Shown piece by piece: positions 1-64,000 of a stretch of DNA of 64,000 nucleotides. Position numbers and translations under genes: made by a program. The notes under the pieces are model-generated. The model was not told the origin of the DNA and made no database searches. It saw nothing but the letters and a program-made list of their open reading frames with translations. How positions within the stretch are numbered: the first letter of the stretch is position 1; each line of letters starts with the position of its first letter. Origin of the DNA: Vulcanimicrobiota bacterium. Lineage in GTDB: Bacteria > Vulcanimicrobiota > JAJTBE01. The DNA is taken from assembly GCA_021107945.1 (NCBI GenBank), contig JAIORV010000110.1:1-64000 (forward strand), read 5' to 3'.

Positions 1-233
1 ACCATGCAAAACAGATAAAATATTTTCATGACATTTTATTGTCATGGGAGTATAGAAGTAGCTTAAAGTTTTTTGAAGATGGGGTTTGGGTTGAACTGAG
101 GTATGGGCAGATTTTGGTCTTATCGCTCAGGTTAGCTCTTTGAACCGATACAAATATAGATAATGACAAGGAAATATATACTTCAGGAAGAATTGTTGTA
201 GCCATTAAATTTCATAATTATGGACACACCTGA
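1..233. other. Left-edge segment without a clear gene
   Basis: No start-to-stop gene is visible. One plus-strand frame is open from the window edge to a TGA at 141-143 (about 46 codons, no start), so this may be the 3' end of a gene lying outside the window, but no family is recognisable. A short inverted repeat, CATGACA at 27-33 and TGTCATG at 40-46, lies within it. No convincing ribosome-binding site precedes the next gene at 234. Confidence 0.25.
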
Positions 234-1412
234 ATGTTTAAACTATTTAATAATGAAAAAGACAGAAAATATATACTCACTCTGATAACGGTCATGTTGA
301 TATTTAAAATTCTGGGTTCCATGTTTGTCGGATACTACTGCAAACGCGGCAAAACCCAAAAGGGGCTTGTTTTCAGGGACAAACGGGTGATCGAGCAGAA
401 AAAGCTCTCCCCTACCCTGCTTGCACTGGGATATCATTGGGATAGTATCCATTATGTGAACACATCAATGTACTGGGGCGAGAATTTTCGAAAGGCCGGT
501 CAGTTGAGAAATTTTGCCTATATCTATCCCCTGTCAATTATGATCCTGGGCAAGGTAATCGGCAGTAATATTCTTGCTGCCGTTATTCTTTCAAACCTAT
601 TCTCAATTCTGGCGGCTATTGCCTTTTATTTTGTATGCAGAATTTATATGACACAAGAAAAAAGTTTTTCAGCGGCCGTTATTCTTTCAATTTATCCCGC
701 TTTTTTTGTATCGGGACTCATTGCATATGCGGAGCCTATGTTTTTGTTCTTTGCCATTTTGTCATGGTATTACTTTGAAAAAGAGAATTATTTGATATCC
801 GCCGTTCTTGCGGGTCTTTGTCTTTGCACAAGAACGGCCGGGGCAATCATCATTCCTATCTATTTTGTCATTTTCTTATACAGGATTATTTCAAGTTCAT
901 GGAAAGAAAAGAAAATCGTATTACCAAAAGCGGTCTGTTTATGGTACTTAATTCCAATTGTTTTTCTGATAGCACAGGTACTTATAACAAAATATTTTGT
1001 ATCAAGCGCGGGGTTTAGAACCAATTCTTTCGCCGGAAGTATGCCGAGGATAAATGCTCATTTCGTCCCGGTATTTTCACCTGTGCTACAATTAAAGCAG
1101 ATAATGAAAAATATCCCTCAAGCCCTTGAGCTTTATATGTATCTATTACCGGCGATACTCCTGGCGGTATATCTGAAAAAATTCAGGTGGGAATTATTCA
1201 TATATGCCGCAATTGCAATATTTTCCGTTATGTCAATATCCGAGACCGAGGTGTTCAGGGCGATACCGAGACATCTGTTAAACGCCTGGCCTGTTTTCAT
1301 ATCGCTTGGCGATTTCCTGAAAAACAGATACCTGCTGCTTGTAGTATCAGTTTTCTTTTTCATGGTGGGGCTTATGATGTTGCATAACTTTTACACTTTT
1401 CTTTATATCTAA
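234..1412 (+). CDS. PIG-V-like integral membrane glycosyltransferase
   Basis: This is a 392-residue polytopic membrane protein with roughly nine to ten hydrophobic segments. It carries the motif pattern of PIG-V-type (GT-C fold) mannosyltransferases: HWDSIHY at residues 68-74, an AYIYPLSI motif near 95-102, a YPAFFVSG...YAEP loop at 154-168 and CTRTAG at 198-203. Family members use a polyprenyl-phosphate-linked sugar as donor and act at the membrane; the substrate here cannot be read. It lies just upstream of a second GT-C-like membrane protein, suggesting a role in cell-surface glycan or glycolipid assembly. No clear Shine-Dalgarno sequence was seen, so the start is the least certain part. 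The fold class is fairly sure, the sugar specificity unknown. Confidence 0.7.
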   Translation: MFKLFNNEKDRKYILTLITVMLIFKILGSMFVGYYCKRGKTQKGLVFRDKRVIEQKKLSPTLLALGYHWDSIHYVNTSMYWGENFRKAGQLRNFAYIYPLSIMILGKVIGSNILAAVILSNLFSILAAIAFYFVCRIYMTQEKSFSAAVILSIYPAFFVSGLIAYAEPMFLFFAILSWYYFEKENYLISAVLAGLCLCTRTAGAIIIPIYFVIFLYRIISSSWKEKKIVLPKAVCLWYLIPIVFLIAQVLITKYFVSSAGFRTNSFAGSMPRINAHFVPVFSPVLQLKQIMKNIPQALELYMYLLPAILLAVYLKKFRWELFIYAAIAIFSVMSISETEVFRAIPRHLLNAWPVFISLGDFLKNRYLLLVVSVFFFMVGLMMLHNFYTFLYI

Positions 1413-1427
1413 CAGGAGTTATGCATT

Positions 1428-1513
1428 TTGTCATTGCGAGGAGCCTGCGACGAAGCAATCCCAATGTTCTTTGTCCATTCAGGAGATTGCTTCACTAACG
1501 CTCGCAATGACAA
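1428..1513. repeat. Palindromic interspersed repeat (GTCATTGCGAG type)
   Basis: A nested inverted repeat fills the gap between two glycosyltransferase-like genes. The outer arms TTGTCATTGCGAG (1428-1440) and CTCGCAATGACAA (1501-1513) are perfect 13-mers; inner arms GAAGCAATC (1452-1460) and GATTGCTTC (1485-1493) are perfect 9-mers. Repeats with this wording are scattered through many bacterial genomes. It could fold into a long hairpin and may end transcription or stabilise the upstream mRNA, though it has no U-run. Confidence 0.8.
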
Positions 1514-1571
1514 CATTTGCACAATTCTTTGCGTAAGTCCTGATCTAATTTATTAATTGACCGGAGGAGAA

Positions 1572-3338
1572 ATGGAAGACAAATCAGAAAAAAGAGATAT
1601 GACAAATAAAATTGATGAAAATTTTGATGGTGATAATAATCCGCCTGAAAATCCCGATGATCAGGTTAGCAAGGATATTCCACCTGAAACTAAAGCTGAT
1701 GATGAATTACCTGTTTGTGACGAAACACCAGAGATAGAAGAATCCGACTTGCGGGAAGAACCGGAAGAAATCACATATAGTGAAATAAAGAGGAAAAAAA
1801 GGAAAGACTTCTGGAGAAAAATTATCTTACCATATTGCATGATTGGAATCGGTGTTTTTACATTATTCAAGGCCTGGGGTATTGTAACAATTCCCTGGGC
1901 ATTTGTCCTGACAATTGATCTTGTCACCCTGGTCATTGCTCTTCGAATGAGTGGAATACTATCCCCAGCGTTGGCCGTATCTCTTGCCACAATTTCTGCC
2001 CTTGTTCCCCAATATTATATCAGGTCAACATATAATATTTATATATATTTAACAACAAAATTCGGCACATATCCCAGTGATTTATGGTACTGCTGGAATC
2101 ACTACTTGGCGAAAGGTTTTCCATATCCCAGAGAATACCCCTCGGGAATCCAGATGATATTCAAATTTTTGTACCAGGTAAAACCCAAGAACCTTAATTT
2201 TGATGGGTATATGATCATAATATGCATTTTCATGGGGATTTTTGCGCTTTTAATTACATATCTCCTGTATGGACTAGTTGAAAAAACTCACAAAAAAACA
2301 TGGAAAATATGGGTTTTCTGGATATTCGCCCCGTCATTCCTGTGGTACGCCCTGTATAATGTTGATCTTATAAGTGTGTTTACAATAGTGATGGGATACT
2401 ATTTGTTTGTTGAAGAGGAATATTACCTGAGCGCAGCTATAATCGCCCTGGGTACCGCTCTGAAAGTATTCCCGATTTTCATGACGCCATTGTTGTTATT
2501 CCAATGCCCCAAAAAAAAGAGGCTTGGCTCAATCCTTACTTTCGTGGGCGTTTGGGTGGGATTCAACCTGCCGTTTATGCTGAAGGAGTGGGATGCATGG
2601 AAATATCCTTATCAGTGGCAGATAAAGCATAATTTTGCCAAGAATGCCCGTGACGGAAGCTTTTTCTGGGTAATCCACATTATCCTGAATAATATAGAGG
2701 TATGGGTAAAGACACATATTCCACGGTCAGGATTTCTCTGGAATATTCATATGATGTTATCTCCATATAAATACCACATGGGAAAAGTGAGCCTGCTCCT
2801 TTATGGCGCTCTATATTATCTTTTCCTACGCAAGAAATGGGATCTACCCTTTGCAAGGAAATGCGCAGGGATAATGATGCTATTTCTTTTAACTGACAGG
2901 ATTTATTCACCCCAATATCACCTGTACCTTCTGCCTTTCCTTGTCCTTGTTGATTACAATTTTAAAAAGAAAATTCACAAGATTCTGTTTCTTGCAACAT
3001 TCTATATCGCCGAGATTCCCAATGCCCTTCATACGGTTTTCATGTTCAAGATAAGACATATTGAACACCACGTGGCGTTTCTCCATAATTGGTTACCCGC
3101 AATATTTACATATAAATTCCCATATATTTTTCAGGGAATGATGATTGTAAAATATTTGGCCATTATCACCCTTTTCCTGATAAATTGGTATGCTCCCGTA
3201 AATCCTGAAGCGAAAGAATGGAAAGATGGAAGTGGCAAACTGGAGGAGGAAAAACAGAAATCAGAGAGCGAAGAGCAGAAACTCAACCACGAAGACACGG
3301 AGGACAAGGAGGACGGATTAGTAGGAGAAATGTCCTAA
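1572..3338 (+). CDS. GT87/DUF2029-like polytopic membrane glycosyltransferase
   Basis: This encodes a protein of about 588 residues with an acidic hydrophilic N-terminus (first ~70 residues), about ten membrane segments and a charged C-terminal tail. Features resembling GT87 (DUF2029) enzymes are a periplasmic YPREYPSG stretch near residue 180 and a GTALKVFPIF motif near 293. GT87 enzymes transfer sugars from polyprenyl-phosphate donors to lipid carriers. ATG at 1572 is preferred over the upstream TTG at 1557 because GGAGGAG (1563-1569) lies just before it. The last ~25 codons (HEDTEDKEDG and onward) are written in the CCACGAAGACACGGAGG repeat vocabulary and the stop codon lies in the first unit of the 208 bp tandem repeat, so the natural C-terminus has probably been replaced or extended by repeat sequence. 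Family assignment is moderate. Confidence 0.65.
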   Translation: MEDKSEKRDMTNKIDENFDGDNNPPENPDDQVSKDIPPETKADDELPVCDETPEIEESDLREEPEEITYSEIKRKKRKDFWRKIILPYCMIGIGVFTLFKAWGIVTIPWAFVLTIDLVTLVIALRMSGILSPALAVSLATISALVPQYYIRSTYNIYIYLTTKFGTYPSDLWYCWNHYLAKGFPYPREYPSGIQMIFKFLYQVKPKNLNFDGYMIIICIFMGIFALLITYLLYGLVEKTHKKTWKIWVFWIFAPSFLWYALYNVDLISVFTIVMGYYLFVEEEYYLSAAIIALGTALKVFPIFMTPLLLFQCPKKKRLGSILTFVGVWVGFNLPFMLKEWDAWKYPYQWQIKHNFAKNARDGSFFWVIHIILNNIEVWVKTHIPRSGFLWNIHMMLSPYKYHMGKVSLLLYGALYYLFLRKKWDLPFARKCAGIMMLFLLTDRIYSPQYHLYLLPFLVLVDYNFKKKIHKILFLATFYIAEIPNALHTVFMFKIRHIEHHVAFLHNWLPAIFTYKFPYIFQGMMIVKYLAIITLFLINWYAPVNPEAKEWKDGSGKLEEEKQKSESEEQKLNHEDTEDKEDGLVGEMS

Positions 3339-3944
3339 TCCCGATAAACGGATGACACAGACCGAATTTGTTTTTCACCACAGAGAACAAAGAGGACGCA
3401 GAGGACGGAAGAGGGATTATAACATGAAGGTTGGGCAAATCTGTAGGAGGGACGTCCCCGTCCCGATAAACATAGGTCGGAGGACGATTCTTTCACCACG
3501 AAGCCGTGAAGGACACGGAGGAGAATTTGTAGGAGGGATTTCCTAATCCCGATAAACGGATGACACAGACCGAATTTGTTTTTCACCACAGAGAACAAAG
3601 AGGACGCAGAGGACGGAAGAGGGATTATAACATGAAGGTTGGGCAAATCTGTAGGAGGGACGTCCCCGTCCCGATAAACATAGGTCGGAGGACGATTCTT
3701 TCACCACGAAGCCGTGAAGGACACGGAGGAGAATTTGTAGGAGGGATTTCCTAATCCCGATAAACGGATGACACAGACCGAATTTGTTTTTCACCACAGA
3801 GAACAAAGAGGACGCAGAGGACGGAAGAGGGATTATAACATGAAGGTTGGGCAAATCTGTAGGAGGGATATCCCCGTCCCGATAAACGGAGGTCGGAGGT
3901 CGATTTTTTCACCACGAAGCCGCAGAGGGCACGAAAATATTTTT
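3321..3944. repeat. Three tandem copies of a 208 bp repeat
   Basis: Copies begin at 3321, 3529 and 3737 with a period of exactly 208 bp. Units 1 and 2 are nearly identical; unit 3 diverges in its last third. Each unit contains a GTAGGAGGGA...TCCCGATAAA palindrome-bearing block twice, a CACCACAGAGAACAAAGAGG block and a CACCACGAAGCCGTGAAGG block, so the unit is itself a chain of smaller dispersed repeats. Open frames within it (64 codons on plus, about 103 on minus) repeat with the unit and are not treated as genes. The near-identity suggests recent amplification. Confidence 0.9.
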
Positions 3945-3977
3945 TAGATCCTCCGTGCTCTCCGTGTCTTCGCGGTG
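3910..3977. repeat. Imperfect inverted repeat, CACCACGAAG type
   Basis: The left arm reads CACCACGAAGCCGCAGAGG and the right arm, CTCCGTGTCTTCGCGGTG, is its imperfect reverse complement. Related 70 bp elements lie at 32231-32302 and 49949-50019, with a half copy at 34767-34793. It ends about 14 bases before the start of the S9 peptidase and would form a hairpin in that gene's leader if transcribed. Confidence 0.75.
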
Positions 3978-3991
3978 TCCCCCGGAAAGGA

Positions 3992-5890
3992 TTGACGATT
4001 AGTTTGAATACCAATTATTTGCATCCAAATCAAATAGGTCCCCGTCCTGATAAATATGCGCATATTCCACTTGAAATTCTATTTGGGAATCCGGAAAGAC
4101 AATGCCCGCTTATATCGCCTGACGGGAAAAAGATTGCATTCCTTGCGCCATATAAACACATAATGAATATCCATATAAATAATATTGACGGGGAAACCGC
4201 AAGAACATTAACACATTACAAAGAGAGGGGGATTCAGACATTCTTATGGCAATGGGACAGTTTACATATACTTTACCTCCGGGACAAAAACGGTGATGAA
4301 AATTGGCATTTATACCGGGCGGACATTGAAACCGGAGAAATAACAGACCTGACACCTTTCGAAGAAGTCAAGGCACAGATTGTGGCAATGAGCCCTGATG
4401 TGCCCAACAAGATTCTCATTGCACTGAATCTCAGGAAAAATGTTCATGATGTATATAGCATTGATCTGAATAGCGGCAAACTGGAGTTGGATACGGAAAA
4501 TCCGGGAGATGTTGCACGCTGGAATGCGGATAATGATCTGCAGGTGAGAATCGCCCAGGCAATACATCATACGGGAAGAAATGAAATCAGGATAAGAAAA
4601 GACAGGAATTCACCCTGGCGAAGGTTCAGGATGTGGATTCCCGATGAAGACCGGGGATCGGACGGAAATTTTGGCGATGTGGCCGGATTTAGCTCCGATA
4701 ATAACAAAATGTGGCTTATTTCAAGCGCGGGATACAACACAGCAAGACTCCTTCAGGTTGACCTGAAAACAGGCAAGGCAGTTGTATCAGGAAGTGATGC
4801 CGACTATGATGCCTGCGATGTATTAATCAATCCCTTCACTCACAAGTTATCGGCTTGCTGTTTTATCAGGGAGAAACAAGAATGGGATTTAATCGACAAA
4901 TCCCTTGAAACGGACTTTGTAAGAATAAGGGAATTCCGGGAAGGCATTTTCAATATAGCAAGCGGGGATATGAAGGACAGAATTTGGGTTATCGCATACG
5001 AATCGGATATTTCACCGGTTAGCTATTACATTTATATGAGAGACAGCAAGGAATTCAAGTTTCTTTTCTCTGAAAAACCCGGATTGGAAAAATATGAGCT
5101 TGCAGGGATGGATACGATTTCTTTCAAGTCCCGGGATGGATTGAAAATAAACGGTTACATAACTTTCCCCGTTGGATTGAAGCCTGCAAATCTCCCCACA
5201 GTTCTGCTTGTTCACAGCGGTCCGTGGATGAGAGATCGATGGGGCTTGAACCTTACTACGCAATGGCTTGCAAACAGGGGGTATATAGTTTTGCAGGTGA
5301 ATTACAGGGGGTCGATGGGATACGGAAAAGACTTCCTGGATGCAGGCAACAGGGAATGGGGAGGCAAAATGCTTAATGATTTGATTGATGCGAAGAGATG
5401 GGCGGTGTCAATGGGTTATTCAGATCCTGGCAGGTTTGCAATTATGGGGGCAAGTTACGGTGGATATGCCGTTCTCGCCGCGCTTGCATTTGCACCGGGA
5501 GAGTTTTCATGTGGTGTGGATATGTTCGGGCCGTCAAACCTTGTCAGTTTTCTCGAATCGATCCCTTCACATTGGAAGCCTATGAAAGCTTTCCTGGATA
5601 GAAGAATCGGACATCTTCAGACGGAGAAAGAATTTTTGAAATCAAGGTCTCCCCTATTCCATTCCGGAAATATCACATCACCCCTCATCATTGCGCAGGG
5701 CTCGAATGACCCCAGAGTTAAAAAGAGGGAGAGCGATCAGATGTTATCTGCGCTTCAGAATAACAATACCCCTGTAGAATACATTCTATATCCCGACGAA
5801 GGGCATGGCTTCTCCCTGGAAAAAAATCGCCTTGATTTTTATCGGAAAGTTGAAAGTTTCCTTGCAATATATCCTGGAGGTAACTATTGA
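3992..5890 (+). CDS. S9 family (prolyl oligopeptidase-type) serine peptidase
   Basis: This 632-residue protein has the S9 layout: an N-terminal beta-propeller region (WD40/PD40-like repeats such as SPDGKKIAF at residues ~43-51) and a C-terminal alpha/beta-hydrolase domain. The catalytic triad is visible: Ser488 in GASYGG, Asp573 in GSNDPR and His605 in DEGHGF, with the HSGPW oxyanion-side motif upstream. No signal peptide is seen, so it is probably cytoplasmic, cleaving short peptides in the manner of acylaminoacyl peptidases. The start is uncertain: TTG at 3992 directly abuts a GGAAAGG sequence, and a TTG at 4004 sits at a better distance from it. Size matches the family. It is flanked by the tandem repeat upstream and converges on the minus-strand response regulator. 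Confidence 0.93.
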   Translation: MTISLNTNYLHPNQIGPRPDKYAHIPLEILFGNPERQCPLISPDGKKIAFLAPYKHIMNIHINNIDGETARTLTHYKERGIQTFLWQWDSLHILYLRDKNGDENWHLYRADIETGEITDLTPFEEVKAQIVAMSPDVPNKILIALNLRKNVHDVYSIDLNSGKLELDTENPGDVARWNADNDLQVRIAQAIHHTGRNEIRIRKDRNSPWRRFRMWIPDEDRGSDGNFGDVAGFSSDNNKMWLISSAGYNTARLLQVDLKTGKAVVSGSDADYDACDVLINPFTHKLSACCFIREKQEWDLIDKSLETDFVRIREFREGIFNIASGDMKDRIWVIAYESDISPVSYYIYMRDSKEFKFLFSEKPGLEKYELAGMDTISFKSRDGLKINGYITFPVGLKPANLPTVLLVHSGPWMRDRWGLNLTTQWLANRGYIVLQVNYRGSMGYGKDFLDAGNREWGGKMLNDLIDAKRWAVSMGYSDPGRFAIMGASYGGYAVLAALAFAPGEFSCGVDMFGPSNLVSFLESIPSHWKPMKAFLDRRIGHLQTEKEFLKSRSPLFHSGNITSPLIIAQGSNDPRVKKRESDQMLSALQNNNTPVEYILYPDEGHGFSLEKNRLDFYRKVESFLAIYPGGNY

Positions 5891-5984
5891 CCGCAGAAAT
5901 CTGTGCTGAACCCTTGCCTTCGCCAGGGCAGGCTTGTTTCAGTATTTATTTCGAAATCCAACAATGACATCATTTTTTGAATAG

Positions 5985-6005
5985 ATCCTGAAACAAGTTC
6001 AGGAT
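5985..6005. repeat. Hairpin repeat between convergent genes
   Basis: ATCCTGAA (5985-5992) pairs with TTCAGGAT (5998-6005) around a five-base loop. The surrounding TCATCCTGAA wording recurs immediately downstream and supplies the final Ser codons and stop of the response regulator. Position between convergent genes would suit a bidirectional terminator, but there is no clear T-run, so that role is only inferred. Confidence 0.5.
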
Positions 6006-6012
6006 GACTTCT

Positions 6013-7371
6013 TCAGGATGACGAACCTAAGCCATATTTCTTAACCTTCTCCCTCAATGTCTTCCTGTCTATTCCCAGTATCTCGGCGGCGTGGGTTTTA
6101 TTTCCGTCAACACTTTGAAGTACGTTCTTAATATGCTCGGTCTCAATATCGGCAAGCGTTCGATTCACTCCCATTCCCCTGTGAACCGAGAATCTCATGT
6201 GAGGTGAGAAATCCGGCACATCAATAATATCCCCGTCCGTCATGAGCACAAGCCTTCTTACAAGATTTTCCAATTCCCTGACATTTCCGGGCCATGAATA
6301 ATTAATGATAACCTGAAGTGCATTATCGGAAAACTTGAGTCCCGGCTTTTCAAATTCGTTGATAAATTTTGTCTTGAAATGATTCGCAAGGAGTATTATA
6401 TCTTCCCCTCTTTCTCTCAAAGGAGGCATATCAATAAGTATTACATTCAGCCTGTAATATAGATCTTCCCTGAATCTCTTTTTCCTGATCATTGATTGAA
6501 GGTCTTCGTTTGTAGCGGCGAGAATCCTGACATCAACCCTCCTGGAGCGGTCGGACCCCACCATACAGACCTCCTTATCCTGCAAAACTCTGAGAAGCTT
6601 TGCCTGCATCGGGAGACTTGTATTACTTACCTCGTCCAGGAAAATTGTCCCTTTCTCCGCTGTCTGGAAAAAACCGGCTCTTGCTTCTGTCGCTCCGGTA
6701 AACGCTCCCCTTATATGTCCGAATAATTCGCTTTCCAGGAGGTTCTCCGGTATCGCTCCGCAATTAACCGGCACAAATGGAGCCGATGCCCTGGGACTGT
6801 TATAATGAATTGCCCTCGCAACCAATTCTTTTCCAGTGCCGCTGTCTCCCGTTATAAGAGCCGTCGCAGATGTCGATGCAACCTTTGCAATTGCCCTGAA
6901 TACTTTTTGCATGCTCTTTGACTCGCCAATCAGCCCATAGTGTGATCCGGGTTCTATTGATGAACCGTCCTCCGCAGCTATACGCATTTTTAATTTATTC
7001 AATGCTTTCCTGACAGCGGAAAAAAGCTCTTCATCAGTAAAAGGCTTCGGGAGATACTCATCAGCCCCCGCCTTGACGGCTTCAACCGCCCCCTCAATAG
7101 TGGCATACCCGGTTATCATCATTGTTTCGGTGTCTTTATAGTTCTCCCTGATATGTCGGATCAAATTCAAACCGTTTGCCTCGGGCATTTTATAATCCGT
7201 TATAACAAGATCGATAGGTGTGGATTCGAGTATTCCAAGAGCCTCGGCAACCCCCGGCGCAGTAAAAATCCTGTATCCACAAGACAAGAGATTTCTTTGC
7301 AGCATCTCCAGTGTAAGCTCGGCATCATCCACTACAAGAATTTGTTCCTTATCAGCATCCTGGCTATTCAT
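6013..7371 (-). CDS. NtrC-family sigma-54 response regulator
   Basis: The 452-residue product has an N-terminal receiver domain (acidic pair VDD, phospho-acceptor Asp in VITDYKMP at about residue 59, Lys in PKPF), a central AAA+ sigma-54 activation domain (Walker A GDSGTGKE near 175-182, GAFTGA near 222-227, Walker B FLDE) and a C-terminal Fis-type helix-turn-helix (AAEILGIDRKTLREKVKKYG). It should activate RpoN-dependent promoters when phosphorylated. ATG at 7371 is chosen over GTG at 7380 because GGGAG sits eight bases before the ATG; the start overlaps the kinase stop codon by 8 bp, so the pair is probably translationally coupled. The last codons (SSS-stop) come from a TCATCCTGA repeat. 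The adjacent kinase is the obvious partner; target genes are not identifiable here. Confidence 0.95.
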   Translation of the reverse strand: MNSQDADKEQILVVDDAELTLEMLQRNLLSCGYRIFTAPGVAEALGILESTPIDLVITDYKMPEANGLNLIRHIRENYKDTETMMITGYATIEGAVEAVKAGADEYLPKPFTDEELFSAVRKALNKLKMRIAAEDGSSIEPGSHYGLIGESKSMQKVFRAIAKVASTSATALITGDSGTGKELVARAIHYNSPRASAPFVPVNCGAIPENLLESELFGHIRGAFTGATEARAGFFQTAEKGTIFLDEVSNTSLPMQAKLLRVLQDKEVCMVGSDRSRRVDVRILAATNEDLQSMIRKKRFREDLYYRLNVILIDMPPLRERGEDIILLANHFKTKFINEFEKPGLKFSDNALQVIINYSWPGNVRELENLVRRLVLMTDGDIIDVPDFSPHMRFSVHRGMGVNRTLADIETEHIKNVLQSVDGNKTHAAEILGIDRKTLREKVKKYGLGSSS

Positions 7372-9124
7372 CAGCAGCACTCCCGAAATCCTTTTTTGCC
7401 TTTATGGGCAATATAATTTCAAACTTCGAACCTTTTCCTATTTCGCTCTCGGCCCTTACAGAACCTCCATGAGCGGTAACTATTCCATGAACAACCGCAA
7501 GTCCCAATCCTGTTCCCTGGCCTACCTTCTTGGTTGTAAAAAACGGAAGGAATATCTGTTTCAGGACTTCTTCTTTTATTCCTGTGCCTGTATCATGAAC
7601 AACCAAAGATACATGTCCGTCAGTTTTATATGTTCTTACTGTGATTTTACCTCCTCTCCCCATTGCCTGCATTGCATTTACCACCAGGTTTATTACAACT
7701 TGGTTTATTTGCGAAGGATCGGCCTTTATCCGCGGTATCTCAGACGACAAATGCTTTTCAATTTCTATGCCTTCTTTCACCAGTCGGGATTCAAAGAAAA
7801 ACAGGGCATCTTCAACGATACTATTTAAATTCACTCTTATTTCACGGGTGGGCATCTGACGGGCAAAAGTCAGCAATTTCTTGACGATTTCTCTGCCATA
7901 AAGACTTGCCCTTACAATCTTTTCCATATCATTGGAAGCCTGGCCGGGGATTCCAGGGCATTTTTGCGCAAGTTGAGCGAAACCAAGTATGTTTGCGAGA
8001 GGCTCATTCAACTCATGCGCCACACCTGCCGCCAACTGCCCGATTGTGGCAAGTCTGTCGGCATGTCTTATCTGCTCCTGTAATTCCATTTTTTCTTTCT
8101 CGGCCTGCTTCTGTTCGAAAATAAATCCGACCTGCCTTGCCATCGAGTCAATGAGGGCTCTTTCCTCTTTCAGGAACAACACCGCTTCCAACTCAGGCTT
8201 CTTTCTTGTATAAGTTACTTCTATTGATCCCCGGATTTTTCCATTGATATTTACTTCCGCCCTGAGCTTTTCTCCGTTGTCGGTAAATCCCGGTGTTGAA
8301 TATATCTTGCCGTCAATTGTTATCCTTCCGTATGCGATTTCCGGATATTGCATAGCCCGAGGGATTAACCTGACAATCTTGTTTATTATCTCTTTCAAAT
8401 CCATTCCGGGACGGTTAAAAGTCTGGCATATACCATAAAGGCATCTTAATTCCTTTATTCTCTCCCGAAGGGCGGCGTGAGCCCGGCGATTGGCGACAGC
8501 CATACCCAGTATCTGTGCCGCATTTTGATATACCTCAATTACTTCCTTATTGAAGCCGATTTTTTCCTTGTTCTTGAAAATCAATATTCCAAAGTGTTTC
8601 CCCTTAATGAGGAAAGGTAAGACAAGTATGGAATTAAATCCGTCTTCAATCCGGATACGACAAAAATCCTCAATTTCTCCCACCTCATCATCAAGAAAGT
8701 AACATTTATCGGTGTCTGTGATAAGGAAACTTCCTTTTTGCAGATAATGCCGGGAGCTGGGATCAGAATAGCCTTGCATTATTTCATGACAAAGAGAATT
8801 TAATGACCGAATATTCCCATCATTCCTATAATTATCAGGGATCTTAGAATTAGTTTCTTCCAAAATTTCAAAAATGAATCTTTCCTTTGGATCGTCTTCT
8901 GCTTCCCATCGATATTTCAATCCCTCATCGGTCATCCATAGCTCAATAGCGTTACATCCGGATAATTCAATGAGCATTCTTGACATTTTCCTGAGACACT
9001 CTACTCTTGAAATTCCAAGATTAGCAAAATGAAAAATCTTCCGTGAAAAAGGTCCTAATTCTTTTAAAAGCTTTCTGGCACCTATAATATTTTTTGAATC
9101 AGTCAGTTCAATCACTCCATTCAA
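7364..9124 (-). CDS. GAF-domain sensor histidine kinase
   Basis: This kinase (about 586 residues) has an N-terminal GAF-like sensory region, a second GAF-like stretch, a coiled linker, a HisKA domain with the phospho-acceptor in GVAHELNEPL, and a HATPase with intact N (INLVVNAMQAM), G1 (HDTGTG) and G2 (GQGTGLGLAV) boxes. No membrane segments are seen, so it is a cytoplasmic sensor. It phosphorylates, most likely, the NtrC-type regulator it overlaps. The frame is open to 9190, but a consensus promoter lies at 9155-9183, inside that extension, so transcripts should begin near 9148; a TTG at 9122-9124 preceded by AGGGA is therefore taken as the start. Another in-frame GTG at 9113-9115 is possible. 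Confidence 0.92.
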   Translation of the reverse strand: MNGVIELTDSKNIIGARKLLKELGPFSRKIFHFANLGISRVECLRKMSRMLIELSGCNAIELWMTDEGLKYRWEAEDDPKERFIFEILEETNSKIPDNYRNDGNIRSLNSLCHEIMQGYSDPSSRHYLQKGSFLITDTDKCYFLDDEVGEIEDFCRIRIEDGFNSILVLPFLIKGKHFGILIFKNKEKIGFNKEVIEVYQNAAQILGMAVANRRAHAALRERIKELRCLYGICQTFNRPGMDLKEIINKIVRLIPRAMQYPEIAYGRITIDGKIYSTPGFTDNGEKLRAEVNINGKIRGSIEVTYTRKKPELEAVLFLKEERALIDSMARQVGFIFEQKQAEKEKMELQEQIRHADRLATIGQLAAGVAHELNEPLANILGFAQLAQKCPGIPGQASNDMEKIVRASLYGREIVKKLLTFARQMPTREIRVNLNSIVEDALFFFESRLVKEGIEIEKHLSSEIPRIKADPSQINQVVINLVVNAMQAMGRGGKITVRTYKTDGHVSLVVHDTGTGIKEEVLKQIFLPFFTTKKVGQGTGLGLAVVHGIVTAHGGSVRAESEIGKGSKFEIILPIKAKKDFGSAADE

Positions 9125-9154
9125 TTCTTTGCAATCCCTGCGATTATTATTTAC

Positions 9155-9183
9155 AATATAACGAAGCATAAAATATATGTCAA
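9155..9183 (-). promoter_or_regulatory. Sigma-70-type promoter for the GAF kinase operon
   Basis: On the minus strand, a TTGACA -35 box (9178-9183), a 17 bp spacer and a TATATT -10 box (9155-9160) match the consensus closely. Transcription would start near 9148 and run into the kinase and its regulator. Its position rules against the longest reading frame of the kinase. Confidence 0.8.
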
Positions 9184-9210
9184 GAATCAAATATTACAAT
9201 TTTCTTCAAA

Positions 9211-9239
9211 TTGACAAGGATTTCGTTTGCCGATATACT
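9211..9239 (+). promoter_or_regulatory. Sigma-70-type promoter for the moeA-PBP operon
   Basis: TTGACA (9211-9216), a 17 bp spacer and TATACT (9234-9239) form a near-consensus promoter on the plus strand, back to back with the kinase promoter. A transcript from about 9246 would carry a leader of roughly 105 bases containing the GAGGCTGGAAGCCTC hairpin repeat before the first gene. Confidence 0.8.
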
Positions 9240-9262
9240 ATAAATAAGTAAGCACTTAGTCC

Positions 9263-9337
9263 CCCTTTACAGGAGCATCTTGCCGTGAAAATCGAGGCTG
9301 GAAGCCTCTCCTACAGTGAAGGGTCTGAATAAGTAAT
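9263..9337 (+). repeat. Leader-associated hairpin repeat, copy 1 (type A)
   Basis: This segment reads AGGAGCATCTTG...ATCGAGGCTGGAAGCCTCTCCTACAG...GGTCTGAATA, with a perfect GAGGCT/AGCCTC stem and GGA loop at 9294-9308. Related copies lie at 20258-20335 and, on the minus strand, 49526-49570; each is upstream of a gene and in the same orientation as that gene. Function unknown. Confidence 0.75.
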
Positions 9338-9351
9338 AAGAGGTGATTGAA

Positions 9352-11277
9352 ATGGATGGAAAAAGCCTTACGTTGCAGATGAATTCACTTAATGAAAGTC
9401 TTGAGCGATGGTTTTGTGAGCTTGAATACAGAGGTTTTTTGAATAGAAATACAATAGAAAAAATTCCTATTGCTGACTCATTGAACTGTATTTCTGCAAA
9501 CACCGTAACGGCCGCAATTTCTGTCCCTCATTTCTATTCAGCTTCTGTTGATGGAATAGCTGTTCTTTCTTCCAGTACATTCAGCGCTACGGCCACCACC
9601 CCTCTTACTCTGAAAATCGGAGAGGACGCACAATTTATCGACACAGGGATGCCTATTCTCCCTGGGTTTGATGCAGTCGTACCAATTGAAGATGTCAAGC
9701 TTAAATCAATTGAAGGTGTTGAGATAACCGGCTCCTATGCTCCGTGGGAAAATGTCAGGCCTCTTGGTGAGGAAATGGCGGCACAGGAAGTAATTCTTCC
9801 TGCCAACCACCGGATTCGTTCTTTTGATATAGCTGCACTTTTTGCCGGCGGTCATTCCCATATTGATGTTGTAAGAAAAACAAGAATAGGGATTCTCCCT
9901 GTGGGCTCCGCTCTTGTTCCCACTGGTTCCATTCCCGCTGTAGGGCAGGCTATGGAGACTTCCTCGCAGATATTGAGCAATACTGTTTTACAATGGGGAG
10001 CACATCCCATATTAGTCGATATTGTTGATGAAAATCTGGTTGAGCTCTCAAAAAAGGTTGACATGATCAAAAGTGATGTCGATTTGCTTTGTATCATAGG
10101 GGGTCCGTCTTTAGGAACCGCTCTTATAGCAGATATGTTGAACAGGAAGGGCGAACTAATATGCTATGGGCTTCAAATAAAGCCCGGGATGTCAACATGC
10201 CTGGGCATTATAGACGACTGCCCTATAATAGGACTCCCCGGTTATGCCATGTCGGCGTACATTGCATTTAATCACTTCGCAAAGCCTGTTATTTATAAGA
10301 AACTTGGAATTAATGCTCCCGACAAGAAAATTTTCAAAGCATATCTTTCCCGTACTGTAAGATCCCCTGAAGATGTGGATGAATTTATCAGGGCATCACT
10401 GGGATATGTTGATAATATGCCGGTTGCCGTGCCCATTTCCCGTGGGGCAAACATCCTTATGTCTCTTGTGCGGGCCGATGGAATAATCCATATAAGTAAC
10501 AAGAAATCGAAGATCCAGGCCGGTGAGCTTGTTAACGTAGAATTACTCAGACCTCGTAATGATCTGAAAAACAAAGTATTCATGGCCGGGTCTTATGATA
10601 TATGCTTCGATATTTTACGAAATGAAATTTTGAGGCAGAATCCTGATATTATTCTCTACAATTCCAATGTTGGCAGTATGAGAGGTTTGATTGCATTAAA
10701 AGCAGGATTCTGCCATTTAAGCGGCATCCATTTCTTTGACGATGAAACCGGTGAGTTTAATATACCGATTGTAAAAATGTTCCTTGACGATATGCCCCTT
10801 ATTTTAGTCAATCTCCTTCATCGCCAACTTGGATTTCTTGTAAACAAAGGAAATCCGAAGAATATATTAAATTTTGAAGACCTTACAAGACCTGATGTCA
10901 AGCTGACAAACAGGATCCGTGGGTCCGGGACCAGGATGATTCTTGATTATTATCTAAAGAAGAATAAAATCGAGATAAACAGAATCAAAGGATATCCGGA
11001 TGAGGCACATACCCACCTGACCCTCGCCTCGGCAATAGCGTCAGGACATGCGGATGTTGGGCTGGGAATATCTGCGGCGGCGAAGGCGTCCAACCTGGAT
11101 TTTATACCTCTGATACCGGAGAGAATGGATTTTGTCATTCCCAAAAAATACCTAAATACATATTCAATAAAGAGCCTCCTCAGCATTATTGGAAGCGAAA
11201 AATTCAAAAAAGAAATTTCCATGCTCGATGGATATAGTACTGAAATGACAGGAAATATAGTTTATGAAATAGGATAA
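9352..11277 (+). CDS. MoeA-like molybdopterin molybdotransferase fused to a PBP-like domain
   Basis: The 641-residue product joins two modules. Residues 1 to ~410 resemble MoeA: a SASVDGIAV motif, DTGMPILPGFDAVVPIED, a NVRPLGEEM stretch, and a MoCF-like region with GLPGYAMSAY. MoeA inserts molybdate (or tungstate) into adenylated molybdopterin. Residues ~420-640 resemble the PBP-like domain found fused to MoeA or to ModE-type HTH proteins, with its signature RIRGSGTRMI and ADVGLGISAAAK. That domain is related to periplasmic binding proteins and may sense molybdate or a cofactor precursor. ATG 9352 has AGGTGA in front of it; a GTG at 9343 is the alternative. The MoeA active site motifs are rather divergent, so catalysis is not certain. 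It heads a plus-strand gene run. Confidence 0.88.
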   Translation: MDGKSLTLQMNSLNESLERWFCELEYRGFLNRNTIEKIPIADSLNCISANTVTAAISVPHFYSASVDGIAVLSSSTFSATATTPLTLKIGEDAQFIDTGMPILPGFDAVVPIEDVKLKSIEGVEITGSYAPWENVRPLGEEMAAQEVILPANHRIRSFDIAALFAGGHSHIDVVRKTRIGILPVGSALVPTGSIPAVGQAMETSSQILSNTVLQWGAHPILVDIVDENLVELSKKVDMIKSDVDLLCIIGGPSLGTALIADMLNRKGELICYGLQIKPGMSTCLGIIDDCPIIGLPGYAMSAYIAFNHFAKPVIYKKLGINAPDKKIFKAYLSRTVRSPEDVDEFIRASLGYVDNMPVAVPISRGANILMSLVRADGIIHISNKKSKIQAGELVNVELLRPRNDLKNKVFMAGSYDICFDILRNEILRQNPDIILYNSNVGSMRGLIALKAGFCHLSGIHFFDDETGEFNIPIVKMFLDDMPLILVNLLHRQLGFLVNKGNPKNILNFEDLTRPDVKLTNRIRGSGTRMILDYYLKKNKIEINRIKGYPDEAHTHLTLASAIASGHADVGLGISAAAKASNLDFIPLIPERMDFVIPKKYLNTYSIKSLLSIIGSEKFKKEISMLDGYSTEMTGNIVYEIG

Positions 11278-11285
11278 GGTGAAAA

Positions 11286-12146
11286 ATGAATACAAGTATT
11301 GATTGTTTGCAGTGTCTTTTCCCGACGCTGGTCAAACTCATAAAAATAGCAACTGATGATGAAGATAAAAGAATGGAGATTGTCCGGGGTGTTCTGGAAA
11401 GACTCTCGAAAGATCCGTTAAATGAAAATCCCGTTGCAGTATCGGAAAGACTCATGTCTTATGTAAGAGAAGTGTCGGGAAACCATGATCCCCTGAAAAA
11501 GTTAAAGCATGAGAGAAATCAGAAGGCATGGAAACTGCTTCCTGAAATCAGCCGGATTATCCACAATTCGGAGGATCCTCTTTTTTCTTCATTCAAAGCC
11601 GCCGCCGCCGGAAATATTCTTGACATAGTCTCGGTCGGCAATGATGCCATGCTGGAATCCGCTCTCAAACAGGCTTTTAACAATGGGTTTGCCAGGAATG
11701 ATTACAATATTTTCCTTGAGCAACTTGATACATCGGAGAATATTCTTTACATCGGCGACAATTCCGGTGAAATCGTACTTGACAGGTTTCCGGTAAGCGA
11801 GCTGGTCAAAAGAAACAAGAAAATTCTTTATTGTGTAAGGGGAGAGCCTGCCATGGACGACGCTCTGGAGGCAGACTTCATCGAGGCGAAAATGGGAGAG
11901 TTCGCGGAAATGATAGACACCGGAACCCCGCACCTTGGCTTTTTACCTGATAAAGTCTCACAAAAAACAAAGGAAATATTTAATGAGGCGGACCTTATTA
12001 TCTCAAAGGGAATGGGCAATTATGAGTCCCTATACGAGATAAATGACAAACGGATCTATTTTATATTGCGGGCTAAATGTGATTACATAGCCGAAAAAAT
12101 GCGCGTCAAAAAGGGCGATTACTGTTTCACCAGGGGAGGGTTTTGA
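11286..12146 (+). CDS. DUF89 / ARMT1-like damage-control phosphatase family protein
   Basis: The 286-residue protein matches DUF89: an N-terminal CLQC pair, AAAGNILDI near residue 105, YIGDNSGEIVLDR near 155 (the metal-binding Asp-Asn region) and SKGMGNYESL near 240. DUF89 enzymes are metal-dependent phosphatases that remove damaged or unwanted phosphometabolites. It starts 8 bp after the MoeA-PBP stop with AAGGTG as ribosome-binding site, so the two are almost certainly co-transcribed. The cysteine-containing N-terminus is typical of the prokaryotic branch. Its substrate is not predictable. Confidence 0.88.
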   Translation: MNTSIDCLQCLFPTLVKLIKIATDDEDKRMEIVRGVLERLSKDPLNENPVAVSERLMSYVREVSGNHDPLKKLKHERNQKAWKLLPEISRIIHNSEDPLFSSFKAAAAGNILDIVSVGNDAMLESALKQAFNNGFARNDYNIFLEQLDTSENILYIGDNSGEIVLDRFPVSELVKRNKKILYCVRGEPAMDDALEADFIEAKMGEFAEMIDTGTPHLGFLPDKVSQKTKEIFNEADLIISKGMGNYESLYEINDKRIYFILRAKCDYIAEKMRVKKGDYCFTRGGF

Positions 12147-12204
12147 ATATATAAGTTAAATATTATAGAAGTCCGATACTAAACAATATAAACAGGAGGC
12201 AGTC

Positions 12205-12465
12205 ATGAGTCTTCGTATTCCCAAAGAAAGAAGAGAAGTTGTAGTATTTACGAGGAATCACAAACTCGAAGGAGAGATGTATCTTTTAATGGATTCCCGT
12301 ATTTCCGACGAATTAAATGTAAGAGTCAAGGAATTTATTCCCATAACAAACGCGAAAATTTATACGCTGAGCGGTGATAGTTTACTATTCACCACGGATT
12401 TTGTTACTGTAAATAAATCATCAATAGACCTTGTCTTGACAAAACCGGCACCGGGTGAAATTTAG
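12205..12465 (+). CDS. Small DUF6812-like protein
   Basis: The 86-residue protein is soluble and beta-rich, with no cysteines. It follows the pattern of small bacterial proteins (DUF6812-like) reading 'VFTRNHKLEGEMYLL...SRISDELN...EFIPITNAKIY'. Function unknown; such proteins occur beside FmdB-type and motility or signalling genes. A strong AGGAGG lies 5 bp before the ATG. It is 58 bp after the DUF89 gene and may belong to the same transcript. The family name is from memory and moderately sure. Confidence 0.7.
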   Translation: MSLRIPKERREVVVFTRNHKLEGEMYLLMDSRISDELNVRVKEFIPITNAKIYTLSGDSLLFTTDFVTVNKSSIDLVLTKPAPGEI

Positions 12466-12515
12466 AGCTATCCAAATTAGTTGAAGTTATAGATATATCA
12501 AGGAGGTAAAGGCGG

Positions 12516-12821
12516 ATGCCGATTTACTGTTATAAATGTTTTGATTGCAACCATTACCAGGAGAACAAGCAAAGCATGGACGATGATGCGTTGACGATAT
12601 GCCCAGAATGTAAGGGTGATAATTTCAAAAGAGTAATAAGAAATGTGGGAGTAATATTCAAGGGCTCAGGTTTCCATATCAACGATTATGGACGAAAAAG
12701 CAAAGTAGGGTCCACTACCCCGGCAAAGAAGGAAGAGAGTAAGACGGAGGAAAAAACCGAGAAAAGCAAAGAGAAAATATCGGAATCAAAACCTGATAAA
12801 AAGAACAAAGACGGAAAATAA
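12516..12821 (+). CDS. FmdB-family zinc ribbon protein
   Basis: This 101-residue protein begins MPIYCYKCFDC, has a second pair CPECKG, and continues with GVIFKGSGFHINDY, which together are the classic FmdB zinc-ribbon signature (two CxxC pairs binding one zinc). The C-terminal third is a highly charged Lys/Glu tail. FmdB proteins are putative regulators, named from a formamidase/amidase locus; the molecular role is unproven. AGGAGG precedes the ATG. Two further short FmdB-type genes occur at 35.2-35.6 kb. Confidence 0.9.
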   Translation: MPIYCYKCFDCNHYQENKQSMDDDALTICPECKGDNFKRVIRNVGVIFKGSGFHINDYGRKSKVGSTTPAKKEESKTEEKTEKSKEKISESKPDKKNKDGK

Positions 12822-12859
12822 GACGCGGCGGCATAGATATGACTATTTGAGGTGTAAAT

Positions 12860-13840
12860 GTGTTTGATCGAATCTATAATATTATGTCACAGGTATTTAT
12901 ATATGGGTTATCGGTTAAATTGAGTCATGAAAATAATGGTAGAGAGATAAAATTAAAGCTCAAAAATTTCCTTATAAAAGACCAGGAAATAAACGGAATA
13001 ATTATTGAGAATTTACACCTCTCAATGGAAAATTTGCCTGATATGGATACCCATATCAGTTTTGATGATGCCTCTTTTATTGTGGAAAAATTAGATTTCT
13101 TTATCTCTGAAGACTGGATTAATAAAATAATCGAGTCTGAGGATAGCTTGAAAAATCATGAACTGGAAGATCTCAGAATCGACTTCTACCATGACAAACT
13201 ATCTATTTCAGGGAAAATCAGGGTGGGAATATTGTTCCCATTTTCTGTGGATCTGAATCTGGCAATCGATAACGGCAAAATTAAAATTATTTTTGGCAAA
13301 TTCCGGGCGGGGAATCTTATCACACTTCCAAAATGGCTTCAAAAAGCACTTCTGAGTATTGCGAAGAATTACCTTGAATCAAAGAATATGCTTGAATCGG
13401 GAGTTATCCTGACCGATGAATATATACTCATCGATCATCTTTCATTTATCCCTCTGGATTGTTATCTGAAATTTGACAAGATATTCACGGAAGAAAAATA
13501 CCTCATTATTAGGGGTGGCGAAGATAAAGATAAATGTCTCAAAATAATTGATGAAAAGTTGAAGAAGAAATTAAAGAAGAAAAAGGAAGAAATGGAGAAA
13601 ATCAGATTTAAAGAAATAGACGCTAAGAAAAAAGAAAAAAAGCCAATAAGAATTAAAAAAGATGATAAAGTAACCCGAATTCTCGATGAGATTATTCAAA
13701 AAGCGGGGGAAATGAAAAGACTGAGACCCGCCAAACCTGCTGATATGTCTAATTCCAGGGTGAAATTATATGTTGACGGTGAACCGTCTGAATATCAGGA
13801 GGAAAGCCAAAGTACGGGGGAATCCCACAAAAATGATTAG
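12860..13840 (+). CDS. Hypothetical protein with beta-rich N-terminus and Lys/Glu-rich tail
   Basis: No family is recognised with confidence. The 326-residue product has a beta-strand-rich region (residues ~1-220) of alternating hydrophobic residues reminiscent of lipid-binding proteins of the DUF2993/LmeA kind, followed by a coiled, Lys/Glu-rich segment (~225-265) and a polar tail. There is no signal peptide. The start is a GTG at 12860 with GAGGTG six bases upstream; an ATG two bases earlier is out of frame. The 3' end overlaps the RidA gene by 8 bp, showing co-translation within the operon. Confidence 0.6.
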   Translation: MFDRIYNIMSQVFIYGLSVKLSHENNGREIKLKLKNFLIKDQEINGIIIENLHLSMENLPDMDTHISFDDASFIVEKLDFFISEDWINKIIESEDSLKNHELEDLRIDFYHDKLSISGKIRVGILFPFSVDLNLAIDNGKIKIIFGKFRAGNLITLPKWLQKALLSIAKNYLESKNMLESGVILTDEYILIDHLSFIPLDCYLKFDKIFTEEKYLIIRGGEDKDKCLKIIDEKLKKKLKKKKEEMEKIRFKEIDAKKKEKKPIRIKKDDKVTRILDEIIQKAGEMKRLRPAKPADMSNSRVKLYVDGEPSEYQEESQSTGESHKND

Positions 13841-14219
13841 GAAAAACATACCATCCGGATCTCCATTTGAAAAATCGATAGGATTTTCACGGGCAGTAAG
13901 AATAAAAGATTTTATTGCCATATCGGGCACGGCGCCTATAGCGGCCGACGGCTCTGTCTCATTTCAAGGGGATATATATGGGCAGACAAGAAGATGTCTT
14001 GAGATTATAAGAGAGTCGATCAAAAAAGCTGGCGCGAATATGAATAATGTCATAAGAACAAGAATTATGTTAAAGGATATTACAGGATGGAAAGAGGCAG
14101 CAAGAGCACACGGTGAGTTTTTCTCTGAAATAAGGCCGGCTTGCACATTTGTCGAGGTTAAAGGCTTCATTGACCCGGAATGGCTCGTTGAGATTGAGGC
14201 CGACTGCGTTTTATCATAG
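13833..14219 (+). CDS. RidA/YjgF/UK114-family protein
   Basis: The 128-residue protein shows the RidA fold signatures: FSRAVRIKDFIAISGTAP near the N-terminus, a QTRRCLEIIRESIKKAGA helix, VIRTRIMLKDI containing the Arg that in active RidA binds the substrate carboxylate, and the C-terminal ACTFVEVKGF...VEIEADCV. RidA enzymes deaminate reactive enamine/imine intermediates. The chosen start overlaps the upstream stop codon (ATGATTAG), although the frame is open further upstream; only from this ATG does the protein have family length. Active-site Arg is present, so activity is plausible. Confidence 0.9.
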   Translation: MIRKNIPSGSPFEKSIGFSRAVRIKDFIAISGTAPIAADGSVSFQGDIYGQTRRCLEIIRESIKKAGANMNNVIRTRIMLKDITGWKEAARAHGEFFSEIRPACTFVEVKGFIDPEWLVEIEADCVLS

Positions 14220-14229
14220 GATATCCACA

Positions 14230-15447
14230 ATGATGAGAATCCAGACACAAAAAAAAGAAAACAGTAATCTTGTGATCATTGTTTCATTTTTATTGATAGT
14301 GATTATTTTATCCGGATGTAACAAGGAGAAAATTAACAACTCCAACCCTACTCCATCGCTGCCCGGAAGAATCAACATCGAGAATTTATATCAGAAAGGC
14401 AAAGATGCGCAGAAGTCATTCGACCTGGAAGAAGCTGAAGCGATATACAAGAAAATTCTTGAGACGGATCCTCACCATTACCGCGCAAGAAAACGCCTTG
14501 GTGAGGTTTATTATTTTATCGGCGAATATGAGCCTGCCATAAGGGAATTTAAAAAAGTATTGGAAGAGAATCCCCCCAATCCCGGGGCGGCTAAGTCAAA
14601 CCTTGTTTTATGCTACCTTGCAGTTGACAGGCCTGAAAACGCCCTGGAATACATCTCCCCGGAAATCGATGAATACTCACGCTGGGGAACACATTACAGC
14701 TTCCTTGCACAGGCTGAATATGCCCGGTTCATACTGGCCGGATCCGACAAAGAGAAGAAGGTGATCCTGGAAAAGATCAAATCGGTATTGAAAGAGGGAA
14801 TTAAAAAAACTGATAACCAATATGCAAGAGCAATGTTAAGAGCGAGCCTTGCTCTGTTTAATGGAAATTACAATGAAACAGGCAAATACCTCAAGGATGC
14901 CCTGGGTCAGGAAGAATCGGGAAGAGATCGAATTTCCATGCTTTTCCTCATCGGAGCGATCAGGGCAAGAGAAGGCAACAAGAAGAAAGCTGAGTCATAT
15001 TTTAAAAGAGTATTAGAAAACATTAAGAAAAACCGCAGGTTGAATTACCGGAGTTTTATGGACGGATTCTACAGTCTATGGGCGATGGAGGAGTATGGAC
15101 AATATATACTCAAGTATAAAGATATAAATGAAATTGTGGAGCAAATACCGGGAAGAATAAGGGAGCCCGAGACAAAAGATTTCCTGAAACATGTTGAGGA
15201 GTACCTGTCGGCGCGGGAAAATAAAAATTATGGCGATGCCCTGCAAAGCCTCGAAGCGATGGAAAACAGCATAAAGGACGAATCCATCGAAGGTGATTAT
15301 TTTTACGATGGGATATATAAACCGTTTATTATGAACCTGCTTTACAGGGCAATGGGGAATATGGCAAGAAAGGCAGGGAAGAATAAAGATGCGGCCGAGT
15401 ATCACAAGAAAGCGAATACCGTATCGCGGGAGAAGTTTCCTTTTTAA
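14230..15447 (+). CDS. TPR-repeat lipoprotein
   Basis: The 405-residue product starts with a hydrophobic signal sequence ending in a lipobox (IILSGC, Cys30), so it should be a lipid-anchored envelope protein. Tetratricopeptide repeats follow (for example ALAEIYKKILETDP-like and YEPAIREFKKVLEENP-like units at ~60-130, and further helical pairs to the end). TPR lipoproteins usually scaffold protein complexes. ATG 14230, with AGGAT eight bases upstream, is taken as start. It is last in the plus-strand run and converges on the methyltransferase gene 10 bp away. Confidence 0.85.
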   Translation: MMRIQTQKKENSNLVIIVSFLLIVIILSGCNKEKINNSNPTPSLPGRINIENLYQKGKDAQKSFDLEEAEAIYKKILETDPHHYRARKRLGEVYYFIGEYEPAIREFKKVLEENPPNPGAAKSNLVLCYLAVDRPENALEYISPEIDEYSRWGTHYSFLAQAEYARFILAGSDKEKKVILEKIKSVLKEGIKKTDNQYARAMLRASLALFNGNYNETGKYLKDALGQEESGRDRISMLFLIGAIRAREGNKKKAESYFKRVLENIKKNRRLNYRSFMDGFYSLWAMEEYGQYILKYKDINEIVEQIPGRIREPETKDFLKHVEEYLSARENKNYGDALQSLEAMENSIKDESIEGDYFYDGIYKPFIMNLLYRAMGNMARKAGKNKDAAEYHKKANTVSREKFPF

Positions 15448-15457
15448 ATCTAAATAG

Positions 15458-16957
15458 CTAAATAGACCTGATAATCCCCTCTTTCAAAACATTCAAAAAC
15501 GCCCTTTGGAATGTTTCATCCTTGCTTGCAGAAGAATCCTTTAACCTATCTTCAAATTTTGCTTTAATTTCTTTTCCAGATCTTGTCCCCTCGAACAGTA
15601 TATCGAATATTACTCTCTCGTTTTCTCCGTTCAAGACTCCTTCGAAAACTGCGCCAGGATTGAACAGAGCGCCGTAACTGACCTCCCCTGACGGTTTCTT
15701 TCCCTGCCAGCAAAATTGTACATCCCCGGAAATCTCGAATGCAAGTTCGAGTAACTTGTCGAATTCTTCATTGTCATCATATATATCCATATAATCCAGG
15801 ATTTGCTTTATTTCAATATCCTGCCCCGGTTTGGGCATCCTGAAATTGCGAAATTCACTAATAGACTCTTTTTCATGTGTTCTCTTGAAATTAAGGAGTC
15901 CGTCACCGATTGAGATAATCCCGCCCTTCCTGTATGATTTCACCCAAGTGACAATATCGCGGTAGTATTCAGGGGATCGGACATCCGTTGTAACATGGTT
16001 CAATATATACCGGTGGATGGGGCCGAATCGAGTTCCCAGAGCAAGTATATGGAAATGTTCATCTCCAAGCCATCCTGAAATTTTCTTTAAATAATCCTCG
16101 CCATCCCTCATCACCATGCTTGTTACAATTTGTGCATATCCATAATCTCTCAAGTGGTCCGGAATCCCAGCTATCACACTTTTTGAAATCCCCTCCCCCG
16201 ATTCTGAGCCATGCCTGAAATATAGCGTTTTTTCAGGAGACGGCACAAACGGAGGGTTCGCGATTATCCAGTCGAAATCCTTATCTTCCACAGGCTCATA
16301 AATATCACCGGATCGAAACTCCACATTCTCCAATTGATTCAGGAGCGCATTGAACCGGGCGAAATTGACGGCGCGGGGATTTTTATCTATACCTGTTACC
16401 TTCCGGGATTGCCTTGCCGCCAGTATCCCGTGAACGCCGCAACCGCAGCACATATCCAGTGTATTTTGAAATTTACCGTCAATCAATGCTCTTGCAAGCA
16501 CGTATGAATCCATGCCCAGGGGATAGACGCTGTTTGGATGGAAAGCGGTCGTGAACATATGATCCGTGGCAAGAAACGCCCATTTGCAAGGAAATATGGC
16601 AACATTCGAAAAATATCCCATCTCATCACGATCAAGAACGCCAACATCCATCAGCTTCTCTATGTGAACATCCTCAAGCAAACCCTTTATTTCATCGTCA
16701 TCCAAATGTCTTGCAAGTATGAAAATCTTGACAAGCCTATCTATAGGGGAGTTTTCCTTCAGGTGAATCTCAAGATACGCAGGCAGGTAATTTACAAGAA
16801 TGTCATCGATATCATCTGCGCCAAGCTTGCCAAAGACAGTCTTTTCACAATAATCATATTTTTGTAGAAGGTCATGAAGGGGAAGCAGGTCTTCCTTTTT
16901 GAGTCCCCTTATTTTAAACTGCCTGATTCTTTTTCTTTCTATCTGTTCAACTTTCAT
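15458..16957 (-). CDS. Class I SAM-dependent methyltransferase with NPPF motif
   Basis: The 499-residue protein has a central Rossmann-type methyltransferase domain (about residues 160-280) with the SAM-binding loop DMCCGCGVHGI, an acidic TGIDKNPRAV and the NPPFVPSP motif. NPP(F/Y) is typical of enzymes that methylate amide or amino nitrogens in glutamine, adenine or cytosine (PrmC/HemK, RsmC/RlmG types). The N-terminal ~150 and C-terminal ~200 residues match no family I recognise; the layout is like bacterial fusions with an N-terminal substrate-recognition domain. AGGTG precedes the ATG. Substrate unknown. Confidence 0.8.
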   Translation of the reverse strand: MKVEQIERKRIRQFKIRGLKKEDLLPLHDLLQKYDYCEKTVFGKLGADDIDDILVNYLPAYLEIHLKENSPIDRLVKIFILARHLDDDEIKGLLEDVHIEKLMDVGVLDRDEMGYFSNVAIFPCKWAFLATDHMFTTAFHPNSVYPLGMDSYVLARALIDGKFQNTLDMCCGCGVHGILAARQSRKVTGIDKNPRAVNFARFNALLNQLENVEFRSGDIYEPVEDKDFDWIIANPPFVPSPEKTLYFRHGSESGEGISKSVIAGIPDHLRDYGYAQIVTSMVMRDGEDYLKKISGWLGDEHFHILALGTRFGPIHRYILNHVTTDVRSPEYYRDIVTWVKSYRKGGIISIGDGLLNFKRTHEKESISEFRNFRMPKPGQDIEIKQILDYMDIYDDNEEFDKLLELAFEISGDVQFCWQGKKPSGEVSYGALFNPGAVFEGVLNGENERVIFDILFEGTRSGKEIKAKFEDRLKDSSASKDETFQRAFLNVLKEGIIRSI

Positions 16958-16971
16958 ATTTCACCTCATGC

Positions 16972-17181
16972 TTATCCCTGCGCCCTCTGCGGTGGGTGCT
17001 CATCCTTCCCCTTATTCATCTCTTCCCAGATTTTTCGCTTCCGGGGATCCACAAAGGCATTTACAAATTCATTCGCCTCCTCAAGCCAGTCGAGGATCCT
17101 CTCGGGCGTATAATGGCAGAACTCCTCGATCTTTTCCCGTGAAAGAACAAATGCATATTTAACCTTTTTTGTCAATTTCAA
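16972..17181 (-). CDS. Small protein, probable partner of a lost nucleotidyltransferase
   Basis: The 69-residue protein (LTKKVKYAFVLSREKIEEF...TPERILDWLEEANEFV) resembles small helical proteins encoded directly after nucleotidyltransferase-like genes of the AbiEii/MNT kind. The TTG start at 17181 lies inside the 3' end of the nucleotidyltransferase remnant upstream, as expected of a formerly coupled pair. It may be an orphan left after decay of its partner. Family identity is from pattern memory and tentative. Confidence 0.55.
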   Translation of the reverse strand: MKLTKKVKYAFVLSREKIEEFCHYTPERILDWLEEANEFVNAFVDPRKRKIWEEMNKGKDEHPPQRAQG

Positions 17182-17331
17182 GTCTCCTTACAAGCTCTCT
17201 TAACGACTCAATATCTGCAATGTCCTGTGGTCTTCCGGAAATTTCTTTCAATTCAATGAGGTGCTTGATGGATATTACGGGTATTTCAATTCCTCTTGCA
17301 TTTATTCTCTTAATCTTCTATTCAACAAATC
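17159..17331 (-). pseudogene. 3' remnant of a nucleotidyltransferase gene
   Basis: Read on the minus strand, this segment encodes an in-frame TAG (17318-17320) and then ...GIEIPVISIKHLIELKEISGRPQDIADIESLRELV..., the usual C-terminal end of AbiEii-like or DUF6036-like nucleotidyltransferases (IPV-x-S-x-x-x-LI-x-x-K...GR-x-x-D-x-x-D). Upstream of the TAG another in-frame stop follows within a few codons and no N-terminal domain is present. It overlaps the start of the 69-residue gene downstream. A decayed toxin-antitoxin-like or nucleotidyltransferase pair is the simplest reading. Confidence 0.65.
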
Positions 17332-17399
17332 CTGTACACTAAATTGAATCCTGATGCCGGAGTTTTCATAGGTTTTACTTGATTTGATCCCCGCCGCAT

Positions 17400-20057
17400 T
17401 TAAAGGGCGGATTTCTCATCAATAATCCTCACTATCCCCGCCGAGCCGTCAACTTCTACAATTTGTCCGTCTTTGAGAAGGTTTGTTACATTTTCGATCC
17501 CTACTACACAGGGCTTTCCATATTCTCTTGCCACCAGAGAACCATGCTGCAGCATTCCTCCCACTTCAAGAACGATTGCTACGGCGTTTATGAAAAGCGG
17601 TGTCCAACCGGGATCCGTTGCCCTTGCAACCAGAACATCGCCTGGAAGCACAGGCTTCTCATCGGGCGTATGAAGAACTTTTACCGGTCCCCGCACGACA
17701 CCCGACGAAATAGCCTGCCCCTGAAGCTCGCCTTCCTTTGTTTCCCTCTTTGGCGCCCGGAGTATTTTTCCCCTTGAATCTATCAAATGGGGGAAGCTCT
17801 TTACATGCTTTAACTCCTTGTAGAATTCTGTGTTTTTCTCTCCGATCGCTCGAAGATCCATTGACGGATCCTTAATTCCCTCATCAACCTGCTCAATCGT
17901 CAGGTCAAACACCTGCTCCTTGTTATCAAGTCGTCCCTGTTTCACAAGCTTTTCAGCCTCTTTTAGAATATGTTCTCTTAAAATATGATTGAGCATGATT
18001 AAGAAATATTTATGCGTCTCCCTGTAGCCTCCGAATGATTCTATCAGGCGATACAGCATATGAAACTCCTTGCTCTTTAACCATCCTTTTTTATGCGCCG
18101 CCTCCGCAAGGATCTCAAATGCTTTATGTCTCTCCATCTGGGATTTCTCGTATATGGCCTGTGGATTATTCTCCGGATCTTTGACCCCCACAAGGTTTGC
18201 CATCTGCTCGATAATGAACTTTGGATTGTCAACATACCTTGGTGATGCGATATCCAGCTCTTTTGCCCCCCTGAATCCATATTTCTCCATAGATTCATCC
18301 CATGCATGCATAAAATTGCCCGGCATATCCCTATGTTCAATCTTATCCACCAATTCGTCAATAGATTTATATTCCTCAGGCTCCAGGAGTTGTGACAGGT
18401 GATAGAGGGCAAGCCCCATTTCCACCGTAACATTCCCCTTCAACGATCTGTCAAGGTAATCGAGCTGTCCTTTTATTTCAGGGGGATCATCCTCAAAAAT
18501 CGTCTTTATTTTTGACTCGGCTAACTGTGCTGATAAGAGTGTGGGTAAAATTATATGTATAATCATATGCGAGGTCTTACTTGTAGCCGTTTTTGTCAAC
18601 TCCATTATCGGAAGATCGCTTGCCGCCGCCACTTTCATCTCAGCAATATGTTTATCAATTCCCCTTTGAAAAAATGAAGTCAACTGCTCCGGTAAAACGG
18701 CGGCTTCAAATACTCGAGCGATTGTATCGGGAATATGAGTCAGAACCTTTAAGCTCACGTTCTTTAACTTATCGGGGCATTTCATTGTTTTATATTCTTC
18801 CTCATCCACTCCCTTAATTATATTGGAAGCTAACGAATCCATCCGCTCAATTCCCCTCGCCAGGCTCTCTTTATTTGCCAGAAGGAACATGTTGGAATAA
18901 TTTATATATGAGCGTCCCCCGGTGTTATACAGCAGTCCTGATTCGATATCCGATGTGAGATCAACACCAAAAACTTCAATCGTGAAATCTTTTAAGAAAA
19001 GGTGAAGCCAGGACAATCCCATTACGGATAAGGGATCACGAATTCCCTGGATACAAAGAGTCATATCCATATAAAGCCTCTTGCGCTTACCCGGAGGTGT
19101 GATAATTTCCGGCGGTAAGGGAATATGTGTTGTTATGGGTCTTGCCTGCAGCATATAGAGGTGCCCCCCGGAGAACGCCCATTCCGTGTCCATGGGCTTT
19201 CCGTAATACTCCTCAATTTCATTTAATACACCCGTCAGCTCCACAACCTGCTTATCAGACAATGTAAGAGTGGAGTGCCTGGAGTCAGGTCTTTCGACGG
19301 TTCCTCCGCCGGGTGTAAGCCATACTGAGGTCTCTTTTTTGCCGATCGTCTTGTTCAGAATAACCATCTTAACCTTGTCAACGATATATTGATCAGGGGA
19401 TGCCATTCCCGACACAACCGATTCGCCCTGTCCCCAGTTCGCATTAATAACGGCCTCATCATAGCAGTTATTGAGCGGATTCAGCGTGAAGCCCACCCCG
19501 GCAACATCGCTTGCAACCTGCTCCTGCACAATCACTGCAATACGGGGATCATCAACAGAGAAGCCATGCTCGCGTTTGTAAATGAAAACTCTCTGGTCAA
19601 GGCATGATGCAAAAGTTGTTCGTATTGCATCTTCAATTGTTTCAGGCGTAACGCCGAGGACTGTTTCATAACCTCCTGCAAAAGATGCTCCTTCGAGGTC
19701 TTCCTGGGGAGATGAGGATCGAACTGCAAAAAGCCTGCCTTTCCCTTTCTCTTCAAGAATTTCGAGATAATCTTTGAGAGCTTTCTTTTGAAATTCATTA
19801 AGTTCAAGAGAGGAGCAAATATTTTTAAGCTCTCTTGATTTTGTTGCCAATTCTTCTTCCTGAGCGTTTATGAAGTTCTCCCATTGGGGATGCTTTCTTA
19901 ACTCTTCCAGCCAGGGTTTGAAATATTCCACCGTAAGAACAAAACCGTCAGGCACGGGCAACCCATGCCTTGCCATTTTAATAAGCGAAAGTCCCTTTCC
20001 ACCAACTTCCTTTAATGTAGGTTCATCATTCCCCTTGAAAGAATATATGATTTTCAT
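17400..20057 (-). CDS. PEP synthase-like / rifampin phosphotransferase-like protein
   Basis: The 885-residue protein has an N-terminal ATP-grasp PEP/pyruvate-binding domain (GGKGLSLIKM, AVRSSSPQEDLEGASFAGGYET, EQVASDVAGVGFTLNP, LQARPITT up to ~315), a middle helical region and a C-terminal swivelling phosphohistidine domain (VARATDPGWTPLF...GGMLQHGSLVAREYGKPCVVG). The His in LQHGS is the phospho-carrier position. The three-module order without a PEP-binding TIM barrel, and the size near 870, fit rifampin phosphotransferase and its many uncharacterised relatives better than true PEP synthase. It probably moves a phosphate from ATP to a small acceptor through the His; the acceptor cannot be predicted. 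It is transcribed divergently from the signalling island. Confidence 0.85.
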   Translation of the reverse strand: MKIIYSFKGNDEPTLKEVGGKGLSLIKMARHGLPVPDGFVLTVEYFKPWLEELRKHPQWENFINAQEEELATKSRELKNICSSLELNEFQKKALKDYLEILEEKGKGRLFAVRSSSPQEDLEGASFAGGYETVLGVTPETIEDAIRTTFASCLDQRVFIYKREHGFSVDDPRIAVIVQEQVASDVAGVGFTLNPLNNCYDEAVINANWGQGESVVSGMASPDQYIVDKVKMVILNKTIGKKETSVWLTPGGGTVERPDSRHSTLTLSDKQVVELTGVLNEIEEYYGKPMDTEWAFSGGHLYMLQARPITTHIPLPPEIITPPGKRKRLYMDMTLCIQGIRDPLSVMGLSWLHLFLKDFTIEVFGVDLTSDIESGLLYNTGGRSYINYSNMFLLANKESLARGIERMDSLASNIIKGVDEEEYKTMKCPDKLKNVSLKVLTHIPDTIARVFEAAVLPEQLTSFFQRGIDKHIAEMKVAAASDLPIMELTKTATSKTSHMIIHIILPTLLSAQLAESKIKTIFEDDPPEIKGQLDYLDRSLKGNVTVEMGLALYHLSQLLEPEEYKSIDELVDKIEHRDMPGNFMHAWDESMEKYGFRGAKELDIASPRYVDNPKFIIEQMANLVGVKDPENNPQAIYEKSQMERHKAFEILAEAAHKKGWLKSKEFHMLYRLIESFGGYRETHKYFLIMLNHILREHILKEAEKLVKQGRLDNKEQVFDLTIEQVDEGIKDPSMDLRAIGEKNTEFYKELKHVKSFPHLIDSRGKILRAPKRETKEGELQGQAISSGVVRGPVKVLHTPDEKPVLPGDVLVARATDPGWTPLFINAVAIVLEVGGMLQHGSLVAREYGKPCVVGIENVTNLLKDGQIVEVDGSAGIVRIIDEKSAL

Positions 20058-20444
20058 GACAACACTTCCTGTTTGGTTTTTTCAACGTATTTGCTGACCA
20101 CAAAGACTATAAAGCGTGAATTGAATATCTACTATATTTCTTCCCATTAATCAGGAAATCCCCTTGCAAGAGAATCGACGACTTTTCTTTCTTAAAATAT
20201 TTCTTATTATTCCATCTTAAAACAACAAAAATTTTTTGTTGTTTTTCAGTCCTCTCCTATAGGAATGGCATCTTGACGCGAAAATCAGGTTTGGAAGAAT
20301 CTCCCGCAATTAACGGTCTGAATAGATACTATATTTTTTCTTTAAACCTCTATGATACTATTAGAGGATTTCATGGCAATATAAAGAATTTTTCATGTGG
20401 CAGATTCGTATGACGAAATAATTTCCCATTCGGGAGGTCAGAAA
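20058..20444. other. Divergent intergenic region
   Basis: This spacer separates the PEP-synthase-like gene and the response-regulator gene. It holds an AT-rich palindrome (ACAACAAAAA at 20222-20231 with its complement at 20233-20242), a type A leader repeat at 20258-20335, and a small inverted repeat CCTCTA/TAGAGG (20347-20352, 20362-20367) that could be an operator. No consensus -35/-10 pair was found. Confidence 0.5.
20258..20335 (+). repeat. Leader-associated hairpin repeat, copy 2 (type A)
   Basis: It shares with the copy at 9263 the words GCATCTTG-C-CGTGAAAATC, TGGAAG, CTCC and GGTCTGAATA in the same order. The stem is altered to AGGTT/AATCT, which still pairs if one G-U is allowed. It points toward the regulator starting at 20445. 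Confidence 0.65.
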
Positions 20445-21368
20445 ATGGCAAAAAAGACAGAAAAGATCCTTGTAGTTGATGATCAGGTAGTAAACGCTGA
20501 ATTCATGAGAAAAATGATATCAAAATGGGGCTACGAAGTTATCCTGGCATACAGGGGTCTTCAAGCGATAAAAATCGCGCAGGAAGAAAAACCCGACATT
20601 ATCCTTCTTGATGTTATGATGCCGGATCTGACAGGTTATGAAGTATGCAGGGCTTTAAAAATCCACTCCGAGACAACTGAAATCCCAATAATTTTTCTTA
20701 CTGTTCAGGGGGAGATCTTTGATCGGATCGAAGGTTTGGAGTTGGGAGCGCATGATTATGTAACAAAGCCCTTTCACCCTGAGGAGTTAAAAATCAGGAT
20801 CAGAAGCGCATTGAGATACCGGGAAGAAAAAGAGAAACTGAAGCAAGAAACAGTTGACCTCAAGGCAAGATCAATTATTGACGAGTTGACCGAGTTTTAT
20901 AACAGACGTTATCTTGAAGAAAGATTACATGAGGAGCTTTCAAGGGCCAAAAGGTATAACTACCCGATATCCTGCGCTCTTGTGTCTCCAGACGGATTTG
21001 ACGAAATACGAAAGATTTATAGTAAATCCAGAGGTGACACGATAATTAAACAGGTCGGAGAGATCATGAAAAGAAACATCAGGGCGATTGACATTGTTAC
21101 AAGGTTTAGTGATGATGCATTCGCCATAATCCTTCCCCAGACAGGTCAGGAAGGAGCGGCAGTATTCGGAGAAAAGATCCGCAAAATAATTGAAAGACAT
21201 CTTTTTTATGGGATACCTGACAAGACCAAAATCACATCAAGTATCGGACTTGCAACATATGAGAATGAAAGCATCTCCGATCTTAATACACTTTTGAGTG
21301 AAGCGGAAAAAGCCCTTAAAAAAGCGCGGGAAGGCGATGGTAACAAGACCGTGGTTTTTCAAGTCTGA
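20445..21368 (+). CDS. Response regulator with degenerate GGDEF domain
   Basis: The 307-residue protein has an intact receiver domain (VVDD, phospho-Asp in ILLDVMMP, Lys in TKPF) joined by a helix to a GGDEF-fold domain (DELTEFYNRRYLEERL...). The active-site motif that should read GGDEF is SDDAF, and the first metal-ligand Asp of the usual D-x-D-x-FK is Ser (VSPDGFDE). It is therefore unlikely to make cyclic di-GMP and may act as a dimerising or binding domain. ATG 20445 is chosen because GGAGGT stands seven bases upstream; the frame is open to a GTG at 20397. It is the first gene of the plus-strand signalling run. Confidence 0.9.
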   Translation: MAKKTEKILVVDDQVVNAEFMRKMISKWGYEVILAYRGLQAIKIAQEEKPDIILLDVMMPDLTGYEVCRALKIHSETTEIPIIFLTVQGEIFDRIEGLELGAHDYVTKPFHPEELKIRIRSALRYREEKEKLKQETVDLKARSIIDELTEFYNRRYLEERLHEELSRAKRYNYPISCALVSPDGFDEIRKIYSKSRGDTIIKQVGEIMKRNIRAIDIVTRFSDDAFAIILPQTGQEGAAVFGEKIRKIIERHLFYGIPDKTKITSSIGLATYENESISDLNTLLSEAEKALKKAREGDGNKTVVFQV

Positions 21369-21482
21369 GTCCGATAAAAAGGGATAAGAAATGCATGGTA
21401 GAATCCTGAAATGTAATATTCCGAAATTTCCGGGACTTTTATCCGGTAAAAATTCCACTAAATAGAACGCAAGGAGTTGGCG

Positions 21483-23903
21483 ATGGAGATAATCAGAGAA
21501 AAATTGGAGACCCCTGTAAGTCAGAGAACGAGTGAGTTGCTCTGGGAAGGCCTTTCCAAGTCTTATAAACCCCTGCTCCATGAGGTGAGAGCTGAAAATC
21601 GTGAGAAAATCGGTCTCGATTTCATGGATGGATCATTGTTTTACAGGGGAGAGATCTTCTTCACCGAATCGGGTCAACTGCTATATTACCTGGCATCAGA
21701 AGACAAGGAATCAATCGAAGCAGGTACTATCCTGACAACCGACGAGGGAAAACAGATTTTCTCCGGGTTCAGGGAGAAGATTCGTGACACGGTACTTTTC
21801 GATAAAAGCCAACTGACTTCATGGGAGCCTGTCAAGCTTGAGAACCGGCAATTTGATCTTATCAGGGAGGAAGCACAAACACTTGAAGTAGATCGAATGG
21901 AAACAGAAGCGGCATTTGTCATGAAAGATGATAACCTGAGACATCTATTGAAGGAGATCAGTGAAAAAGGGAGCTGTTTTCAGGACGAGTTGCTAAAGGG
22001 AGAAAATGACCACAATACACCGAGTATGCTTAATCAACTTGAAATCCTGGGTCTTATATCCAAGGAATTCTTTATTTTCTGTCGCAAGACAGGTCAACAG
22101 ATAAGCAGAATCCATTCCCTCGATGCTCTTGAAGACGCGAGGATTCATGGATTCAAATGCTTCAATTGCGGCAGGTTAATCTCAGAGGAGAAAATTTCCC
22201 CGCAGGTTAAATGCTCAAAACTCGGCGAAAAATTCTCGCAGGCGAATTACTGGCTTGCCCTGCATCTCATCTATATTCTGGAAGACATGGGAATCAATAT
22301 CGAAAAAATATATTACAAGACCCAAAAGGACAACAAAGTTTTCGATCTGTTCGTAAATAGCTACGGACATTTCTTCATGTTCGAAATCAAAGACGAACCG
22401 GTGAAACTTGAAGATGTATTCATGTTTCTGTCCAGGGTCAACTTGTTCAAACCTTTCAGGACTATTTTGATATCATCACATCCTGTACCCCTTGATGTCC
22501 ATATGTATTTGAAGAACTATCGCGGGACGCCTCTCACGCTTGTCGAAGGACTGGATGAACTTGAAGATTATCTAATTGACTGCTTCCGGCACAAACAAGA
22601 GGTATATCTTGAGCACCTTTTCAAAAAATTCACTGGGGAGACAGGGATAGATATACTTCAAATGTTCCTGGAGAAATTCTTCGCAGGGAGAGAAGAGATA
22701 ATAGTAAGGAGACCCAAGAGAATATCTGAAAAAATTGCCGATGAAGTCCAGGAAGAAGTCATTGAAAAAATGGAAGAGTTCACAGAGGTTCTTCCCGGCG
22801 AGGAGCTTGAAGAAATCGCCCAGCTAACCAGGGAAATGCCGGCGGTGGCTATGGAAACCATGGAAATTGAGATAGAAGATTTAGGTATTATTGAAGAAGA
22901 AGAGACCGAGTTACCGCAAATTCATGATGAAATTCCCCTGGAAGAACCTGTGGAGGAAGAAATTCCCAAGCCTGTTTCAGAAGAAGAATCTGAAGTTGCC
23001 GGTGAACAAGGTATTGAAGAGATGATCGAAGAGGAAATACACAAGGTGGAAGAGGGCGACGGTTTAACCATGGATTTTGAAGTATCTCTCCCCACTGAAA
23101 TATTATCTATTGAGGAAATACCCACTGTTATTGATACATCCGAGGAAGACCTGGAAAGTAGAGTTGAAGAGATTCTGAGGATTATTGAAACCAAGGGAAT
23201 AGTCGGAAATTACAGCTTATTGGAAGATGAATTGAAAAAAATCAAGGAAATTGATTCTATCAGCGCAGCAATTGTTGGCACGGACGGGCTGATAATTTGC
23301 TCCGAACTGAACAACAATGTCGATTCCCTTGCACTCTCGGCATACTCCTCAGTAATTATGCAGACGATATCCAACACACTGGATGAGTTAGGATTTAAAA
23401 AAGCTCAGTCGGTATATATTGAGGGAATAACCGGTCGTGTCAGATTTTTTCCGGTAAACGGAGAAATAGTGGTTGCGTATGAAGAGAGAAAAACAAGTGA
23501 GGTTGAAGAAGAAGGCGGTCTTCTACCGGGAGAAGTTGTCCTCCGAGAGGCGATAATGAAGAAAGTGTTGGAAGACCTGGTAAAAATTGATGGAATTATG
23601 GGAAGTATTATTGCCGGGAGAGACGGGCTTATTATTGAATCACACCTCCCCGAGATGATGGATCCTGAAGCTCTGGGATACCTGACAAACATGGTGATTT
23701 CCGAGAATGAGAAATTTTTAAACGCGATTCAGGTGGGTGAGTTTCAACAGATCCATATAAAAACTCCCGATATACTCTATAATATGATACCAATAAAGTC
23801 AGAAGCGATATTGACAACCTGCATCGAGTCCTCTTCATCAAGAGAGGTTTTACAGAGCCGCCTACCTCATGCCGCTCTGATGATAACATCCGCGTTATCC
23901 TGA
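21483..23903 (+). CDS. wHTH / Zn-ribbon / PD-(D/E)XK-like / double-Roadblock protein
   Basis: The 806-residue protein appears to have five parts: an N-terminal part with no recognised fold; a winged-helix-like stretch near 150-205 (LNQLEILGLISKEFFIF); a zinc-ribbon knuckle (CFNCGR...KCSK, ~223-245); a restriction-endonuclease-like segment (~270-350) with D-x(n)-EIK spacing (FDLFV...FFMFEIK); a Glu-rich linker (~420-570); and two Roadblock/LC7 domains (~577-665 and 693-806, each with a GTDGLI or GRDGLI turn). Roadblock domains regulate small Ras-like GTPases in bacteria (MglB type). No such GTPase is in the window. ATG 21483 follows AAGGAG. The architecture is unfamiliar; the nuclease-fold call rests on motif spacing and needs a profile search. 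Confidence 0.7.
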   Translation: MEIIREKLETPVSQRTSELLWEGLSKSYKPLLHEVRAENREKIGLDFMDGSLFYRGEIFFTESGQLLYYLASEDKESIEAGTILTTDEGKQIFSGFREKIRDTVLFDKSQLTSWEPVKLENRQFDLIREEAQTLEVDRMETEAAFVMKDDNLRHLLKEISEKGSCFQDELLKGENDHNTPSMLNQLEILGLISKEFFIFCRKTGQQISRIHSLDALEDARIHGFKCFNCGRLISEEKISPQVKCSKLGEKFSQANYWLALHLIYILEDMGINIEKIYYKTQKDNKVFDLFVNSYGHFFMFEIKDEPVKLEDVFMFLSRVNLFKPFRTILISSHPVPLDVHMYLKNYRGTPLTLVEGLDELEDYLIDCFRHKQEVYLEHLFKKFTGETGIDILQMFLEKFFAGREEIIVRRPKRISEKIADEVQEEVIEKMEEFTEVLPGEELEEIAQLTREMPAVAMETMEIEIEDLGIIEEEETELPQIHDEIPLEEPVEEEIPKPVSEEESEVAGEQGIEEMIEEEIHKVEEGDGLTMDFEVSLPTEILSIEEIPTVIDTSEEDLESRVEEILRIIETKGIVGNYSLLEDELKKIKEIDSISAAIVGTDGLIICSELNNNVDSLALSAYSSVIMQTISNTLDELGFKKAQSVYIEGITGRVRFFPVNGEIVVAYEERKTSEVEEEGGLLPGEVVLREAIMKKVLEDLVKIDGIMGSIIAGRDGLIIESHLPEMMDPEALGYLTNMVISENEKFLNAIQVGEFQQIHIKTPDILYNMIPIKSEAILTTCIESSSSREVLQSRLPHAALMITSALS

Positions 23904-23964
23904 CCGTGAGGTTAATAAAGTCGGTTAGGAATATTTAAATTTATATTTTATTCAGGAGGTTAGT

Positions 23965-24312
23965 ATGGAGAATATCCTGGAAGAGCTTAATCAGATCCCG
24001 GGAGTAATGGGTTCAATGATAATAGGGAAAGACGGACTGGTGATTGTTCCATTATGGGAGCAAGATGTTGATATGGATATGGTGGGAGCCGATTCCGCAG
24101 ACATACTTGGAGCCGCCGAATCGTTGATGGAAGATAAGTTCGAATATGGCCCTATTGACATACTTTCACTTGAGACGAAAAATGCGAACTTTTTCCTCAA
24201 GAGCATTGATGACTCCACTTTTGTGGCGGTAGCGGCATCTCCCACTGCAAATCTGGGTCTAATCAGACTGGAAATCAGGTCCGCCGCCAAGAAACTCGAG
24301 GAAGTGTTATAA
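23965..24312 (+). CDS. Roadblock/LC7 (MglB-like) domain protein
   Basis: The 115-residue protein is a single Roadblock/LC7 domain: an N-terminal helix (ILEELNQIPGVMGSMII), the GKDGLV turn, a central helix with AESLM and a C-terminal helix. It resembles the two copies at the end of the upstream 806-residue protein, so it may dimerise with them or share a target. AGGAGG stands five bases before the ATG. The next gene starts 5 bp after its stop, which indicates an operon. Confidence 0.9.
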   Translation: MENILEELNQIPGVMGSMIIGKDGLVIVPLWEQDVDMDMVGADSADILGAAESLMEDKFEYGPIDILSLETKNANFFLKSIDDSTFVAVAASPTANLGLIRLEIRSAAKKLEEVL

Positions 24313-24317
24313 CCCGA

Positions 24318-26354
24318 ATGGACAAAGGTGAAGTCAAAATTCTTGTAGCTGACGATAACCCGGATATTTTGAAATTAATTGACTTGAACCTGAAATATGA
24401 GGGTTATAAGACCATAACAGCGAAAGACGGTGAAAAGGCATTAGGTCTTGCAAGGAAGCACAAGCCTGACCTTATAATTCTTGATATACTAATGCCTGTG
24501 ATGGATGGGTGGCAGGTGCTTTCAAACCTCAAGAACTCCGAGGAAACGGAGAACATTCCCGTTATCATGCTCACCGGGTTATCAATGAAAGAGGGGAAAG
24601 AAAGAGGCTTGATCGAGGGAGTCGAAGATTTCCTTAGTAAGCCTTTTAATCCACTTAGATTATTAGAGATCGTCGAAGATATAATTTCCCGGTATAAAGT
24701 TATTGCTCTTCCGCAAGCTCTATATTTCAAAAACATAAAAATAGGCTTGATAGGAGAGGGGAAATTAATTGTCGATATGGCAAGAGCTCTTATGGGATCA
24801 CCCAAAATCGAATTGCTTGCTTTTTATTATAACGGGGAAAATGGATCTTCAACAAGTATTCTTGAAAAGCTGAAAGTGCCTATGGTAGAATCACCCCTGG
24901 AAATGTTGGAAGTTCCCGGTATTGAATTAATTATTGATACATGCCAGACTATAGAACAGGATCTTATTAATAAATCAAAAGAAAAAGAAATCGACATTCT
25001 TTCCGGGGTCCCTGTTCATTTAGTTCTCACACTCCTGGAAGACCAGCAAACAACACGCATAAAAGAAAAATCACTTGTAAAAGAATTGAACACACGGGTC
25101 AAAGAGCTTTCACTATTAAATGAAATGTCACAGATTCTCACTTCACCGCTGAACCTATGGCTATTACTCGACAAAATAGCCCGGTTGGCCACCAAAATAA
25201 GTAAGGTTGATGCCTGCGCAATCCTCATGTATAACGAGGAGCAGGAGAAATTTATTGTTTCCAATACATTAGGACTTTCCGATTCATTTAAGGAAAACGT
25301 GAAATTATCCCTTTTCGATTCAATAATCGAGGAGATGATGACACTTAATCGCCCCCTTGTAGTAACAAATCTGGACAAATTGGGCATATCGCCTCTCATC
25401 AAAGAATCATTTCGTGAGGGCATGAAAAATATGGTTGCAGTTCCTTTACCTTCCAAGGGAAAGTTGATGGCTATTATTGCCATATATTCAAAGGAAAACA
25501 GGGAACTGCCTAAAGAAGCAATGGGGCTACTAACCATCCTGGCGGGACAGGCTGGAATATCGATTGAAAACGCCGATCTTTACGAAAGTACCCATCAGAA
25601 ACAACAGCTTGTGGAGCAACTACTGGGGAAAGTGATTCAGGCTCAGGAAGAAGAGCGAAAGAGAATAGCGGCGGAGCTGCATGATACAATAGCTCAGTCA
25701 CTGGTGGGGATACTAACAAAAGTGCAGACCTGTCAATTGCTAATGAAGAAGGACCCTTCACAGGTTCTTGGAAAATTAGAGGAGTTAAAAAATGTTGTCG
25801 GTGATAATGTAAAAGAAGTACGCCAGATAATATTCAACTTACGCCCGTCCTCTCTTGATGACCTGGGATTGGTTCCATCACTGGAAAATTACATCAAGAG
25901 ATTTGAAAAAGAGCATAATATTCATGTCGAATTTCGAATTAACAACAGGGAAAGAAGACTCCCCACAACAGTTGAGACTGCAGTTTTTCGAATAATACAG
26001 GAAGCACTCACCAATGTGAGGAAACATTCAAATGCTGACAAAACCCTTGTCAGACTAACTTTTCAACCTAAAATACTCAGCCTGCGCATTGCCGACAATG
26101 GAGAAGGGTTTGAGTGGGAAGAAGTTACGGAGAGGTTTATGAAGGGGCATTCCCATGGAATTCAGGGAATGAAAGAAAGAGTATCCGTACTTGGAGGAAC
26201 TTTCAAAATCACTACTGAAAAAGGAAAAGGATGCGTAGTAAACGCCCAGGTACCAATATATCGGAAAAAAGAAAAATCAACCAGGAAAACCATGAATCGT
26301 ATTTTTCGGGGAGACCGGAGACCGGAAGTCGGAGGTCGGATGACGGATAATTGA
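24318..26354 (+). CDS. Hybrid NarL-type histidine kinase (REC, Rossmann-like, GAF, HisKA_3)
   Basis: The 678-residue kinase begins with a receiver domain (VADDN, phospho-Asp in ILDILMP, Lys in SKPF; 1-125), followed by a Rossmann-like stretch (~140-235, KIGLIGEGKLI...IELIIDTCQ) resembling NAD-binding or metabolite-sensing folds, a coiled coil, a GAF domain (~290-435), a HisKA_3 dimerisation helix with phospho-acceptor His in AAELHDTIAQSL, and a HATPase (EALTNVRKH, ADNGEGF, GIQGMKERV). All catalytic boxes are intact. The response regulator whose gene overlaps its stop is the likely partner. The C-terminal ~20 residues (GDRRPEVGGRMTDN) are coded by GGAGGTCGG repeats. Confidence 0.93.
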   Translation: MDKGEVKILVADDNPDILKLIDLNLKYEGYKTITAKDGEKALGLARKHKPDLIILDILMPVMDGWQVLSNLKNSEETENIPVIMLTGLSMKEGKERGLIEGVEDFLSKPFNPLRLLEIVEDIISRYKVIALPQALYFKNIKIGLIGEGKLIVDMARALMGSPKIELLAFYYNGENGSSTSILEKLKVPMVESPLEMLEVPGIELIIDTCQTIEQDLINKSKEKEIDILSGVPVHLVLTLLEDQQTTRIKEKSLVKELNTRVKELSLLNEMSQILTSPLNLWLLLDKIARLATKISKVDACAILMYNEEQEKFIVSNTLGLSDSFKENVKLSLFDSIIEEMMTLNRPLVVTNLDKLGISPLIKESFREGMKNMVAVPLPSKGKLMAIIAIYSKENRELPKEAMGLLTILAGQAGISIENADLYESTHQKQQLVEQLLGKVIQAQEEERKRIAAELHDTIAQSLVGILTKVQTCQLLMKKDPSQVLGKLEELKNVVGDNVKEVRQIIFNLRPSSLDDLGLVPSLENYIKRFEKEHNIHVEFRINNRERRLPTTVETAVFRIIQEALTNVRKHSNADKTLVRLTFQPKILSLRIADNGEGFEWEEVTERFMKGHSHGIQGMKERVSVLGGTFKITTEKGKGCVVNAQVPIYRKKEKSTRKTMNRIFRGDRRPEVGGRMTDN

Positions 26355-26444
26355 TGACGGAAAACGGAGGTCGGAGGTTAGAGGTCGGAGGTCGGATGAT
26401 GGAGGACGGATCCCGTTTCCCGTTTCCCGTTTCCCGTTTCCCGC
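26308..26444. repeat. GGAGGTCGGATGACGG / CCCGTTTC simple repeat tract
   Basis: This tract repeats GGAGGTCGGA and GGATGACGGA words and then four tandem CCCGTTT units. It forms the end of the kinase reading frame and the beginning of the longest reading frame of the NarL regulator. Reverse-oriented relatives occur at 45297-45450, and forward relatives at 34725-34745. Confidence 0.85.
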
Positions 26445-26476
26445 TTCTCACTTCCAAAAGGAAAGGGGAATCTAAC

Positions 26477-27148
26477 TTGAAAAAAGAAGAAAACATTAGA
26501 ATATTGCTTGTAGATGATCACAACCTCGTGAGAGAGGGATTTTCACAGATGTTGGAACTTGAAGAGGATTTCATCGTTGCCGGTCAAGCTGCAAACGCGG
26601 ATGAAGCATTGGAGAAAGCCCTCGAGCTGAAACCCGATGTGATTTTAATGGATATAAAGCTTCCCGGCATAAATGGAATAGAAGCCACCAGGATGATAAA
26701 AAGTAAGCTTCCGGAGACTGAGATAATGATTCTCTCGATGTATGACGAAGAGGAGTATGTGAGAGAGGCTGTAAGAGCCGGTGCAACGGGCTATGTTTTA
26801 AAAGACATTTCGCAGGAAGACCTGATAAGAAATATTCGGGTACTGAATTCAGGAGGCTCATATATCCAACCTTCTCTTGCCCGAAAAGTTCTTCAGGATA
26901 TTGCATCGATGGGAAAGGCAAAAATTCAGACTTCATCAAGAAGCTCAAGTATCAGGGAACTCTCTGACAGAGAGATTGAAGTCCTGCAACATGTCGCAGA
27001 TGGGAAATCCAACAAGGAAGTTGCAAAGGCGTTAATTATTAGTGAAAAGACCGTAAAAGCTCATTTGCGCTCAATATTCCGAAAATTGGAAGTGGGAGAT
27101 CGGGCACAGGCGGTTGCCACGGCAATGAGGAAAGGACTTGTAGAATAG
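26477..27148 (+). CDS. NarL/FixJ-family response regulator
   Basis: From the TTG at 26477 the product is 223 residues, the normal size for this family: a receiver domain (VDDH, phospho-Asp in ILMDIKLP, Lys in VLKD) and a LuxR-type helix-turn-helix (LSDREIEVLQHVADGKSNKEVAKAL...EKTVKAHLRSIFRKL). The frame remains open upstream to 26351, but that stretch is a simple repeat; AGGGG lies nine bases before the TTG. It should be phosphorylated by the HisKA_3 kinase just upstream and act as a transcription factor. It ends 15 bp before a terminator-like hairpin that belongs to an opposing riboswitch. Confidence 0.95.
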   Translation: MKKEENIRILLVDDHNLVREGFSQMLELEEDFIVAGQAANADEALEKALELKPDVILMDIKLPGINGIEATRMIKSKLPETEIMILSMYDEEEYVREAVRAGATGYVLKDISQEDLIRNIRVLNSGGSYIQPSLARKVLQDIASMGKAKIQTSSRSSSIRELSDREIEVLQHVADGKSNKEVAKALIISEKTVKAHLRSIFRKLEVGDRAQAVATAMRKGLVE

Positions 27149-27162
27149 TCCGAAATAAATAA

Positions 27163-27180
27163 TCCCGGAAAATTCCGGGA
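27163..27180 (-). terminator. Intrinsic terminator after the TPP aptamer
   Basis: TCCCGGA (27163-27169) and TCCGGGA (27174-27180) form a seven-bp GC-rich stem with a four-base loop. On the minus strand it is followed by TTATTTATTT, a good intrinsic terminator. It begins seven bases after the aptamer, the usual layout of a transcription-attenuating riboswitch. On the plus strand no T-run follows, although the hairpin lies 15 bp beyond the NarL stop. Confidence 0.8.
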
Positions 27181-27186
27181 TAGCAA

Positions 27187-27275
27187 TTCCCTTCGCCGGT
27201 ATGAACCGGATCAAGTTATAGGGGTCGGTGACTGATCACGCCGCCTTCTCAGCTGGATACTACCAACTCCCCCAT
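27187..27275 (-). promoter_or_regulatory. Orphan TPP riboswitch (THI element)
   Basis: Read on the minus strand the segment has every conserved block of the TPP aptamer in order: GGGGGAGT, CCAGCTGAGA, a variable P3 arm, GACCCC, then TTGATCCGGTTCATACCGG and CGAAGGGAA. The pairing of GGGGG with ACCCC and of CCGG with CCGG is as in known THI elements. It should bind thiamine pyrophosphate and switch the adjacent terminator. Remarkably, the sequence downstream on this strand is the antisense of the NarL regulator and kinase; no thiamine gene is there. Confidence 0.92.
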
Positions 27276-27285
27276 TGCCACGCCA

Positions 27286-27313
27286 ATTATAACACATTCC
27301 CCAAAAATGTCAA
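27286..27313 (-). promoter_or_regulatory. Consensus sigma-70 promoter driving the TPP riboswitch
   Basis: On the minus strand both boxes are perfect: TTGACA (27308-27313), 16 bp spacer, TATAAT (27286-27291). The start of transcription would be near 27279, a few bases before the aptamer. It points away from the hybrid kinase gene starting at 27341. Confidence 0.88.
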
Positions 27314-27340
27314 GATCCCCACACAGGAAGGAGATTCCCG

Positions 27341-29038
27341 GTGACCGAAAATAAAAAGAGGACAAACAGGAAAGCAATTATTGAAGAATATGCTCTTTTG
27401 AGGGAAATCGCAGGTTCGGCGTTGTTCTTCTCAAACATCCCGGAGTATTCCACACTGGTTGAAGAAAAGCTTAAAATACTCTCGGGTTGGGATATGGTAA
27501 GGATTATAGAGCACAGTATATCAAGAGGTTGTTTTATCAGTCGCGATATACGGGCTCCATTTATGGAAAATAGGAATATGGATTTTTTTTCACCGAACTC
27601 GCCGGTAATTCAAGAAGTTAAAAGCTCCGAGAACATTGTTACTATAAAGCTTGACGCTGCAGAAATAAAATCCAGGTATGAAAAGAAACTTATAAAAAAT
27701 GGATTTAAATATGCATATCTTACCCCCATTGGAGTAAGAAACAAGTTTGTCGGCGTTCTTGCCGCATTTTCAAAAAATGAAGAGCCGGCAGACGATATTG
27801 ACCTGTCATTGTTGAGCCTGACCAGTGAGATCCTGGCGCTTTCACAGGAGATGTATTTCAACTCCAAAAAGCTTTGCGATTTTGAAAAAGTGGTTGACAA
27901 TTATGAAAATGCCCGTATAGAGTTGGAATCGGCCAAAATATTGGAAGAGCTCAGCTCGGGAATTGTGTTTAAATCTAATAATCTTCTAGCAGGCATCCTG
28001 GGATATATTGATCTCTTCGAAAAAAATACCGGGGATATGGATTCACAAAGTCTGTTCAAACAAATAAAAAGAGCATCTGTTTCAATCAGCGAAACCGTAG
28101 CTACTCTCCAGGAATTGAGAAAACTGGGTGCAAGACAAGATCCATGTCCGTTGGATATTAATAGGCTTATCAAGAGAGTGATAGAACTGACAAAGCCGAA
28201 GTGGAAAGACGAATCCTGGGCAAGAAATATCGAATATAAATTAGAAGTTGACTTACGCCCGTTACACTTTATATCGGGAAATTCCTCCAGACTGATGGAA
28301 GCGTTAATTATCATACTGTTTCAAGCAATTGAGAGCATTCCCCGGGGAGGAAGAATTATTATAGAGAGCCAAGGTAATGAAGACGAAGTTGTTTTATCTT
28401 TCCATGCAATTCAGGAATCAGGGCTTCAATCGGGACTGACCATTTTCGATCCGTTCCTACAGGATAGAGCCGGCCCTAAAATCGGCCCTGATATTGAAGT
28501 TGCCCGCAAAATTATGAAGAGACACAATGGACAACTCCTGGTGGAAAGCAAAATTGGCAGGGGCAATATTATAACCATCAAATTGCCTGTGACAAAGGAT
28601 GAAATATTAATAAAGGAATATAGTGAAGGGACTCTGAAGGAAACCGGAACTCTTCTTGTAGTTGAAGACGAGCAGATTGTAAGAGAACTTCTACGGGATA
28701 AGCTTAAATCCGAGGGTTTCAAAGTAACAGTGGCGGAAAACGGACAGGAAGCATTGAATTACTTGAGAGAAAAAGAATTTGATCTCCTGTTGACCGATCT
28801 GGGAATGCCCGGAATGTCCGGGAATCAACTCTCGGTCGAAGCGAAAGAATTGTGGCCTGATATGCCGATTATTCTGGCCACGGGATGGGAATCAAGGATA
28901 GACAGGAATAAATTGAAGGAATATAAAATCGATTATGTCGTTGGAAAACCTTTCCAATTCAATGAAATTATAAATGTGATACTGGAATCTCTCATAAAAA
29001 GGCGAGAACTAAAAAAGAATGACCGCAAAATTGATTGA
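27341..29038 (+). CDS. Kinase-dead hybrid histidine kinase with C-terminal receiver
   Basis: The 565-residue protein has a GAF-like sensory region (~20-175), a HisKA-like helix, a HATPase-like region and an intact receiver (VEDE, phospho-Asp486 in LLTDLGMP, Lys in GKPF). The kinase core is degenerate: the phospho-acceptor His is Phe210 (GIVFKSNNLL where GVAHEFNNLL is usual), both Asn of the N-box are replaced (IILFQA for NLLxNA) and no G1 DxGxG is visible. It cannot be a normal autokinase and may be a scaffold, or a receiver controlled by another kinase. GTG 27341 has GGAAGGAG upstream. It follows the riboswitch on the same strand as the preceding signalling genes. Confidence 0.88.
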   Translation: MTENKKRTNRKAIIEEYALLREIAGSALFFSNIPEYSTLVEEKLKILSGWDMVRIIEHSISRGCFISRDIRAPFMENRNMDFFSPNSPVIQEVKSSENIVTIKLDAAEIKSRYEKKLIKNGFKYAYLTPIGVRNKFVGVLAAFSKNEEPADDIDLSLLSLTSEILALSQEMYFNSKKLCDFEKVVDNYENARIELESAKILEELSSGIVFKSNNLLAGILGYIDLFEKNTGDMDSQSLFKQIKRASVSISETVATLQELRKLGARQDPCPLDINRLIKRVIELTKPKWKDESWARNIEYKLEVDLRPLHFISGNSSRLMEALIIILFQAIESIPRGGRIIIESQGNEDEVVLSFHAIQESGLQSGLTIFDPFLQDRAGPKIGPDIEVARKIMKRHNGQLLVESKIGRGNIITIKLPVTKDEILIKEYSEGTLKETGTLLVVEDEQIVRELLRDKLKSEGFKVTVAENGQEALNYLREKEFDLLLTDLGMPGMSGNQLSVEAKELWPDMPIILATGWESRIDRNKLKEYKIDYVVGKPFQFNEIINVILESLIKRRELKKNDRKID

Positions 29039-29054
29039 AAGCAGGAATTGACTG

Positions 29055-29450
29055 ATGGGCGAAATTTCCACGAGACTTTTTAATGAAGAAGATCTCAACC
29101 TGGCAGAAGAGATGATGACTTCCGCCTGGAAGTTTTACCTTCAGGAAACAACTCCCGAGCGACTCAGGCAATTATTGGAAGATCAATTGGAAAACCCTGC
29201 ATCCAAAGTCTGGCTTGTTTTCGAAAACGACAACCCGATAGGTATAGCGGAAATATCCATTACAGAAAGTTACAGGTATGACGGTGAGGAAGCGCTCCTG
29301 AAACTAATATTTATTAGCGATACAGCATCCAACTATTATGATGTACACTCCGCATTGATGGATACAATCTTCGGATACCTTCGGGATGAGGGAATAGACT
29401 ACCTGAGGGTTGACACAACGCTGGAAAATGCGGATGTGTTGTTGGTGTAA
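29055..29450 (+). CDS. GNAT-like acetyltransferase-fold protein
   Basis: The 131-residue protein has a GNAT-like pattern: an N-terminal helix pair (EDLNLAEEMMTSAWKF), the WLVFENDNPIGIAEISIT beta hairpin, a KLIFISDTAS strand and a C-terminal LRVDTTLEN. The usual Q/RxxGxG/A acetyl-CoA loop is not visible, and the protein stops where the family's final strands should come, so it may be truncated or a diverged binding protein. AGGAAT precedes the ATG, 16 bp after the hybrid kinase gene, so it is probably the last gene of that unit. Confidence 0.6.
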   Translation: MGEISTRLFNEEDLNLAEEMMTSAWKFYLQETTPERLRQLLEDQLENPASKVWLVFENDNPIGIAEISITESYRYDGEEALLKLIFISDTASNYYDVHSALMDTIFGYLRDEGIDYLRVDTTLENADVLLV

Positions 29451-29533
29451 GCTACTTATAATTAATGAAGTCCATCTTACAAAGTTCGCAAAAAACTCAG
29501 CTTCCTCTGCGATGAATGATTACTCCCCCATCC

Positions 29534-31468
29534 TCACAAATCACACTTGCCCCCATCACTCGGCATCTCCATGTCCATATCCGGGGTGTACCTGCAATAA
29601 ATAAGGTGGATCCTCTTTCTTTCAGCCATCAAAACAATATCACGAAGCTGATTATCGTTTCTTGCATTCATCCACTGTTTCTCAAAACTTTCATCTGTGG
29701 TTATCTCCGCTATGGAAGCAAGAGCCCTGATATAAAAAGCCCTCTCATCCTTTGAGCCGATTAAGACAAAAACCATGTTAACCGCTGGAAGCTCAGAATG
29801 AAATTTAATACCATCCTTACACCTTGCAATAAGCATGTCAAATTTTCCCTCTCCCCTGATTATCACATGAGGAATTGCTATACCTCTTCTGAGTACCGTG
29901 GTGGATTCCGACTCTCTCTCAATAAATTCCCGAAAAAGAGTTTTACTGCTCACATCCAGGTTTTTTGCCAATTTATCTGATACCAACTCAAAGAATTCGT
30001 CCAATTCAAGTTTTCCCTGAACATCCAATATCTGGCAGTTCTTTACGATATAATCAAAACGGTCTTCTACTATCTGATCCCTCTCCCTTACTATCTCTTT
30101 TAGTTCAGAAGCCAGAGCCGCGCCTCCCAGAGGCCGGTCCGAGTCCGCATCGGTAAGATTCTGAACCATCTGAGTGAGAGCGGAACGGCGGGTGACCTGG
30201 ATCCGGGTATAGAGCAAGTACCATCCAAGCCCGAGCACCATAAAACCTACCGAAAGCATTATTGGCTTCATTCCCATCAGAAAAAGCAAGTAACCGTATG
30301 CAAGTATCCCGGCAATATGGACATAGGGATAAAAAGGTGACTTGAAACCAGGCCTGTAATTGAGAATCTTACTCTCCCTCATTACAATAACTGCAGTGGT
30401 TACCAGAGCAAATATTATTAATTGAATTGCCGAGGCGGTCTTTACAAGCAGCTCAATGTCCAGGAAGAGAATCATGGCTATCATAAACCCGACTGTAAAA
30501 ATAAGGGAAATATGGGGGGTTCCAAATTTTTTATTTGTAGTCTGGAGAAGACCGGGGATATGACCGTCCCTGCTCATGGCGATGGGATAACGGGAAGCGG
30601 CCATTATCCCGGCATTTGCGGTGGTCATAAATGCCAACATTGCCGCAACTATTATCGCAATAATACCAATCGGCCCCAGAAAGTTTTTTGCCGCAAGGCT
30701 TATGGGCGTGAGTGAACCCGAAAGATCAGCGGCAGGTGTGACGCCTATTGTAACAAATATGACCAGTGCATACAAAACCATCACTACAGCATATGCTGAA
30801 AACATAGCACGCGGCAAATCCTTGCATGGATCCTTCACTTCCTCGGAAATACTACATATCTTGGTCAAGCCTGCATAGGAGATAAAAATCATTCCCGTGG
30901 CTTTTAGTATTGATTTTATTCCCCCCTGAGCAAAAGGTTGAAAATTGTGAGGATTAACGTTAAAGACTCCCCTGGCAATGAAATAAATAAGTATTCCTAT
31001 AAGGCCGAACACAAGGAAAACCTGGAATTTACTGGCGATTTTGACACCGATAAGGTTGACAACAAAAAATATCAAACAAAAAGCAATTGCAATTATCTTT
31101 ATATGAACAATGTTTATGCTATTCTCCAGGAGCACCGCTATGGAGCCTATACCAATAAGAGCGAAAGCACTCTTCAGACTCAAAGCGAACCATGAATTAA
31201 TGCCCCCTATTGTTCCTGCCGCCGGTCCCAGGCTCCTGTCTATAAAAAAGTAATCTCCCCCGGCCCTGGGCATTGCGGTTGCAAGCTCGGCTTTTGAGAG
31301 CAACGCCGGGATATAAAGAACACCTGCAATTATATATGCCAGGACTATTGCAGGACCTGCAATTTTAAATACTATCCCCGGAAGCACAAATAGCCCTGAT
31401 GATATCATCGCACCGGATGCAATGCAAAATAAGTCCAGATGAGACAGGTCCCTCTTCAAAACCGCCAT
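29534..31468 (-). CDS. APC-superfamily permease fused to a PTS EIIA-type domain
   Basis: The 644-residue protein begins with twelve-segment APC transporter sequence (SGAMISSGLFVLPG near residue 18, then GGDYFFIDRSLGP) ending near 425, followed by a linker and a C-terminal ~150-residue PTS EIIA (fructose/PtsN-type) domain with FIERESESTTVLRRGIAIPH; the IPH His is the phospho-site of that family. Transporter-EIIA fusions are thought to couple amino-acid transport to PTS phosphorylation or to other signals. It is convergent with the GNAT-like gene. AGGTAAATAA lies before the ATG. Substrate not predictable; an amino acid is likely. Confidence 0.92.
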   Translation of the reverse strand: MAVLKRDLSHLDLFCIASGAMISSGLFVLPGIVFKIAGPAIVLAYIIAGVLYIPALLSKAELATAMPRAGGDYFFIDRSLGPAAGTIGGINSWFALSLKSAFALIGIGSIAVLLENSINIVHIKIIAIAFCLIFFVVNLIGVKIASKFQVFLVFGLIGILIYFIARGVFNVNPHNFQPFAQGGIKSILKATGMIFISYAGLTKICSISEEVKDPCKDLPRAMFSAYAVVMVLYALVIFVTIGVTPAADLSGSLTPISLAAKNFLGPIGIIAIIVAAMLAFMTTANAGIMAASRYPIAMSRDGHIPGLLQTTNKKFGTPHISLIFTVGFMIAMILFLDIELLVKTASAIQLIIFALVTTAVIVMRESKILNYRPGFKSPFYPYVHIAGILAYGYLLFLMGMKPIMLSVGFMVLGLGWYLLYTRIQVTRRSALTQMVQNLTDADSDRPLGGAALASELKEIVRERDQIVEDRFDYIVKNCQILDVQGKLELDEFFELVSDKLAKNLDVSSKTLFREFIERESESTTVLRRGIAIPHVIIRGEGKFDMLIARCKDGIKFHSELPAVNMVFVLIGSKDERAFYIRALASIAEITTDESFEKQWMNARNDNQLRDIVLMAERKRIHLIYCRYTPDMDMEMPSDGGKCDL

Positions 31469-31529
31469 TTATTTACCTACGCCCTCTCAATAAACTATTT
31501 ACTCAAATTATGACTTTAAGCTATCCCAA

Positions 31530-32159
31530 TTACCACTTTGGATACCCGAAAAACCCAAAGAAAATAAACAAACCAACAACGGCGATTACTATTGCAATAA
31601 TCCCCTGGTATATATTATGCCTCTGCCGGTGCATCCGTGCCCATATTAATAACGGCAGAAGAATAAACCCCCATGCATAATTCACATTCACAAGAATCAT
31701 CAGCGAGGCAATAATACCGGCCAATATTGAAGAATGCATGCTTATCTTCCAGAAAAGAGAAATGATGAAAAAGATGAATCCGTTTAAAAACATTACCCAT
31801 CCCAGGATTACAATCTCACGGGGTACCTTCATGTAATGAAGGACAAGAGTCCCGATTAAAATACTGACCAAACTTACAATGAAAGGCTCTCTTCTCTGGG
31901 CAAGTTCTGCCACATGAATATCAGTTATTTTATTTCTTTTCAGAGCTATAAAAACATTTGCAAAAGGCACTACCGTGGAAAAGAAAAAACATGTTACAAA
32001 GGATTGTATAAGTTCAAAAGTGTTTCTGGAAAAAGTGAAACAGACAATGAATATGAAAACCGGAATCAGAATAAACGGGCTTAATGCTGCGGATAAATAT
32101 AACGCTATCCTGTCTTTCCAGGTTTTTATCTCATGTGTTTGTGGTATTCCAAATGCCAT
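31530..32159 (-). CDS. PAP2-like integral membrane phosphatase
   Basis: The 209-residue membrane protein has about six segments and degenerate PAP2-type motifs: LAQRREPF in a cytoplasmic loop, WKISMHSSILAG and ARMHRQRHNIYQGI. PAP2 enzymes dephosphorylate lipid or polyprenyl phosphates. The motifs match the group of bacterial PAP2-like proteins in which the first motif is altered. ATG 32159 is chosen with AAGGA five bases upstream; the frame is open to 32177. It lies 61 bp downstream of nothing on its own strand except the IR repeat and nadE, and is followed by the permease gene. Confidence 0.72.
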   Translation of the reverse strand: MAFGIPQTHEIKTWKDRIALYLSAALSPFILIPVFIFIVCFTFSRNTFELIQSFVTCFFFSTVVPFANVFIALKRNKITDIHVAELAQRREPFIVSLVSILIGTLVLHYMKVPREIVILGWVMFLNGFIFFIISLFWKISMHSSILAGIIASLMILVNVNYAWGFILLPLLIWARMHRQRHNIYQGIIAIVIAVVGLFIFFGFFGYPKW

Positions 32160-32230
32160 ACTATTCCTTTCTAGCATTGATAGAAACGAGATACAGGATA
32201 CTGGAAGTGGGAAACGAGAGATGATTTTTA

Positions 32231-32302
32231 CACCACGAAGCCACGGAGCTCACGAAGAAATTAATAAACTCATCCGCTCCGTGTTCTTTGTGCCTTCGTG
32301 GT
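32231..32302. repeat. Inverted-repeat element, CACCACGAAG type
   Basis: CACCACGAAGCCACGGAGCT and the closing CTCCGTGTTCTTTGTGCCTT then CGTGG form a nearly complete hairpin across 72 bp. It is followed (32320-32390) by CCTCCGTTTTCC...TTTCCTGCTTTCCTAAGAGGTA, whose close relative lies at 50040-50095, so the two blocks move together. Confidence 0.8.
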
Positions 32303-32393
32303 AAATAAAGACAAGACACGGCCTCCGTTTTCCAACATCCGTCATCTGTTCTCCGTTTTCCTTATTTCCTGCTTTCCTAAGAGGTACTAATTT

Positions 32394-33170
32394 CTACTTT
32401 CCTAATTGACATGCAGGTGGTGGATTGCTCTTATGCTTCATCTTCTTAATCGTCGATTCGACAAATTTTACCTTACTATTATCACATCCGTCGAGCTTTC
32501 CCTCTTCCAGACACTCAATAATGTGATCAAGTTCCTTATAAGTTATTCCCATTTCCACCTCATCCGTCTGCCCGTAGTACAATCCTGCCGAGGGAACCCT
32601 GTCGATAATTTTATCCGGGACGCCTAGTATTCGGGCAACTTCATAGACATCGGTTTTTGTGAGATCACCCATGGGTTCCATGTCAACACCACCATCCCCA
32701 TACTTGGTGAAATATCCCATAAGAATCTCACTCTTATTGCCCGTGCCAATCACAAAGTAGTTGAGTTTGTTTGCATAATAATATAATGCTGTCATCCTCA
32801 ACCTTGGTTTCAGGTTCATTATCTCAAGGGTTTTCTGCTTATTCAAGTCAAAGTCTTTATCCAATACTTTTGTCATTGCATCAAAAGTGGATGTAAGGTC
32901 AACCAATTCATATTTCATTCCAAGATGCTCCGCAACTAACTTCGCATCCTCGAAATCCGATTCAGAGCTATGGCATGGCATTATTAACCCCATGCAATTA
33001 TCGCCAAATGCTTTCTTACAAAGAACCGCCACAACGGATGAGTCAATACCTCCGCTGAGACCTACAACTCCACCGGCACATCCTGCGCCACCAACCTTCT
33101 CATTCATCCAGTTTACAATATTATCAATTATCACTTCATAATTTTTATTGCCGATTCTTATATCTTTCAA
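32394..33170 (-). CDS. nadE: NH3-dependent NAD+ synthase
   Basis: The 258-residue protein has the ATP pyrophosphatase loop GLSGGIDSSV near residue 38, LRMTALYYYAN, IGTGNKSEILMGYFTKYGDGG and the DLTKTDVYEVARILGVP segment, all typical of NadE. It makes NAD from deamido-NAD, ATP and ammonia. No glutaminase domain is present, so it depends on free ammonia or a partner. Start TTG 33170 has AAGGA eight bases upstream. It is divergent from serS across a 270 bp spacer. Confidence 0.97.
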   Translation of the reverse strand: MKDIRIGNKNYEVIIDNIVNWMNEKVGGAGCAGGVVGLSGGIDSSVVAVLCKKAFGDNCMGLIMPCHSSESDFEDAKLVAEHLGMKYELVDLTSTFDAMTKVLDKDFDLNKQKTLEIMNLKPRLRMTALYYYANKLNYFVIGTGNKSEILMGYFTKYGDGGVDMEPMGDLTKTDVYEVARILGVPDKIIDRVPSAGLYYGQTDEVEMGITYKELDHIIECLEEGKLDGCDNSKVKFVESTIKKMKHKSNPPPACQLGK

Positions 33171-33345
33171 TTAATAAGTTCCTTTTTCTATTTAAATCAC
33201 CTGAAATAAACAATACTTCATACATCAATCGCTACTATTCGCCATAGATAGTGCAGGGATATGAAAATCAAAAACTCTGATAAAGAACCTAAGTTCTTTG
33301 AAATCATTGTGTTTTCCTTCTCAATCAATCATTCTAAAAGATTCA

Positions 33346-33369
33346 TCAATATATTAATCAATATATTAA
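33346..33369. repeat. Two tandem 12-mers upstream of serS
   Basis: TCAATATATTAA occurs twice head to tail (33346-33357, 33358-33369) in the nadE-serS spacer. It might be an operator or part of a promoter; nothing else of note was found in the 33171-33440 spacer. Confidence 0.55.
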
Positions 33370-33440
33370 TGGAAGGGAAATGAAGTAACTCATTGAAAAC
33401 ACATCCCAAAATAAGTATTCATGATACAGGAGGCACTGTT

Positions 33441-34730
33441 ATGCTGGACATAAAACTGATAAGAAAAGAACCTGAAATGGTTAAAGAATCTCTAAGGAAA
33501 CGCAAATCGGATCCGTCGCTAATCGACAGATTGCTTGATATAGATGAACAAAGAAGAGATAATATAGGCAAAGCTGATGAACTAAAAAATACCAGAAATG
33601 TTGAATCGAAAAAGATCGGCAAGATGAAAAAAGAGGGCAAGGATATTCAACCCCAGGCAAAAAAAGTACGTGAAATCGGTGACGAAATCAAGAGACTGAA
33701 TGATGAAATAAGAAGCCTGGATGTGGAGATATATGAAATAATGTCCGTCATACCGAATATCCCTTCGGAGAAGGTACCCCCGGGAAAGGATGACTCGGAA
33801 AATGTGGAAGTAAGGCGATGGGGCGAAATTCCGGAATTCAGCTTCACTCCCCTACCCCATTGGGATATCGGCGAGAAACTGGATATACTGGATATTCCGC
33901 GAGCGGTTAAATTGTCAAAGACAAGGTTTACCTTGCTCAAGGGAATGGGGGCGGCTCTTGAGCGTGCGCTTACTTCATTCATGCTTGATGTGCAAACCAG
34001 AGAGCGTGGATATACCGAGATACTTCCGCCGTTTTTAGTAAATCCGGAGAGTATGCTTGGATCGGGACAGCTTCCCAAGTTCGAGGAAGATTTATTCAAA
34101 TGCGAAAAATACAATCTTTATCTTATTCCGACGGCAGAGGTTCCTCTTACCAATTATCATGCAAATGAGATAATTGACGAGGAGGATCTCCCTCTTTATT
34201 ATTCCGGTTACTCCGCTTGCTTCCGCTCCGAGGCGGGTTCCGCAGGCAAGGACACAAGGGGACTTACGAGAAACCACCAGTTTGATAAAGTTGAGCTTGT
34301 GAAATTTACTCATCCAGACAACTCATACGATGAGCTTGAAAAAATGTTGAATGACGCCGAGGAAATATTGAAACGCCTGAAGATTCCATATCGTGTTATG
34401 ATTATTTGCCTGGGCGACCTGGGATTTACACCGGTATTTAAGTATGACCTGGAATTCTGGGCACCGGGACAAAACCGCTGGGTAGAGGTATCCTCCTGTT
34501 CGAATTGTACGGATTTCCAGGCAAGAAGGGCAAATATCAGGTTCAAATCCAGAAAGGGAGGAAAACCCGATTACGTCCATACACTTAACGGCTCAGGACT
34601 TGCCGTGGGAAGAACCCTCGCCGCAGTTCTGGAAAATTACCAGAATGAAGATGGATCAGTTACCGTTCCTGAAGTTCTAAGACCATATATGCACGGATTG
34701 GAAGCGATAATGATGACGGAAGCCGGATGA
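33441..34730 (+). CDS. serS: Seryl-tRNA synthetase
   Basis: The 429-residue enzyme has the N-terminal coiled-coil tRNA-binding arm (about residues 25-105) and the class II catalytic domain with motif 2 ([29 protein letters not shown]) and motif 3 ([20 protein letters not shown]). It charges tRNA-Ser. ATG 33441 with AGGAGG at 33428-33433 gives the usual N-terminus [12 protein letters not shown]; the longer frame from 33393 is rejected. The last codons (MTEAG-stop) fall in the GACGGAAGCCGGATGACGG repeat, so the natural end has been remodelled by it. Confidence 0.98.
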
Positions 34731-35152
34731 CGGATGACGGAAGATGGAGGCCGAAAGGCGTTTTTTCACCACGGAGCCACGGAGTGCACGAAGAAAAGGA
34801 ACGAGAATAAAAATTGGATAACGGAGGGCAGAGGACGAATTGTGGAGAGCGAATCCACTTCCCCTTTCCCGTTTCCCCCTAAACGGTAGCGGAGGTTTTT
34901 AAACCTCCCATGAGATTAACCCCCGGATTTATCCGAGGAAGAAAGGAATATACAAAACTTTTTATACTCCAGCCGCTTCAGTGACTTCCCGATTCTCATC
35001 TCCCGCCTTTCGATTTGCAGGAAAACACATAAAATATTGAATCCAAATAGAACATAATACATCTAAATAACAGGTGCAAAAGCCAAATTTTTCTATGAGA
35101 TTTTTTGCCGAGGATAATTGGCAAACTCTAAGATAAGATAGGATTGATTTAC
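34731..35152. repeat. Repeat-filled spacer after serS
   Basis: No gene is seen. In order it holds GGATGACGGA words (34725-34745), a half copy of the CACCACGGAGCCACGGAG repeat (34767-34793), a CCCGTTTCCCC tract, and a type B hairpin pair, GGAGGTTTTTAAACCTCC (34891-34908) and CCCCGGATTTATCCGAGG (34921-34938, one mismatch). The last 200 bases look unique and AT-rich. Confidence 0.75.
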
Positions 35153-35389
35153 ATGCCCTTATATGAATATTATTGTGATGCCTGCGGAAATAACTTTGAC
35201 AAAATATGCAAAGCGGGCACAATAGATAAGGATATAGCATGCCCCAAATGTGGCAAGCATGAAAACAGGAGGAAATTATCGGTTTTCTCGTTCGGTACAA
35301 GAAATTCATCAGGAGATTTAAAGCTATCCCCGGCGTCCAAAGGAAATTGCGCATCTTGCAGTTCTTCAAACTGTTCAAGCTGTGGTTAA
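35153..35389 (+). CDS. FmdB-family zinc ribbon protein (short)
   Basis: The 78-residue protein begins MPLYEYYCDACGNNFDKICKA and has a second pair CPKCG, followed by KLSVFSFGTR. Two CxxC pairs make one zinc site. The C-terminus ends in a Ser/Cys-rich stretch (NCASCSSSNCSSCG) as in other small FmdB-type regulators. ATG 35153 is chosen over an in-frame ATT/ATA-rich upstream start. It is followed 35 bp later by a paralogue. Confidence 0.88.
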   Translation: MPLYEYYCDACGNNFDKICKAGTIDKDIACPKCGKHENRRKLSVFSFGTRNSSGDLKLSPASKGNCASCSSSNCSSCG

Positions 35390-35424
35390 TTACTTATCAA
35401 TATCAAAAACAGGAGTAAAATTTA

Positions 35425-35619
35425 ATGCCGATTTATGAATATGAATGTCGTAAATGTGGAAACAGGTTTGACAAGATATGTATATCAGACACAAAAGACG
35501 AAGAGATAGACTGTCCCAATTGCAAGGGCAATAACTGTAAAAGGAAAATATCGCTTTTCTCAAGCAAATCGAGCGCGCCCGGTTCCTCAACTTCAGGAAT
35601 TGGCCAGGGCTTTACCTGA
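35425..35619 (+). CDS. FmdB-family zinc ribbon protein (short, paralogue)
   Basis: The 64-residue protein begins MPIYEYECRKCGNRFDKICISD, with CPNCKG as second pair, and is clearly a paralogue of its upstream neighbour: both share the EYxCxxCGNxFDKIC pattern. Unlike it, the tail is short and has no Cys. AGGAG lies ahead of the ATG. A good terminator follows 15 bp after the stop, so the two genes probably make one short transcript. Confidence 0.88.
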   Translation: MPIYEYECRKCGNRFDKICISDTKDEEIDCPNCKGNNCKRKISLFSSKSSAPGSSTSGIGQGFT

Positions 35620-35633
35620 GCAGGTTCTTCATG

Positions 35634-35662
35634 CGGCTAGTTTAGCCGACTTATTTTTTTTT
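35634..35662 (+). terminator. Intrinsic terminator after the FmdB pair
   Basis: CGGCTA (35634-35639), loop GTT, TAGCCG (35643-35648), then ACTTA and nine T residues. A standard rho-independent terminator on the plus strand. Confidence 0.85.
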
Positions 35663-35832
35663 AAATCCTACCACCATATCATGTATAGAAGGACGTAACT
35701 ATCTTGACAATTACTATTGTTGGTCATTAATGTTCACAAACAATCCCCGGGGACATTATTTTATTTTTGAAGGTTTTTATTGTTTTAGAAAGAATTTTTC
35801 ATGGAAGTATAATTTTATCGGAGGTGTGTATT

Positions 35833-36075
35833 TTGGTTATATCAGGAGTTTATAACTGCCCGGCATGTGGGGAGCCCCGAGATTTTGGAGATTCCTTTGA
35901 GTTACCGCCCGCTCCTTTTAAGATTCCATGTGAAAAATGCGGTGCCGCGATAATCGAGTCCGTTCCCGAAGATTTGATGGACGAATGGGCAAAAGATATA
36001 GATGAATCCCTCACCGACGAGGAGAGAGCGGTCATCAAAGGCGACATTCCACCGCCAAAAGACTGGCTTGAATAA
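35833..36075 (+). CDS. Small zinc-ribbon protein
   Basis: The 80-residue protein begins (TTG) VISGVYNCPACGEPRDF and has a second pair CEKCGA, so it should bind one zinc, but its sequence is unlike FmdB. The C-terminal half is acidic (EDLMDEWAKDIDESLTDEE) and likely helical. GGAGGTG (35820-35826) is six bases before the TTG, which decides the start; the frame opens upstream to 35767. Function unknown. It is the third zinc-ribbon gene in about 1 kb. Confidence 0.7.
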   Translation: MVISGVYNCPACGEPRDFGDSFELPPAPFKIPCEKCGAAIIESVPEDLMDEWAKDIDESLTDEERAVIKGDIPPPKDWLE

Positions 36076-36091
36076 CAGGCGTTATAAGGGG

Positions 36092-36272
36092 TTTAAGACA
36101 GCACCACAATTTATTGTGGTGAATTGAGTGTAAACCCCACCACTACAGCGTTCTAACCACTTCAGTGGTTTATATCATCAATAAACCGTTGAAACGGTTA
36201 AATTGAGGTGGGAGGTAAATTACATAGGCTTCTAACCACCCGATTAAAATGCGGGTGTTGTCTTAAAAACTC
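36092..36272. repeat. Modular palindromic element with terminal repeats (type C, copy 1)
   Basis: The ends are inverted copies: TTTAAGACAGCACC at the left, GGTGTTGTCTTAAA at the right. Inside are four hairpins: CACCACAATTTATTGTGGTG (36102-36121), AACCACTTCAGTGGTT (36155-36170), AACCGTTGAAACGGTT (36184-36199) and CACCCGATTAAAATGCGGGT (36237-36256). A relative with the same end motifs is at 53012-53393. It lies in a 685 bp spacer without genes. Confidence 0.85.
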
Positions 36273-36441
36273 GATAAGTTTATGAATATTATGAAATATG
36301 GCTATAAGGCTATTAAAGAATATTTCTCAATCGCATTTTTGATAAATTGAGTGATTTAATTAAAAGATATCAGGTGTGCGAAATCTAAGAAGTAAATATA
36401 TAAAACAGGACTAACGCTTTTTCAAGAAAGAAATGCATGAA

Positions 36442-36687
36442 ACTGTCATTCCTTCACTTCGTTCGAGGACAGGCTCTGAGCGGAATACGATCTTTACCTT
36501 TCCTCAATAAACCTTGGCAAGAGCGGGTTTTACATTCCTCCGATGTTTTTCACAGCGAAGGATCTCCATCAGGCAAATATTCATGAGATTCTTCGCTGTG
36601 ATAATCTCCGTACACAAGAAAATTTGGCCTTTGAGAAAGTCGTCGGACTAAAGCAACTCATTCTTAGTCCGCTCAGAATGACAGCTT
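36442..36687. repeat. GTCATTC-type interspersed repeat with internal hairpin
   Basis: Ends read ACTGTCATTCC... and ...CAGAATGACAGCTT in inverted orientation. An internal hairpin pairs CACAGCGAAGGATCTC (36551-36566) with GAGATTCTTCGCTGTG (36585-36600). The remainder up to 36760 is AT-rich with no recognisable gene. Confidence 0.7.
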
Positions 36688-36760
36688 GACTAACACCTTG
36701 AATGATAAAAAGTCTCGGGGCTTGTATAAATGCAACAATTTAATATAGATAGAATACTCC

Positions 36761-38596
36761 TCAGGCGGCCTTCCTCTTCTTGTTAAACAAATATGACACA
36801 AGATAGGCAATCATTACAAGCACCATTATAAATACAACAATTTGCTGCTTGTTTGCGCGTGTCATTTTATCTGGGAGATCGTGGAATTTCGTGAGGAATA
36901 ATGCCGTCGCCGCGCCTGCTATCCACAGGGAGGAGTTGGCTGCACGGTAAATTCCCATATCATTTTTCTGTGAAAAGAATGCGAAAACTCCGATTAGCGA
37001 TGTTATAGACATGCCGACAATAAAGGCTCCCAGTCCGTCTAACTTGAACAGGAGCCCCACTGCGGCAATTGATATCGCAAGAATTACAATCGCCGAGAAG
37101 TATCTCAAGATTCCTTTTGACAACCCGTCATACTTATCCTTGAAGAAAATATTGGGTCCCGCCAGGTTAAATCCCTCGAATACAAGAGGCAAAAGGACTC
37201 CGAGCAAAAGAGCGATCATGACATCGCCAAATGAAATATCTATGCCAAGGGTTAACAGATTAGTTGATTGCATGAGTATCCTGAAAAGCCCGATTATAAT
37301 TGTAACAAGACCTGCCAGGCATATCCCCCGGTTGAAGAGCTTTGCCCAGGTCATCACGCTGTCAACATCGGCGTCATGAACCCCCGGGTTGTTTTTGGCT
37401 TCAGTTTTCTCCTGTTCGTCCTCATCTTTGTTGCCTTCTTTTATCTCTTCAGTTTCTCCCTGTAGCAGAGTATCCTTTTTATCGGGTTGAAAAGGCTCGC
37501 CCTCTTGAGAAGCTACCGGTTTGATGATCGCCTCCAGCCTCTCCTTGCTGATGATGCGGGTCTCAAAGCTTCTATGGGGTACTATGATGGCTGCAATGGA
37601 AAGAAGACCTACCGAGTAGAGTGTCATTCCAAAACCCAGTGCCCATTTATATGAAAACCACAAACCACCGATAAGCAACAAGGCCGCCAGCGCTCCTGTT
37701 GAAAGATCAACTCCCTTCACCGAGGAAGAAGAGTTGTGCAGAAGGATGATGAATAGCGCCGATGTAACAGCTCCGCAAATAATCGGGTAGCTATAGTCAA
37801 CTTTCACATTGAACTTATTAATTATAAAAACAACAACTCCCAGGAAGAGAATAAGAAAAATTGCCGACTGAGCCGGTATGATATTCATGGTTTTGATGTT
37901 TTTCTTGTAAGAGCAAGGAGCACAGCATATGAGGGTAATGATATAGACAGCCATAAGGAGCAGAAGAGGGACATAAACTTTTGAGAGATGGGTAGTGAAA
38001 TGATAACCTGCCATGATTGTGCTTATCAAGACCGCCATCACGATGTACATCACGGATTCAACCTTTGTTGCAACCGACAGGTATCTGGAGAATTGAACCT
38101 GATTTGCCGCTATTCTCAAAAGGTAAAGTCCCAGTGCGGCGCCGATAATAAAGGCAACCCAAAGGTTAACCGCTCGAATTCCATAAAAAACCGTTACAAA
38201 ACCTGCATAAAGAAGACTCAAGCCTATTCCGCCCATGGGAAGAGATGAGAACAGGAAAAGGGAGCCTTCAGCTTTTTCTTTCAATTTTCTCAATCCCAGC
38301 GAGTCCATGGAGGCAAGAAAAACAGGTATGAAAAATCCCATAACGCCGGAAGCGAGAATCCCACGGATTCCTTTCTTTCCCGGCATAAATCCTATAATAA
38401 TAGTCATAATGACCGCAAGTGCAATAAACACTATCCAGCAAAACAAGAGAAATTGTTTCTGACTGGCGTTTTCTCTTGTTGTATCAGGCGGTGTTTCGCC
38501 TTTTCCCCGGATACTCAGGATCATGATTATTAGTCCGATAATAGCAGATCCTATCCCACCATACCATAACAACATATTAATAAGATTATGATCCAT
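36761..38596 (-). CDS. Large polytopic membrane protein of unknown function
   Basis: The 611-residue protein contains about fourteen to sixteen hydrophobic segments in two blocks (residues ~1-345 and ~410-610) separated by a charged, Glu/Lys-rich cytoplasmic loop (~350-405). Short Gly-rich motifs recur (GFFIPVFLASM, GAALGLYLLRI, GMSITSLIGVFAFF). I recognise no family. It could be a transporter or a polymer-related membrane protein; the duplicated-block arrangement is only suggestive. AGGAAGA precedes the ATG. It lies downstream of the DeoC fusion with 100 bp between. Confidence 0.6.
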   Translation of the reverse strand: MDHNLINMLLWYGGIGSAIIGLIIMILSIRGKGETPPDTTRENASQKQFLLFCWIVFIALAVIMTIIIGFMPGKKGIRGILASGVMGFFIPVFLASMDSLGLRKLKEKAEGSLFLFSSLPMGGIGLSLLYAGFVTVFYGIRAVNLWVAFIIGAALGLYLLRIAANQVQFSRYLSVATKVESVMYIVMAVLISTIMAGYHFTTHLSKVYVPLLLLMAVYIITLICCAPCSYKKNIKTMNIIPAQSAIFLILFLGVVVFIINKFNVKVDYSYPIICGAVTSALFIILLHNSSSSVKGVDLSTGALAALLLIGGLWFSYKWALGFGMTLYSVGLLSIAAIIVPHRSFETRIISKERLEAIIKPVASQEGEPFQPDKKDTLLQGETEEIKEGNKDEDEQEKTEAKNNPGVHDADVDSVMTWAKLFNRGICLAGLVTIIIGLFRILMQSTNLLTLGIDISFGDVMIALLLGVLLPLVFEGFNLAGPNIFFKDKYDGLSKGILRYFSAIVILAISIAAVGLLFKLDGLGAFIVGMSITSLIGVFAFFSQKNDMGIYRAANSSLWIAGAATALFLTKFHDLPDKMTRANKQQIVVFIMVLVMIAYLVSYLFNKKRKAA

Positions 38597-38698
38597 TCTT
38601 CCTTACCTCTACATTAAAATTATTGACTCACTGTCTTTGTTTTAAAATTCGCCAACCTGTTATTGTGTCCTTCTAATGTAAATTATGATTGTCCGGGT

Positions 38699-40132
38699 TT
38701 AATACCCTGTCCCCGCTTTCGCTTTATCGCCTTTGACTATCGCTACGCTTGCGGATGCACCAATCCTTGTAGCACCGGCTTTTATCATCTCCTGCGCCTT
38801 TTCAAAATCACGAATTCCGCCGGAAGCTTTTACGCCTATATATTTGCCCACGGTTTGCCTCATTAAAGCTACATCATGCGCAGTTGCCCCACCGGGACCG
38901 AATCCCGTGGAAGTTTTGACAAAATCGACTCCAGCTTGCTTTGCCAGTTGACAAGCTTTTATCTTCTCTTCATCAGTCAAAAGGGCGGCTTCGATGATCA
39001 CTTTCACAATCTTGCCGCTGGCGGCATTTACAACCGCTTCTATGTCTCTTCTGACAAGGTCATAATCTCCCACCTTCAAGGCGCCCACATTAATAACCAT
39101 ATCTATCTCGTCCGCTCCGTCGGCTATTGCATCCCTTGTCTCCATCGACTTGACCATTGAAGTGGTGGCGCCCAGAGGGAATCCTATGACGGTGCAGGTT
39201 TTTACGGGAGAGCCTTTCAGGCATTCCGATACCAGCGCCACATATCCGGGATTTATGCAGCATGAAGCGAATCCGTATTTTTTTGCCTCTTCACATAACT
39301 TGATTATCTGATCCCTTGTAGTGTCGGCTTTCAACATGGTGTGGTCTATCATCTTTGCAACTTCCCTGTTGATAGATTGCACGCCGAGAGAAGCTGATAC
39401 CCTGTCGGCTCCCTGATTCATAACGGTCTGGACCTTATCGTCGATGAATTGTGAGCACAGACCGCATCCGGCGCAATCACCGTTTGTCATCAATGAACAA
39501 TTCTGCGGTGTAGGCTCGGGTTGTGATTTCGCTGAAATTGATAATGATGGGGACGCCGACGACGGTATGCCGTCTCCACTGATTGCCGTGACCCCAAAAC
39601 CCTCTATCTCGCAAAGGAACCCGTTAACCTTGTCCCTGAGCTTCCCGGAAAGGCTGGCCAGGGTGTTCAATCCCCACACCTGCTTCCCGGCCTCAAGAGC
39701 GGAAATGACGGATTCTATATCGAACCTGTCGCAAACAAGGTTTGCAAGTCTTGATATGGTAGCTATGTCCGGTAAAAGAATGACCATAGTGCTTGCGGCC
39801 CTTGCAACAACGGAGCAATCGTTAGTGGAGCTGCATCTGACAACCTTTATGCCGTCGGTTGTAATTGGCGGAATTCCCGGAGCGACCGCCACGGTTACAT
39901 CGAAATTTTTCTTTCTCAGGAATGATACAGCAGACCTTATTACAGCGGGATCTATAGTTGAAGATCCACACAACAGAACAGCCGTGTCTCCCGCCGGCGG
40001 GGAAACTGTAGGCGAGGATGACGCCGCAGTTGATTTATATGACGGTGAGCTGAACCCGCTTGACGACCCTTTTTCTTTGAGCGAATCCATTACTTCACGT
40101 GTTATTTTCTCTACAAGATTTTCCAGATCCAC
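38699..40132 (-). CDS. deoC: Deoxyribose-phosphate aldolase fused to a flavoprotein-like domain, with a microcompartment-targeting-like tail
   Basis: The 477-residue protein has three modules. Residues 1-22 form an amphipathic helix ([16 protein letters not shown]) and a Ser/Pro-rich linker follows, the pattern of encapsulation peptides that bring enzymes into bacterial microcompartments. Residues ~48-200 resemble a flavoprotein-like Rossmann domain. After a Cys motif (CAGCGLC, ~222-228), residues ~255-477 are Deo[13 protein letters not shown], the Schiff-base Lys in VKTSTGFG and [10 protein letters not shown]. DeoC splits deoxyribose-5-phosphate to acetaldehyde and glyceraldehyde-3-phosphate; acetaldehyde is a reason to sequester it. 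No shell-protein gene is in the window. GTG start with GGGGTGA upstream. Confidence 0.85.
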
Positions 40133-40544
40133 AAAATCACCCCATCTTTGAAATTAAGCTTTATAAACATAATAATTAAACATTATCAACCAGCCGGAGG
40201 CTACCTCCGGCTAATTATGTGTTAACTTCGTGTCATGGCAAAATTTTCCCTTTATAGTTCATTGAAATACCCCGTAAAATTCATTGACAATATATTCAAT
40301 CAGCTTCATCAATATATAAAAAATTCAAAAATAAACTCTATACGGTGTTTTTCTTGCTGACTTTCTTTCAGGAAAGTAAAAATAGTTTTCTTATCAAGGA
40401 TTATTTATCGGACAAAGTCGGATGGATTACTCTTGGTGTAACCTCCGTTTTGCAGGTCAAATATGTCTGACAAATTAACTTGTCAGACATGTCAGCAATA
40501 TTATGACTAACAAAAATATTTGTCAGTCATAAATGATATACAAA
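40133..40544. other. Spacer between deoC fusion and fic
   Basis: No gene is seen. It has a GC-rich hairpin, AGCCGGAGG/CCTCCGGCT (40192-40212, CTA loop), and two strong inverted repeats near its right end just after the fic stop: ATGTCTGACAA (40463-40473) with TTGTCAGACAT (40480-40490), and TATGACTAACAAA (40502-40514) with TTTGTCAGTCATA (40519-40531, one mismatch). The two repeats share the TGACAAA word. They may be terminators for fic or binding sites. Confidence 0.7.
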
Positions 40545-41636
40545 TTAATCCTCAGCAATTTCTATTAATTTTGGAAAGACCATTAAAGCAGGGCTTCTTC
40601 CCTTTGCTTCTCTTATTTTTTTAATAATTTTTTCTTCTTTTAATGCTTTCAGAATTCGAGAAGTTGTTCTTTGTGGGATTTTAGAAATATTTAAAAACTC
40701 TGTAGTGCTAAATACCGGCTTAAAAAATAAAGTGTCAATAGCCTGAATTGCATGTTTTGATTGAATAATATTAGATATCTTCTTTTTCATTAATTCATAC
40801 AATCCCAATATCTCTTTAGCCTTTTTGCTATTATCAATTGCCTGCTTGAAAATAGCAGTTAGAAAAAATTCTATCCAGCTTTCCCAGTCTCTTTTATTTG
40901 TAATATTGTATAATCTCTCACTGTATTCATCTCGATTTTCTTCCAGATATTTACTTATATAAAACATTGGTGAATTGATCATTTTTTTCTCATACAAAAA
41001 TAATGGGATGAGAGTTCTTCCAATCCTTCCATTTCCATCAAGAAAGGGATGAAGTATTTTAAATTGCCCATGTATTATAGCCAACTGAACTAATCTATCC
41101 TGTTCATCATAATGAATATATTTTTCGAGATTGCCCAATCCATCTTTTAAGTGGGCATAATCTGGAGGAACAAACCTTGCTTCTTCTATTGTGGTTCCCG
41201 GTTTTCCAATCCAGTTTTGCAGTCTCCTGAATTCACCCCTTCTTTTGTTTTTCCCCCTGACACTGTCCAATAAAATCGAGTGAATCTCAAGTAACATATT
41301 TAAGGTGACAGGTTTTTTCTCAAGCCATTTTATTGCATGCCACATTGCTCGCCTGTAATTAATAATTTCTCTTATATCATTGTATTTTTTATGTTTTTCA
41401 TCAGGAGAAGCTTCAAATTCAAGAACTTCCCCAAGTGTTGCCTGCGTACCTTCAATACGGGAAGATAAGACAGCTTCTTGTAGAGTCAACGGAGAAAGTA
41501 AAACGACAGGATTGATAATTCCCTGTAGTATTCCATCATATCTGGCAAGTTCGGCATTTGAACTACCAATTAATCTGATAAAACGACTCCAGTTTATTTC
41601 TTTCAAGGGTAATATATCAGGAATCCAAGGTTTCAA
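40545..41636 (-). CDS. Fic-family protein adenylyltransferase
   Basis: The 363-residue protein has the Fic core motif HPFLDGNGRIGR near residue 195 and, near the N-terminus, SSRIEG (residues ~56-61), the class II inhibitory S/TxxxEG helix. The last ~75 residues form a winged helix (STTEFLNISKIPQRTTSRILKALKEEK). Fic enzymes AMPylate protein hydroxyls; many members of this large chromosomal class are self-restrained by the inhibitory Glu. TTG start has AGGAGGT eight bases upstream. Base composition is more AT-rich than its neighbours, suggesting transfer. It stands alone between repeats. Confidence 0.93.
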   Translation of the reverse strand: MKPWIPDILPLKEINWSRFIRLIGSSNAELARYDGILQGIINPVVLLSPLTLQEAVLSSRIEGTQATLGEVLEFEASPDEKHKKYNDIREIINYRRAMWHAIKWLEKKPVTLNMLLEIHSILLDSVRGKNKRRGEFRRLQNWIGKPGTTIEEARFVPPDYAHLKDGLGNLEKYIHYDEQDRLVQLAIIHGQFKILHPFLDGNGRIGRTLIPLFLYEKKMINSPMFYISKYLEENRDEYSERLYNITNKRDWESWIEFFLTAIFKQAIDNSKKAKEILGLYELMKKKISNIIQSKHAIQAIDTLFFKPVFSTTEFLNISKIPQRTTSRILKALKEEKIIKKIREAKGRSPALMVFPKLIEIAED

Positions 41637-41830
41637 ATCTATTTACCTCCTCACGTATATCTATTTTCCCGTTACCACGTTTGTAATCAGAGCAATACGA
41701 TATTCTTTAAAAAGATTGATTTGGGATTGGGTTTTGGAGATTATATTATCATAGTACTTCCGCATAAGTCATTCCTAAACCTGTTTCGGAATCTAATAAT
41801 GACATTGTTAGATTAGCAGATCTTAAAATC

Positions 41831-41917
41831 ATCCTGAGATACCCTCTCTCCATTCTCACAAAGAGAAAGTCTATTATCAGGGAACATATGACCGATAATA
41901 TACTCTTGTGGTTGAAA
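41831..41917 (-). pseudogene. Degenerate fragment related to the 43823-44158 membrane protein gene
   Basis: The bases CTCTCCATTCTCAC, AAAGAGAAAGTCTATT, TCAGGGAACATAT, ACCGATA and ATACTC line up in order with the 43855-43970 stretch of the small membrane protein gene, with about 45 bases missing between the first two blocks. It appears to be a decayed partial copy of that gene. The rest of the 41637-41977 spacer has nothing I can name. Confidence 0.6.
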
Positions 41918-41977
41918 ATTAATAACGGGAGGACTTTGCCTCCCGTTATCGGTTATTATATAAAAACAAAAACATGT

Positions 41978-43615
41978 TTATCTATAGAATTGCAGGGGAG
42001 ATGCTCCCCACATTCCACCATGACCTCCATTGTATCTGGTTTGCGCCGTATTCCCTGTTCTCTGGGCATTCCCTCCGGTTTTTATTCCCGCTTTCATAAG
42101 AACATTCTCAACAAGCTTTCGTATCTGGGGTGGTAAAGGCATATTACCCTTTCCTGCCATCTGGTACCATTGTGCAAGAGACTTGACCGCAGGACCGTTA
42201 TTAACTCCCTGTTCAATCTCCTGCAAGGCGGTCAGGCACATCATCATGACCTGTTGACCCATCGCTCCCATACCCATCATCATTTGTTCGTATCCGGGTA
42301 TTCCACTTGCATTATATGGGTTGGATGTATCGGACATATTTTGTGTATTACTTGTTCCGCTTACATCCCCGGCAGGCTGTTGGCTAACTCCTCCCGTTGA
42401 ATCAGGTGCTGTGGGAGTACTGGGAGTACTGGGAGTATAAGGAGTATAGGGAGGAGTTGCGACAGGTGCATTTCCTTCGGCGGGTGGGACATTTGTAGGT
42501 GGGACATTTGCGGGTGGATTGGTATCTCCCACAGGAGCTGGAGGAACATCCACAGGCTGTGCAGGAGGTGTGCCGTCAAAGGCATGTTGAGCACCTACAG
42601 GAGGTAGGTTGGCACTGTCGATTAATGTATATGAGAACCTGGAATTTGGAGCATCCGAGATAATCTGTTTGAATTTATCATATTCACTGCCATGTATTAC
42701 CTGACACCCGGCAGAAGCCTGACCCACATTTGTGCCGTTCCCGCCCGGATGGAATTGAATACCCCAACTTGAACCGACGGTTACCCCATCTCCTATTCCA
42801 TCGCCGTTTATGTCGGCTCCAAGTCTTTCATTGTTCTGGATAACACCGTCACTGTTTGAATCAGCGTGAATGCGGATATCGCCGGCTTGTCGCAGTCCCA
42901 GATCGCTGCCCGGAACACCGCCCTTGACCCAGTTATCTCTATAAAAACCATCGGCAATATGTGAGATTCCTTTCCATTCACCGTTTTCACGGTATCCGAA
43001 TCCTCTGTTTTGTGCCGTGGATGGATTCCATACACCTCCATCAACGGAAGCGTTGAATGAATCTATCCGGGGCTCACCATTTACCATTCGAGCCGCATAA
43101 ATAGTGTCATTATAAGCATCGCCTTCCCGGCCTCCCGGTTGACCGTCTTCCCAGCTTCTTATACCAACTAGATTGACTTCGCCTTCTCCCGTTTTCCAGG
43201 CCGATTCATCACCATCGGCTTGTTGGACAACGACATCCTGCAGGTAGTCATATTGTTCCTGAGTGGTCATTTTATTGAAATCGGGAGGACTCGCCCCATT
43301 CACTTCATTCCCGGCATCAACGTTGTTGTTAATTCTTTCTTCCTCTTCCATAATTCTTGAAGCTCTGCGGGACAGCCGTACTCCGTCACGATCTCTGCGG
43401 GCGACAGCTTGAGTATTTGAAGCCTGGGTACCGCTTCCGGATGATGAAGAACTAGCCGAACTTGATGTATTGGTAGAACTGCTTGAACTTGAAGTATTAC
43501 TTGTACCGGACTTTTCTTTTTTCCGGGCGAAACGTCTTAAACTTGACCCACGCAACTTGATTTTTGCCTTTGCTGAAACCTTCTTTGACGTTGTATCGCC
43601 AACTCTTTCAATCAT
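41978..43615 (-). CDS. SAGCQV-motif (YkuD-like Cys/His) surface-type protein with EF-hand-like loops
   Basis: The 545-residue protein has a Ser/Thr-rich N-terminal stretch (~50-95), a globular domain (~150-330) and a Pro-rich linker (~345-430) before a Gln/Met-rich C-terminal helical part. The globular domain ends WGIQFHPGG...GQASAGCQVI: an upstream His and a SAGC Cys in the spacing of L,D-transpeptidase-like or phage cell-wall proteins. It also contains Ca-binding-like loops DSNSDGVIQNNE and DINGDGIGD. There is no signal peptide in the chosen reading. ATG 43615 has GGAGGGG eight bases upstream; the frame opens to 43666. It may act on peptidoglycan; unproven. Confidence 0.68.
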   Translation of the reverse strand: MIERVGDTTSKKVSAKAKIKLRGSSLRRFARKKEKSGTSNTSSSSSSTNTSSSASSSSSGSGTQASNTQAVARRDRDGVRLSRRASRIMEEEERINNNVDAGNEVNGASPPDFNKMTTQEQYDYLQDVVVQQADGDESAWKTGEGEVNLVGIRSWEDGQPGGREGDAYNDTIYAARMVNGEPRIDSFNASVDGGVWNPSTAQNRGFGYRENGEWKGISHIADGFYRDNWVKGGVPGSDLGLRQAGDIRIHADSNSDGVIQNNERLGADINGDGIGDGVTVGSSWGIQFHPGGNGTNVGQASAGCQVIHGSEYDKFKQIISDAPNSRFSYTLIDSANLPPVGAQHAFDGTPPAQPVDVPPAPVGDTNPPANVPPTNVPPAEGNAPVATPPYTPYTPSTPSTPTAPDSTGGVSQQPAGDVSGTSNTQNMSDTSNPYNASGIPGYEQMMMGMGAMGQQVMMMCLTALQEIEQGVNNGPAVKSLAQWYQMAGKGNMPLPPQIRKLVENVLMKAGIKTGGNAQRTGNTAQTRYNGGHGGMWGASPLQFYR

Positions 43616-43822
43616 GTAAATACCCCCTCCGGGAAAATCAAAAAAGAACGTACCTATAGCTTTCACTCATGTTATCACGCTTATAAAGAAAAAGTAAAGG
43701 GTGTGTATTCTGTTTTTCAGGATAATTGATTCAGGATGACCAATTCGAGATGTTCTATCCCAAAAATGCTTAACTCTTGTGAAATTTTTAAAGCGGAATT
43801 AAAACCATGTAAACATTGGATT

Positions 43823-44158
43823 TCATTTATCAGCCTTTAATTCATCAATCATCCTGATATACTTTCTCTCCATCTTCACCGCAAGCCAAACGTATATTAT
43901 TAAGATTCCCATTGTTATAAAGAGAAAGTCTATTGTCAGGGGACATATTACCGATAGAATACTCATCGAGGTGGGATCAAGTTTGTTTGTGTTCAGTAGA
44001 TCAACGACATGATATGGGTTCGCAAGCTTCGGAGTTCTAAGAAACAGGTAAAGGAAAACGGAAATAAGCATAAGGGGCAGTGTGATTCCGATAATAGGCC
44101 AGTATTTGTTTATTTTCTTTCTCTTTTCAATGAATTTTAAGTCATCATCACTTAACAT
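43823..44158 (-). CDS. Small two-helix membrane protein
   Basis: The 111-residue protein has a charged N-terminus, a membrane helix near residues 20-40 (WPIIGITLPLMLISVFLYLF), a short loop and a second helix at ~75-95 (IDFLFITMGILIIYVWL), and a basic tail. No family recognised. AGGG lies six bases before the ATG at 44158; a GTG at 44170 is the alternative. A decayed fragment of a similar sequence sits at 41831-41917. It starts 18 bp after the upstream gene ends. Confidence 0.6.
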   Translation of the reverse strand: MLSDDDLKFIEKRKKINKYWPIIGITLPLMLISVFLYLFLRTPKLANPYHVVDLLNTNKLDPTSMSILSVICPLTIDFLFITMGILIIYVWLAVKMERKYIRMIDELKADK

Positions 44159-44175
44159 TTTATCCCTCACTTGGA

Positions 44176-45042
44176 TTATTTTTTGTCACAACGAGATGCG
44201 AAGCTTTTTTGGATCTTCGCCTTGATAATTTTTCCCGAATCCTGGGCAATATAAACATAATTTCCTGCAAATGCAATTCCTTCCTGATCCTGCCCTGGAA
44301 CCGACCACTGGTTCAAAATCTTGCCGTCAGTTGAAACCTCAAAAAGAGTATTATTGAAATCGCTCAATATGAAAAGAGTTTTACGGGAATTGTGATATGT
44401 CATTCCGCTGAGGTCAGTGCATGGCATCCTGAACCATCCAAGCACCTTTAAAGATTTCTTGCCCGCAAACCTCTTCTTAATAACCGAGGGGGCGGGCACT
44501 TTCATCACGATAGGCGGATCATGCTGGTTGCATATATAAATCCTGTCATACCCGGCCTTCTTTCCAGGGACAAATGCTATTCCCTCAAAGCCGTTTCCAC
44601 CTTCCCTGAAGAGAGGCTTTCCCTTTTCATCCTTGTTGATGATCTTGAATATTCCTGTAATTTTAAGCGTTGCGGGGTCTATTACCAGGATGCCGTCTAT
44701 CTCCTCGGCGGCAACGTATACCTCTCCGGTTCTCGTGTTAATTGCCACTCCTTCCGGATCTAATTCGTCGTTATCTTGCGCCGATATATGTTTTTTTGCA
44801 AGTATTTTCCCGTTTAAATCAATCTCATATATATCCCCGTCATCACTCACGACAAATAATGTTTTTCTCATCGGGTGATATGCAATCCCGGAAGGCTCTT
44901 CTATCTTTTCTTTACGATCCAACTTCTCTATAGAAGAATATGGGAAAATTATTGTCTTTAATTTGCTCCCAAAAACCAAGCCGGTTGAAAAGAAAGACAA
45001 AAATAGTAGTAGAAAAAGGTATAAACAAAATCTTTTTTTCAT
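44176..45042 (-). CDS. SdiA-regulated-like secreted beta-propeller protein
   Basis: The 288-residue protein has a cleavable-type signal peptide (KKRFCLYLFLLLFLSFFSTG...) and then a propeller-like sequence: EEPSGIAYHPMRKTLFVVSD, DPEGVAINTRTGEVYVAAEE, GGNGFEGIAFVPG and DLSGMTYHNSRKTLFILSD. This follows the SdiA-regulated/phytase-like esterase-type repeat. It should be exported; catalytic residues are not obvious. The role is unknown. A GGAGGGGG stretch is 14 bases before the ATG. Co-directional with and 18 bp from the small membrane protein gene. Confidence 0.8.
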   Translation of the reverse strand: MKKRFCLYLFLLLFLSFFSTGLVFGSKLKTIIFPYSSIEKLDRKEKIEEPSGIAYHPMRKTLFVVSDDGDIYEIDLNGKILAKKHISAQDNDELDPEGVAINTRTGEVYVAAEEIDGILVIDPATLKITGIFKIINKDEKGKPLFREGGNGFEGIAFVPGKKAGYDRIYICNQHDPPIVMKVPAPSVIKKRFAGKKSLKVLGWFRMPCTDLSGMTYHNSRKTLFILSDFNNTLFEVSTDGKILNQWSVPGQDQEGIAFAGNYVYIAQDSGKIIKAKIQKSFASRCDKK

Positions 45043-45454
45043 ATAATTAACATCCCCCTCCTGAATTATTCCGTCCCGATTAGATTATTTATAGCTTATA
45101 GAAAACCCTTTTGCTAATATGAATTGTGATAATAACCCGGCTATCCGTTTTCCTGCCCGGGAAGACGCTGAAGCGTCTGAAGCAGTTGGGGTTGTGTGTA
45201 TTCCCTTCTTCCCCCGGATAAATCCGGGGGTTAATCTCATGGGAGGTTTAAAAACCTCCGCTACCGCTACATGGATGTGGGAAATGGGACGTGGGAAGCG
45301 AGATCCGTCATCCGTCATCCGTCATCCATTATCCTTTTTCCATTATCCTTTTTCCATTTTCCATTTTCCATTATCCATTTATCCATTTATCGGGATGGGG
45401 ACATCCCTCCTACAGTCCGTTTCCCGCTTCCCGTCTCTCCCTTCTCCCTTCCCA
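45043..45454. repeat. Repeat-filled spacer (type B copy and simple repeats)
   Basis: No gene is seen. It holds a type B chain of hairpins, AGACGCTGAAGCGTCT (45163-45178), CCCCCGGATAAATCCGGGGG (45211-45230) and GGAGGTTTAAAAACCTCC (45242-45259), then a tract of ATCCGTC and CCATTATCC words (45297-45385), a reverse copy of the GGGATGGGGACATCCCTCC block (45390-45408), and a CCCGTTTCCC-like end. The tract lies 3' of the asparaginase gene. Confidence 0.8.
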
Positions 45455-46510
45455 CTAGTGACAAATCTTCCATTTATCTTCCTGCTCCACCGGCAACATC
45501 TCACCGCACATAGACCGGAACATTTCAGACCTGATCCTCTCAATATCATCCGTCTTTCCTGTCAGCCAGGAGAGCTTGGCATATGCCGCCTCTCTTGTTA
45601 TGTCGCGGAGATATATCGCTCCCACATCGGCAAATCTCTTTGCGGTTTCATATTCGACATGCACACCGCCCTTGAGACAACTGGATTTTACACATGCAAC
45701 GACCCCGGAATCGACAAGTTTCTTTGTAGTCTTTTCCAGAGAGAACGGTCCTTCAAAGGGCATATTTCCCATTCCGTATGCTTCCATTATTATCCCCCGA
45801 TAATCGGACGACAGCATCCATTCCAAAATATCGGGTTTTAGTCCCGGATATAATGCAACAATAGCAACTCTATCACTCCAGGCATATTGGAAAGTCTCTT
45901 TTTGCGCCGGTCTGAGAAGACTTTCAAGGGGGCTGTGAATTCGGTGATGAAGCGCATCGACATGCCCAAGGGGAAGAAAGTTTGGGGAGTCGAAAGCGTC
46001 AAACCCCTGCGAATCAAGCTTCGTTGCCCTGTTTCCTCTATATAGGTGTTTCCCGAAGAAAACGGTAACTTCCGGAATATCTTCGCATGCAAACATTATC
46101 GAGTAATATATATTTCCCGGTGCGTCGGAGCCAAGCTCGTTGAGGGGCTTTTGGGAGCCTGTTATCACAACGGGTTTGTGTATCTCAAAAAGCCAGAATG
46201 AAAGGAATGATGAAAGGTAAGCGAGGGTATCGGTTCCCGACAGCACAATAAAGCCGTCATATTCGCTGTAATTTTCAACAATGGTATCGAATATTTTCTT
46301 CATCAGGGGCGGATAGCTATTTGCGCTGTCAATCTGGTCCGCCCTCGTGTAATATAACTCCACGGGTCTTGTTATCTGATATATGAGGCGGCGAATATCT
46401 TCCTTGCCGTCAACCGGTTTCAGCACTCCCCCGGAGCGTTTCATCGAGACCGTTCCGCCGTTGTCGATAATGAGGATTTTTTTCTTGATTGATTTGTTGT
46501 TTTTTTCCAT
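45455..46510 (-). CDS. Asparaginase (L-asparaginase type I/II fold)
   Basis: The 351-residue protein has the asparaginase signatures: DNGGTVSM with the first catalytic Thr and LSGTDTLAYLSSFLSF with the second (the usual HGTDTM with His replaced by Ser). The later TGSQKPLNELGSDAP region completes the active-site pocket. It hydrolyses L-asparagine to aspartate and ammonia, or a related amide. No signal peptide, so it is cytoplasmic (type I-like). ATG start with AGGAGATG upstream. It lies between repeat-filled spacers. Confidence 0.9.
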   Translation of the reverse strand: MEKNNKSIKKKILIIDNGGTVSMKRSGGVLKPVDGKEDIRRLIYQITRPVELYYTRADQIDSANSYPPLMKKIFDTIVENYSEYDGFIVLSGTDTLAYLSSFLSFWLFEIHKPVVITGSQKPLNELGSDAPGNIYYSIMFACEDIPEVTVFFGKHLYRGNRATKLDSQGFDAFDSPNFLPLGHVDALHHRIHSPLESLLRPAQKETFQYAWSDRVAIVALYPGLKPDILEWMLSSDYRGIIMEAYGMGNMPFEGPFSLEKTTKKLVDSGVVACVKSSCLKGGVHVEYETAKRFADVGAIYLRDITREAAYAKLSWLTGKTDDIERIRSEMFRSMCGEMLPVEQEDKWKICH

Positions 46511-46563
46511 CCATTCATCTCCTGTGATATGATGTATGCCCGTTTCTTAGCTCATTTGCCGGA

Positions 46564-46631
46564 AGCCACTGAAGTGGCTGATATATAGGGGAAAGGGTGG
46601 TCTCTCTTATTCCCCCGGTTGAAACCGGGGG
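46564..46631. repeat. Type B hairpin pair downstream of uvrA
   Basis: AGCCACTGAAGTGGCT (46564-46579) and CCCCCGGTTGAAACCGGGGG (46612-46631). Compared with the copies at 45163 and 49751, the stems differ at paired positions so that pairing is kept. Confidence 0.85.
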
Positions 46632-46686
46632 TTAATCTCATGATCAACTGAAAAAGCATGCAAACCCTGTTAGTACCAATTCGCCA

Positions 46687-49509
46687 TCAAATTGTAATTA
46701 TCTTCTTCAAATAATGACCCGTGTATGACTCCTCACAATTTGCCACGTCCTCCGGCGAACCACAGCATACAACCTGTCCGCCGCCGTCGCCTCCCTCGGG
46801 GCCCAGATCGACTATATAATCCGCACTCTTTATCACATCAAGATGATGCTCGATTACAATAATGGTATTTCCAGACTCCACAAGCCTGTGAAGCACTTTT
46901 AAAAGCCTTGCTACATCGTGAAAGTGAAGCCCTGTTGTAGGCTCGTCAAGCATATACAACGTCTTCCCGGTTGCTCGCTTTGAAAGTTCCGTTGACAGCT
47001 TCACTCTTTGCGCCTCTCCGCCGGATAGTGTGGTGGCGGGTTGTCCAAGCTCAATATAACCCAAGCCCACATCATATATGGTTTTGAGTTTGTTGTGTAT
47101 CTTGGGAATATTGGCGAAGAACTCCATCGCCTCTTCGACAGTCATTTTCAACACGTCGGATATGCTCTTCCCCTTATACAGCACCTGCAGGGTTTCCCTG
47201 TTATACCGCTTCCCCTTGCAAACTTCGCATGGCACATATACATCGGGAAGGAAGTGCATCTCGATTTTCAATATCCCCGCGCCCTGGCACGCCTCACATC
47301 TTCCGCCCCTGATGTTGAATGAAAACCTTCCCTGTTGGTATCCTCGTTTTCTTGCTTCTCTTGTGGCGGTGAACAACTGCCGGATTGGCGTAAAAACTCC
47401 CGTGTATGTGGCGGGATTTGATCTCGGAGTCCTGCCGATGGGGGACTGGTCAATAATTATGACCTTATCAAGATTCCTCCATCCTTCCGTGCTGTCATGC
47501 TCGCCCGGTCTTGCCAGGGAAGAATGAAATCTACGAGCAAGAGCGCGATAAAGTATATCATTTACAAGGCTTGATTTCCCGGATCCTGAAACTCCTGTGA
47601 CACATATAAAAAGCCCCAGGGGGAATTCCACATCAATATTTTTCAGGTTGTGATGACGCGCTCCGCGAACCCACAAACTATTTCCGTTTGAGGTACGCGC
47701 ATTCCGGGGGGAAGTCACGCTCAATTTGCCTGATAAGTATTTTCCCGTACACGATTCTTCGCATTCTAATATTTCTTCAGGCGTTCCCTGGAATACAATT
47801 TCGCCGCCATGCACACCCGCTCCTGGCCCGATATCAATAACGTGATCCGCTGTGAGTATTGTCTCTTCGTCATGCTCCACTACAATGAGAGTATTCCCCA
47901 ATTTCTGCAATTTCACCAGTGTGTCAAGAAGCCTGCGGTTGTCTCGCTGGTGAAGCCCGATGCTGGGCTCGTCCATTATGTACAAAACACCCACAAGCGA
48001 GGATCCTATCTGGGTTGCAAGCCTGATTCGCTGTGCCTCTCCTCCTGCAAGTGTCCCGGCGGTTCTGCTCAGGGTCAGGTATTCCAATCCTACATCAACC
48101 ATAAACTGTAGTCTTTCCCTGATTTCCTTGACAATTCGCCTTGCAATTATATACTCTCGGCCTGTGAACTCAAGGCCGTCAAAAAAATTGAGGCAATCTT
48201 TAATTGAAAAGGCGGATATCTGGGCGATATTCTTGCCGCCGATTGTTACCGCAAGGGACTGTGGTTTCAATCTTGCTCCCCCGCAATCGGGACAGGCAAG
48301 ATCCGCCATATATTTCTCTATCTCCCTGCGAATATAATCTGAATCGGTCTGTTTATATCTTCTTTCCAGGTTGGGAATTACTCCCTCGAACACAAGTCCC
48401 CTGAAGAACCTTACGTCTGTCCTGTCTCCCGCAGTCCCATAAAGAACAATCTGTCTATGATGATCATCAAGCTGAGATAATGGAGCATCCATATCAATGT
48501 CATGCTCGACTGCGAAATTCCTGAACCGCTCCCAGAACCAGCTTTCCGATTTGTTATGCCTGAAATTCCGGTTAGGCTTTCCGAACGGTACAAGAGCGCC
48601 TTGTGATATCGACTTTGATAAATCCGGCACGACAAGCTCCGGGGCAAGCTCCAGCTTGAACCCTATTCCGGTACAACGGGGGCATGCTCCATACGGGGTG
48701 TTGAACGAGAACATCCTAGGCTCCTGGTCTTCGAACGAGATGCCGCAATGAATGCACGACATCTTGCCGGAGAAAAGCATATCCTCTCCATCTATAACCT
48801 GAACGACGGCGGTATTATCCCCGATTTTTAATGCGGTTTCCATCGAGTCGGCAACCCTGCCGTTCACTCCGGGTTTTATCACAACACGGTCAATGATAAG
48901 CTCAATATTATGCTTCTTATAACGATCAAGCTTGATTTCCTCGTCAAGATCCATCACCTCACCGTTAACCCGCATGCGCAGGTAGCCCCTCTCCCTGTAG
49001 TCCTCGAAGAGCTTTTTGTATTCACCTTTCCTGCCCCTGACCAAAGGCGACATTATCATAATTTTTGTCTTCTCAGGTAAAGAAAGGATCCTGTCAACCA
49101 TCTGGTCAATTGTCTGAGACTCTATGGGCCTGCCGCATTTGTAACAGTGGGGTTTCCCTACCCGCGCGAAAAGAAGCCTGAGGTAATCGTAAATCTCTGT
49201 CACGGTTCCCACTGTCGAGCGGGGATTGTGAGAGACGCTTTTTTGATCAATGGATATCGCCGGAGAAAGACCCTCGATATAATCAACGTCAGGCTTCTCC
49301 ATCTGCCCCAGGAATTGCCTTGCATACGAGGAAAGCGACTCCATATAACGCCTCTGTCCCTCGGCGAAAATTGTATCAAATGCAAGTGAAGACTTCCCGG
49401 ATCCTGAGATCCCGGTAATCACAATAATTTTCTCCCGAGGAAACTCCAGACTAATATTTTTAAGGTTATGCTCTCTCGCACCCCTTATAATTATCTTATC
49501 TAACGCCAT
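46687..49509 (-). CDS. uvrA: Excinuclease ABC subunit A
   Basis: The 940-residue protein has two ABC ATPase modules, Walker [11 protein letters not shown] near residue 32 and [10 protein letters not shown] near 640, the ABC signatures [17 protein letters not shown] and [17 protein letters not shown], and zinc modules ([13 protein letters not shown]...CPRCTG, CEACQG...CEVCKG). UvrA recognises DNA damage with UvrB in nucleotide excision repair. Length matches the family. A type A leader repeat starts 17 bp upstream. Confidence 0.99.
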
Positions 49510-49525
49510 AATAACACCTGTAACT

Positions 49526-49570
49526 ATTCAGACCTCTCACTGTAGGAGAGGCTTCCAGCCTCGATTTCAT
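49526..49570 (-). repeat. Leader-associated hairpin repeat, copy 3 (type A)
   Basis: Reading on the minus strand: ATCGAGGCTGGAAGCCTCTCCTACAG...GGTCTGAATAGT, the same order as the 9263 copy with a perfect GAGGCT/AGCCTC stem. It ends 17 bases before the uvrA start codon and is in the gene's own orientation. A further GGTGGGGGC...CCC-containing block follows upstream (49575-49640). Confidence 0.8.
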
Positions 49571-49750
49571 ACCATTCCCAGGCTGGTCGGGAGACTAGCC
49601 CCCACCCAAATCCTGGGGTGGTCTGAATAAATACTAACACCTGTTGTTCTTATTCACATGAAAGCAATTGTTACTCTTTATATGGTATTATTCCTTTTTA
49701 TAAATTGAATCTATATACAAAAACCGACCTTACTCATTTCCATATAGGGA

Positions 49751-49845
49751 AGCCGCTGAAGCGGCTGAAGTAGTAAGGAGGGTGGGCACCTTTTATTCCC
49801 CCGGATAAATCCGAGGGATAGTCTCATGGAGGTTTAAAAACCTCC
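49751..49845. repeat. Type B chain of hairpins upstream of uvrA
   Basis: AGCCGCTGAAGCGGCT (49751-49766), CCCCCGGATAAATCCGAGGG (49798-49817, one mismatch) and GGAGGTTTAAAAACCTCC (49828-49845). The order is the same as in the copy at 45163-45259. The 49510-50062 spacer has no gene. Confidence 0.85.
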
Positions 49846-49858
49846 GCCAACCACAAAG

Positions 49859-49931
49859 GGAGGTGAGAGGTGGGAGGTGAGAGGTGAGAGGTGAGAGGTG
49901 AGAGGTGAGAGGTGGGAGGTGGGAAGTGGGA
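49859..49931. repeat. GGTGAGA heptamer minisatellite
   Basis: About ten tandem heptamers, GGTGAGA or GGTGGGA, run without interruption. A related GTGAGAA tract is at 61190-61244. Length is likely to vary between strains. Confidence 0.9.
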
Positions 49932-49948
49932 GATTAGACATTTTACTG

Positions 49949-50019
49949 GACCGCAGAGGCACGGAGTTCACGAAGAATATATATAAAATAAGCTCCGTGA
50001 CCTCCGTGTCTTCGTGGTA
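49949..50019. repeat. Inverted-repeat element, CCGCAGAGGCACGGAG type
   Basis: GACCGCAGAGGCACGGAGTT and the closing CTCCGTGACCTCCGTGTCTT form a 70 bp imperfect hairpin. It is followed by CCGTCCTTCG...CCTTAGAGGTA, the same tail as at 32320-32390. Confidence 0.75.
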
Positions 50020-50062
50020 AGAAAACCGTCCTTCGTCCTTCGTTATCCGTCCTCCGTTTTCC

Positions 50063-50365
50063 TTATTTCCTAATTTCCTTAGAGGTAAAATTCCTTATTT
50101 CATCAACGGAGATTTTGTTTAATAATACTGTTTTCTGTCTTGATTTTTCACCTGATTTGATTGAGACTTGTCTTTTTTTTATTTTAAAGAAGTCGGATAA
50201 AAACGAGATAAGAGCTTTATTGGCCTTGCCTTCAACTGCGGGGGAGGTTAATTTCACATTCAACGCATCGCCGTGAAGTCCGGTTATCTTGTTTGTTGAA
50301 GATCGGGGGCTGACGTGTATTTTTATGAGGATTCCGCCTTTTGTTTCTTTTATCCATAGAGACAA
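50063..50365 (-). CDS. DUF167/YggU-family protein
   Basis: The 100-residue protein fits DUF167: GGILIKIHVSPRSSTNKITGLHGDALNVKLTSPAVEGKANKALISFL, then a VSIKSGEKSRQKTVLL strand. It is small, soluble and of unknown function; some members accompany membrane insertion or cell-division (YggT) genes. TTG start at 50365 has GGAGTG seven bases ahead. The preceding genes on the minus strand are a lipoprotein and TPR proteins. Confidence 0.9.
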   Translation of the reverse strand: MSLWIKETKGGILIKIHVSPRSSTNKITGLHGDALNVKLTSPAVEGKANKALISFLSDFFKIKKRQVSIKSGEKSRQKTVLLNKISVDEIRNFTSKEIRK

Positions 50366-50406
50366 TATATATCACTCCAAAAAATAAAACTGGGACATCC
50401 CGCATG

Positions 50407-50424
50407 GCGGGTTTAAAAACCCGC
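50407..50424. repeat. Type B hairpin, GCGGG variant
   Basis: GCGGGTTTAAAAACCCGC is a perfect palindromic hairpin of the same design as GGAGGTTTAAAAACCTCC, with both sides of the stem changed. Confidence 0.8.
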
Positions 50425-50502
50425 ACTACGTGATGGGAGCATTTTTTATAAAAAACCAGGGACAGCGCCCTATTTATCTGATTAAATATATATAACCTTT
50501 AT

Positions 50503-51180
50503 TTATTCTTTATTATTATTCTCACACTTTTGCAAGATGAGCTTTGCTTCCTGGCGGTTGGCGCTATCCGAGATACGACTGAATTCTATTGCAATAATCC
50601 CCACATCGTTATTAATCCATATTTTGAGGAAACTCTTGCCTCCACTATTGTAAAATATCTCTCTGCCCACAAGTTCCCCCAGGCCTGTCTTGAATTTCCT
50701 CGTGCCTCCCACAGTTGCCTTTATCTCTCGTGAGCCTATTTTACATTCCCATTTCTGTCCCTTTTTGACATTGCGGGGTATCATAAGGAATTTGCTTTTC
50801 TTTCCCATCATCCAGCAGAGTCCCTCTTCTTCCTGGCTCATGCTCATCGCCATAATCCAGTAATCTCCCTGATAAATGTCGATAATGAAGAATTTCCTGC
50901 CATCCCTTTCATATTCTCTCTTCACCACAATCCTGTGTTTGGGAGCGGTCATCTTGATTTTTTTCCCACTACCGCTTTTTGAAATCAACTCACCTGAATA
51001 TGTAAATGTGTCTCCCTTTTCCAACGGTAGAAGCAATGTGTCCTTTTCTTCACCACACCCGTTAAAAAAGATCATAAAGCCCGGCAATAGGAATAGAAAG
51101 AAAAGGAGAAGGGCGCGCTCCTTCCTGATCCTCTTGTCCGATATTTTTTCCGGAGTTGATTTTTCGTTCAATCTCATCAC
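50503..51180 (-). CDS. Hypothetical lipoprotein
   Basis: The 225-residue protein has a long N-terminal charged tail, a hydrophobic segment (ALLLFFLFLLPGFMIFF) and a lipobox ending in Cys42 (FNGC), so it should be lipid-anchored. The mature part is mainly beta (strand-rich, with DTFTYSGEL, RIVVKREYERDGRKFFIIDI). No family is recognised. The start is a GTG or the ATG three bases later; no strong ribosome-binding site. It lies between two repeat-rich spacers. Confidence 0.6.
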   Translation of the reverse strand: MMRLNEKSTPEKISDKRIRKERALLLFFLFLLPGFMIFFNGCGEEKDTLLLPLEKGDTFTYSGELISKSGSGKKIKMTAPKHRIVVKREYERDGRKFFIIDIYQGDYWIMAMSMSQEEEGLCWMMGKKSKFLMIPRNVKKGQKWECKIGSREIKATVGGTRKFKTGLGELVGREIFYNSGGKSFLKIWINNDVGIIAIEFSRISDSANRQEAKLILQKCENNNKE

Positions 51181-51229
51181 CTTGCTGATAAATTAATAGT
51201 ATCTGAACCCGGATAATGCTTTTTAATTC

Positions 51230-51317
51230 AACGCAGAGAGGGCAGAGATTTTATGAGGTTAACACTTGAGGGTATCGATCCCTTTTTTCACCGGCGGACT
51301 TCGCGATCTCTGCGGTA
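51230..51317. repeat. Imperfect inverted repeat, CGCAGAG type
   Basis: AACGCAGAGAGGGCAGAGAT at the left and GCGATCTCTGCGGT at the right pair imperfectly. It lies between the TPR gene and the lipoprotein gene. A weaker relative of the CACCACGAAG elements. Confidence 0.55.
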
Positions 51318-51327
51318 AAAAAATCAA

Positions 51328-52209
51328 TCATTCAATTTTCATCTTTTCATAGTCATATTCACCGGGGGTGGTGGTGTCTGTTTTATGCTCCCCGTGCCCG
51401 GGATCTTTATGTGAATCTTCGACTCCTTTGGGGTGGGAATGAGATCCATTCTTGTGATGGTGGTGGCGCATAAGGTGCCCGGGGGCTTTGGACGGATCTA
51501 CTTTTGGTGATTTTACCTCTTCACCTCTCCTGAGTTTCTCCAGGTCTTCCGTCATCCTTTTTATGGTGGGGTGATCGGGAGCGACAGCTTTTTCCGCCTT
51601 TATATATTTCTCCGCCTCGTCATAATTCTTCATTTTCCTATATTCCCAGTAAAGACGGCGTAATGAGTTCATAATGTCTATCCTGTTATTCTTTTTGAGG
51701 GCAATCTTTAGAGCCTTCTTGTGCCATTTTGCCGCCGTCTCGTAATCTTTCTTGTAGTAGAATATATCTCCCATGGTAAATGTCAGCTTGAAGCTGCCGG
51801 GATTGTAGTCTAGTCCTTCTCTTAAGAATTTTATTGCTTCCGGGTACTTCTTGAAATTCACGGCAAGTTGATACGCTCCGAAGTCGTATGCTTGCTCGAA
51901 TTTCGGATCAAGGGCGGTAACAATACGGTGTAGAGGAAGTGTTACGGCATCTTTTCTCCAGTCGATTTTATCATCCCGTTCATGATGGTACATATCCGCC
52001 CTTATATATATATACGATGCGATTATGGTTCTTACCTCGCCTATCATTTGGGTGAAAATCTGGACTCCCACGGAGCGATCAAGATTGACGGGGAATTTCT
52101 CGCTTCTGAGAACCGTCAGGTAATTGGTAAGAGGAACTGCAATCGCAAATAAAATAAGAATAAGTATATGCTTATGATATTGCTTGAGGAAGCTAACAAA
52201 TTTTTTCAT
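51328..52209 (-). CDS. Membrane-anchored TPR protein with His-rich tail
   Basis: The 293-residue protein has an N-terminal membrane anchor (residues ~12-30, HKHILILILFAIAVPLTNYL), tetratricopeptide repeats (for example YPEAIKFLREGLDYNPGSFK, YETAAKWHKKALKIA, YDEAEKYIKAEKAVAPDHP; ~110-215) and a His/Gly-rich tail (HLMRHHHHKNGSHSHPKG) that could bind metal. ATG 52209 has AGGGG eight bases upstream. The longer frame from 52263 begins inside the GCGGGTC hairpin repeat and is rejected. The next upstream gene ends within repeat sequence, 65 bp away. Function unknown. Confidence 0.7.
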   Translation of the reverse strand: MKKFVSFLKQYHKHILILILFAIAVPLTNYLTVLRSEKFPVNLDRSVGVQIFTQMIGEVRTIIASYIYIRADMYHHERDDKIDWRKDAVTLPLHRIVTALDPKFEQAYDFGAYQLAVNFKKYPEAIKFLREGLDYNPGSFKLTFTMGDIFYYKKDYETAAKWHKKALKIALKKNNRIDIMNSLRRLYWEYRKMKNYDEAEKYIKAEKAVAPDHPTIKRMTEDLEKLRRGEEVKSPKVDPSKAPGHLMRHHHHKNGSHSHPKGVEDSHKDPGHGEHKTDTTTPGEYDYEKMKIE

Positions 52210-52242
52210 TCTCTCAATCCCCTTATGCTTATTGCACGTAGC

Positions 52243-52286
52243 GCGGGTCTTCAGACCCGCCAATATGGGGAGATCTAAAGATCTCC
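52243..52286. repeat. Two type B hairpins side by side
   Basis: GCGGGTCTTCAGACCCGC (52243-52260) and GGAGATCTAAAGATCTCC (52269-52286). The second supplies the stop codon of the 154-residue membrane protein upstream. Same architecture as the other type B hairpins with exchanged stems. Confidence 0.8.
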
Positions 52287-52739
52287 GCTACCTTTTTGGA
52301 CAGCTTGATCCGCGGAGGCATCCACGCCTTTCAATTTCAGGTTGATGATATTTATCCTGTCAACTATCTTGTTAAGGAAAGGTCTCAACAACAGGAGTAT
52401 GATAAATAAATAAAATAACCACCGGGCTTTCTCCCATACTATAAACGTGCTTGCCCATTCCCTCCAGGGTTCGCCAAAGTAATCCTGATGCATAAAGTCG
52501 CCTGTGTCATGCTCATGCGACTCGAAAAGCTCGCCCTTTTCAATGTGAGTCATTGCATCATCGGCAGCTTTTCTTTCGTGCTTGTCAAGATCCACACTGG
52601 CCTTTTTAAGCCCTTTCCTATAGGCATTGATTATTTCGTTTTTAATCCTGATGGGGTAGAACCAGAAAAAGAGGCCCAGGATAATTACAACAACCGCCAT
52701 TATTATATTGTGGGTGGTGAAATATTTTTTAACGTCCAA
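52275..52739 (-). CDS. Hypothetical two-helix membrane protein
   Basis: The 154-residue protein (TTG start at 52739, GGAGG five bases upstream) has an N-terminal membrane helix (IIMAVVVIILGLFFWFYPI), a charged His/Asp-rich middle, and a second helix (WLFYLFIILLLLRPFL). The frame is open to 52874 but that part lacks a ribosome-binding site. The last residues (QKGSGDL-stop) come from a type B hairpin repeat. It may form a unit with the TPR protein downstream. No family recognised. Confidence 0.55.
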   Translation of the reverse strand: MDVKKYFTTHNIIMAVVVIILGLFFWFYPIRIKNEIINAYRKGLKKASVDLDKHERKAADDAMTHIEKGELFESHEHDTGDFMHQDYFGEPWREWASTFIVWEKARWLFYLFIILLLLRPFLNKIVDRINIINLKLKGVDASADQAVQKGSGDL

Positions 52740-53011
52740 AATAGCCTCCTTTAAAAATATAGTACCTGATTTACAAAATTTATTCCCAAAGGTCAAAGAT
52801 CCTGCATTAATTGGAAATGAGATTTCAAATCCAAATAAAATGGGATTTACAGGTTGTGTAGAAATGTTAAACAACAGGCTTCAGCTTAAGCTTTTATAAT
52901 TATTGAAGTCAACTTTATCATCAACCTCATTCTGCTTGAGGCTGATCTTTATATATTTCTATGTAGATGAATGTAATATTTGGGGTGTATTGTCAATAAT
53001 GCAACAATTGA

Positions 53012-53393
53012 TTTTTAGAACAACACCACAATTTATTGTGGTGGGAGGTAGAACGGCTTAACCATGCCGTCTCAGCCTCTTCAGAGGCTTCTGGATTCTG
53101 AAGGTTAATGGGGTGGCGAAAATTAGAAACAAGAATCGGGAGACGAGAGGTGAGAAATTCTTTTCTCATTTCTCGCTTCACATTTCCCCCTTCCATATAT
53201 TTGAAAAACCTCTAAGCCGGAGGATGAGGAAAAAAATGGAGGCCGGATCCCACTTCTCACCTCCCATTTATGGGACAGGTGGCATAAAAAACATCTGGTA
53301 AGAAAGAGATAGGAAACCGTTAAAAACGGTTGAATACCCAATGTGTGGGACTTCGTCCTGCCACCCGATTAAAATCGGGTGTTGTCCTAAAAA
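53012..53393. repeat. Modular palindromic element with terminal repeats (type C, copy 2)
   Basis: The ends TTTTTAGAACAACACC and GGTGTTGTCCTAAAAA are inverted copies with one mismatch. Inside: CACCACAATTTATTGTGGTG (53024-53043), AGCCTCTTCAGAGGCT (53074-53089), AACCGTTAAAAACGGTT (53315-53331) and CACCCGATTAAAATCGGGTG (53362-53381). It fills most of the 52740-53491 spacer, which has no gene. Ends match the copy at 36092-36272. Confidence 0.85.
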
Positions 53394-53491
53394 TGTTATG
53401 AAAGATTAGATTTGCGGGGGAGGTCGATAACTAAATTGCCTTCAATGCATTTGAAACAGATTAAATACCGGTAAAAGTCCGAGGTGAAAAA

Positions 53492-54592
53492 TTGAAAACT
53501 AAAAAAACTATAGCGGTCGCAATGTCCGGCGGAATTGACTCATCTGTTACGGCGGCGATTTTAATAGAAAAAGGATATAATGTTATCGGCATAACGATGC
53601 TGGTATGTCCCCTTTCTTGCGGAGGAGAGGGTGAGACGGAAAAAGCGGAGCCTTCTGTTGACGCAAAGTGTGTATGCGATCAGCTTGGAATCGAGCATCA
53701 TATTCTTGATTTAAGGAAGGAATTTAAAAAAACCGTTATCGACTATTTCATAAGGGAGTATTTTTACGGACGAACTCCGAATCCATGTGTTAAATGTAAC
53801 CCGAAGATAAAATTTGGACTCTTATTAAATTTCGTCCTTGATCTTGGAGCGGATCTTTTAGCTACCGGGCATTATTCAAGAGTGGTTAAAAATAGTGAAA
53901 CAGGTCTTTTCGAGATTCATAGGGGAATTGACAAGAGTAAAGATCAGTCATACGTGTTGTATCGACTGAATCAGGCTCAACTGTCCCATATTGTATTTCC
54001 GATGGGAGGCATGAAAAAGGTTGATATGAAGGACTATGCCCAGAAGATTGATCTTTCCGTTACTGATAAACCGGAGAGCCAGGAGATATGTTTTATACCC
54101 GACAATGATTACCAGGGATTTCTAAAACGAAATTGTGACCTGGCGATCAAGCCGGGTCCCATAATCCACAAGAACGGCGAGATTCTGGGGCAGCACAGGG
54201 GGTTGATATCTTACACCGTGGGCCAGAGAAAGAGGCTGGGTATCTCCCATCATAAGCCCCTGTTTGTTATTGATATTGATGCCGGGAACAATACCCTGAT
54301 AGTGGGATATTTCGAGGACCAATTCAAAAGAGAGGCCGTTCTGGAGGATGTGCGCTGGATATCCGGTTGTCCTCCTGTCAACAACAGAATTTGTGCCAAA
54401 ATAAGATATGGGGACAGAGTGTCTCCCGCTTTGTTTGAGATCCTCCCTGGTGAGGAAAAGGGGAGATCATCGCAGTTGAAAATTATTTTTGACGAGCCAA
54501 AAAGGGCGATAACGCCGGGACAGTCTGCTGTGATATATACATATCCCGACGGTGATGTTCTGCTTGGTGGTGGAATAATAACGCGGAGTTAA
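53492..54592 (+). CDS. mnmA: tRNA-specific 2-thiouridylase MnmA
   Basis: The 366-residue enzyme has the PP-loop AMSGGIDSS at the N-terminus, the Cys-bearing TPNPCVKCNPKIKFG segment and the second catalytic Cys in PESQEICFIPD, with the KDQSYVLY region of tRNA binding. MnmA forms 2-thiouridine at position 34 of Lys, Glu and Gln tRNAs. TTG start with GAGGTG upstream. It is the first gene of the plus-strand run to 62694. The 53 kb element ends 98 bp upstream. Confidence 0.97.
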   Translation: MKTKKTIAVAMSGGIDSSVTAAILIEKGYNVIGITMLVCPLSCGGEGETEKAEPSVDAKCVCDQLGIEHHILDLRKEFKKTVIDYFIREYFYGRTPNPCVKCNPKIKFGLLLNFVLDLGADLLATGHYSRVVKNSETGLFEIHRGIDKSKDQSYVLYRLNQAQLSHIVFPMGGMKKVDMKDYAQKIDLSVTDKPESQEICFIPDNDYQGFLKRNCDLAIKPGPIIHKNGEILGQHRGLISYTVGQRKRLGISHHKPLFVIDIDAGNNTLIVGYFEDQFKREAVLEDVRWISGCPPVNNRICAKIRYGDRVSPALFEILPGEEKGRSSQLKIIFDEPKRAITPGQSAVIYTYPDGDVLLGGGIITRS

Positions 54593-54596
54593 TTGC

Positions 54597-57560
54597 TTGA
54601 TCTTATTCGACTTTACAAAACCCTGGGCGCTTTTTCTTCTTTTACTCCTGATACCGGTTGTGCGCTGGTACAAGACCGGCATTCCCGATATGCCGGCACT
54701 CAGGAGAAAAGTGGTTTTTGTAATCCGTATAACAATAATTATCCTGATTGTTTTCGCCCTTGCCGGTTTCAGGATCAAACTTCCCCGAAACGAGCTGTCG
54801 GTTCTTTTTGTTGTGGATTCATCGCTTTCAATTTCTCCCGATAACCTGGAATGGGCTGGAGATTATATAAAGAAACAGATTAAGAAATTGCCGAAGGGAG
54901 ATAAGGTGGGAGTTGTCGTGTTCGGCAAGGATGCAATGCTGGAGGAAAGTCTGAGCAGGGATCCCGCCGTCGCTCAATTCACAAGCATCATATCACCCCA
55001 ATACACGGACATTTCAAGGGCAATCCAGCTTGCAACGGCGGTTTTTCCCGAAAGCGCGCTCAAGAGAATCGTGCTTATTTCCGACGGGAATGAGAACCTG
55101 GGCAACTCCGAACATCAAGCTTCGCTGGCGGCGGCAAGAGGGGTGGAGATAGATAGCCTTGCATATCCTCCCCGGGATTTTTCCGAGGTTCTCATCAGTT
55201 CATTTGATTCACAGGCGAATGTTACCCGCGGGGAGCCTTTCGCCCTGAAGCTTGAAGTTGACAGCACAAGAAAGGTCAGGGGTGTTGTAAAAATATCCCG
55301 CAACAATCAGGAGATTGCACGAGAAAAGGTGGAAATCTCTCCGGGTAAAAACCTGTTCACCATCGCCCAGAATGTTGATCAGCCCGGGAATTACCGGTAT
55401 AAAGCTTCTCTTGAAGTTGGGGACGATCGCTTTCCCCATAATAACACTTCCGAGACGCTCACAGTGGTACAGGGTCATCCCCGGGTGCTGTACCTGTATT
55501 CTGATCCCCGGCAGAAAAAGTTGATTCCTGATTTTCTTGCCGACAAGAAATTCAAGCTTGTACTTAGTGATCTTACGGGACTCCCGACAAACCTGCAGGA
55601 AATGTCGGGATATCAATCTGTGATATTTGACAATGTCAGCGGACTTGCTCTTTCACCACGGCAGATGAAGATGATAGAGAACTATGTAAAAGACCTGGGC
55701 GGAGGCTTTATCATGATTGGCGGTGACAACAGCTTCGGTGCGGGCGGATATTTCAAGAGCCCGGTCGAGCGAATACTTCCCGTTGACCTTGATATAAAGA
55801 AAAGCAAGAACCTGCCTTCGCTTGCAATGGTTCTGTGTATCGACAAATCAGGCAGTATGGGGGGTATGACAGGCGGTGTGGAGAAGATGCGACTTGCGCG
55901 GGAGGCGGCGATAGCAACCGCCGAGCTTCTCGGCCCTGCCGACAGCCTTGGCATTATTGGCTTTGATTATGCTTCGAAATGGGTCTCGCCTCTTCAGTAT
56001 GTCAGGAACAAGCAGAAGATAGTCAACGAAATCGCCTCGATTCGCGCCGGTGGAGGCACATCAATATACCCCGCTCTCAACAGCTCGTACAGGGTTTTGA
56101 AAGGAACCCGGGCAATGTTAAAGCATGTCATTGTCCTTACCGACGGCCGCTCGGCTCCCGGCAATTTCGAGGGAATAGCAAAAGCCATGGCAAAGGACAA
56201 TATCACGATATCCACAGTGGGGGTTGGGAATGATGCGGACATGGAGTTTCTCAGGGATCTTGCGAAATGGGGGCAGGGGAGATTCTATTACACGGACGAG
56301 GCACGACTGCTGCCCCGGATATTTGTAAGAGAGTCAATCCTTGCGGGGAGATCCGCCCTTGTGGAGGAGAAATTCACGCCAAAAAAAGTTGGACCCGGCG
56401 AGTTCCTCAAGGGAGTTAACCTGGATAAATTACCCCCTCTTTACGGGTATGTCATGACAACGCCCAAAAACAGAGCGCAGTTGATTCTGAATACTCACCA
56501 GGACGATCCGCTATTAGCATACTGGAGGATTGGACTGGGGAAGTCGATTGCCTTTACATCGGACGACGGTCTCAGATGGGCGAAGAAATGGGTTGGCTGG
56601 AAGGAATTCTCGCCTTTCTGGACACAGATGGTGAGATGGACGCTTCCTCAGATCAGGTCTGAAAGATTCCAGGTGGATATGAAAATAGAAGGAGGCAGGG
56701 GAAAGATCATAGTTGAAGCGATGGATGATGAGGGGAAGCCCCTCAATTTTCTCCCTTTATCGGCAAGGGTGATATCGCCTTCCGGTGAGACCGACAGCAT
56801 ACCATTGAACCAGGCTGCGTCGGGTAGATATGAGGGAAGCCTGGAGGCGGGGGAAGTGGGCACATACTTTGTAAACGTAGTTGAGCAAATAGACGGACAG
56901 CCCCGGACAGGCAGGATTCAGGCTTTTACAATACCATATTCCCCCGAATACAGAAGCTTCAAGACAAAGAAATACCTTCTTGAAAGAATTGCCTCAACTA
57001 CCGGCGGAAAATTGATTTCTCCCGTTGACGACATATTCCGCAAGGGATCCAGGATTGTCCATTACCCCAGTCCCGCCTGGATGGAGTTGTTATTGATTGC
57101 CCTTTTGCTCTTTCCCCTTGATGTCGCCCTTCGAAGAGTATATTTACCGGAGGATTTCTATGAAAATATTCAAAAGTTATTCAGGGGCAGGGAGAGGAAG
57201 AAATTTGTACCTGCGATGGGCAGCGTGAGCGTGTTGAAAGCGAAAAAGGCCGAGTTGAGAGAGACTCTTACCGACGGCGGTGAAGTTGGAATAATAAAAG
57301 AGAAAACAATTGACAAGAAAAAGGCACGCCCTATAAAAACCGATATGAAAGAAAAAGAGAAAATCAAAGACCACAGGCAAGCCGCCGGTGACAGGAGAAG
57401 TCCGGGCTTTACAATTCCTTCAGTGCCCAAAACCGGCGCGCCTTCGTCAGCCTCCATTGATGAAAAAGAAGAGCAGGACATAAAGAAAGACGATGCTCCC
57501 GGCACTATCGGGCGTCTTAAAAAGATCAAGAAACAGGTGAGAGATCGGAATAAATATTGA
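54597..57560 (+). CDS. Two-VWA membrane protein (BatA/GATase1-like)
   Basis: The 987-residue protein has two membrane segments near the N-terminus (~10-22 and ~40-60), a first VWA domain (VVDSSLSIS at ~80), a CARDB-like Ig region, a GATase1-like domain (GGGFIMIGGDNSFGAGGY), a second VWA domain with a canonical MIDAS (CIDKSGSMGG near 420), a further beta region and another hydrophobic segment near 830, then a Lys-rich cytoplasmic tail. It belongs to the large family of VWA membrane proteins seen with MoxR/Bat-type chaperone systems, though none are encoded nearby. TTG start with GGAG upstream; 4 bp after mnmA. Function unknown. Confidence 0.85.
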   Translation: MILFDFTKPWALFLLLLLIPVVRWYKTGIPDMPALRRKVVFVIRITIIILIVFALAGFRIKLPRNELSVLFVVDSSLSISPDNLEWAGDYIKKQIKKLPKGDKVGVVVFGKDAMLEESLSRDPAVAQFTSIISPQYTDISRAIQLATAVFPESALKRIVLISDGNENLGNSEHQASLAAARGVEIDSLAYPPRDFSEVLISSFDSQANVTRGEPFALKLEVDSTRKVRGVVKISRNNQEIAREKVEISPGKNLFTIAQNVDQPGNYRYKASLEVGDDRFPHNNTSETLTVVQGHPRVLYLYSDPRQKKLIPDFLADKKFKLVLSDLTGLPTNLQEMSGYQSVIFDNVSGLALSPRQMKMIENYVKDLGGGFIMIGGDNSFGAGGYFKSPVERILPVDLDIKKSKNLPSLAMVLCIDKSGSMGGMTGGVEKMRLAREAAIATAELLGPADSLGIIGFDYASKWVSPLQYVRNKQKIVNEIASIRAGGGTSIYPALNSSYRVLKGTRAMLKHVIVLTDGRSAPGNFEGIAKAMAKDNITISTVGVGNDADMEFLRDLAKWGQGRFYYTDEARLLPRIFVRESILAGRSALVEEKFTPKKVGPGEFLKGVNLDKLPPLYGYVMTTPKNRAQLILNTHQDDPLLAYWRIGLGKSIAFTSDDGLRWAKKWVGWKEFSPFWTQMVRWTLPQIRSERFQVDMKIEGGRGKIIVEAMDDEGKPLNFLPLSARVISPSGETDSIPLNQAASGRYEGSLEAGEVGTYFVNVVEQIDGQPRTGRIQAFTIPYSPEYRSFKTKKYLLERIASTTGGKLISPVDDIFRKGSRIVHYPSPAWMELLLIALLLFPLDVALRRVYLPEDFYENIQKLFRGRERKKFVPAMGSVSVLKAKKAELRETLTDGGEVGIIKEKTIDKKKARPIKTDMKEKEKIKDHRQAAGDRRSPGFTIPSVPKTGAPSSASIDEKEEQDIKKDDAPGTIGRLKKIKKQVRDRNKY

Positions 57561-57632
57561 ATACATTATAATAAAGGAAAAATTACTTCTCAAGAAGAAT
57601 TCTACATCAAAGCAGTCACGGGGGGAGAACTC

Positions 57633-58835
57633 ATGGATGATTCTCTGAATCTTAAGGCAATCTCCGATAAAGACACGGTTGAATCTTTACTTAAGAAAAC
57701 ACAGATACTGTTTCGTCAACAAAAATACCTGGAGGCGAAAAAAATTCTTCAGGATATCCTGAAGAAGGATTCGGGAAACGCGGCGGCATATAACAACCTG
57801 GGTTCCATATATTTAATACGAGGCCGACTTGCCCGCGCCGAGAGATATTTCCATAAGGCGATTGAACTTGATCACACTTTAACTGATGCCCACGAGAATT
57901 TAAAATCTATCACGAAGCTCAAGAAGAGAAAGACTCATACAGAAATAAAAAACGAAATAGAGAATCTTGAGGCAAGGAGCAAGGAGTTAATCCAGGTAAA
58001 AGACCTCGATGAGGCAATCGAAGTTTCAAAACAGATTCTTGAACTTGATCCCACGAATGTAAAAATATATAACAACCTGGGGATTTTGTATTTTCAGGAA
58101 AAAGAGCACGAGGAAGCTGAAAATTACTTTGTAAGGGCTCTTGAGCTATATTTTCACCACGGCATGGTTTTTGATGATCAATACAAGATTATAAAAGATA
58201 ACCTGAGCAAACTTCGTGAAAAAATTGGAAGCAATGTCTCGGATTACCTCAGAAGTAATCTTTTAAATGAAGTACAGGAAAAACTTTCGATGGGTGAGGA
58301 TGTTTTGAATACATTTCTCGGGATAATGCGGGTGTTTTTCGAGAGCAGACAACACAATATAAGCACGCTTCTTGTCATAACCACCAAAAGATTAATTATA
58401 TACTATAAAAGCTCAAGGGTTTATAGCGGAGAGGCGAAATGGGTTGAGTATAAAATGGAAGACATAAGAGATTGCAGTATTATCAAGGGAATTCAGAAAT
58501 GCACATTAGTAATAGATACGGCCGACAGTGAATACAGGTTTTACAGTCCAAACAGGCATGAAATGAAGGCGTTTATGATTGCTCTGCGGGAATTGAGCCA
58601 CCCGAAAGAGGCTCCGGCAGTTGAAGCTCTTACAGGACTAAAACTGTCCGCATCATCCGATGTCTATACCAGGGTATCCCTCGGGCTTCTCAGCATTCTC
58701 AAAGACCTTGGTGTGCTTACCAAGGCCGAGTTTGAAGCGAAAGAGAAGACACTTGTCTCCGGTAAAAAGTCCGCATCACCTTTCCGCAAAAGAGGTGGGC
58801 TGATTCCCGGAAAGAAGTCGAGAGAAGAGCAATAA
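57633..58835 (+). CDS. TPR protein with bacterial PH-like and SHOCT-like domains
   Basis: The 400-residue protein has TPR units at ~15-85 (YLEAKKILQDILKKDSGNAAAYNNLG, RAERYFHKAIELD) and ~125-185, then a bacterial PH-like domain (~235-330; LLVITTKRLIIYYKSSRVYS...KMEDIRDCSIIKG), and a C-terminal helical SHOCT-like segment (LLSILKDLGVLTKAEFEAKEKTL). No membrane segment. The combination suggests a cytoplasmic protein-protein or membrane-recruitment adaptor. GGGGGGAG precedes the ATG. Role unknown. Confidence 0.82.
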   Translation: MDDSLNLKAISDKDTVESLLKKTQILFRQQKYLEAKKILQDILKKDSGNAAAYNNLGSIYLIRGRLARAERYFHKAIELDHTLTDAHENLKSITKLKKRKTHTEIKNEIENLEARSKELIQVKDLDEAIEVSKQILELDPTNVKIYNNLGILYFQEKEHEEAENYFVRALELYFHHGMVFDDQYKIIKDNLSKLREKIGSNVSDYLRSNLLNEVQEKLSMGEDVLNTFLGIMRVFFESRQHNISTLLVITTKRLIIYYKSSRVYSGEAKWVEYKMEDIRDCSIIKGIQKCTLVIDTADSEYRFYSPNRHEMKAFMIALRELSHPKEAPAVEALTGLKLSASSDVYTRVSLGLLSILKDLGVLTKAEFEAKEKTLVSGKKSASPFRKRGGLIPGKKSREEQ

Positions 58836-58918
58836 CAGGGGAGACGAATTCAACTCCACTGGATTATAACCATAATCGGAGATGCCTGCAATAATGAAAA
58901 TAACATTGAGGTGATTTA

Positions 58919-59275
58919 ATGCGCATACTTTTAATTTTTAATCATTATCCCTATGATGGTTCAGATATCGCCTGGAACTCTTTAAGGCTTGCAGAAACAT
59001 TACTTAATAGCGAACACGATGTCAGAATTTTCTTGATGAACGATGCCGTAGATTTAGCGCGCAATGAAACAATAAAACCCGAAGGCTACGATAAGGATTT
59101 GGTCCAAATTTTGAAAGCATTGGTGGATAAAGGTTTAAAACTAAGGGTTTGCGGAACCTGTATGGCTCGCTGTGGCATTCACAAAAATAAGCCATACTTT
59201 ATGGATGGGATAAAAGCAACAATGAAAGATTTAGCAGATTGGACGGTTGAGAGCGACAAAGTTATTTCTTTTTAA
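58919..59275 (+). CDS. DsrE-like protein
   Basis: The 118-residue protein fits the DsrE/DsrF-like family: ILLIFNHYPYDGSDIAWNSLRLAETLL at the start, HDVRIFLMNDAVDLA, and a Cys region VCGTCMARCGI near residue 80. DsrE-type proteins carry sulfur on cysteines; others are of unknown role. The two Cys after the GT turn, plus another, are the family's functional position. GAGGTGATTT lies before the ATG. Co-directional with the TPR protein and the glycosyltransferase-like gene. Confidence 0.85.
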   Translation: MRILLIFNHYPYDGSDIAWNSLRLAETLLNSEHDVRIFLMNDAVDLARNETIKPEGYDKDLVQILKALVDKGLKLRVCGTCMARCGIHKNKPYFMDGIKATMKDLADWTVESDKVISF

Positions 59276-59280
59276 TAAAT

Positions 59281-61197
59281 ATGAAACGTCTTAAACTTTA
59301 CTTGTTAATCCTGCTGATATTTTCCATTTTCTTTATTCTTGTTAACTATGCCTGGATAAGCCTCGACAGGAAAGTCCCTATATTAAACAACCTCGTCTAT
59401 CTTATAATGAGTCAGGAATACCATACAAACCTGACAGACGGGGATTGCTTCTCATTCCTCATCAACCGGGGGAATTTTTATCCTCCATTGCCTTTCCAGA
59501 TCACTTCGATTTTTTATGTGATATCAGGGGTGGGATATATTCAGGCCGTGATGAGCCAGGCGATGTTCTGGCTGATCCTCATATTCTCGACATTCTACCT
59601 TGGAACTTATTTGTGGAATGAAGATGTGGGATTTCTCGCCGCATTGGTTTCAATTGCAATTCCCCAGAGTGCATTTTATTCCAGGGGGTTGGGAGAGGAT
59701 ATACCTATCGCCGCAATGGTTCCCCTTACTATTTTCTGCCTTTTTAAATCAGATAAATTTAAGAATTTTCAATGGACACTTTTCTTTTTCATCGCTTTTG
59801 CGGTTGGAATGCTATTAAAGTGGGTCTTTGTTGTTTTCATATTCATACCGATGCTTGCTTTTCTATTTATCGCTGTAAAAAATGAGTTCCAAAATCCGGG
59901 GACGCGAAAAGAAGCTGTCCTGTTTATCGTTTTAACACCTGTTTTTATGGCCGCATTCATATTCGGACTCATACTCTTACATAAAGGCTCCGCTCTCAAA
60001 TACAGCGCAGGAGTTATGGAAGCGGTATATTTTATATTTATCGGATTGATGTTTGTTGTTTTTGCGTTAATGACTTATCTTATAAAATTCAAATCCGACA
60101 AAATTAAAAATATCTCACGGGGAATTGTGCTTTTCCTGGGACTTACCGCTCATTTTACAATAATGCACCTGATCCCGATGAGGGAAATCTATAGGGTGAG
60201 GTTCTGGAATATCCAGTATAAACTGCTTCTTCCCCTGAGAACGCCATATCATTTCTTTGTAAAATTCCTCGTCTATCACAACTTCGGTTTGATATTATTT
60301 ATTCTGCTTATTATCGGCATTATCATGTATTTCATCAGAAAAGCAAGGACATTTGAAAAAAGTCTTCTTCTTGCCTCAATGGCGTTTTGTATCGTTTTTC
60401 TTTATATACAGCCCATATATGATTCCCGTTATTTCATACCCTTAAACGGAATAGCCGCGCTTTTTATAGTTTTCTGGATATTGGATCTGAAAAAACGGTA
60501 TGTAAAAATTCCGCTAATTGCCCTCGTGGTATTACTTTGCGCGTTTTATATATTCGGATGGATATTTGTGCCGGATCCCGTAAAGGCGGTGGGAATCAGA
60601 ATGGGTATGCTCACCCATGCACCTGATGCAACTGAAAACAGGATGGACGAGTCAGCGAATGCCCTTCTTAATTTGTATAGAAATGACAGACCGCAAAAAG
60701 GCATGCTGATTGTTGTGAAGGACGACAGCCCGGGGAGGGAGATCACACCTCTGCTGTTATTATATTACCTGAGAAAAATGAAGAAAATGGATGAGCAAGT
60801 GATATTGATATACAAGGGAGCGGATCCGGTATTTCCCTGCAGGGAAGAACCCTGGGGATTTTTCATAACACAGATGGAAGAAGAGCCTGACGAGAGCGAG
60901 TCTGACAGGATGTTTTACCTGAAGGATATTCACAAGGATTCGAAGGGGCAGGAAAAGGATGTGGGAAGGAGTATCAACATCAAGGACAGGTTTGAGGGCA
61001 TCGACATCAATAAAGTTGAAGCGGGGACGGTATATTTCTGTCGGTTCAGAACTCCCCAAGATAATGAGCGATTCCCCTCGAATTTACTGAATGTTGTCAG
61101 GGAAAAGCCTTTGGAATATAACGAAAAACCGATAGAGAGCATAAAATTGTTAAAAGATGTTATTATGGAGATTTACAATATGAGAAACGGGAGGTGA
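59281..61197 (+). CDS. GT39/ArnT-like (PMT_2) polytopic glycosyltransferase
   Basis: The 638-residue protein has an N-terminal membrane helix, a periplasmic loop bearing SLDRKVP and then NRGNFYPPLPFQITSIFY, and about ten more membrane helices to ~465, followed by a soluble periplasmic domain (~470-630). This is the layout of lipid-linked sugar transferases of the GT39/GT83/PMT_2 kind, which use polyprenyl-phosphate sugar donors. The usual acidic pair in the first loop is only partly matched. The start follows the DsrE stop by 5 bp with no strong ribosome-binding site. The stop codon lies in the GGGAGGTGAGAAG minisatellite. Confidence 0.75.
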   Translation: MKRLKLYLLILLIFSIFFILVNYAWISLDRKVPILNNLVYLIMSQEYHTNLTDGDCFSFLINRGNFYPPLPFQITSIFYVISGVGYIQAVMSQAMFWLILIFSTFYLGTYLWNEDVGFLAALVSIAIPQSAFYSRGLGEDIPIAAMVPLTIFCLFKSDKFKNFQWTLFFFIAFAVGMLLKWVFVVFIFIPMLAFLFIAVKNEFQNPGTRKEAVLFIVLTPVFMAAFIFGLILLHKGSALKYSAGVMEAVYFIFIGLMFVVFALMTYLIKFKSDKIKNISRGIVLFLGLTAHFTIMHLIPMREIYRVRFWNIQYKLLLPLRTPYHFFVKFLVYHNFGLILFILLIIGIIMYFIRKARTFEKSLLLASMAFCIVFLYIQPIYDSRYFIPLNGIAALFIVFWILDLKKRYVKIPLIALVVLLCAFYIFGWIFVPDPVKAVGIRMGMLTHAPDATENRMDESANALLNLYRNDRPQKGMLIVVKDDSPGREITPLLLLYYLRKMKKMDEQVILIYKGADPVFPCREEPWGFFITQMEEEPDESESDRMFYLKDIHKDSKGQEKDVGRSINIKDRFEGIDINKVEAGTVYFCRFRTPQDNERFPSNLLNVVREKPLEYNEKPIESIKLLKDVIMEIYNMRNGR

Positions 61198-61244
61198 GAA
61201 GTGAGAGATGAGAAGTGAGAAGTGAGAAGTGGGAGGTGGGAGGC
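61190..61244. repeat. GTGAGAAGTGAGAG minisatellite
   Basis: A tract of GTGAGAA and GTGGGAG heptamers, related to the array at 49859-49931. It provides the stop codon of the glycosyltransferase-like gene and the beginning of a longer reading frame of the permease. Confidence 0.85.
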
Positions 61245-61341
61245 ATCATTCGGATATGTCCGCCACCTGGATATGTCCATCTTTCCTCACTCTCTCTTTT
61301 ATTTTCTGCTGAAATTATTATATAGAAATGGAGTGGATTTC

Positions 61342-62694
61342 ATGGCGGAACCGGAGTCGGGAAAAAGATCCATCGGGTATTGGTCGGCGGTGGCTATCGG
61401 CGTTGGCGGCATGGTTGGAGGCGGTATCTTCGCCGTGCTGGGTTTAGCCGTCCAACTTGCGCACGGCGGGACATTTGTGGCGTTTTTTCTCGCGGGTATC
61501 GTTGCTCTCATAACTTCATATTCCTATGCAAAGCTCTCTGTGAAATTCCCCAGTAGGGGAGGCACGGTTGAATTTCTGAACCAGGCTTTCGGGACGGGAT
61601 TGTTTGCCGGCGGATCCAATATCCTTTTATGGTTGAGCTATGTTGTGATGTTATCCCTTTACTCTTATGCATTCGGCTGTTATGGATCCACATTTTTCCC
61701 CGCTGAAACTCAGCATATATGGAAACATATCCTTTTAAGCGCAATTGTTATTCTCCTGACGGGATTGAACGTAATAGGGGCAAAGGCCGTGGGAAAGCTC
61801 GAGAAATGGATAGTGGGTTTCAAACTGGCAATATTGCTTGTTTTTGTCGGCGTGGGATTATTTTATGTTGATTCACAAAGACTCGCCCCGTCCACCTGGG
61901 TGAATATTATTCCGCTGGTGGCGGGAGGGATGATTATTTTCGTCGCCTACGAGGGATTTGAACTTATAGCGAATACCGCCGAGGATATCGTGAACCCGGA
62001 AAAGACACTTCCCCGTGCATATTATTCCGCTGTCGGATTTGTTATATTTCTGTATATTTTAGTTGCAATAGTAACAGTAGGAAATCTGCCTGTGAGTCAA
62101 TTAATACACGCCAGGGACTACGCACTTGCCGCAGCCGCAAAGCCATTCATGGGGAATTTTGGCTTCATTCTGATTTCAATCGCCGCGCTCTTGTCAACAG
62201 GATCCGCCATAAATGCTACGCTATATGGCGCATCCCGAATAAGTTATATAATCGCCAGGGACGGTGAATTGCCGAAAGCGTTGGAGCATAATGTCTGGAA
62301 ACGACCTGTGGAGGGCTTGATTATTACGACAATCCTGACATTGCTGATGGCGAATCTTTTCAACCTGCACAGCATTTCAACAATGGGAAGCTCAGGCTTC
62401 CTTCTTATTTTCGCCGCAGTGAATTATTGCAACTTCAAGTTGAGCGATAAAACAGGCAGTGTGAAATGGATCCCCCTGCTCGGTGTTGCGGTCTGCCTTT
62501 TTGCCCTGGGAGCGCTTTTATGGCAAACCTGGATAACATCTCCGTGGAATGTCCTTGTACTCGTGGTCATGGTGGGAATATCTTTTGCGATTGAGATAAT
62601 TTACAGGAAGATCACCGGCAGGGAGATCAAATCCAACATGAGGATAGAAAAAAGCGATGGGGAAGACTCAAAAATCATGCAAAATGGGTCTTAA
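61342..62694 (+). CDS. APC-superfamily amino acid permease
   Basis: The 450-residue transporter has about twelve membrane segments, the APC start motif AIGVGGMVGGGIFAVLG and the Gly-rich EGFELIANTAEDIVNPEKTLPRA motif near residue 205. It probably takes up amino acids or related cations. ATG 61342 has GGAGTG six bases upstream; the longer frame from 61222 begins in the minisatellite and is rejected. Unlike the permease at 29.5-31.5 kb, it has no EIIA domain. Confidence 0.93.
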   Translation: MAEPESGKRSIGYWSAVAIGVGGMVGGGIFAVLGLAVQLAHGGTFVAFFLAGIVALITSYSYAKLSVKFPSRGGTVEFLNQAFGTGLFAGGSNILLWLSYVVMLSLYSYAFGCYGSTFFPAETQHIWKHILLSAIVILLTGLNVIGAKAVGKLEKWIVGFKLAILLVFVGVGLFYVDSQRLAPSTWVNIIPLVAGGMIIFVAYEGFELIANTAEDIVNPEKTLPRAYYSAVGFVIFLYILVAIVTVGNLPVSQLIHARDYALAAAAKPFMGNFGFILISIAALLSTGSAINATLYGASRISYIIARDGELPKALEHNVWKRPVEGLIITTILTLLMANLFNLHSISTMGSSGFLLIFAAVNYCNFKLSDKTGSVKWIPLLGVAVCLFALGALLWQTWITSPWNVLVLVVMVGISFAIEIIYRKITGREIKSNMRIEKSDGEDSKIMQNGS

Positions 62695-62708
62695 AAAGGG
62701 TTTTTAAG
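62690..62708 (+). terminator. AT-rich hairpin at permease 3' end
   Basis: CTTAAAAA (62690-62697), loop GGG, TTTTTAAG (62701-62708), then GGGTTTTG. The stem is purely A-T apart from one pair and overlaps the stop codon, so its strength as a terminator is doubtful. Confidence 0.35.
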
Positions 62709-62814
62709 GGTTTTGTGAAAATTAGAAAAATAATTGTTGGTTTTGACCTGAAGCTTATTCATCCAAAAAATCTCAATTCTATCAGAGGATCTAAAAGACT
62801 TTTTATAAACAGTT

Positions 62815-63090
62815 ATGGAATTCACAAATAAAAGAAAAAAAGAAAAGCCCGATACAATGCAATTGGCTATGTTTTACGAGAAAAATATAAATTTAGTCAA
62901 TTTAAGAGAAGCAACCAAATGGGCATCTAAATATTTGGGACGCACTGTTACGACTTCAAATATATCGTATTTGATTCAATATGGGCGTATAAAAAGGCAT
63001 GGAAGTAACGGCATGCTTGATATAGACATTTCTGCGTTTAATGTGCTAATTTCAAATGCCAAGATCTATAAGTACGAGGTGAGAATATGA
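62815..63090 (+). CDS. Small HTH protein of the kind found with type II restriction-modification systems
   Basis: The 91-residue basic protein reads LVNLREATKWASKYLGRTVTTSNISYLIQYGRIKRHGSNGMLDIDISAF. The pattern EAxxWASxYLxxxVTxSNISYLIQYGRIKK...G is the DNA-binding or adaptor domain common at the N-terminus of, or next to, DNA methyltransferases of restriction systems. Here it is encoded separately. Its stop overlaps the next start by 4 bp (ATGA). Region is AT-rich compared with the rest of the window. Family memory is moderate; function inferred. Confidence 0.72.
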   Translation: MEFTNKRKKEKPDTMQLAMFYEKNINLVNLREATKWASKYLGRTVTTSNISYLIQYGRIKRHGSNGMLDIDISAFNVLISNAKIYKYEVRI

Positions 63091-63293
63091 AGAATTATGA
63101 AGTATTGCTTACACGGTCATATATAGTTGCAATTCAAGCAGAAAATGAAGACCAAGCACTTCGATATACTGAATTTTATCTTGGTGATTGTCCTGATTTG
63201 TCGAAACCTAAGGATAGGAGGGAGCAAAAATTCAAAATTAAAGAAATAGAAATGACTATTAATGAGGCATTTGAATTAAAAGAAATAATTTGA
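63087..63293 (+). CDS. Small hypothetical protein, defence-locus context
   Basis: The 68-residue acidic protein (NYEVLLTRSYIVAIQAENEDQALRYTEFYLGDCPDLS...) overlaps the upstream HTH gene by 4 bp and precedes the EVE-nuclease gene by 11 bp, so it is likely co-translated with both. No domain is recognised, although short proteins starting YxVxIxAxNxxxA are frequent in restriction and phage-related clusters. No function can be assigned. Confidence 0.6.
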   Translation: MKNYEVLLTRSYIVAIQAENEDQALRYTEFYLGDCPDLSKPKDRREQKFKIKEIEMTINEAFELKEII

Positions 63294-63304
63294 GGTTAAT
63301 AAAA

Positions 63305-64000
63305 ATGAGAAACTTTTGGATTGTACCGGGTTCAGAAAAAAATTGGAGACAATCACTTACCTCGAAGGGAATATGGGGTCTTGAAGATACCCTGTTTAAA
63401 AAACTTCATTGGTTAGCGATTAAACCAAATGATATAATACTGTTTTATGTGACTGGTAAAGTTAAAGGCATAGTTGGATATGGAATTGTCAGGAGTACAT
63501 TCTACCAAGATATTCCTTTATGGGATGATGAAATACGAGAAAGGCGTGTAAAGTGGCCTCTTAGGTTTGAATTTGATATAGATTTTATTTTGCCTCAAAA
63601 CACATGGGATGATGAAAATATTTCAATACCTGGAGGAGGAAGTTTCAGACAACCGTTGATATTGAAAAATTGGGAAGATGTAAAACCATTAATTCAAGCT
63701 TTGAATCCCAACATTTCGGTGGATTCTTTATATGAGATTTCTATCCCGGAAATGCCTGTCAAAGCAGAGATAGTTTCCCCAAAACACGAAGATATTAAAA
63801 ACTTATTACTGGAAATTGGAAAATTACAAGCGTATGTTGCTAATGCTGAATATCCAATGGGATTAAAAAGATTAGATGTTGTATGGAGGAGACTTCCAGA
63901 ATCTGTTCCGACATATGTTTTTGAGGTACAGGTAAGTGGTGATTTATATCACGCATTAGGAAAACTAAAACATGCTTATGACCTTTGGAATAGCCGTATT
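63305..64000 (+). CDS. EVE domain plus PD-(D/E)XK nuclease protein (truncated by window edge)
   Basis: Open from the ATG at 63305 to the edge, 232 codons with no stop. The N-terminal ~130 residues show EVE (PUA-like) features: NFWIVPGSEKNW at the start, WLAIKPNDIILFYVTGKVKGIVGYGIV and a WPLRFEFDIDFILP strand; EVE domains read modified bases. The C-terminal part (LLLEIGKLQAY...LDVVWRRLP...YVFEVQVSGDLYHALGKL) has the D-x(n)-E-x-Q pattern of a PD-(D/E)XK nuclease. This combination suggests a modification-dependent restriction nuclease. The remainder of the gene lies beyond the window. Confidence 0.8.
   Translation, partial: MRNFWIVPGSEKNWRQSLTSKGIWGLEDTLFKKLHWLAIKPNDIILFYVTGKVKGIVGYGIVRSTFYQDIPLWDDEIRERRVKWPLRFEFDIDFILPQNTWDDENISIPGGGSFRQPLILKNWEDVKPLIQALNPNISVDSLYEISIPEMPVKAEIVSPKHEDIKNLLLEIGKLQAYVANAEYPMGLKRLDVVWRRLPESVPTYVFEVQVSGDLYHALGKLKHAYDLWNSRI

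Follow-up and report, generated by a model that had tools for sequence, protein, structure and literature searches.

Introduction

The known bacterial Roadblock systems, MglAB and the conservons, use a GTPase; those that have been characterised act on small GTPases of the MglA type (PMC4316618). In the conservons, which belong to Actinomycetota, the Roadblock protein CvnB is accompanied by the kinase CvnA, by CvnC, and by the GTPase CvnD (PMC4316618, PMC13343842). As of 2014, orphan Roadblocks were reported to lack experimental characterisation (PMC4316618). For antisense-acting riboswitches there are two described cases, SAM/ubiG and cobalamin/pocR, along with many predictions, TPP riboswitches included; in one survey, 83 of 9,766 TPP riboswitches were classed as antisense-acting (PMC9943018).

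Here, we analyzed a locus within a 64,000-nucleotide stretch of DNA from a Vulcanimicrobiota bacterium (the whole stretch is called the window below). A first-pass annotation had proposed the locus as a candidate undescribed module of Roadblock, nuclease-fold, and two-component proteins. Neighborhood conservation and co-inheritance uphold that proposal for four of the genes, B, C, D, and E; they do not extend it to A, F, and G, and the catalytic residues of the nuclease-like fold are not conserved.

Gene Organization of the Locus

The locus had been described as eight consecutive plus-strand genes, spaced by 5 to 60 bp and with overlapping ends. The positions and strand of the open reading frames were right; the number of genes is seven:

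A, 20445..21368, plus strand: receiver (REC) with a degenerate GGDEF domain; neighbor outside the conserved core
B, 21483..23903, plus strand: Roadblock scaffold-like protein, 806 aa from ATG
C, 23965..24312, plus strand: free 115-aa Roadblock protein (Pfam)
D, 24318..26354, plus strand: histidine kinase with REC, Rossmann-like, GAF, HisKA_3, and HATPase parts; core component
E, 26477..27148, plus strand: response regulator of the NarL type with 223 aa, counted from TTG 26477; core component
F, 27341..29038, plus strand: hybrid kinase with destroyed HisKA/HATPase motifs, and a REC domain; neighbor only
G, 29055..29450, plus strand: short GNAT-like protein (Pfam Acetyltransf_4); neighbor only

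The gaps between these genes are 5–192 bp long (A–B 114, B–C 61, C–D 5, D–E ~122, E–F 192, and F–G 16 bp). The apparent overlap of D and E is spurious and is caused by a low-complexity GGAGGTC-type repeat that was read as coding. For almost every E orthologue, the alignment begins only at about residue 46–51 of the annotated E reading frame, which places the start of E at about TTG 26477. Nor do the seven genes form one tight operon, as the suggestion of co-expression would have it. The E–F gap contains an oppositely oriented promoter, a TPP riboswitch, and a hairpin, and F–G is therefore probably a transcription unit apart from B–E.

That all seven genes nevertheless represent one system has a very small chance of being correct. 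Their shared strand and proximity speak for it, as does the c-di-GMP I-site that the degenerate GGDEF domain of A retains. Against it are the elements in the E–F gap, the 114 bp between A and B, and the comparison with other genomes, in which A, F, or G adjoined B in 0 of 22 other loci. We consequently do not count these three genes as members of the module, although the individual descriptions that the first-pass annotation gave of them were borne out. A has Response_reg and GGDEF matches in Pfam and shares the REC and GGDEF layout of PleD-type response regulators, including the I-site motif RAID; in the alignment to PleD, however, the GG(D/E)EF active site of diguanylate cyclases is gone, with SDDAF where PleD has GGEEF. 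The retained RAID motif means that A may bind c-di-GMP. In F, Response_reg is above the Pfam cut-off and HATPase and HisKA are sub-threshold, and alignment to an intact kinase of the same window revealed that all three key motifs (phospho-acceptor histidine, N box, and DxGxG box) have been replaced, as expected of a kinase-dead hybrid kinase. G is GNAT-like by its Acetyltransf_4 match.

The Conserved Core and Its TPR Partner

The surroundings of B, C, D, and E are kept across many families, and these genes are the conserved core. Its normal layout is TPR–B–C–D–E, where TPR is a gene encoding a protein of ~1250 aa. Of 22 readable loci with the long form of B (see below), 17 have the TPR gene directly upstream of it. 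C is the next gene after B in 16 of 21 readable loci, the window included. D is present in 11 long-B loci and E in 10, again including the window, and the full run was found in L039, L041, and L058. The order is not fixed. In two genomes of family f7 (L053 and L054), D and E are divergent and upstream of TPR; D and E do not adjoin B in several families (f8, f11, and f15), and C does not adjoin B in L044, L046, and L050. The parts are thus separable.

In the genome under study, the TPR orthologue is full-length (44% identity over 1205 residues) and lies on another contig (C37), flanked by a NAD-kinase-like gene and unrelated genes. This relocation is why the TPR partner was missed in the first-pass annotation. 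TPR orthologues were found in 18 of 38 genomes, all of them B-bearing, and in 0 of the 14 that lack B (Fisher 4e-6, not phylogeny-corrected); E orthologues were found in 12 of the 38, likewise all B-bearing, and in 0 of 14 (Fisher 1e-3, not phylogeny-corrected). Since the B-lacking genomes mostly belong to one large family, these values overstate independence, and the co-occurrence does not amount to many independent events.

Long and Short Copies of B

The sampling covered 148 genomes of the phylum, and the core of B was detected in 31 of them. Almost all B-bearing genomes have one long copy (~650–950 aa), which carries Roadblock domains, and one short copy (~450–620 aa), which does not. When 22 long and 22 short copies were placed in one tree, a single branch (support 100/99) separated the two forms, and the grouping by family was broadly repeated on both sides. 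This pattern fits one ancient duplication after which both copies were retained. The short copy adjoins a nucleotidyltransferase–phosphomannomutase fusion gene in 13 of 22 loci.

Record titles (Armatimonadetes, Burkholderiales, Melainabacteria, and Bacillota) gave the appearance of a spread of B over several phyla. This reading was discarded, as the same contig coordinates recur in genomes labeled as the same phylum; that scan was pattern-limited, and we make no claim of a spread beyond the phylum.

Domain Structure of B

Protein B consists of an N-terminal alpha/beta domain, a winged-helix-like part, a CxxC zinc-knuckle-like motif, a PD-(D/E)XK-like domain (about residues 252–354), an acidic linker, and two Roadblock domains. 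Searches of Pfam and NCBIfam matched only the C-terminal Roadblock (Robl_LC7), and literature searches for this type of domain combination returned nothing direct. TackOD1 was considered for the cysteine motif and dropped, there being no Pfam match. The Roadblock pair was modeled with pLDDT 85 and pTM 0.83, and its structural matches include an Asgard Roadblock and MglB (Foldseek 9jue/MglB).

An AlphaFold model of the core (residues 1–405, built from ten diverse sequences, pLDDT 84) has, in residues 254–354, the alpha-beta-beta-beta-alpha-beta order typical of PD-(D/E)XK folds. The best Foldseek match was the restriction enzyme EcoT38I (E 2.7e-4), followed by the nuclease Can2; Cap4 and subunit E of RNA polymerase ranked lower. 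The TM-scores are low, about 0.2–0.3, so the matches represent fold-level support for one domain only. There is also a weak profile match to 8bao. Overall, the model speaks for B having a PD-(D/E)XK-like fold. The first-pass annotation, which had assigned two Roadblock domains and a nuclease-like fold to this protein, was therefore correct as to the folds, the middle of B included; a conserved active site was not confirmed. Of the two results that were to count against its proposal, a neighborhood without conservation and a middle of B without a nuclease-like fold, neither was obtained.

The catalytic triad (D290, E303, and K305 in TTG numbering) is complete in only 3 of ~25 members, those of the window, L039, and L058. 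Most long copies, and every short copy examined, have a broken triad. The two invariant residues of a 24-sequence alignment, E238 and W259, are both outside the triad. A conserved nuclease role for B is thus unlikely. It is highly improbable that B is an active PD-(D/E)XK nuclease triggered by Roadblock or two-component signaling, for example in defence: the fold matches to EcoT38I, Can2, and Cap4 and the three complete triads would suit such an enzyme, but the broken triads elsewhere, the position of the invariant residues, and a distribution that is broad and largely vertical instead of patchy all argue against it. PADLOC recognized neither B nor its short paralogue, and the defence reading was dropped.

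DNA binding is frequent among PD-(D/E)XK folds. B could be a DNA-binding transcription factor in which a winged helix, a zinc knuckle, and a nuclease-like domain contact DNA and the Roadblocks dimerise, and the wHTH-like segment and conserved CxxC agree with this. We regard it as unlikely, as at least two of the cysteines are missing in L040, L047, L048, and L049, and all DNA-binding families were below the cut-off in the Pfam and NCBIfam searches.

Roadblock Protein C, the D–E Pair, and the Question of a GTPase

C was rightly called a free Roadblock protein: Robl_LC7 is above the Pfam cut-off, and the best PDB match is the Asgard Roadblock 7f8m. D had been read as a receiver–Rossmann–GAF kinase. 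Pfam confirms the receiver, GAF, and kinase parts (Response_reg, GAF, HisKA_3, and HATPase), while the Rossmann part has sub-threshold support only, in a segment that found no convincing relative. E has Response_reg and GerE matches, in agreement with its designation as a NarL regulator, and its orthologues are 60–68% identical in 11 relatives, where the next best match is at most 47%. With the phospho-acceptor histidine and N box intact in D and REC plus GerE in E, the two proteins have the features of a HisKA_3/NarL two-component pair.

Because MglAB and the conservons use a GTPase (PMC4316618), the Roadblocks of this locus could serve an MglA- or conservon-like small GTPase encoded elsewhere, which would then be the missing switch. 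The genome does encode one LRR-ROCO-TIR protein, and among the Foldseek matches of the B core is a marginal one to a Roco COR domain. However, an Arf search of this 98.6% complete genome found no MglA-like or other stand-alone Ras-like GTPase (its matches were the LRR-ROCO-TIR protein, HflX, and a third frame that was sub-threshold only), and no GTPase was noticed as a recurrent neighbor in clustered B loci. This explanation is therefore improbable. As observed, the module contains no GTPase, although the ROCO protein may be a partner of it.

A TPP Riboswitch on the Strand Opposite E

Three features lie on the minus strand between E and F:

27286..27313, minus strand: sigma-70 promoter of the riboswitch, TTGACA-16-TATAAT (12/12 consensus)
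27171..27283, minus strand: TPP riboswitch aptamer RF00059 (Rfam 67.3 bits, gathering threshold 54.3), directed toward the 3' end of E
27162..27181, minus strand: terminator-like hairpin with a U-rich tail, directly after the aptamer

The hairpin of the terminator-like segment is strong. No conserved sense reading frame was found after the riboswitch, which is the sole TPP riboswitch detected in this genome. In genome G017, of another family, the only TPP riboswitch occupies the corresponding place: it lies antisense on the 3' side of E and likewise has a promoter and a hairpin. The two riboswitch segments, those of the window and L039, align from the −10 box into E, with the −10 region conserved, and the L039 aptamer reads CUGAAA where the consensus is CUGAGA. 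The E proteins of the two families are 68% identical. None of the other E-bearing loci examined has such a riboswitch, so that the arrangement is shared by only two genomes. Elsewhere, TPP riboswitches precede a ThiC-like gene (examples from f14, f16, and f9) or a small protein with no Pfam match (f13).

In the window and in L039, the riboswitch thus has the layout of antisense-acting riboswitches: its own promoter and a position antisense to the 3' end of a gene, with no sense gene downstream. This layout, repeated in another family, suggests a TPP-controlled antisense RNA over the regulator. There is some chance, clearly the smaller one, that the riboswitch is a mere relic of a lost thiamine gene and irrelevant to E. 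The missing sense frame would be explained in that way, and no ThiC was detected in either this genome or G017; on the other hand, the aptamer, the −10 region, and the position relative to E have been kept in two families, in each of whose genomes it is the sole detected TPP riboswitch.

Proposed Role of the Module

Our main reading is that B, C, D, and E, with the TPR protein, represent a Roadblock/TPR scaffold on a kinase–regulator pair, with E under TPP antisense control in two lineages; we give this about an even chance (a probability of roughly 0.5). B would act as an adaptor whose C-terminal Roadblock pair forms a platform also able to bind C and/or the TPR protein, and its N-terminal winged-helix/CxxC/PD-(D/E)XK-like part would be a mostly non-catalytic binder of a partner protein or nucleic acid. 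The B complex would modulate the soluble kinase D, which has REC and GAF inputs, and D would phosphorylate E. Antisense RNA from the riboswitch would, in two lineages including that of the window, couple expression of E, and perhaps D, to TPP. We infer the physical complex, the direction of signaling, the antisense transcription, and the targets of E.

A wider proposal, which is tentative and which we would not yet favor, is that the phylum has a characteristic GTPase-free complex in which the kinase–regulator pair is gated by a Roadblock scaffold with a catalytically dead nuclease fold, by the ancient short paralogue of that scaffold, and by a giant TPR protein, and in which a TPP antisense RNA tunes the regulator in some lineages. 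If true, the function of orphan Roadblocks would become testable through a conserved, GTPase-free Roadblock module tied to two-component signaling, B would be a clear example of a nuclease fold turned signaling adaptor, and antisense-acting riboswitches would be extended to a two-component regulator.

Comparison with Described Systems

With Can2/Card1-type proteins and Cap4, B has in common the PD-(D/E)XK-like domain; it differs in that no CARF or SAVED sensor was detected and the triad is mostly lost. The riboswitch resembles those of SAM/ubiG and cobalamin/pocR in its antisense orientation at the 3' end of a gene, whereas here it would act on the response regulator of a two-component pair within a Roadblock module. 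The MglA/MglB polarity switch shares the Roadblock fold, MglB being among the top structural matches of B, but MglA was not detected in this genome. The conservons are similar in that a Roadblock gene accompanies a histidine kinase gene, C and D being 5 bp apart here. They differ in having the small Ras-like GTPase CvnD, which the own-genome search did not find, and a CvnC-type protein, which is absent from the Pfam matches of the seven genes. Relative to a conservon, the module described here also has a TPR protein, a Roadblock scaffold of several domains, and a NarL regulator, and its host lies outside Actinomycetota.

TPP riboswitch at the NarL-type gene, and dispersed repeats

The only TPP riboswitch detected in this genome lies with the gene for E, the NarL-type response regulator:

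27162-27313, minus strand: TPP riboswitch, promoter and hairpin, antisense to the NarL gene at its 3' end

A matching arrangement at the NarL gene was found in another family, at the locus of B, the 806-residue Roadblock scaffold-like protein (L039, 5407-5551). In family f13, the riboswitch is followed by a gene for a protein of ~140-160 residues, with a long coiled-coil-like protein also downstream in most loci (L096, L097, L098, L100, L101); the L101 copy of the smaller protein had no match in Pfam.

Dispersed heptamer-type repeats (14 matches vs 1 expected) include a site between E and the histidine kinase D:

26324-26399 and 49859-49927: GGAGGTC/GGAGGTG repeats

Neighbouring and paralogous loci

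In family f7, E and D have as neighbours a gene for a free GGDEF-like protein, one for a protein resembling Ser/Thr kinases and one for an uncharacterised protein of 117 residues:

L053, 198-2309; L054, 740-2822

The short paralogues of B, which include the copies at L070-L088, lack Roadblocks:

L010, 8110-9600: short paralogue

A nucleotidyltransferase-phosphomannomutase fusion gene was observed near short B in 13 of 22 loci, often adjacent.

Elsewhere in the window's own genome, an LRR-ROCO protein with a TIR-like C-terminal segment (L067, contig C11) and HflX carry the only Ras-type GTPase domains above the cut-off. A second Roadblock locus was also observed:

L009, contig C54: TPR proteins, DUF4388, free Roadblock, CheY-like receiver, GAF-PAS-type kinase, TPR-Roadblock fusion

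Follow-up and report, generated by a model that had tools for sequence, protein, structure and literature searches.

A TPP riboswitch aptamer with its own promoter and terminator-like hairpin faces a response regulator gene in a Vulcanimicrobiota bacterium

Genes and features at the locus

The window, the 64,000-nucleotide stretch of Vulcanimicrobiota DNA analyzed in this work, includes on its minus strand a promoter, a TPP aptamer and a hairpin with a T-rich tail, all packed into 162 bases next to genes of two-component systems. The features are as follows.

27286 to 27313, minus strand: sigma-70-type promoter, TTGACA-16-TATAAT with TG before the -10 hexamer (12 of 12 positions match)
27171 to 27283, minus strand: TPP riboswitch aptamer, a full-length RF00059 match with the core helices and the CUGAGA box all present
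27152 to 27181, minus strand: intrinsic-terminator-like hairpin (8 bp, 27181-27162) and T-rich tail, from sequence and folding
26351 to 27148, plus strand: NarL/LuxR-type response regulator (PF00072 and PF00196), convergent with the element
24318 to 26354, plus strand: partner kinase directly upstream of the response regulator, with matches to receiver, GAF, HisKA_3 and HATPase domains
27341 to 29038, plus strand: hybrid kinase-like gene, with a receiver domain and a HATPase match below cut-off

The element (27283-27152) stands in antisense-convergent orientation to the response regulator gene, the conserved part of which encompasses nucleotides 26474-27148 and closes with the stop codon at 27146-27148. 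As an earlier note on this DNA had described, the minus-strand sequence downstream of the element is antisense first to the regulator gene and then to the kinase gene and includes no thi gene; nothing else is carried by this strand until the next sizeable gene, which begins 7 kb away at 20057. The classic cis arrangement, in which the aptamer precedes a gene for thiamine synthesis or transport on its own strand, was not found at this element. The hybrid kinase-like gene is divergent from the element and located on its promoter side, not downstream of it. The window also includes, at 29534-31468 on the minus strand, a gene for a fusion of an amino-acid permease (PF13520) with a PTS EIIA domain (PF00359).

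A covariance-model search of the window, the check that the earlier note had proposed for its TPP aptamer, matched RF00059 over the full model with 67.3 bits and an E value of 4.6e-11. This score lies above the gathering score of 54.3, the match is on the minus strand, and the bounds of 27163-27313 given in the same note proved correct to within a few bases. The ligand-pocket bases listed as highly conserved in TPP aptamers (PMC3764141) are J3-2 UGAGA, P4 U59/A80, G60 and C77-G78; in the alignment all of them are present in the window aptamer. The RNA would be expected to bind TPP. In the genome, which has 5.56 Mb and is 98.6% complete, this is the sole RF00059 match, and no further copy of the cassette of promoter, aptamer and hairpin was found in the rest of it.

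The promoter with its 16-bp spacer and the intrinsic terminator with a T-run had also been recognized previously from the sequence, and both were recovered. Transcription is predicted to start at P1 of the aptamer or immediately before it. The hairpin, ATCCCGGAATTTTCCGGGAT, is followed by the tail TATTTATTTC, which ends 3 bases short of the response regulator stop codon, the hairpin stem itself ending 13 bp short of it. Since a shuffled version of the 601-bp stretch examined would contain about 0.8 promoter-like and about 0.8 terminator-like sites, the weight of the promoter comes from its perfect score and its position and not from the count. The locus is thus that of a real TPP aptamer with a promoter and a terminator-like hairpin, and without a thi gene. 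Contamination is improbable, given that the element is embedded in a 68-kb contig and was found again in a second, independent genome.

Thiamine genes and TPP aptamers in the phylum

Neither ThiC (PF01964) nor ThiE (PF02581) was found in the genome that includes the window (G000, family f1), in searches that detected the two proteins in 13 and 11, respectively, of 14 control genomes. On the other hand, a thiamine pyrophosphokinase is encoded on contig C82 and a ThiT-type transporter, for thiamine uptake, at C31:52388-52870, both contigs being distinct from that of the element. The absence of the former two proteins and the presence of the latter two indicate that the organism is probably a thiamine scavenger. 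No TPP aptamer was found in the stretches around thiT and the thiamine pyrophosphokinase gene. ThiT-type genes adjoin the thiamine pyrophosphokinase gene in genomes G002 and G030 (L168 and L171), with no TPP aptamer in the stretches searched.

A TPP aptamer is present in 109 of 149 genomes of the phylum. At the loci examined in families f9, f14 and f16 the aptamer is located directly before thiC. ThiC was not detected in G000, in G017 (family f12), in G002 (family f3) or in any f13 genome searched, and these four families nonetheless keep a TPP aptamer, in no case before a thi gene. The aptamers of G000 and G017 both face the response regulator gene. That of G002 (L037, 2744-2851, plus strand) is followed by a hairpin and by genes for the ATPase and permease of an ABC-2 type transporter, possibly an unrecognized TPP-controlled transporter. 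In seven f13 genomes (G024, G019, G036, G030, G022, G040 and G034; L002-L008) P1 is closely or directly followed by a T-run, and the aptamer itself may act as a terminator; downstream are found a conserved protein of about 140 amino acids without assigned function and then a coiled-coil protein, and no thi gene. The 140-amino-acid protein was considered as the missing target of the element and discarded, its homologs in G000 and G017 being located elsewhere.

Conservation of the element in a second family

G017, a genome of a different family in the phylum, includes an aptamer (62.0 bits with RF00059) that is convergent with the orthologous response regulator gene, the two regulator proteins being 67% identical. 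The kinase gene and a roadblock-domain gene are found upstream of the regulator in the same order as in the window. The promoter, TTTACA-16-TATAAT, matches at 11 of 12 positions with the same spacing and again has TG before the -10 hexamer; the hairpin has 5 pairs and a modest T-run, and its stem ends 7 bp before the response regulator stop codon, compared to 13 bp in the window. The hybrid kinase gene is not conserved beside this second element, and the gene on the promoter side encodes instead a putative HNH-type protein. This difference indicates that the conserved unit consists of the element and the response regulator rather than a long block. The G017 aptamer (L017, 1501-1614) has CUGAAA in place of CUGAGA, with A substituting for G42, a normally invariant ligand-pocket base; the substitution puts its ligand affinity or specificity in doubt and makes this aptamer a possible case of changed ligand specificity.

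The two aptamers agree at 62 of the 93 model positions compared, namely at 33 of 41 strongly conserved positions and 29 of 52 others. All 21 core pairs of P1-P5 examined are standard in both, with differences at 14 of the 42 paired bases, and six pairs are changed on both sides. Random substitutions kept all 21 pairs in 0.08% of trials when placed at the same sites and in none of 100,000 trials when placed at random paired sites. The test draws on two sequences and covers neither P3a, an optional stem in which one pair is broken in each aptamer, nor the non-canonical pairs 16-49 and 64-83. Because the response regulator proteins are just 67% identical, an intergenic RNA structure that was not under selection should not have survived this divergence.

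Orthologs of the response regulator are found in 12 other genomes of the phylum with 60-68% identity. The element is absent from 11 of the 13 genomes that have the regulator, with orthologs of 60-67% identity in these 11, and the regulator therefore does not need it. No thi gene was found between the element and the regulator in the 11 orthologous loci, and an RF00059 scan of 20 further response regulator loci in relatives revealed no arrangement with a thi gene. The suggestion in the earlier note that a regulated thi gene had been deleted is accordingly disfavored: the same cassette faces the same regulator in G017 with no thi gene, and no relative has one intervening. The attempts at a tree did not settle whether G000 and G017 are sisters, one of the trees consisting of four rows in which the grouping is uninformative, and the element could have arisen either by one gain followed by losses or by two gains. 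In G002 a selenocysteine tRNA gene (L046, 1388-1478) is located directly after the orthologous regulator gene on the opposite strand, so that another RNA gene holds the slot that the TPP element has in the window.

Possible roles of the element

We consider an antisense-acting TPP riboswitch on the kinase-regulator operon the best reading of this locus, and hold it tentatively, at somewhat less than an even chance. RNA polymerase would start at about 27280 on the minus strand, synthesize the aptamer, and then either stop at the hairpin just before the regulator stop codon, releasing an RNA of about 125 nt, or read through into an RNA antisense to the regulator and kinase genes. This antisense RNA would lower expression of the regulator and kinase by polymerase collision or duplex formation, and TPP would set the balance between termination and read-through. 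The element, its promoter and hairpin, its position, its conservation in two families and the absence of ThiC and ThiE are observed; transcription, TPP binding, the antisense effect and the direction of that effect are inferred. We know of no link between this kinase-regulator system and thiamine.

Folding predictions differ between the two cases. The 3' strand of P1 doubles in G017 as the 5' arm of the hairpin, so that the two structures exclude each other. Since the ligand stabilizes P1, bound TPP should favor read-through, with more antisense RNA and less regulator as a consequence. In the window the upper pairs of the hairpin form with a probability near 1 whether or not the aptamer forms, and the hairpin competes with an extended P1 only at its base, in two pairs (27181-27180). 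A hairpin predicted with or without the aptamer offers no clear switching platform, a strong TPP switch is not evident in these predictions, and TPP could act in this direction only weakly, as so few pairs compete. The earlier note had proposed, as the alternative to deletion, an antisense transcript controlled by TPP or a small RNA acting in trans. Such a role is better supported than deletion; control of an antisense transcript by TPP is a supposition, as the window terminator is predicted to form regardless.

The same folding lends weight to a viable but less probable alternative, in which the element specifies a short small RNA that binds TPP, is constitutively terminated and works either in trans, through base-pairing or by binding a protein in the manner of SreA or EutX/Rli55, or by binding the 3' region of the regulator mRNA, read-through having no part. 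The promoter, aptamer and terminator of the window do compose a closed unit of about 125 nt with a terminator that forms independently of the aptamer, and any message extending from the regulator gene into 27341-29038 would be complementary to the RNA over its full length. However, the overlap of terminator and P1 in G017 is more easily reconciled with a switch than with a fixed small-RNA gene, and no separate effector domain is found besides the aptamer and the hairpin. Pairing with the start region of thiT was not above background in G000 or G017, which is weak evidence, as thiT was the sole target tried in this crude duplex test and the program ignored internal structure and gave unrealistically long duplexes. 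It is very improbable that the element is an ordinary cis riboswitch preceding an unrecognized short gene on the minus strand; open reading frames do exist antisense to the regulator (26571-26948 in the window and 1693-1974 in L017), but they have no evident resemblance by eye between the two genomes, start far downstream, and lie opposite a conserved gene whose codons explain them.

That the element is a functionless relic of a riboswitch that once led a thiamine gene, since deleted, appears improbable to us. Loss of the thiamine pathway would orphan elements of this kind, and the absence of ThiC from G000, G017, G002 and all f13 genomes searched, when relatives of the f9 type have the aptamer before thiC, counts in favor of this possibility. 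A relic would nevertheless decay, and here promoter, aptamer and hairpin are intact in both families, with compensatory changes; the retention of 21 pairs despite 14 paired-base differences and six double changes strongly disfavors the relic of a recent deletion. The spacing of 7-13 bp to the regulator stop codon in both genomes would require one old deletion followed by long preservation, and there is no room for a thi remnant between hairpin and regulator gene. The proximity of the hairpin to the stop codon, within a few bases in both genomes, would also suit a boundary that halts antisense transcription at that point, with the aptamer incidental. This we judge quite improbable, since it leaves the preserved TPP aptamer unexplained, the hairpin lacks a T-run on the regulator strand and so is not a typical terminator for the regulator message, and most orthologs of the regulator manage without the element.

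Antisense action of riboswitches has been shown before for two ligands. A SAM riboswitch antisense to ubiG-mccB-mccA in Clostridium acetobutylicum was shown by experiment (PMC9943018), and a B12 riboswitch, that of AspocR, is antisense to pocR in Listeria monocytogenes (PMC8079631, PMC9943018). As in AspocR, an aptamer for a vitamin cofactor has its own promoter and faces the 3' end of the gene of a transcription regulator in convergent orientation, a terminator lying between them. The ligand class differs (B12 there and TPP here), as does the target, here a two-component response regulator without known link to the ligand; the Listeria ligand causes termination, whereas the anatomy of the G017 element suggests that the ligand hinders it. 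The C. acetobutylicum riboswitch is likewise convergent at the 3' end of an operon, but the operon is metabolic, with a clear relation to the ligand, and the case is experimental, unlike that of the window. A survey counted 1,185 predicted antisense cases before species filtering, 83 of them TPP riboswitches, and judged 292 biologically meaningful; in its account TPP is among the commonest classes predicted to face transcription-regulator genes, and the class is not enriched for antisense position (83 antisense vs 9,766 sense, P = 1.00) (PMC9943018). These TPP cases share with the window element the class, the antisense position and the kind of target; as reported there they are predictions in KEGG genomes (PMC9943018), whereas the window element was tested for conservation across two families.

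EutX and Rli55, B12 riboswitch-controlled RNAs that sequester the RNA-binding ANTAR response regulator EutV (PMC7602753, PMC8079631), also couple a vitamin riboswitch to a two-component response regulator. They carry ANTAR sites in the RNA; the window aptamer has no such downstream domain, and its response regulator is a DNA-binding protein of the LuxR type (PF00196). The domain search found no ANTAR match in the regulator, which has a LuxR-type (GerE) DNA-binding domain, and sequestration of this kind therefore does not apply to the window. By its position and conservation the element is a probable member of the known kind of antisense-acting riboswitches and not a categorically new one.

A wider scenario, which we regard as doubtful, is that the lineage lost ThiC and its TPP riboswitches became detached from thiamine genes, the one described here having become an antisense brake that responds to TPP and acts on a two-component system. 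Bound TPP would promote read-through, switching the antisense RNA in the ON direction, and would thereby tie the output of the regulator to scavenged vitamin B1. Should the antisense-acting TPP riboswitch function in the proposed way, it would be the first TPP case of this kind for which conservation across families gives support. A lineage without ThiC-based thiamine synthesis would then keep TPP sensing for signaling and not for thiamine genes, and the orphan TPP aptamers of f1, f12, f3 and f13, none of them beside a thi gene, make the question of TPP sensing directly testable.

Follow-up and report, generated by a model that had tools for sequence, protein, structure and literature searches.

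The window analyzed here, i.e., the whole stretch of 64,000 nucleotides, comprises bases 1 to 64000 of a contig from a 5.6-Mb draft genome. At its right end lies an intact gene on the plus strand (63305 to 64000, continuing to contig position 64171), whose 288-amino-acid product, P0001, was predicted to consist of a modified-base reader domain of the EVE type and a nuclease-like domain. The open reading frame starts with ATG at 63305, with an in-frame TTG at 63290 as an alternative start, and runs uninterrupted for 288 codons. As an earlier note on this DNA had stated, the gene runs off the window; the stop codon lies 171 bases outside, at contig position 64171, and the full gene was readable because the contig extends to 68294. 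The gene is under purifying selection, with dN/dS values of about 0.11 to 0.13 against the copies at two other loci described below (L007 and L008).

The N-terminal domain (63305 to 63709), which belongs to the PUA superfamily and probably extends to about residue 135, was assigned by a Pfam search to EVE (PF01878) at residues 3 to 74, with an E value of 2.4e-6 and 28 bits against a gathering cutoff of 23. This search, proposed in the earlier note, confirmed its claim of an EVE domain. Besides, EVE was matched by 15 of 22 aligned homologues, and a profile of 18 homologues retrieved the archaeal EVE protein PH1033 (PDB 1wmm, 2hd9, and 2zbn; E value of 1.5e-4) and, weakly, YTH domains.

The C-terminal domain (63782 to 64000; residues ca. 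160 to 288, ending at contig position 64168) was delimited by residue conservation and a weak structural model, and it gave no match in Pfam, NCBIfam, PADLOC, PHROGs, or PDB profiles. A PDB search with the nuclease part alone also gave no match, and no HNH domain was matched in P0001 in Pfam or NCBIfam. Across 21 diverged homologues, an alignment of shallow depth, G172, D191, W194, F206, and E207 (P0001 numbering) were invariant, and H161, I171, E182, V208, G212, L221, and G250 were nearly so. We infer that E182-x8-D191-x15-E207-x-Q209 forms a PD-(D/E)XK-type site in which Gln replaces the usual Lys; candidate catalytic residues would be D191 (63875 to 63877), E207 (63923 to 63925), and Q209 (63929 to 63931), plus E182 and K220/K222. 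An AlphaFold model of P0001, which was of low confidence (8 sequences; mean pLDDT of 63; pTM of 0.45), contained a helix (161 to 175), a strand (189 to 195), a strand pairing (208 to 209), a second helix (214 to 228), and a further strand (231 to 236). The modeled alpha-beta-(beta)-alpha-beta order appears to fit a PD-(D/E)XK core, although the model is too weak to serve as proof. Thus, the PD-(D/E)XK-like domain claimed in the earlier note is suggested by the conserved E...D...E-x-Q residues and the modeled order, although neither profile nor PDB searches recognized it.

The same nuclease domain was observed with other N termini in five genes (L068:5273-5983, L031:4985-6070, L032:3063-4136, L052:5383-6279, and L053:5217-5966). 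In L068 it was fused to Mrr_N (PF14338; E value of 3e-12), whereas the N termini in the other four were not recognized. Mrr_N is a domain of the type IV enzyme Mrr, and this fusion fits sensor swapping among modification-dependent enzymes.

Directly upstream of the EVE-nuclease gene lie two short genes on the plus strand that overlap (62815 to 63090 and 63087 to 63293), as the earlier note had described. The first, which the note had taken for an HTH gene, encodes a 91-amino-acid relic (P0002) of the N terminus of a TdeIII-type DNA methyltransferase and matched a type II methyltransferase in PADLOC with an E value of 2.5e-14. Against the intact 542-amino-acid methyltransferase P0009 of a viral contig (L069), P0002 aligned in two pieces, to residues 17 to 59 and 158 to 190 of P0009. 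Its residues 24 to 66 correspond to the HTH-like N-terminal part of P0009 (residues 17 to 59) and are joined in frame to the segment that follows motif I ('IDISAFNVLISNAKIYKYEV'); the middle, including SAM motif I, is absent, and the catalytic motif is also missing. Because P0002 aligns to two separate N-terminal parts of a methyltransferase, a stand-alone HTH regulator was ruled out. The second gene, the first of the cassette, encodes a protein of 68 amino acids (P0003) that is indeed acidic (pI 4.9), as had been claimed. P0003 could not be assigned to a family by Pfam, PADLOC, or PHROGs, and no match was found among plasmids. Its homologues were found only in L007 (79% identical) and L008 (68%), each directly before the EVE-nuclease gene, so that these loci share the 68-amino-acid gene with the window locus (L002). 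The NG86 dN/dS of P0003 was 0.3 to 0.4 in a short alignment.

Beyond the window, the EVE-nuclease gene is followed by the C-terminal half of a TdeIII restriction endonuclease (contig positions 64187 to 64576; PF09520; E value of 2.3e-42; profile positions 134 to 242 of 242), which has TAA at its residual start where L007 has AAA. The remains on both sides, one from the methylase (M) and one from the endonuclease (R), thus belong to the TdeIII family of type II restriction-modification (R-M) systems. Neither an intact methyltransferase nor a full-length endonuclease, as expected of a functional TdeIII system, is present, and no active cognate methyltransferase adjoins P0001 at this locus, where the only one is the 91-residue relic. 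Judged from its predicted products, the R-M system at the window locus is dead, and both M and R are nonfunctional remnants.

These remnants and the cassette form an AT-rich island of ca. 1.8 kb (33.5% GC versus 42.4% for the window), in agreement with the AT-rich composition noted earlier, bounded by an amino acid permease gene on the left and a PgpH-like 7TM-HD gene on the right. The earlier note had further supposed the beginning of a defense island and proposed extending the contig to the right in search of methyltransferase, McrB-like GTPase, or further nuclease genes. The 4.3 kb of contig past the window carry the TdeIII fragment, the PgpH-like gene, and a membrane protein gene without a Pfam match. 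Methyltransferase and nuclease partners were therefore found, the former upstream, but only as broken remains; no McrB-like partner was found on the contig. The idea of an extended defense island does not hold, since the island spans only ca. 1.8 kb and no further defense genes follow downstream. The genes further upstream encode VWA, TPR, DsrE, glycosyltransferase-like (PMT_2), and amino acid permease proteins. Housekeeping neighbors alone, which the note had named as evidence against its reading, were half borne out, since R-M genes adjoin the EVE-nuclease gene only as broken remains.

A direct repeat of 111 bp, which covers the 3' terminus of the permease gene plus downstream sequence, occurs on the left at 62611 to 62721 (plus strand) and again, imperfectly (84% identical), at contig positions 64629 to 64739, beyond the window. 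It resembles the long target duplications reported to accompany R-M insertions (Nobusato et al. 2000, cited in PMC2614495) but may instead be left over from a tandem duplication of the permease gene. No convincing long target duplication was found at the ten other EVE-nuclease loci tested. The match in L051 was only 28 bp, and that in L030 (WOR-3 phylum) fell in two paralogous glycosyltransferase-like genes (4345 to 5367 and 7403 to 8470), between which the Tsp45I/EVE island of L030 is located, an arrangement that loosely recalls the duplicated permease end.

A scan of 84,980 species genomes yielded seven relatives of P0001. Two of them, from a Zixibacteria MAG (L007) and a WOR-3 MAG (L008), were both 81% identical, one from Stahlbacteria (L013) was 58% identical, and the other four were 41 to 44% identical; the window's own phylum contributed one relative (44%) among its other genomes searched. 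Horizontal acquisition, as proposed in the earlier note, is well supported by this distribution. Most relatives are on MAG contigs, and that of L007 is just 6.2 kb and possibly misbinned, so that its phylum is uncertain. Further whole-genome searches with the protein or its alignment gave more, bringing the total to 17 full-length EVE-nuclease genes from several phyla, including the gene of the window, and no relatives were found in phages, plasmids, or viral contigs, so that no phage-borne version was found.

Eight of the 17 genes adjoin type II R-M genes, belonging to the TdeIII (four loci), EcoO109I (two), Tsp45I (one), and ThaI (one) families. At the remaining nine, no adjoining R-M gene was recognized by profile or by eye, small neighbors having been searched in part; one of them (L067) has a methyltransferase gene ca. 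3 kb away on the other strand. The gene order in L007, L008, and L013 was that of the window, i.e., an N-terminal methyltransferase fragment, the EVE-nuclease gene, and a C-terminal TdeIII fragment, and the junctions lie at identical points in L002, L007, and L008. In L007, the methyltransferase fragment (194 amino acids; PDLC03249, 7 to 185 of 541) ends at residue 190 of the intact 542-residue enzyme, and the endonuclease sequence begins again near residue 130 of an intact 276-residue relative. The Tsp45I locus, L030, has the same M-5'/EVE/R-3' order: an N-terminal methyltransferase fragment (PDLC03354, 60 to 199 of 425), a 65-amino-acid gene, the EVE-nuclease gene, and a C-terminal Tsp45I fragment (169 to 260 of 260). 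In the TdeIII and Tsp45I cases, the cassette thus stands where the 3' portion of the methylase gene and the 5' portion of the endonuclease gene would be. In L051 (Chloroflexota), a mostly intact methyltransferase gene (9 to 248 of 336) and a ThaI fragment (48 to 100 of 203) precede the EVE-nuclease gene, and a gene of the EcoO109I family follows it in L011 (directly; full length) and L065 (partial). The replaced R-M families number at least two by the M-5'/R-3' arrangement and four by adjacency. The full-length EcoO109I-family gene (L011:7869-8603) has no adjoining methyltransferase gene and may be an orphan or depend on a distant methylase.

Intact TdeIII R-M examples were found in L069, L073, and L014, and L069 has M and R without the cassette. 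The complete unit in L069, an IMG/VR contig (4645 to 8220), comprises a controller-like HTH gene, a single methyltransferase gene for 542 amino acids, and two tandem TdeIII-family endonuclease genes (6587 to 7390 and 7390 to 8220) whose products are ca. 24% identical to each other.

Comparison of L007 with L008 indicated different ages for the cassette and its flanks. Among codons for the same residue, 43 of 305 differed in the cassette (68-amino-acid and EVE-nuclease genes), compared with 66 of 116 in the methyltransferase flank (Fisher P = 8e-18) and 42 of 87 in the TdeIII flank (P = 2e-10). The NG86 dS of the EVE-nuclease gene was 0.25, whereas the flanks were saturated, with mostly synonymous divergence (dN of 0.16 for TdeIII). 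The contrast was smaller with the window copy (P = 2e-4 against L007 and 0.002 against L008) and not significant at 4-fold sites alone. By synonymous change in L007 and L008, the EVE cassette is far younger than its R-M flanks, which argues that it moved independently, and the saturated, mostly synonymous divergence of the flanks implies that these were functional genes while diverging and that they separated well before the cassettes. Two histories would fit: separate entries of the cassette into already diverged TdeIII systems at corresponding points, or its exchange by recombination between cassette-bearing loci. Trees of the short flanks did not discriminate between the two and did not demonstrate an independent origin of the flanks: L002, L007, and L008 formed one clade for TdeIII (support of 84/84), and a single clade of cassette-bearing loci was not rejected for the methyltransferase (p-AU of 0.18). 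A single insertion with later exchange of the cassette would therefore accommodate the trees.

With regard to function, proteins combining an EVE reader with a PD(D/E)XK-type nuclease, as P0001 does, are a described class of type IV enzymes with a predicted role in restricting modified DNA (Bell, Wolf, and Koonin 2020, PMC7641849); the available part of that census gives no account of replacement of type II R-M cores, unlike the loci described here. VcaM4I (PMC7897488) likewise has an N-terminal EVE reader, which recognizes 5mC and 5hmC by base flipping, and a C-terminal nuclease, although its nuclease is HNH whereas that of P0001 is predicted to be PD-(D/E)XK-like. The modification-dependent restriction enzyme suggested in the earlier note is still the best functional guess, given the EVE domain and the conserved E...D...E-x-Q residues. 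On sequence grounds, we consider it probable that P0001 is a modification-dependent (type IV) restriction endonuclease that moves as a small cassette replacing R-M cores. Against this reading stand the negative profile and PDB searches for the nuclease fold, the Gln at the position of the usual Lys, the flank trees, the weaker age contrast in pairs with the window copy, the nine loci at which no adjoining R-M gene was recognized, the apparently intact EcoO109I-family gene in L011, and the mostly intact methyltransferase gene in L051.

By analogy with VcaM4I, a modified base would be flipped out and recognized by the EVE domain, and cleavage of the DNA would fall to the C-terminal PD-(D/E)XK-like domain. 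The cassette, at the window together with the 68-amino-acid partner gene, would travel as a small unit, and one substitution across the M-R junction would remove methylase and nuclease and install the new enzyme in one step; the target of restriction in the host would then shift from unmodified to modified DNA. Such a one-step swap might be workable because a host that lost only the methylase would be attacked by its own endonuclease, and one that kept the methylase active could be attacked by the incoming enzyme.

A comparable choice is seen in Streptococcus pneumoniae, where the whole DpnI and DpnII loci reportedly alternate by exchange at the same locus. Strains of this species have either an enzyme against methylated DNA or an R-M system against unmethylated DNA (PMC3573125), as in the proposed swap, although the reader domain is unrelated, and at the loci described here the breakpoints fall within the M and R genes, of which remnants persist. 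Conflicts between a methylase and an enzyme against modified DNA have been described (PMC2614495 and PMC8989522). In Pectobacterium (PMC8989522), the lethal conflict between the methylase of the PcaRCI R-M system and the modification-dependent endonuclease PcaRCII represents the pressure invoked here, but it was resolved by silencing of the nuclease promoter, whereas here the R-M genes were lost. McrBC homologues, too, apparently inserted as a modification-dependent nuclease in an R-M gene complex (Fukuda et al. 2008, PMC2614495, Fig. 8), although McrBC, a GTPase plus a nuclease, is another enzyme class, and the available text reports insertion and describes no loss of the 3' part of M or the 5' part of R.

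How the broken R-M genes arose may be explained in other ways. Defense genes cluster and degenerate; under such ordinary decay, the EVE-nuclease gene was once a third gene beside an intact R-M system, parts of which were later lost by unrelated deletions, and itself persisted by chance or because it was useful in its own right. Loss of R-M genes is common. At the window locus, the methyltransferase relic lacks a further 97 codons and the TdeIII remnant contains a TAA; both fragments of L008 carry stops, and at nine loci the EVE-nuclease gene stands alone. Nevertheless, no intact M-EVE-R arrangement was seen among the loci examined, and unrelated deletions would hardly account for the same junction points in L002, L007, and L008 or for a cassette younger than its flanks. 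Besides, the N-terminal half of TdeIII was kept in none of the four genes beside EVE but in 18 of 19 elsewhere (Fisher P = 6e-4, a value overstated because the four are related). We regard decay as unlikely, though not negligibly so. One ancient insertion into a TdeIII system, whose M and R fragments remained functional proteins within a system of four genes while cassettes were later exchanged by homologous recombination, would explain the shared junctions at three loci, the weak grouping of the TdeIII flanks, and their mostly synonymous divergence. It would also suit L007, where the four ORFs are all open and closely spaced or overlapping and the TdeIII fragment retains D...DxK. Working fragments are, however, difficult to reconcile with the stops or deletions in the window and L008 copies and with a methyltransferase fragment lacking the catalytic motif, which makes this account highly improbable.

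It is also conceivable, at a similarly slim chance, that P0001 is not a DNA restriction enzyme and either targets modified RNA or is the toxin of a toxin-antitoxin pair with the 68-amino-acid protein. RNA binding is common among EVE and YTH domains, predicted toxin-antitoxin systems include EVE domains (PMC7641849), the E-x-Q active site is atypical, and a small acidic partner gene precedes the EVE-nuclease gene. This partner is limited to three loci, whereas R-M neighbors recur, and the junction of the same nuclease domain to Mrr_N in L068 also argues for DNA restriction. Returning to the replacement of R-M cores by a type IV cassette, a bolder version may be proposed, which we hold only tentatively and think rather doubtful: EVE-nuclease cassettes would be specialized mobile elements that repeatedly and independently recombine into the M-R junctions of several type II families, disabling both genes at once, so that a locus that had excluded unmodified DNA would come to exclude modified DNA.

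We found no description in the open-access literature of a single-gene EVE-nuclease cassette repeatedly replacing type II R-M cores. The nuclease domain lies outside the profile libraries searched and occurs with at least two sensor types (EVE and Mrr_N), and orphan fragments of M or R genes are suggested as a guide to modification-dependent enzymes. These loci offer a concrete route by which bacteria may pass between opposite restriction strategies, against unmodified or against modified DNA, without self-killing, namely, a single substitution across the M-R junction.
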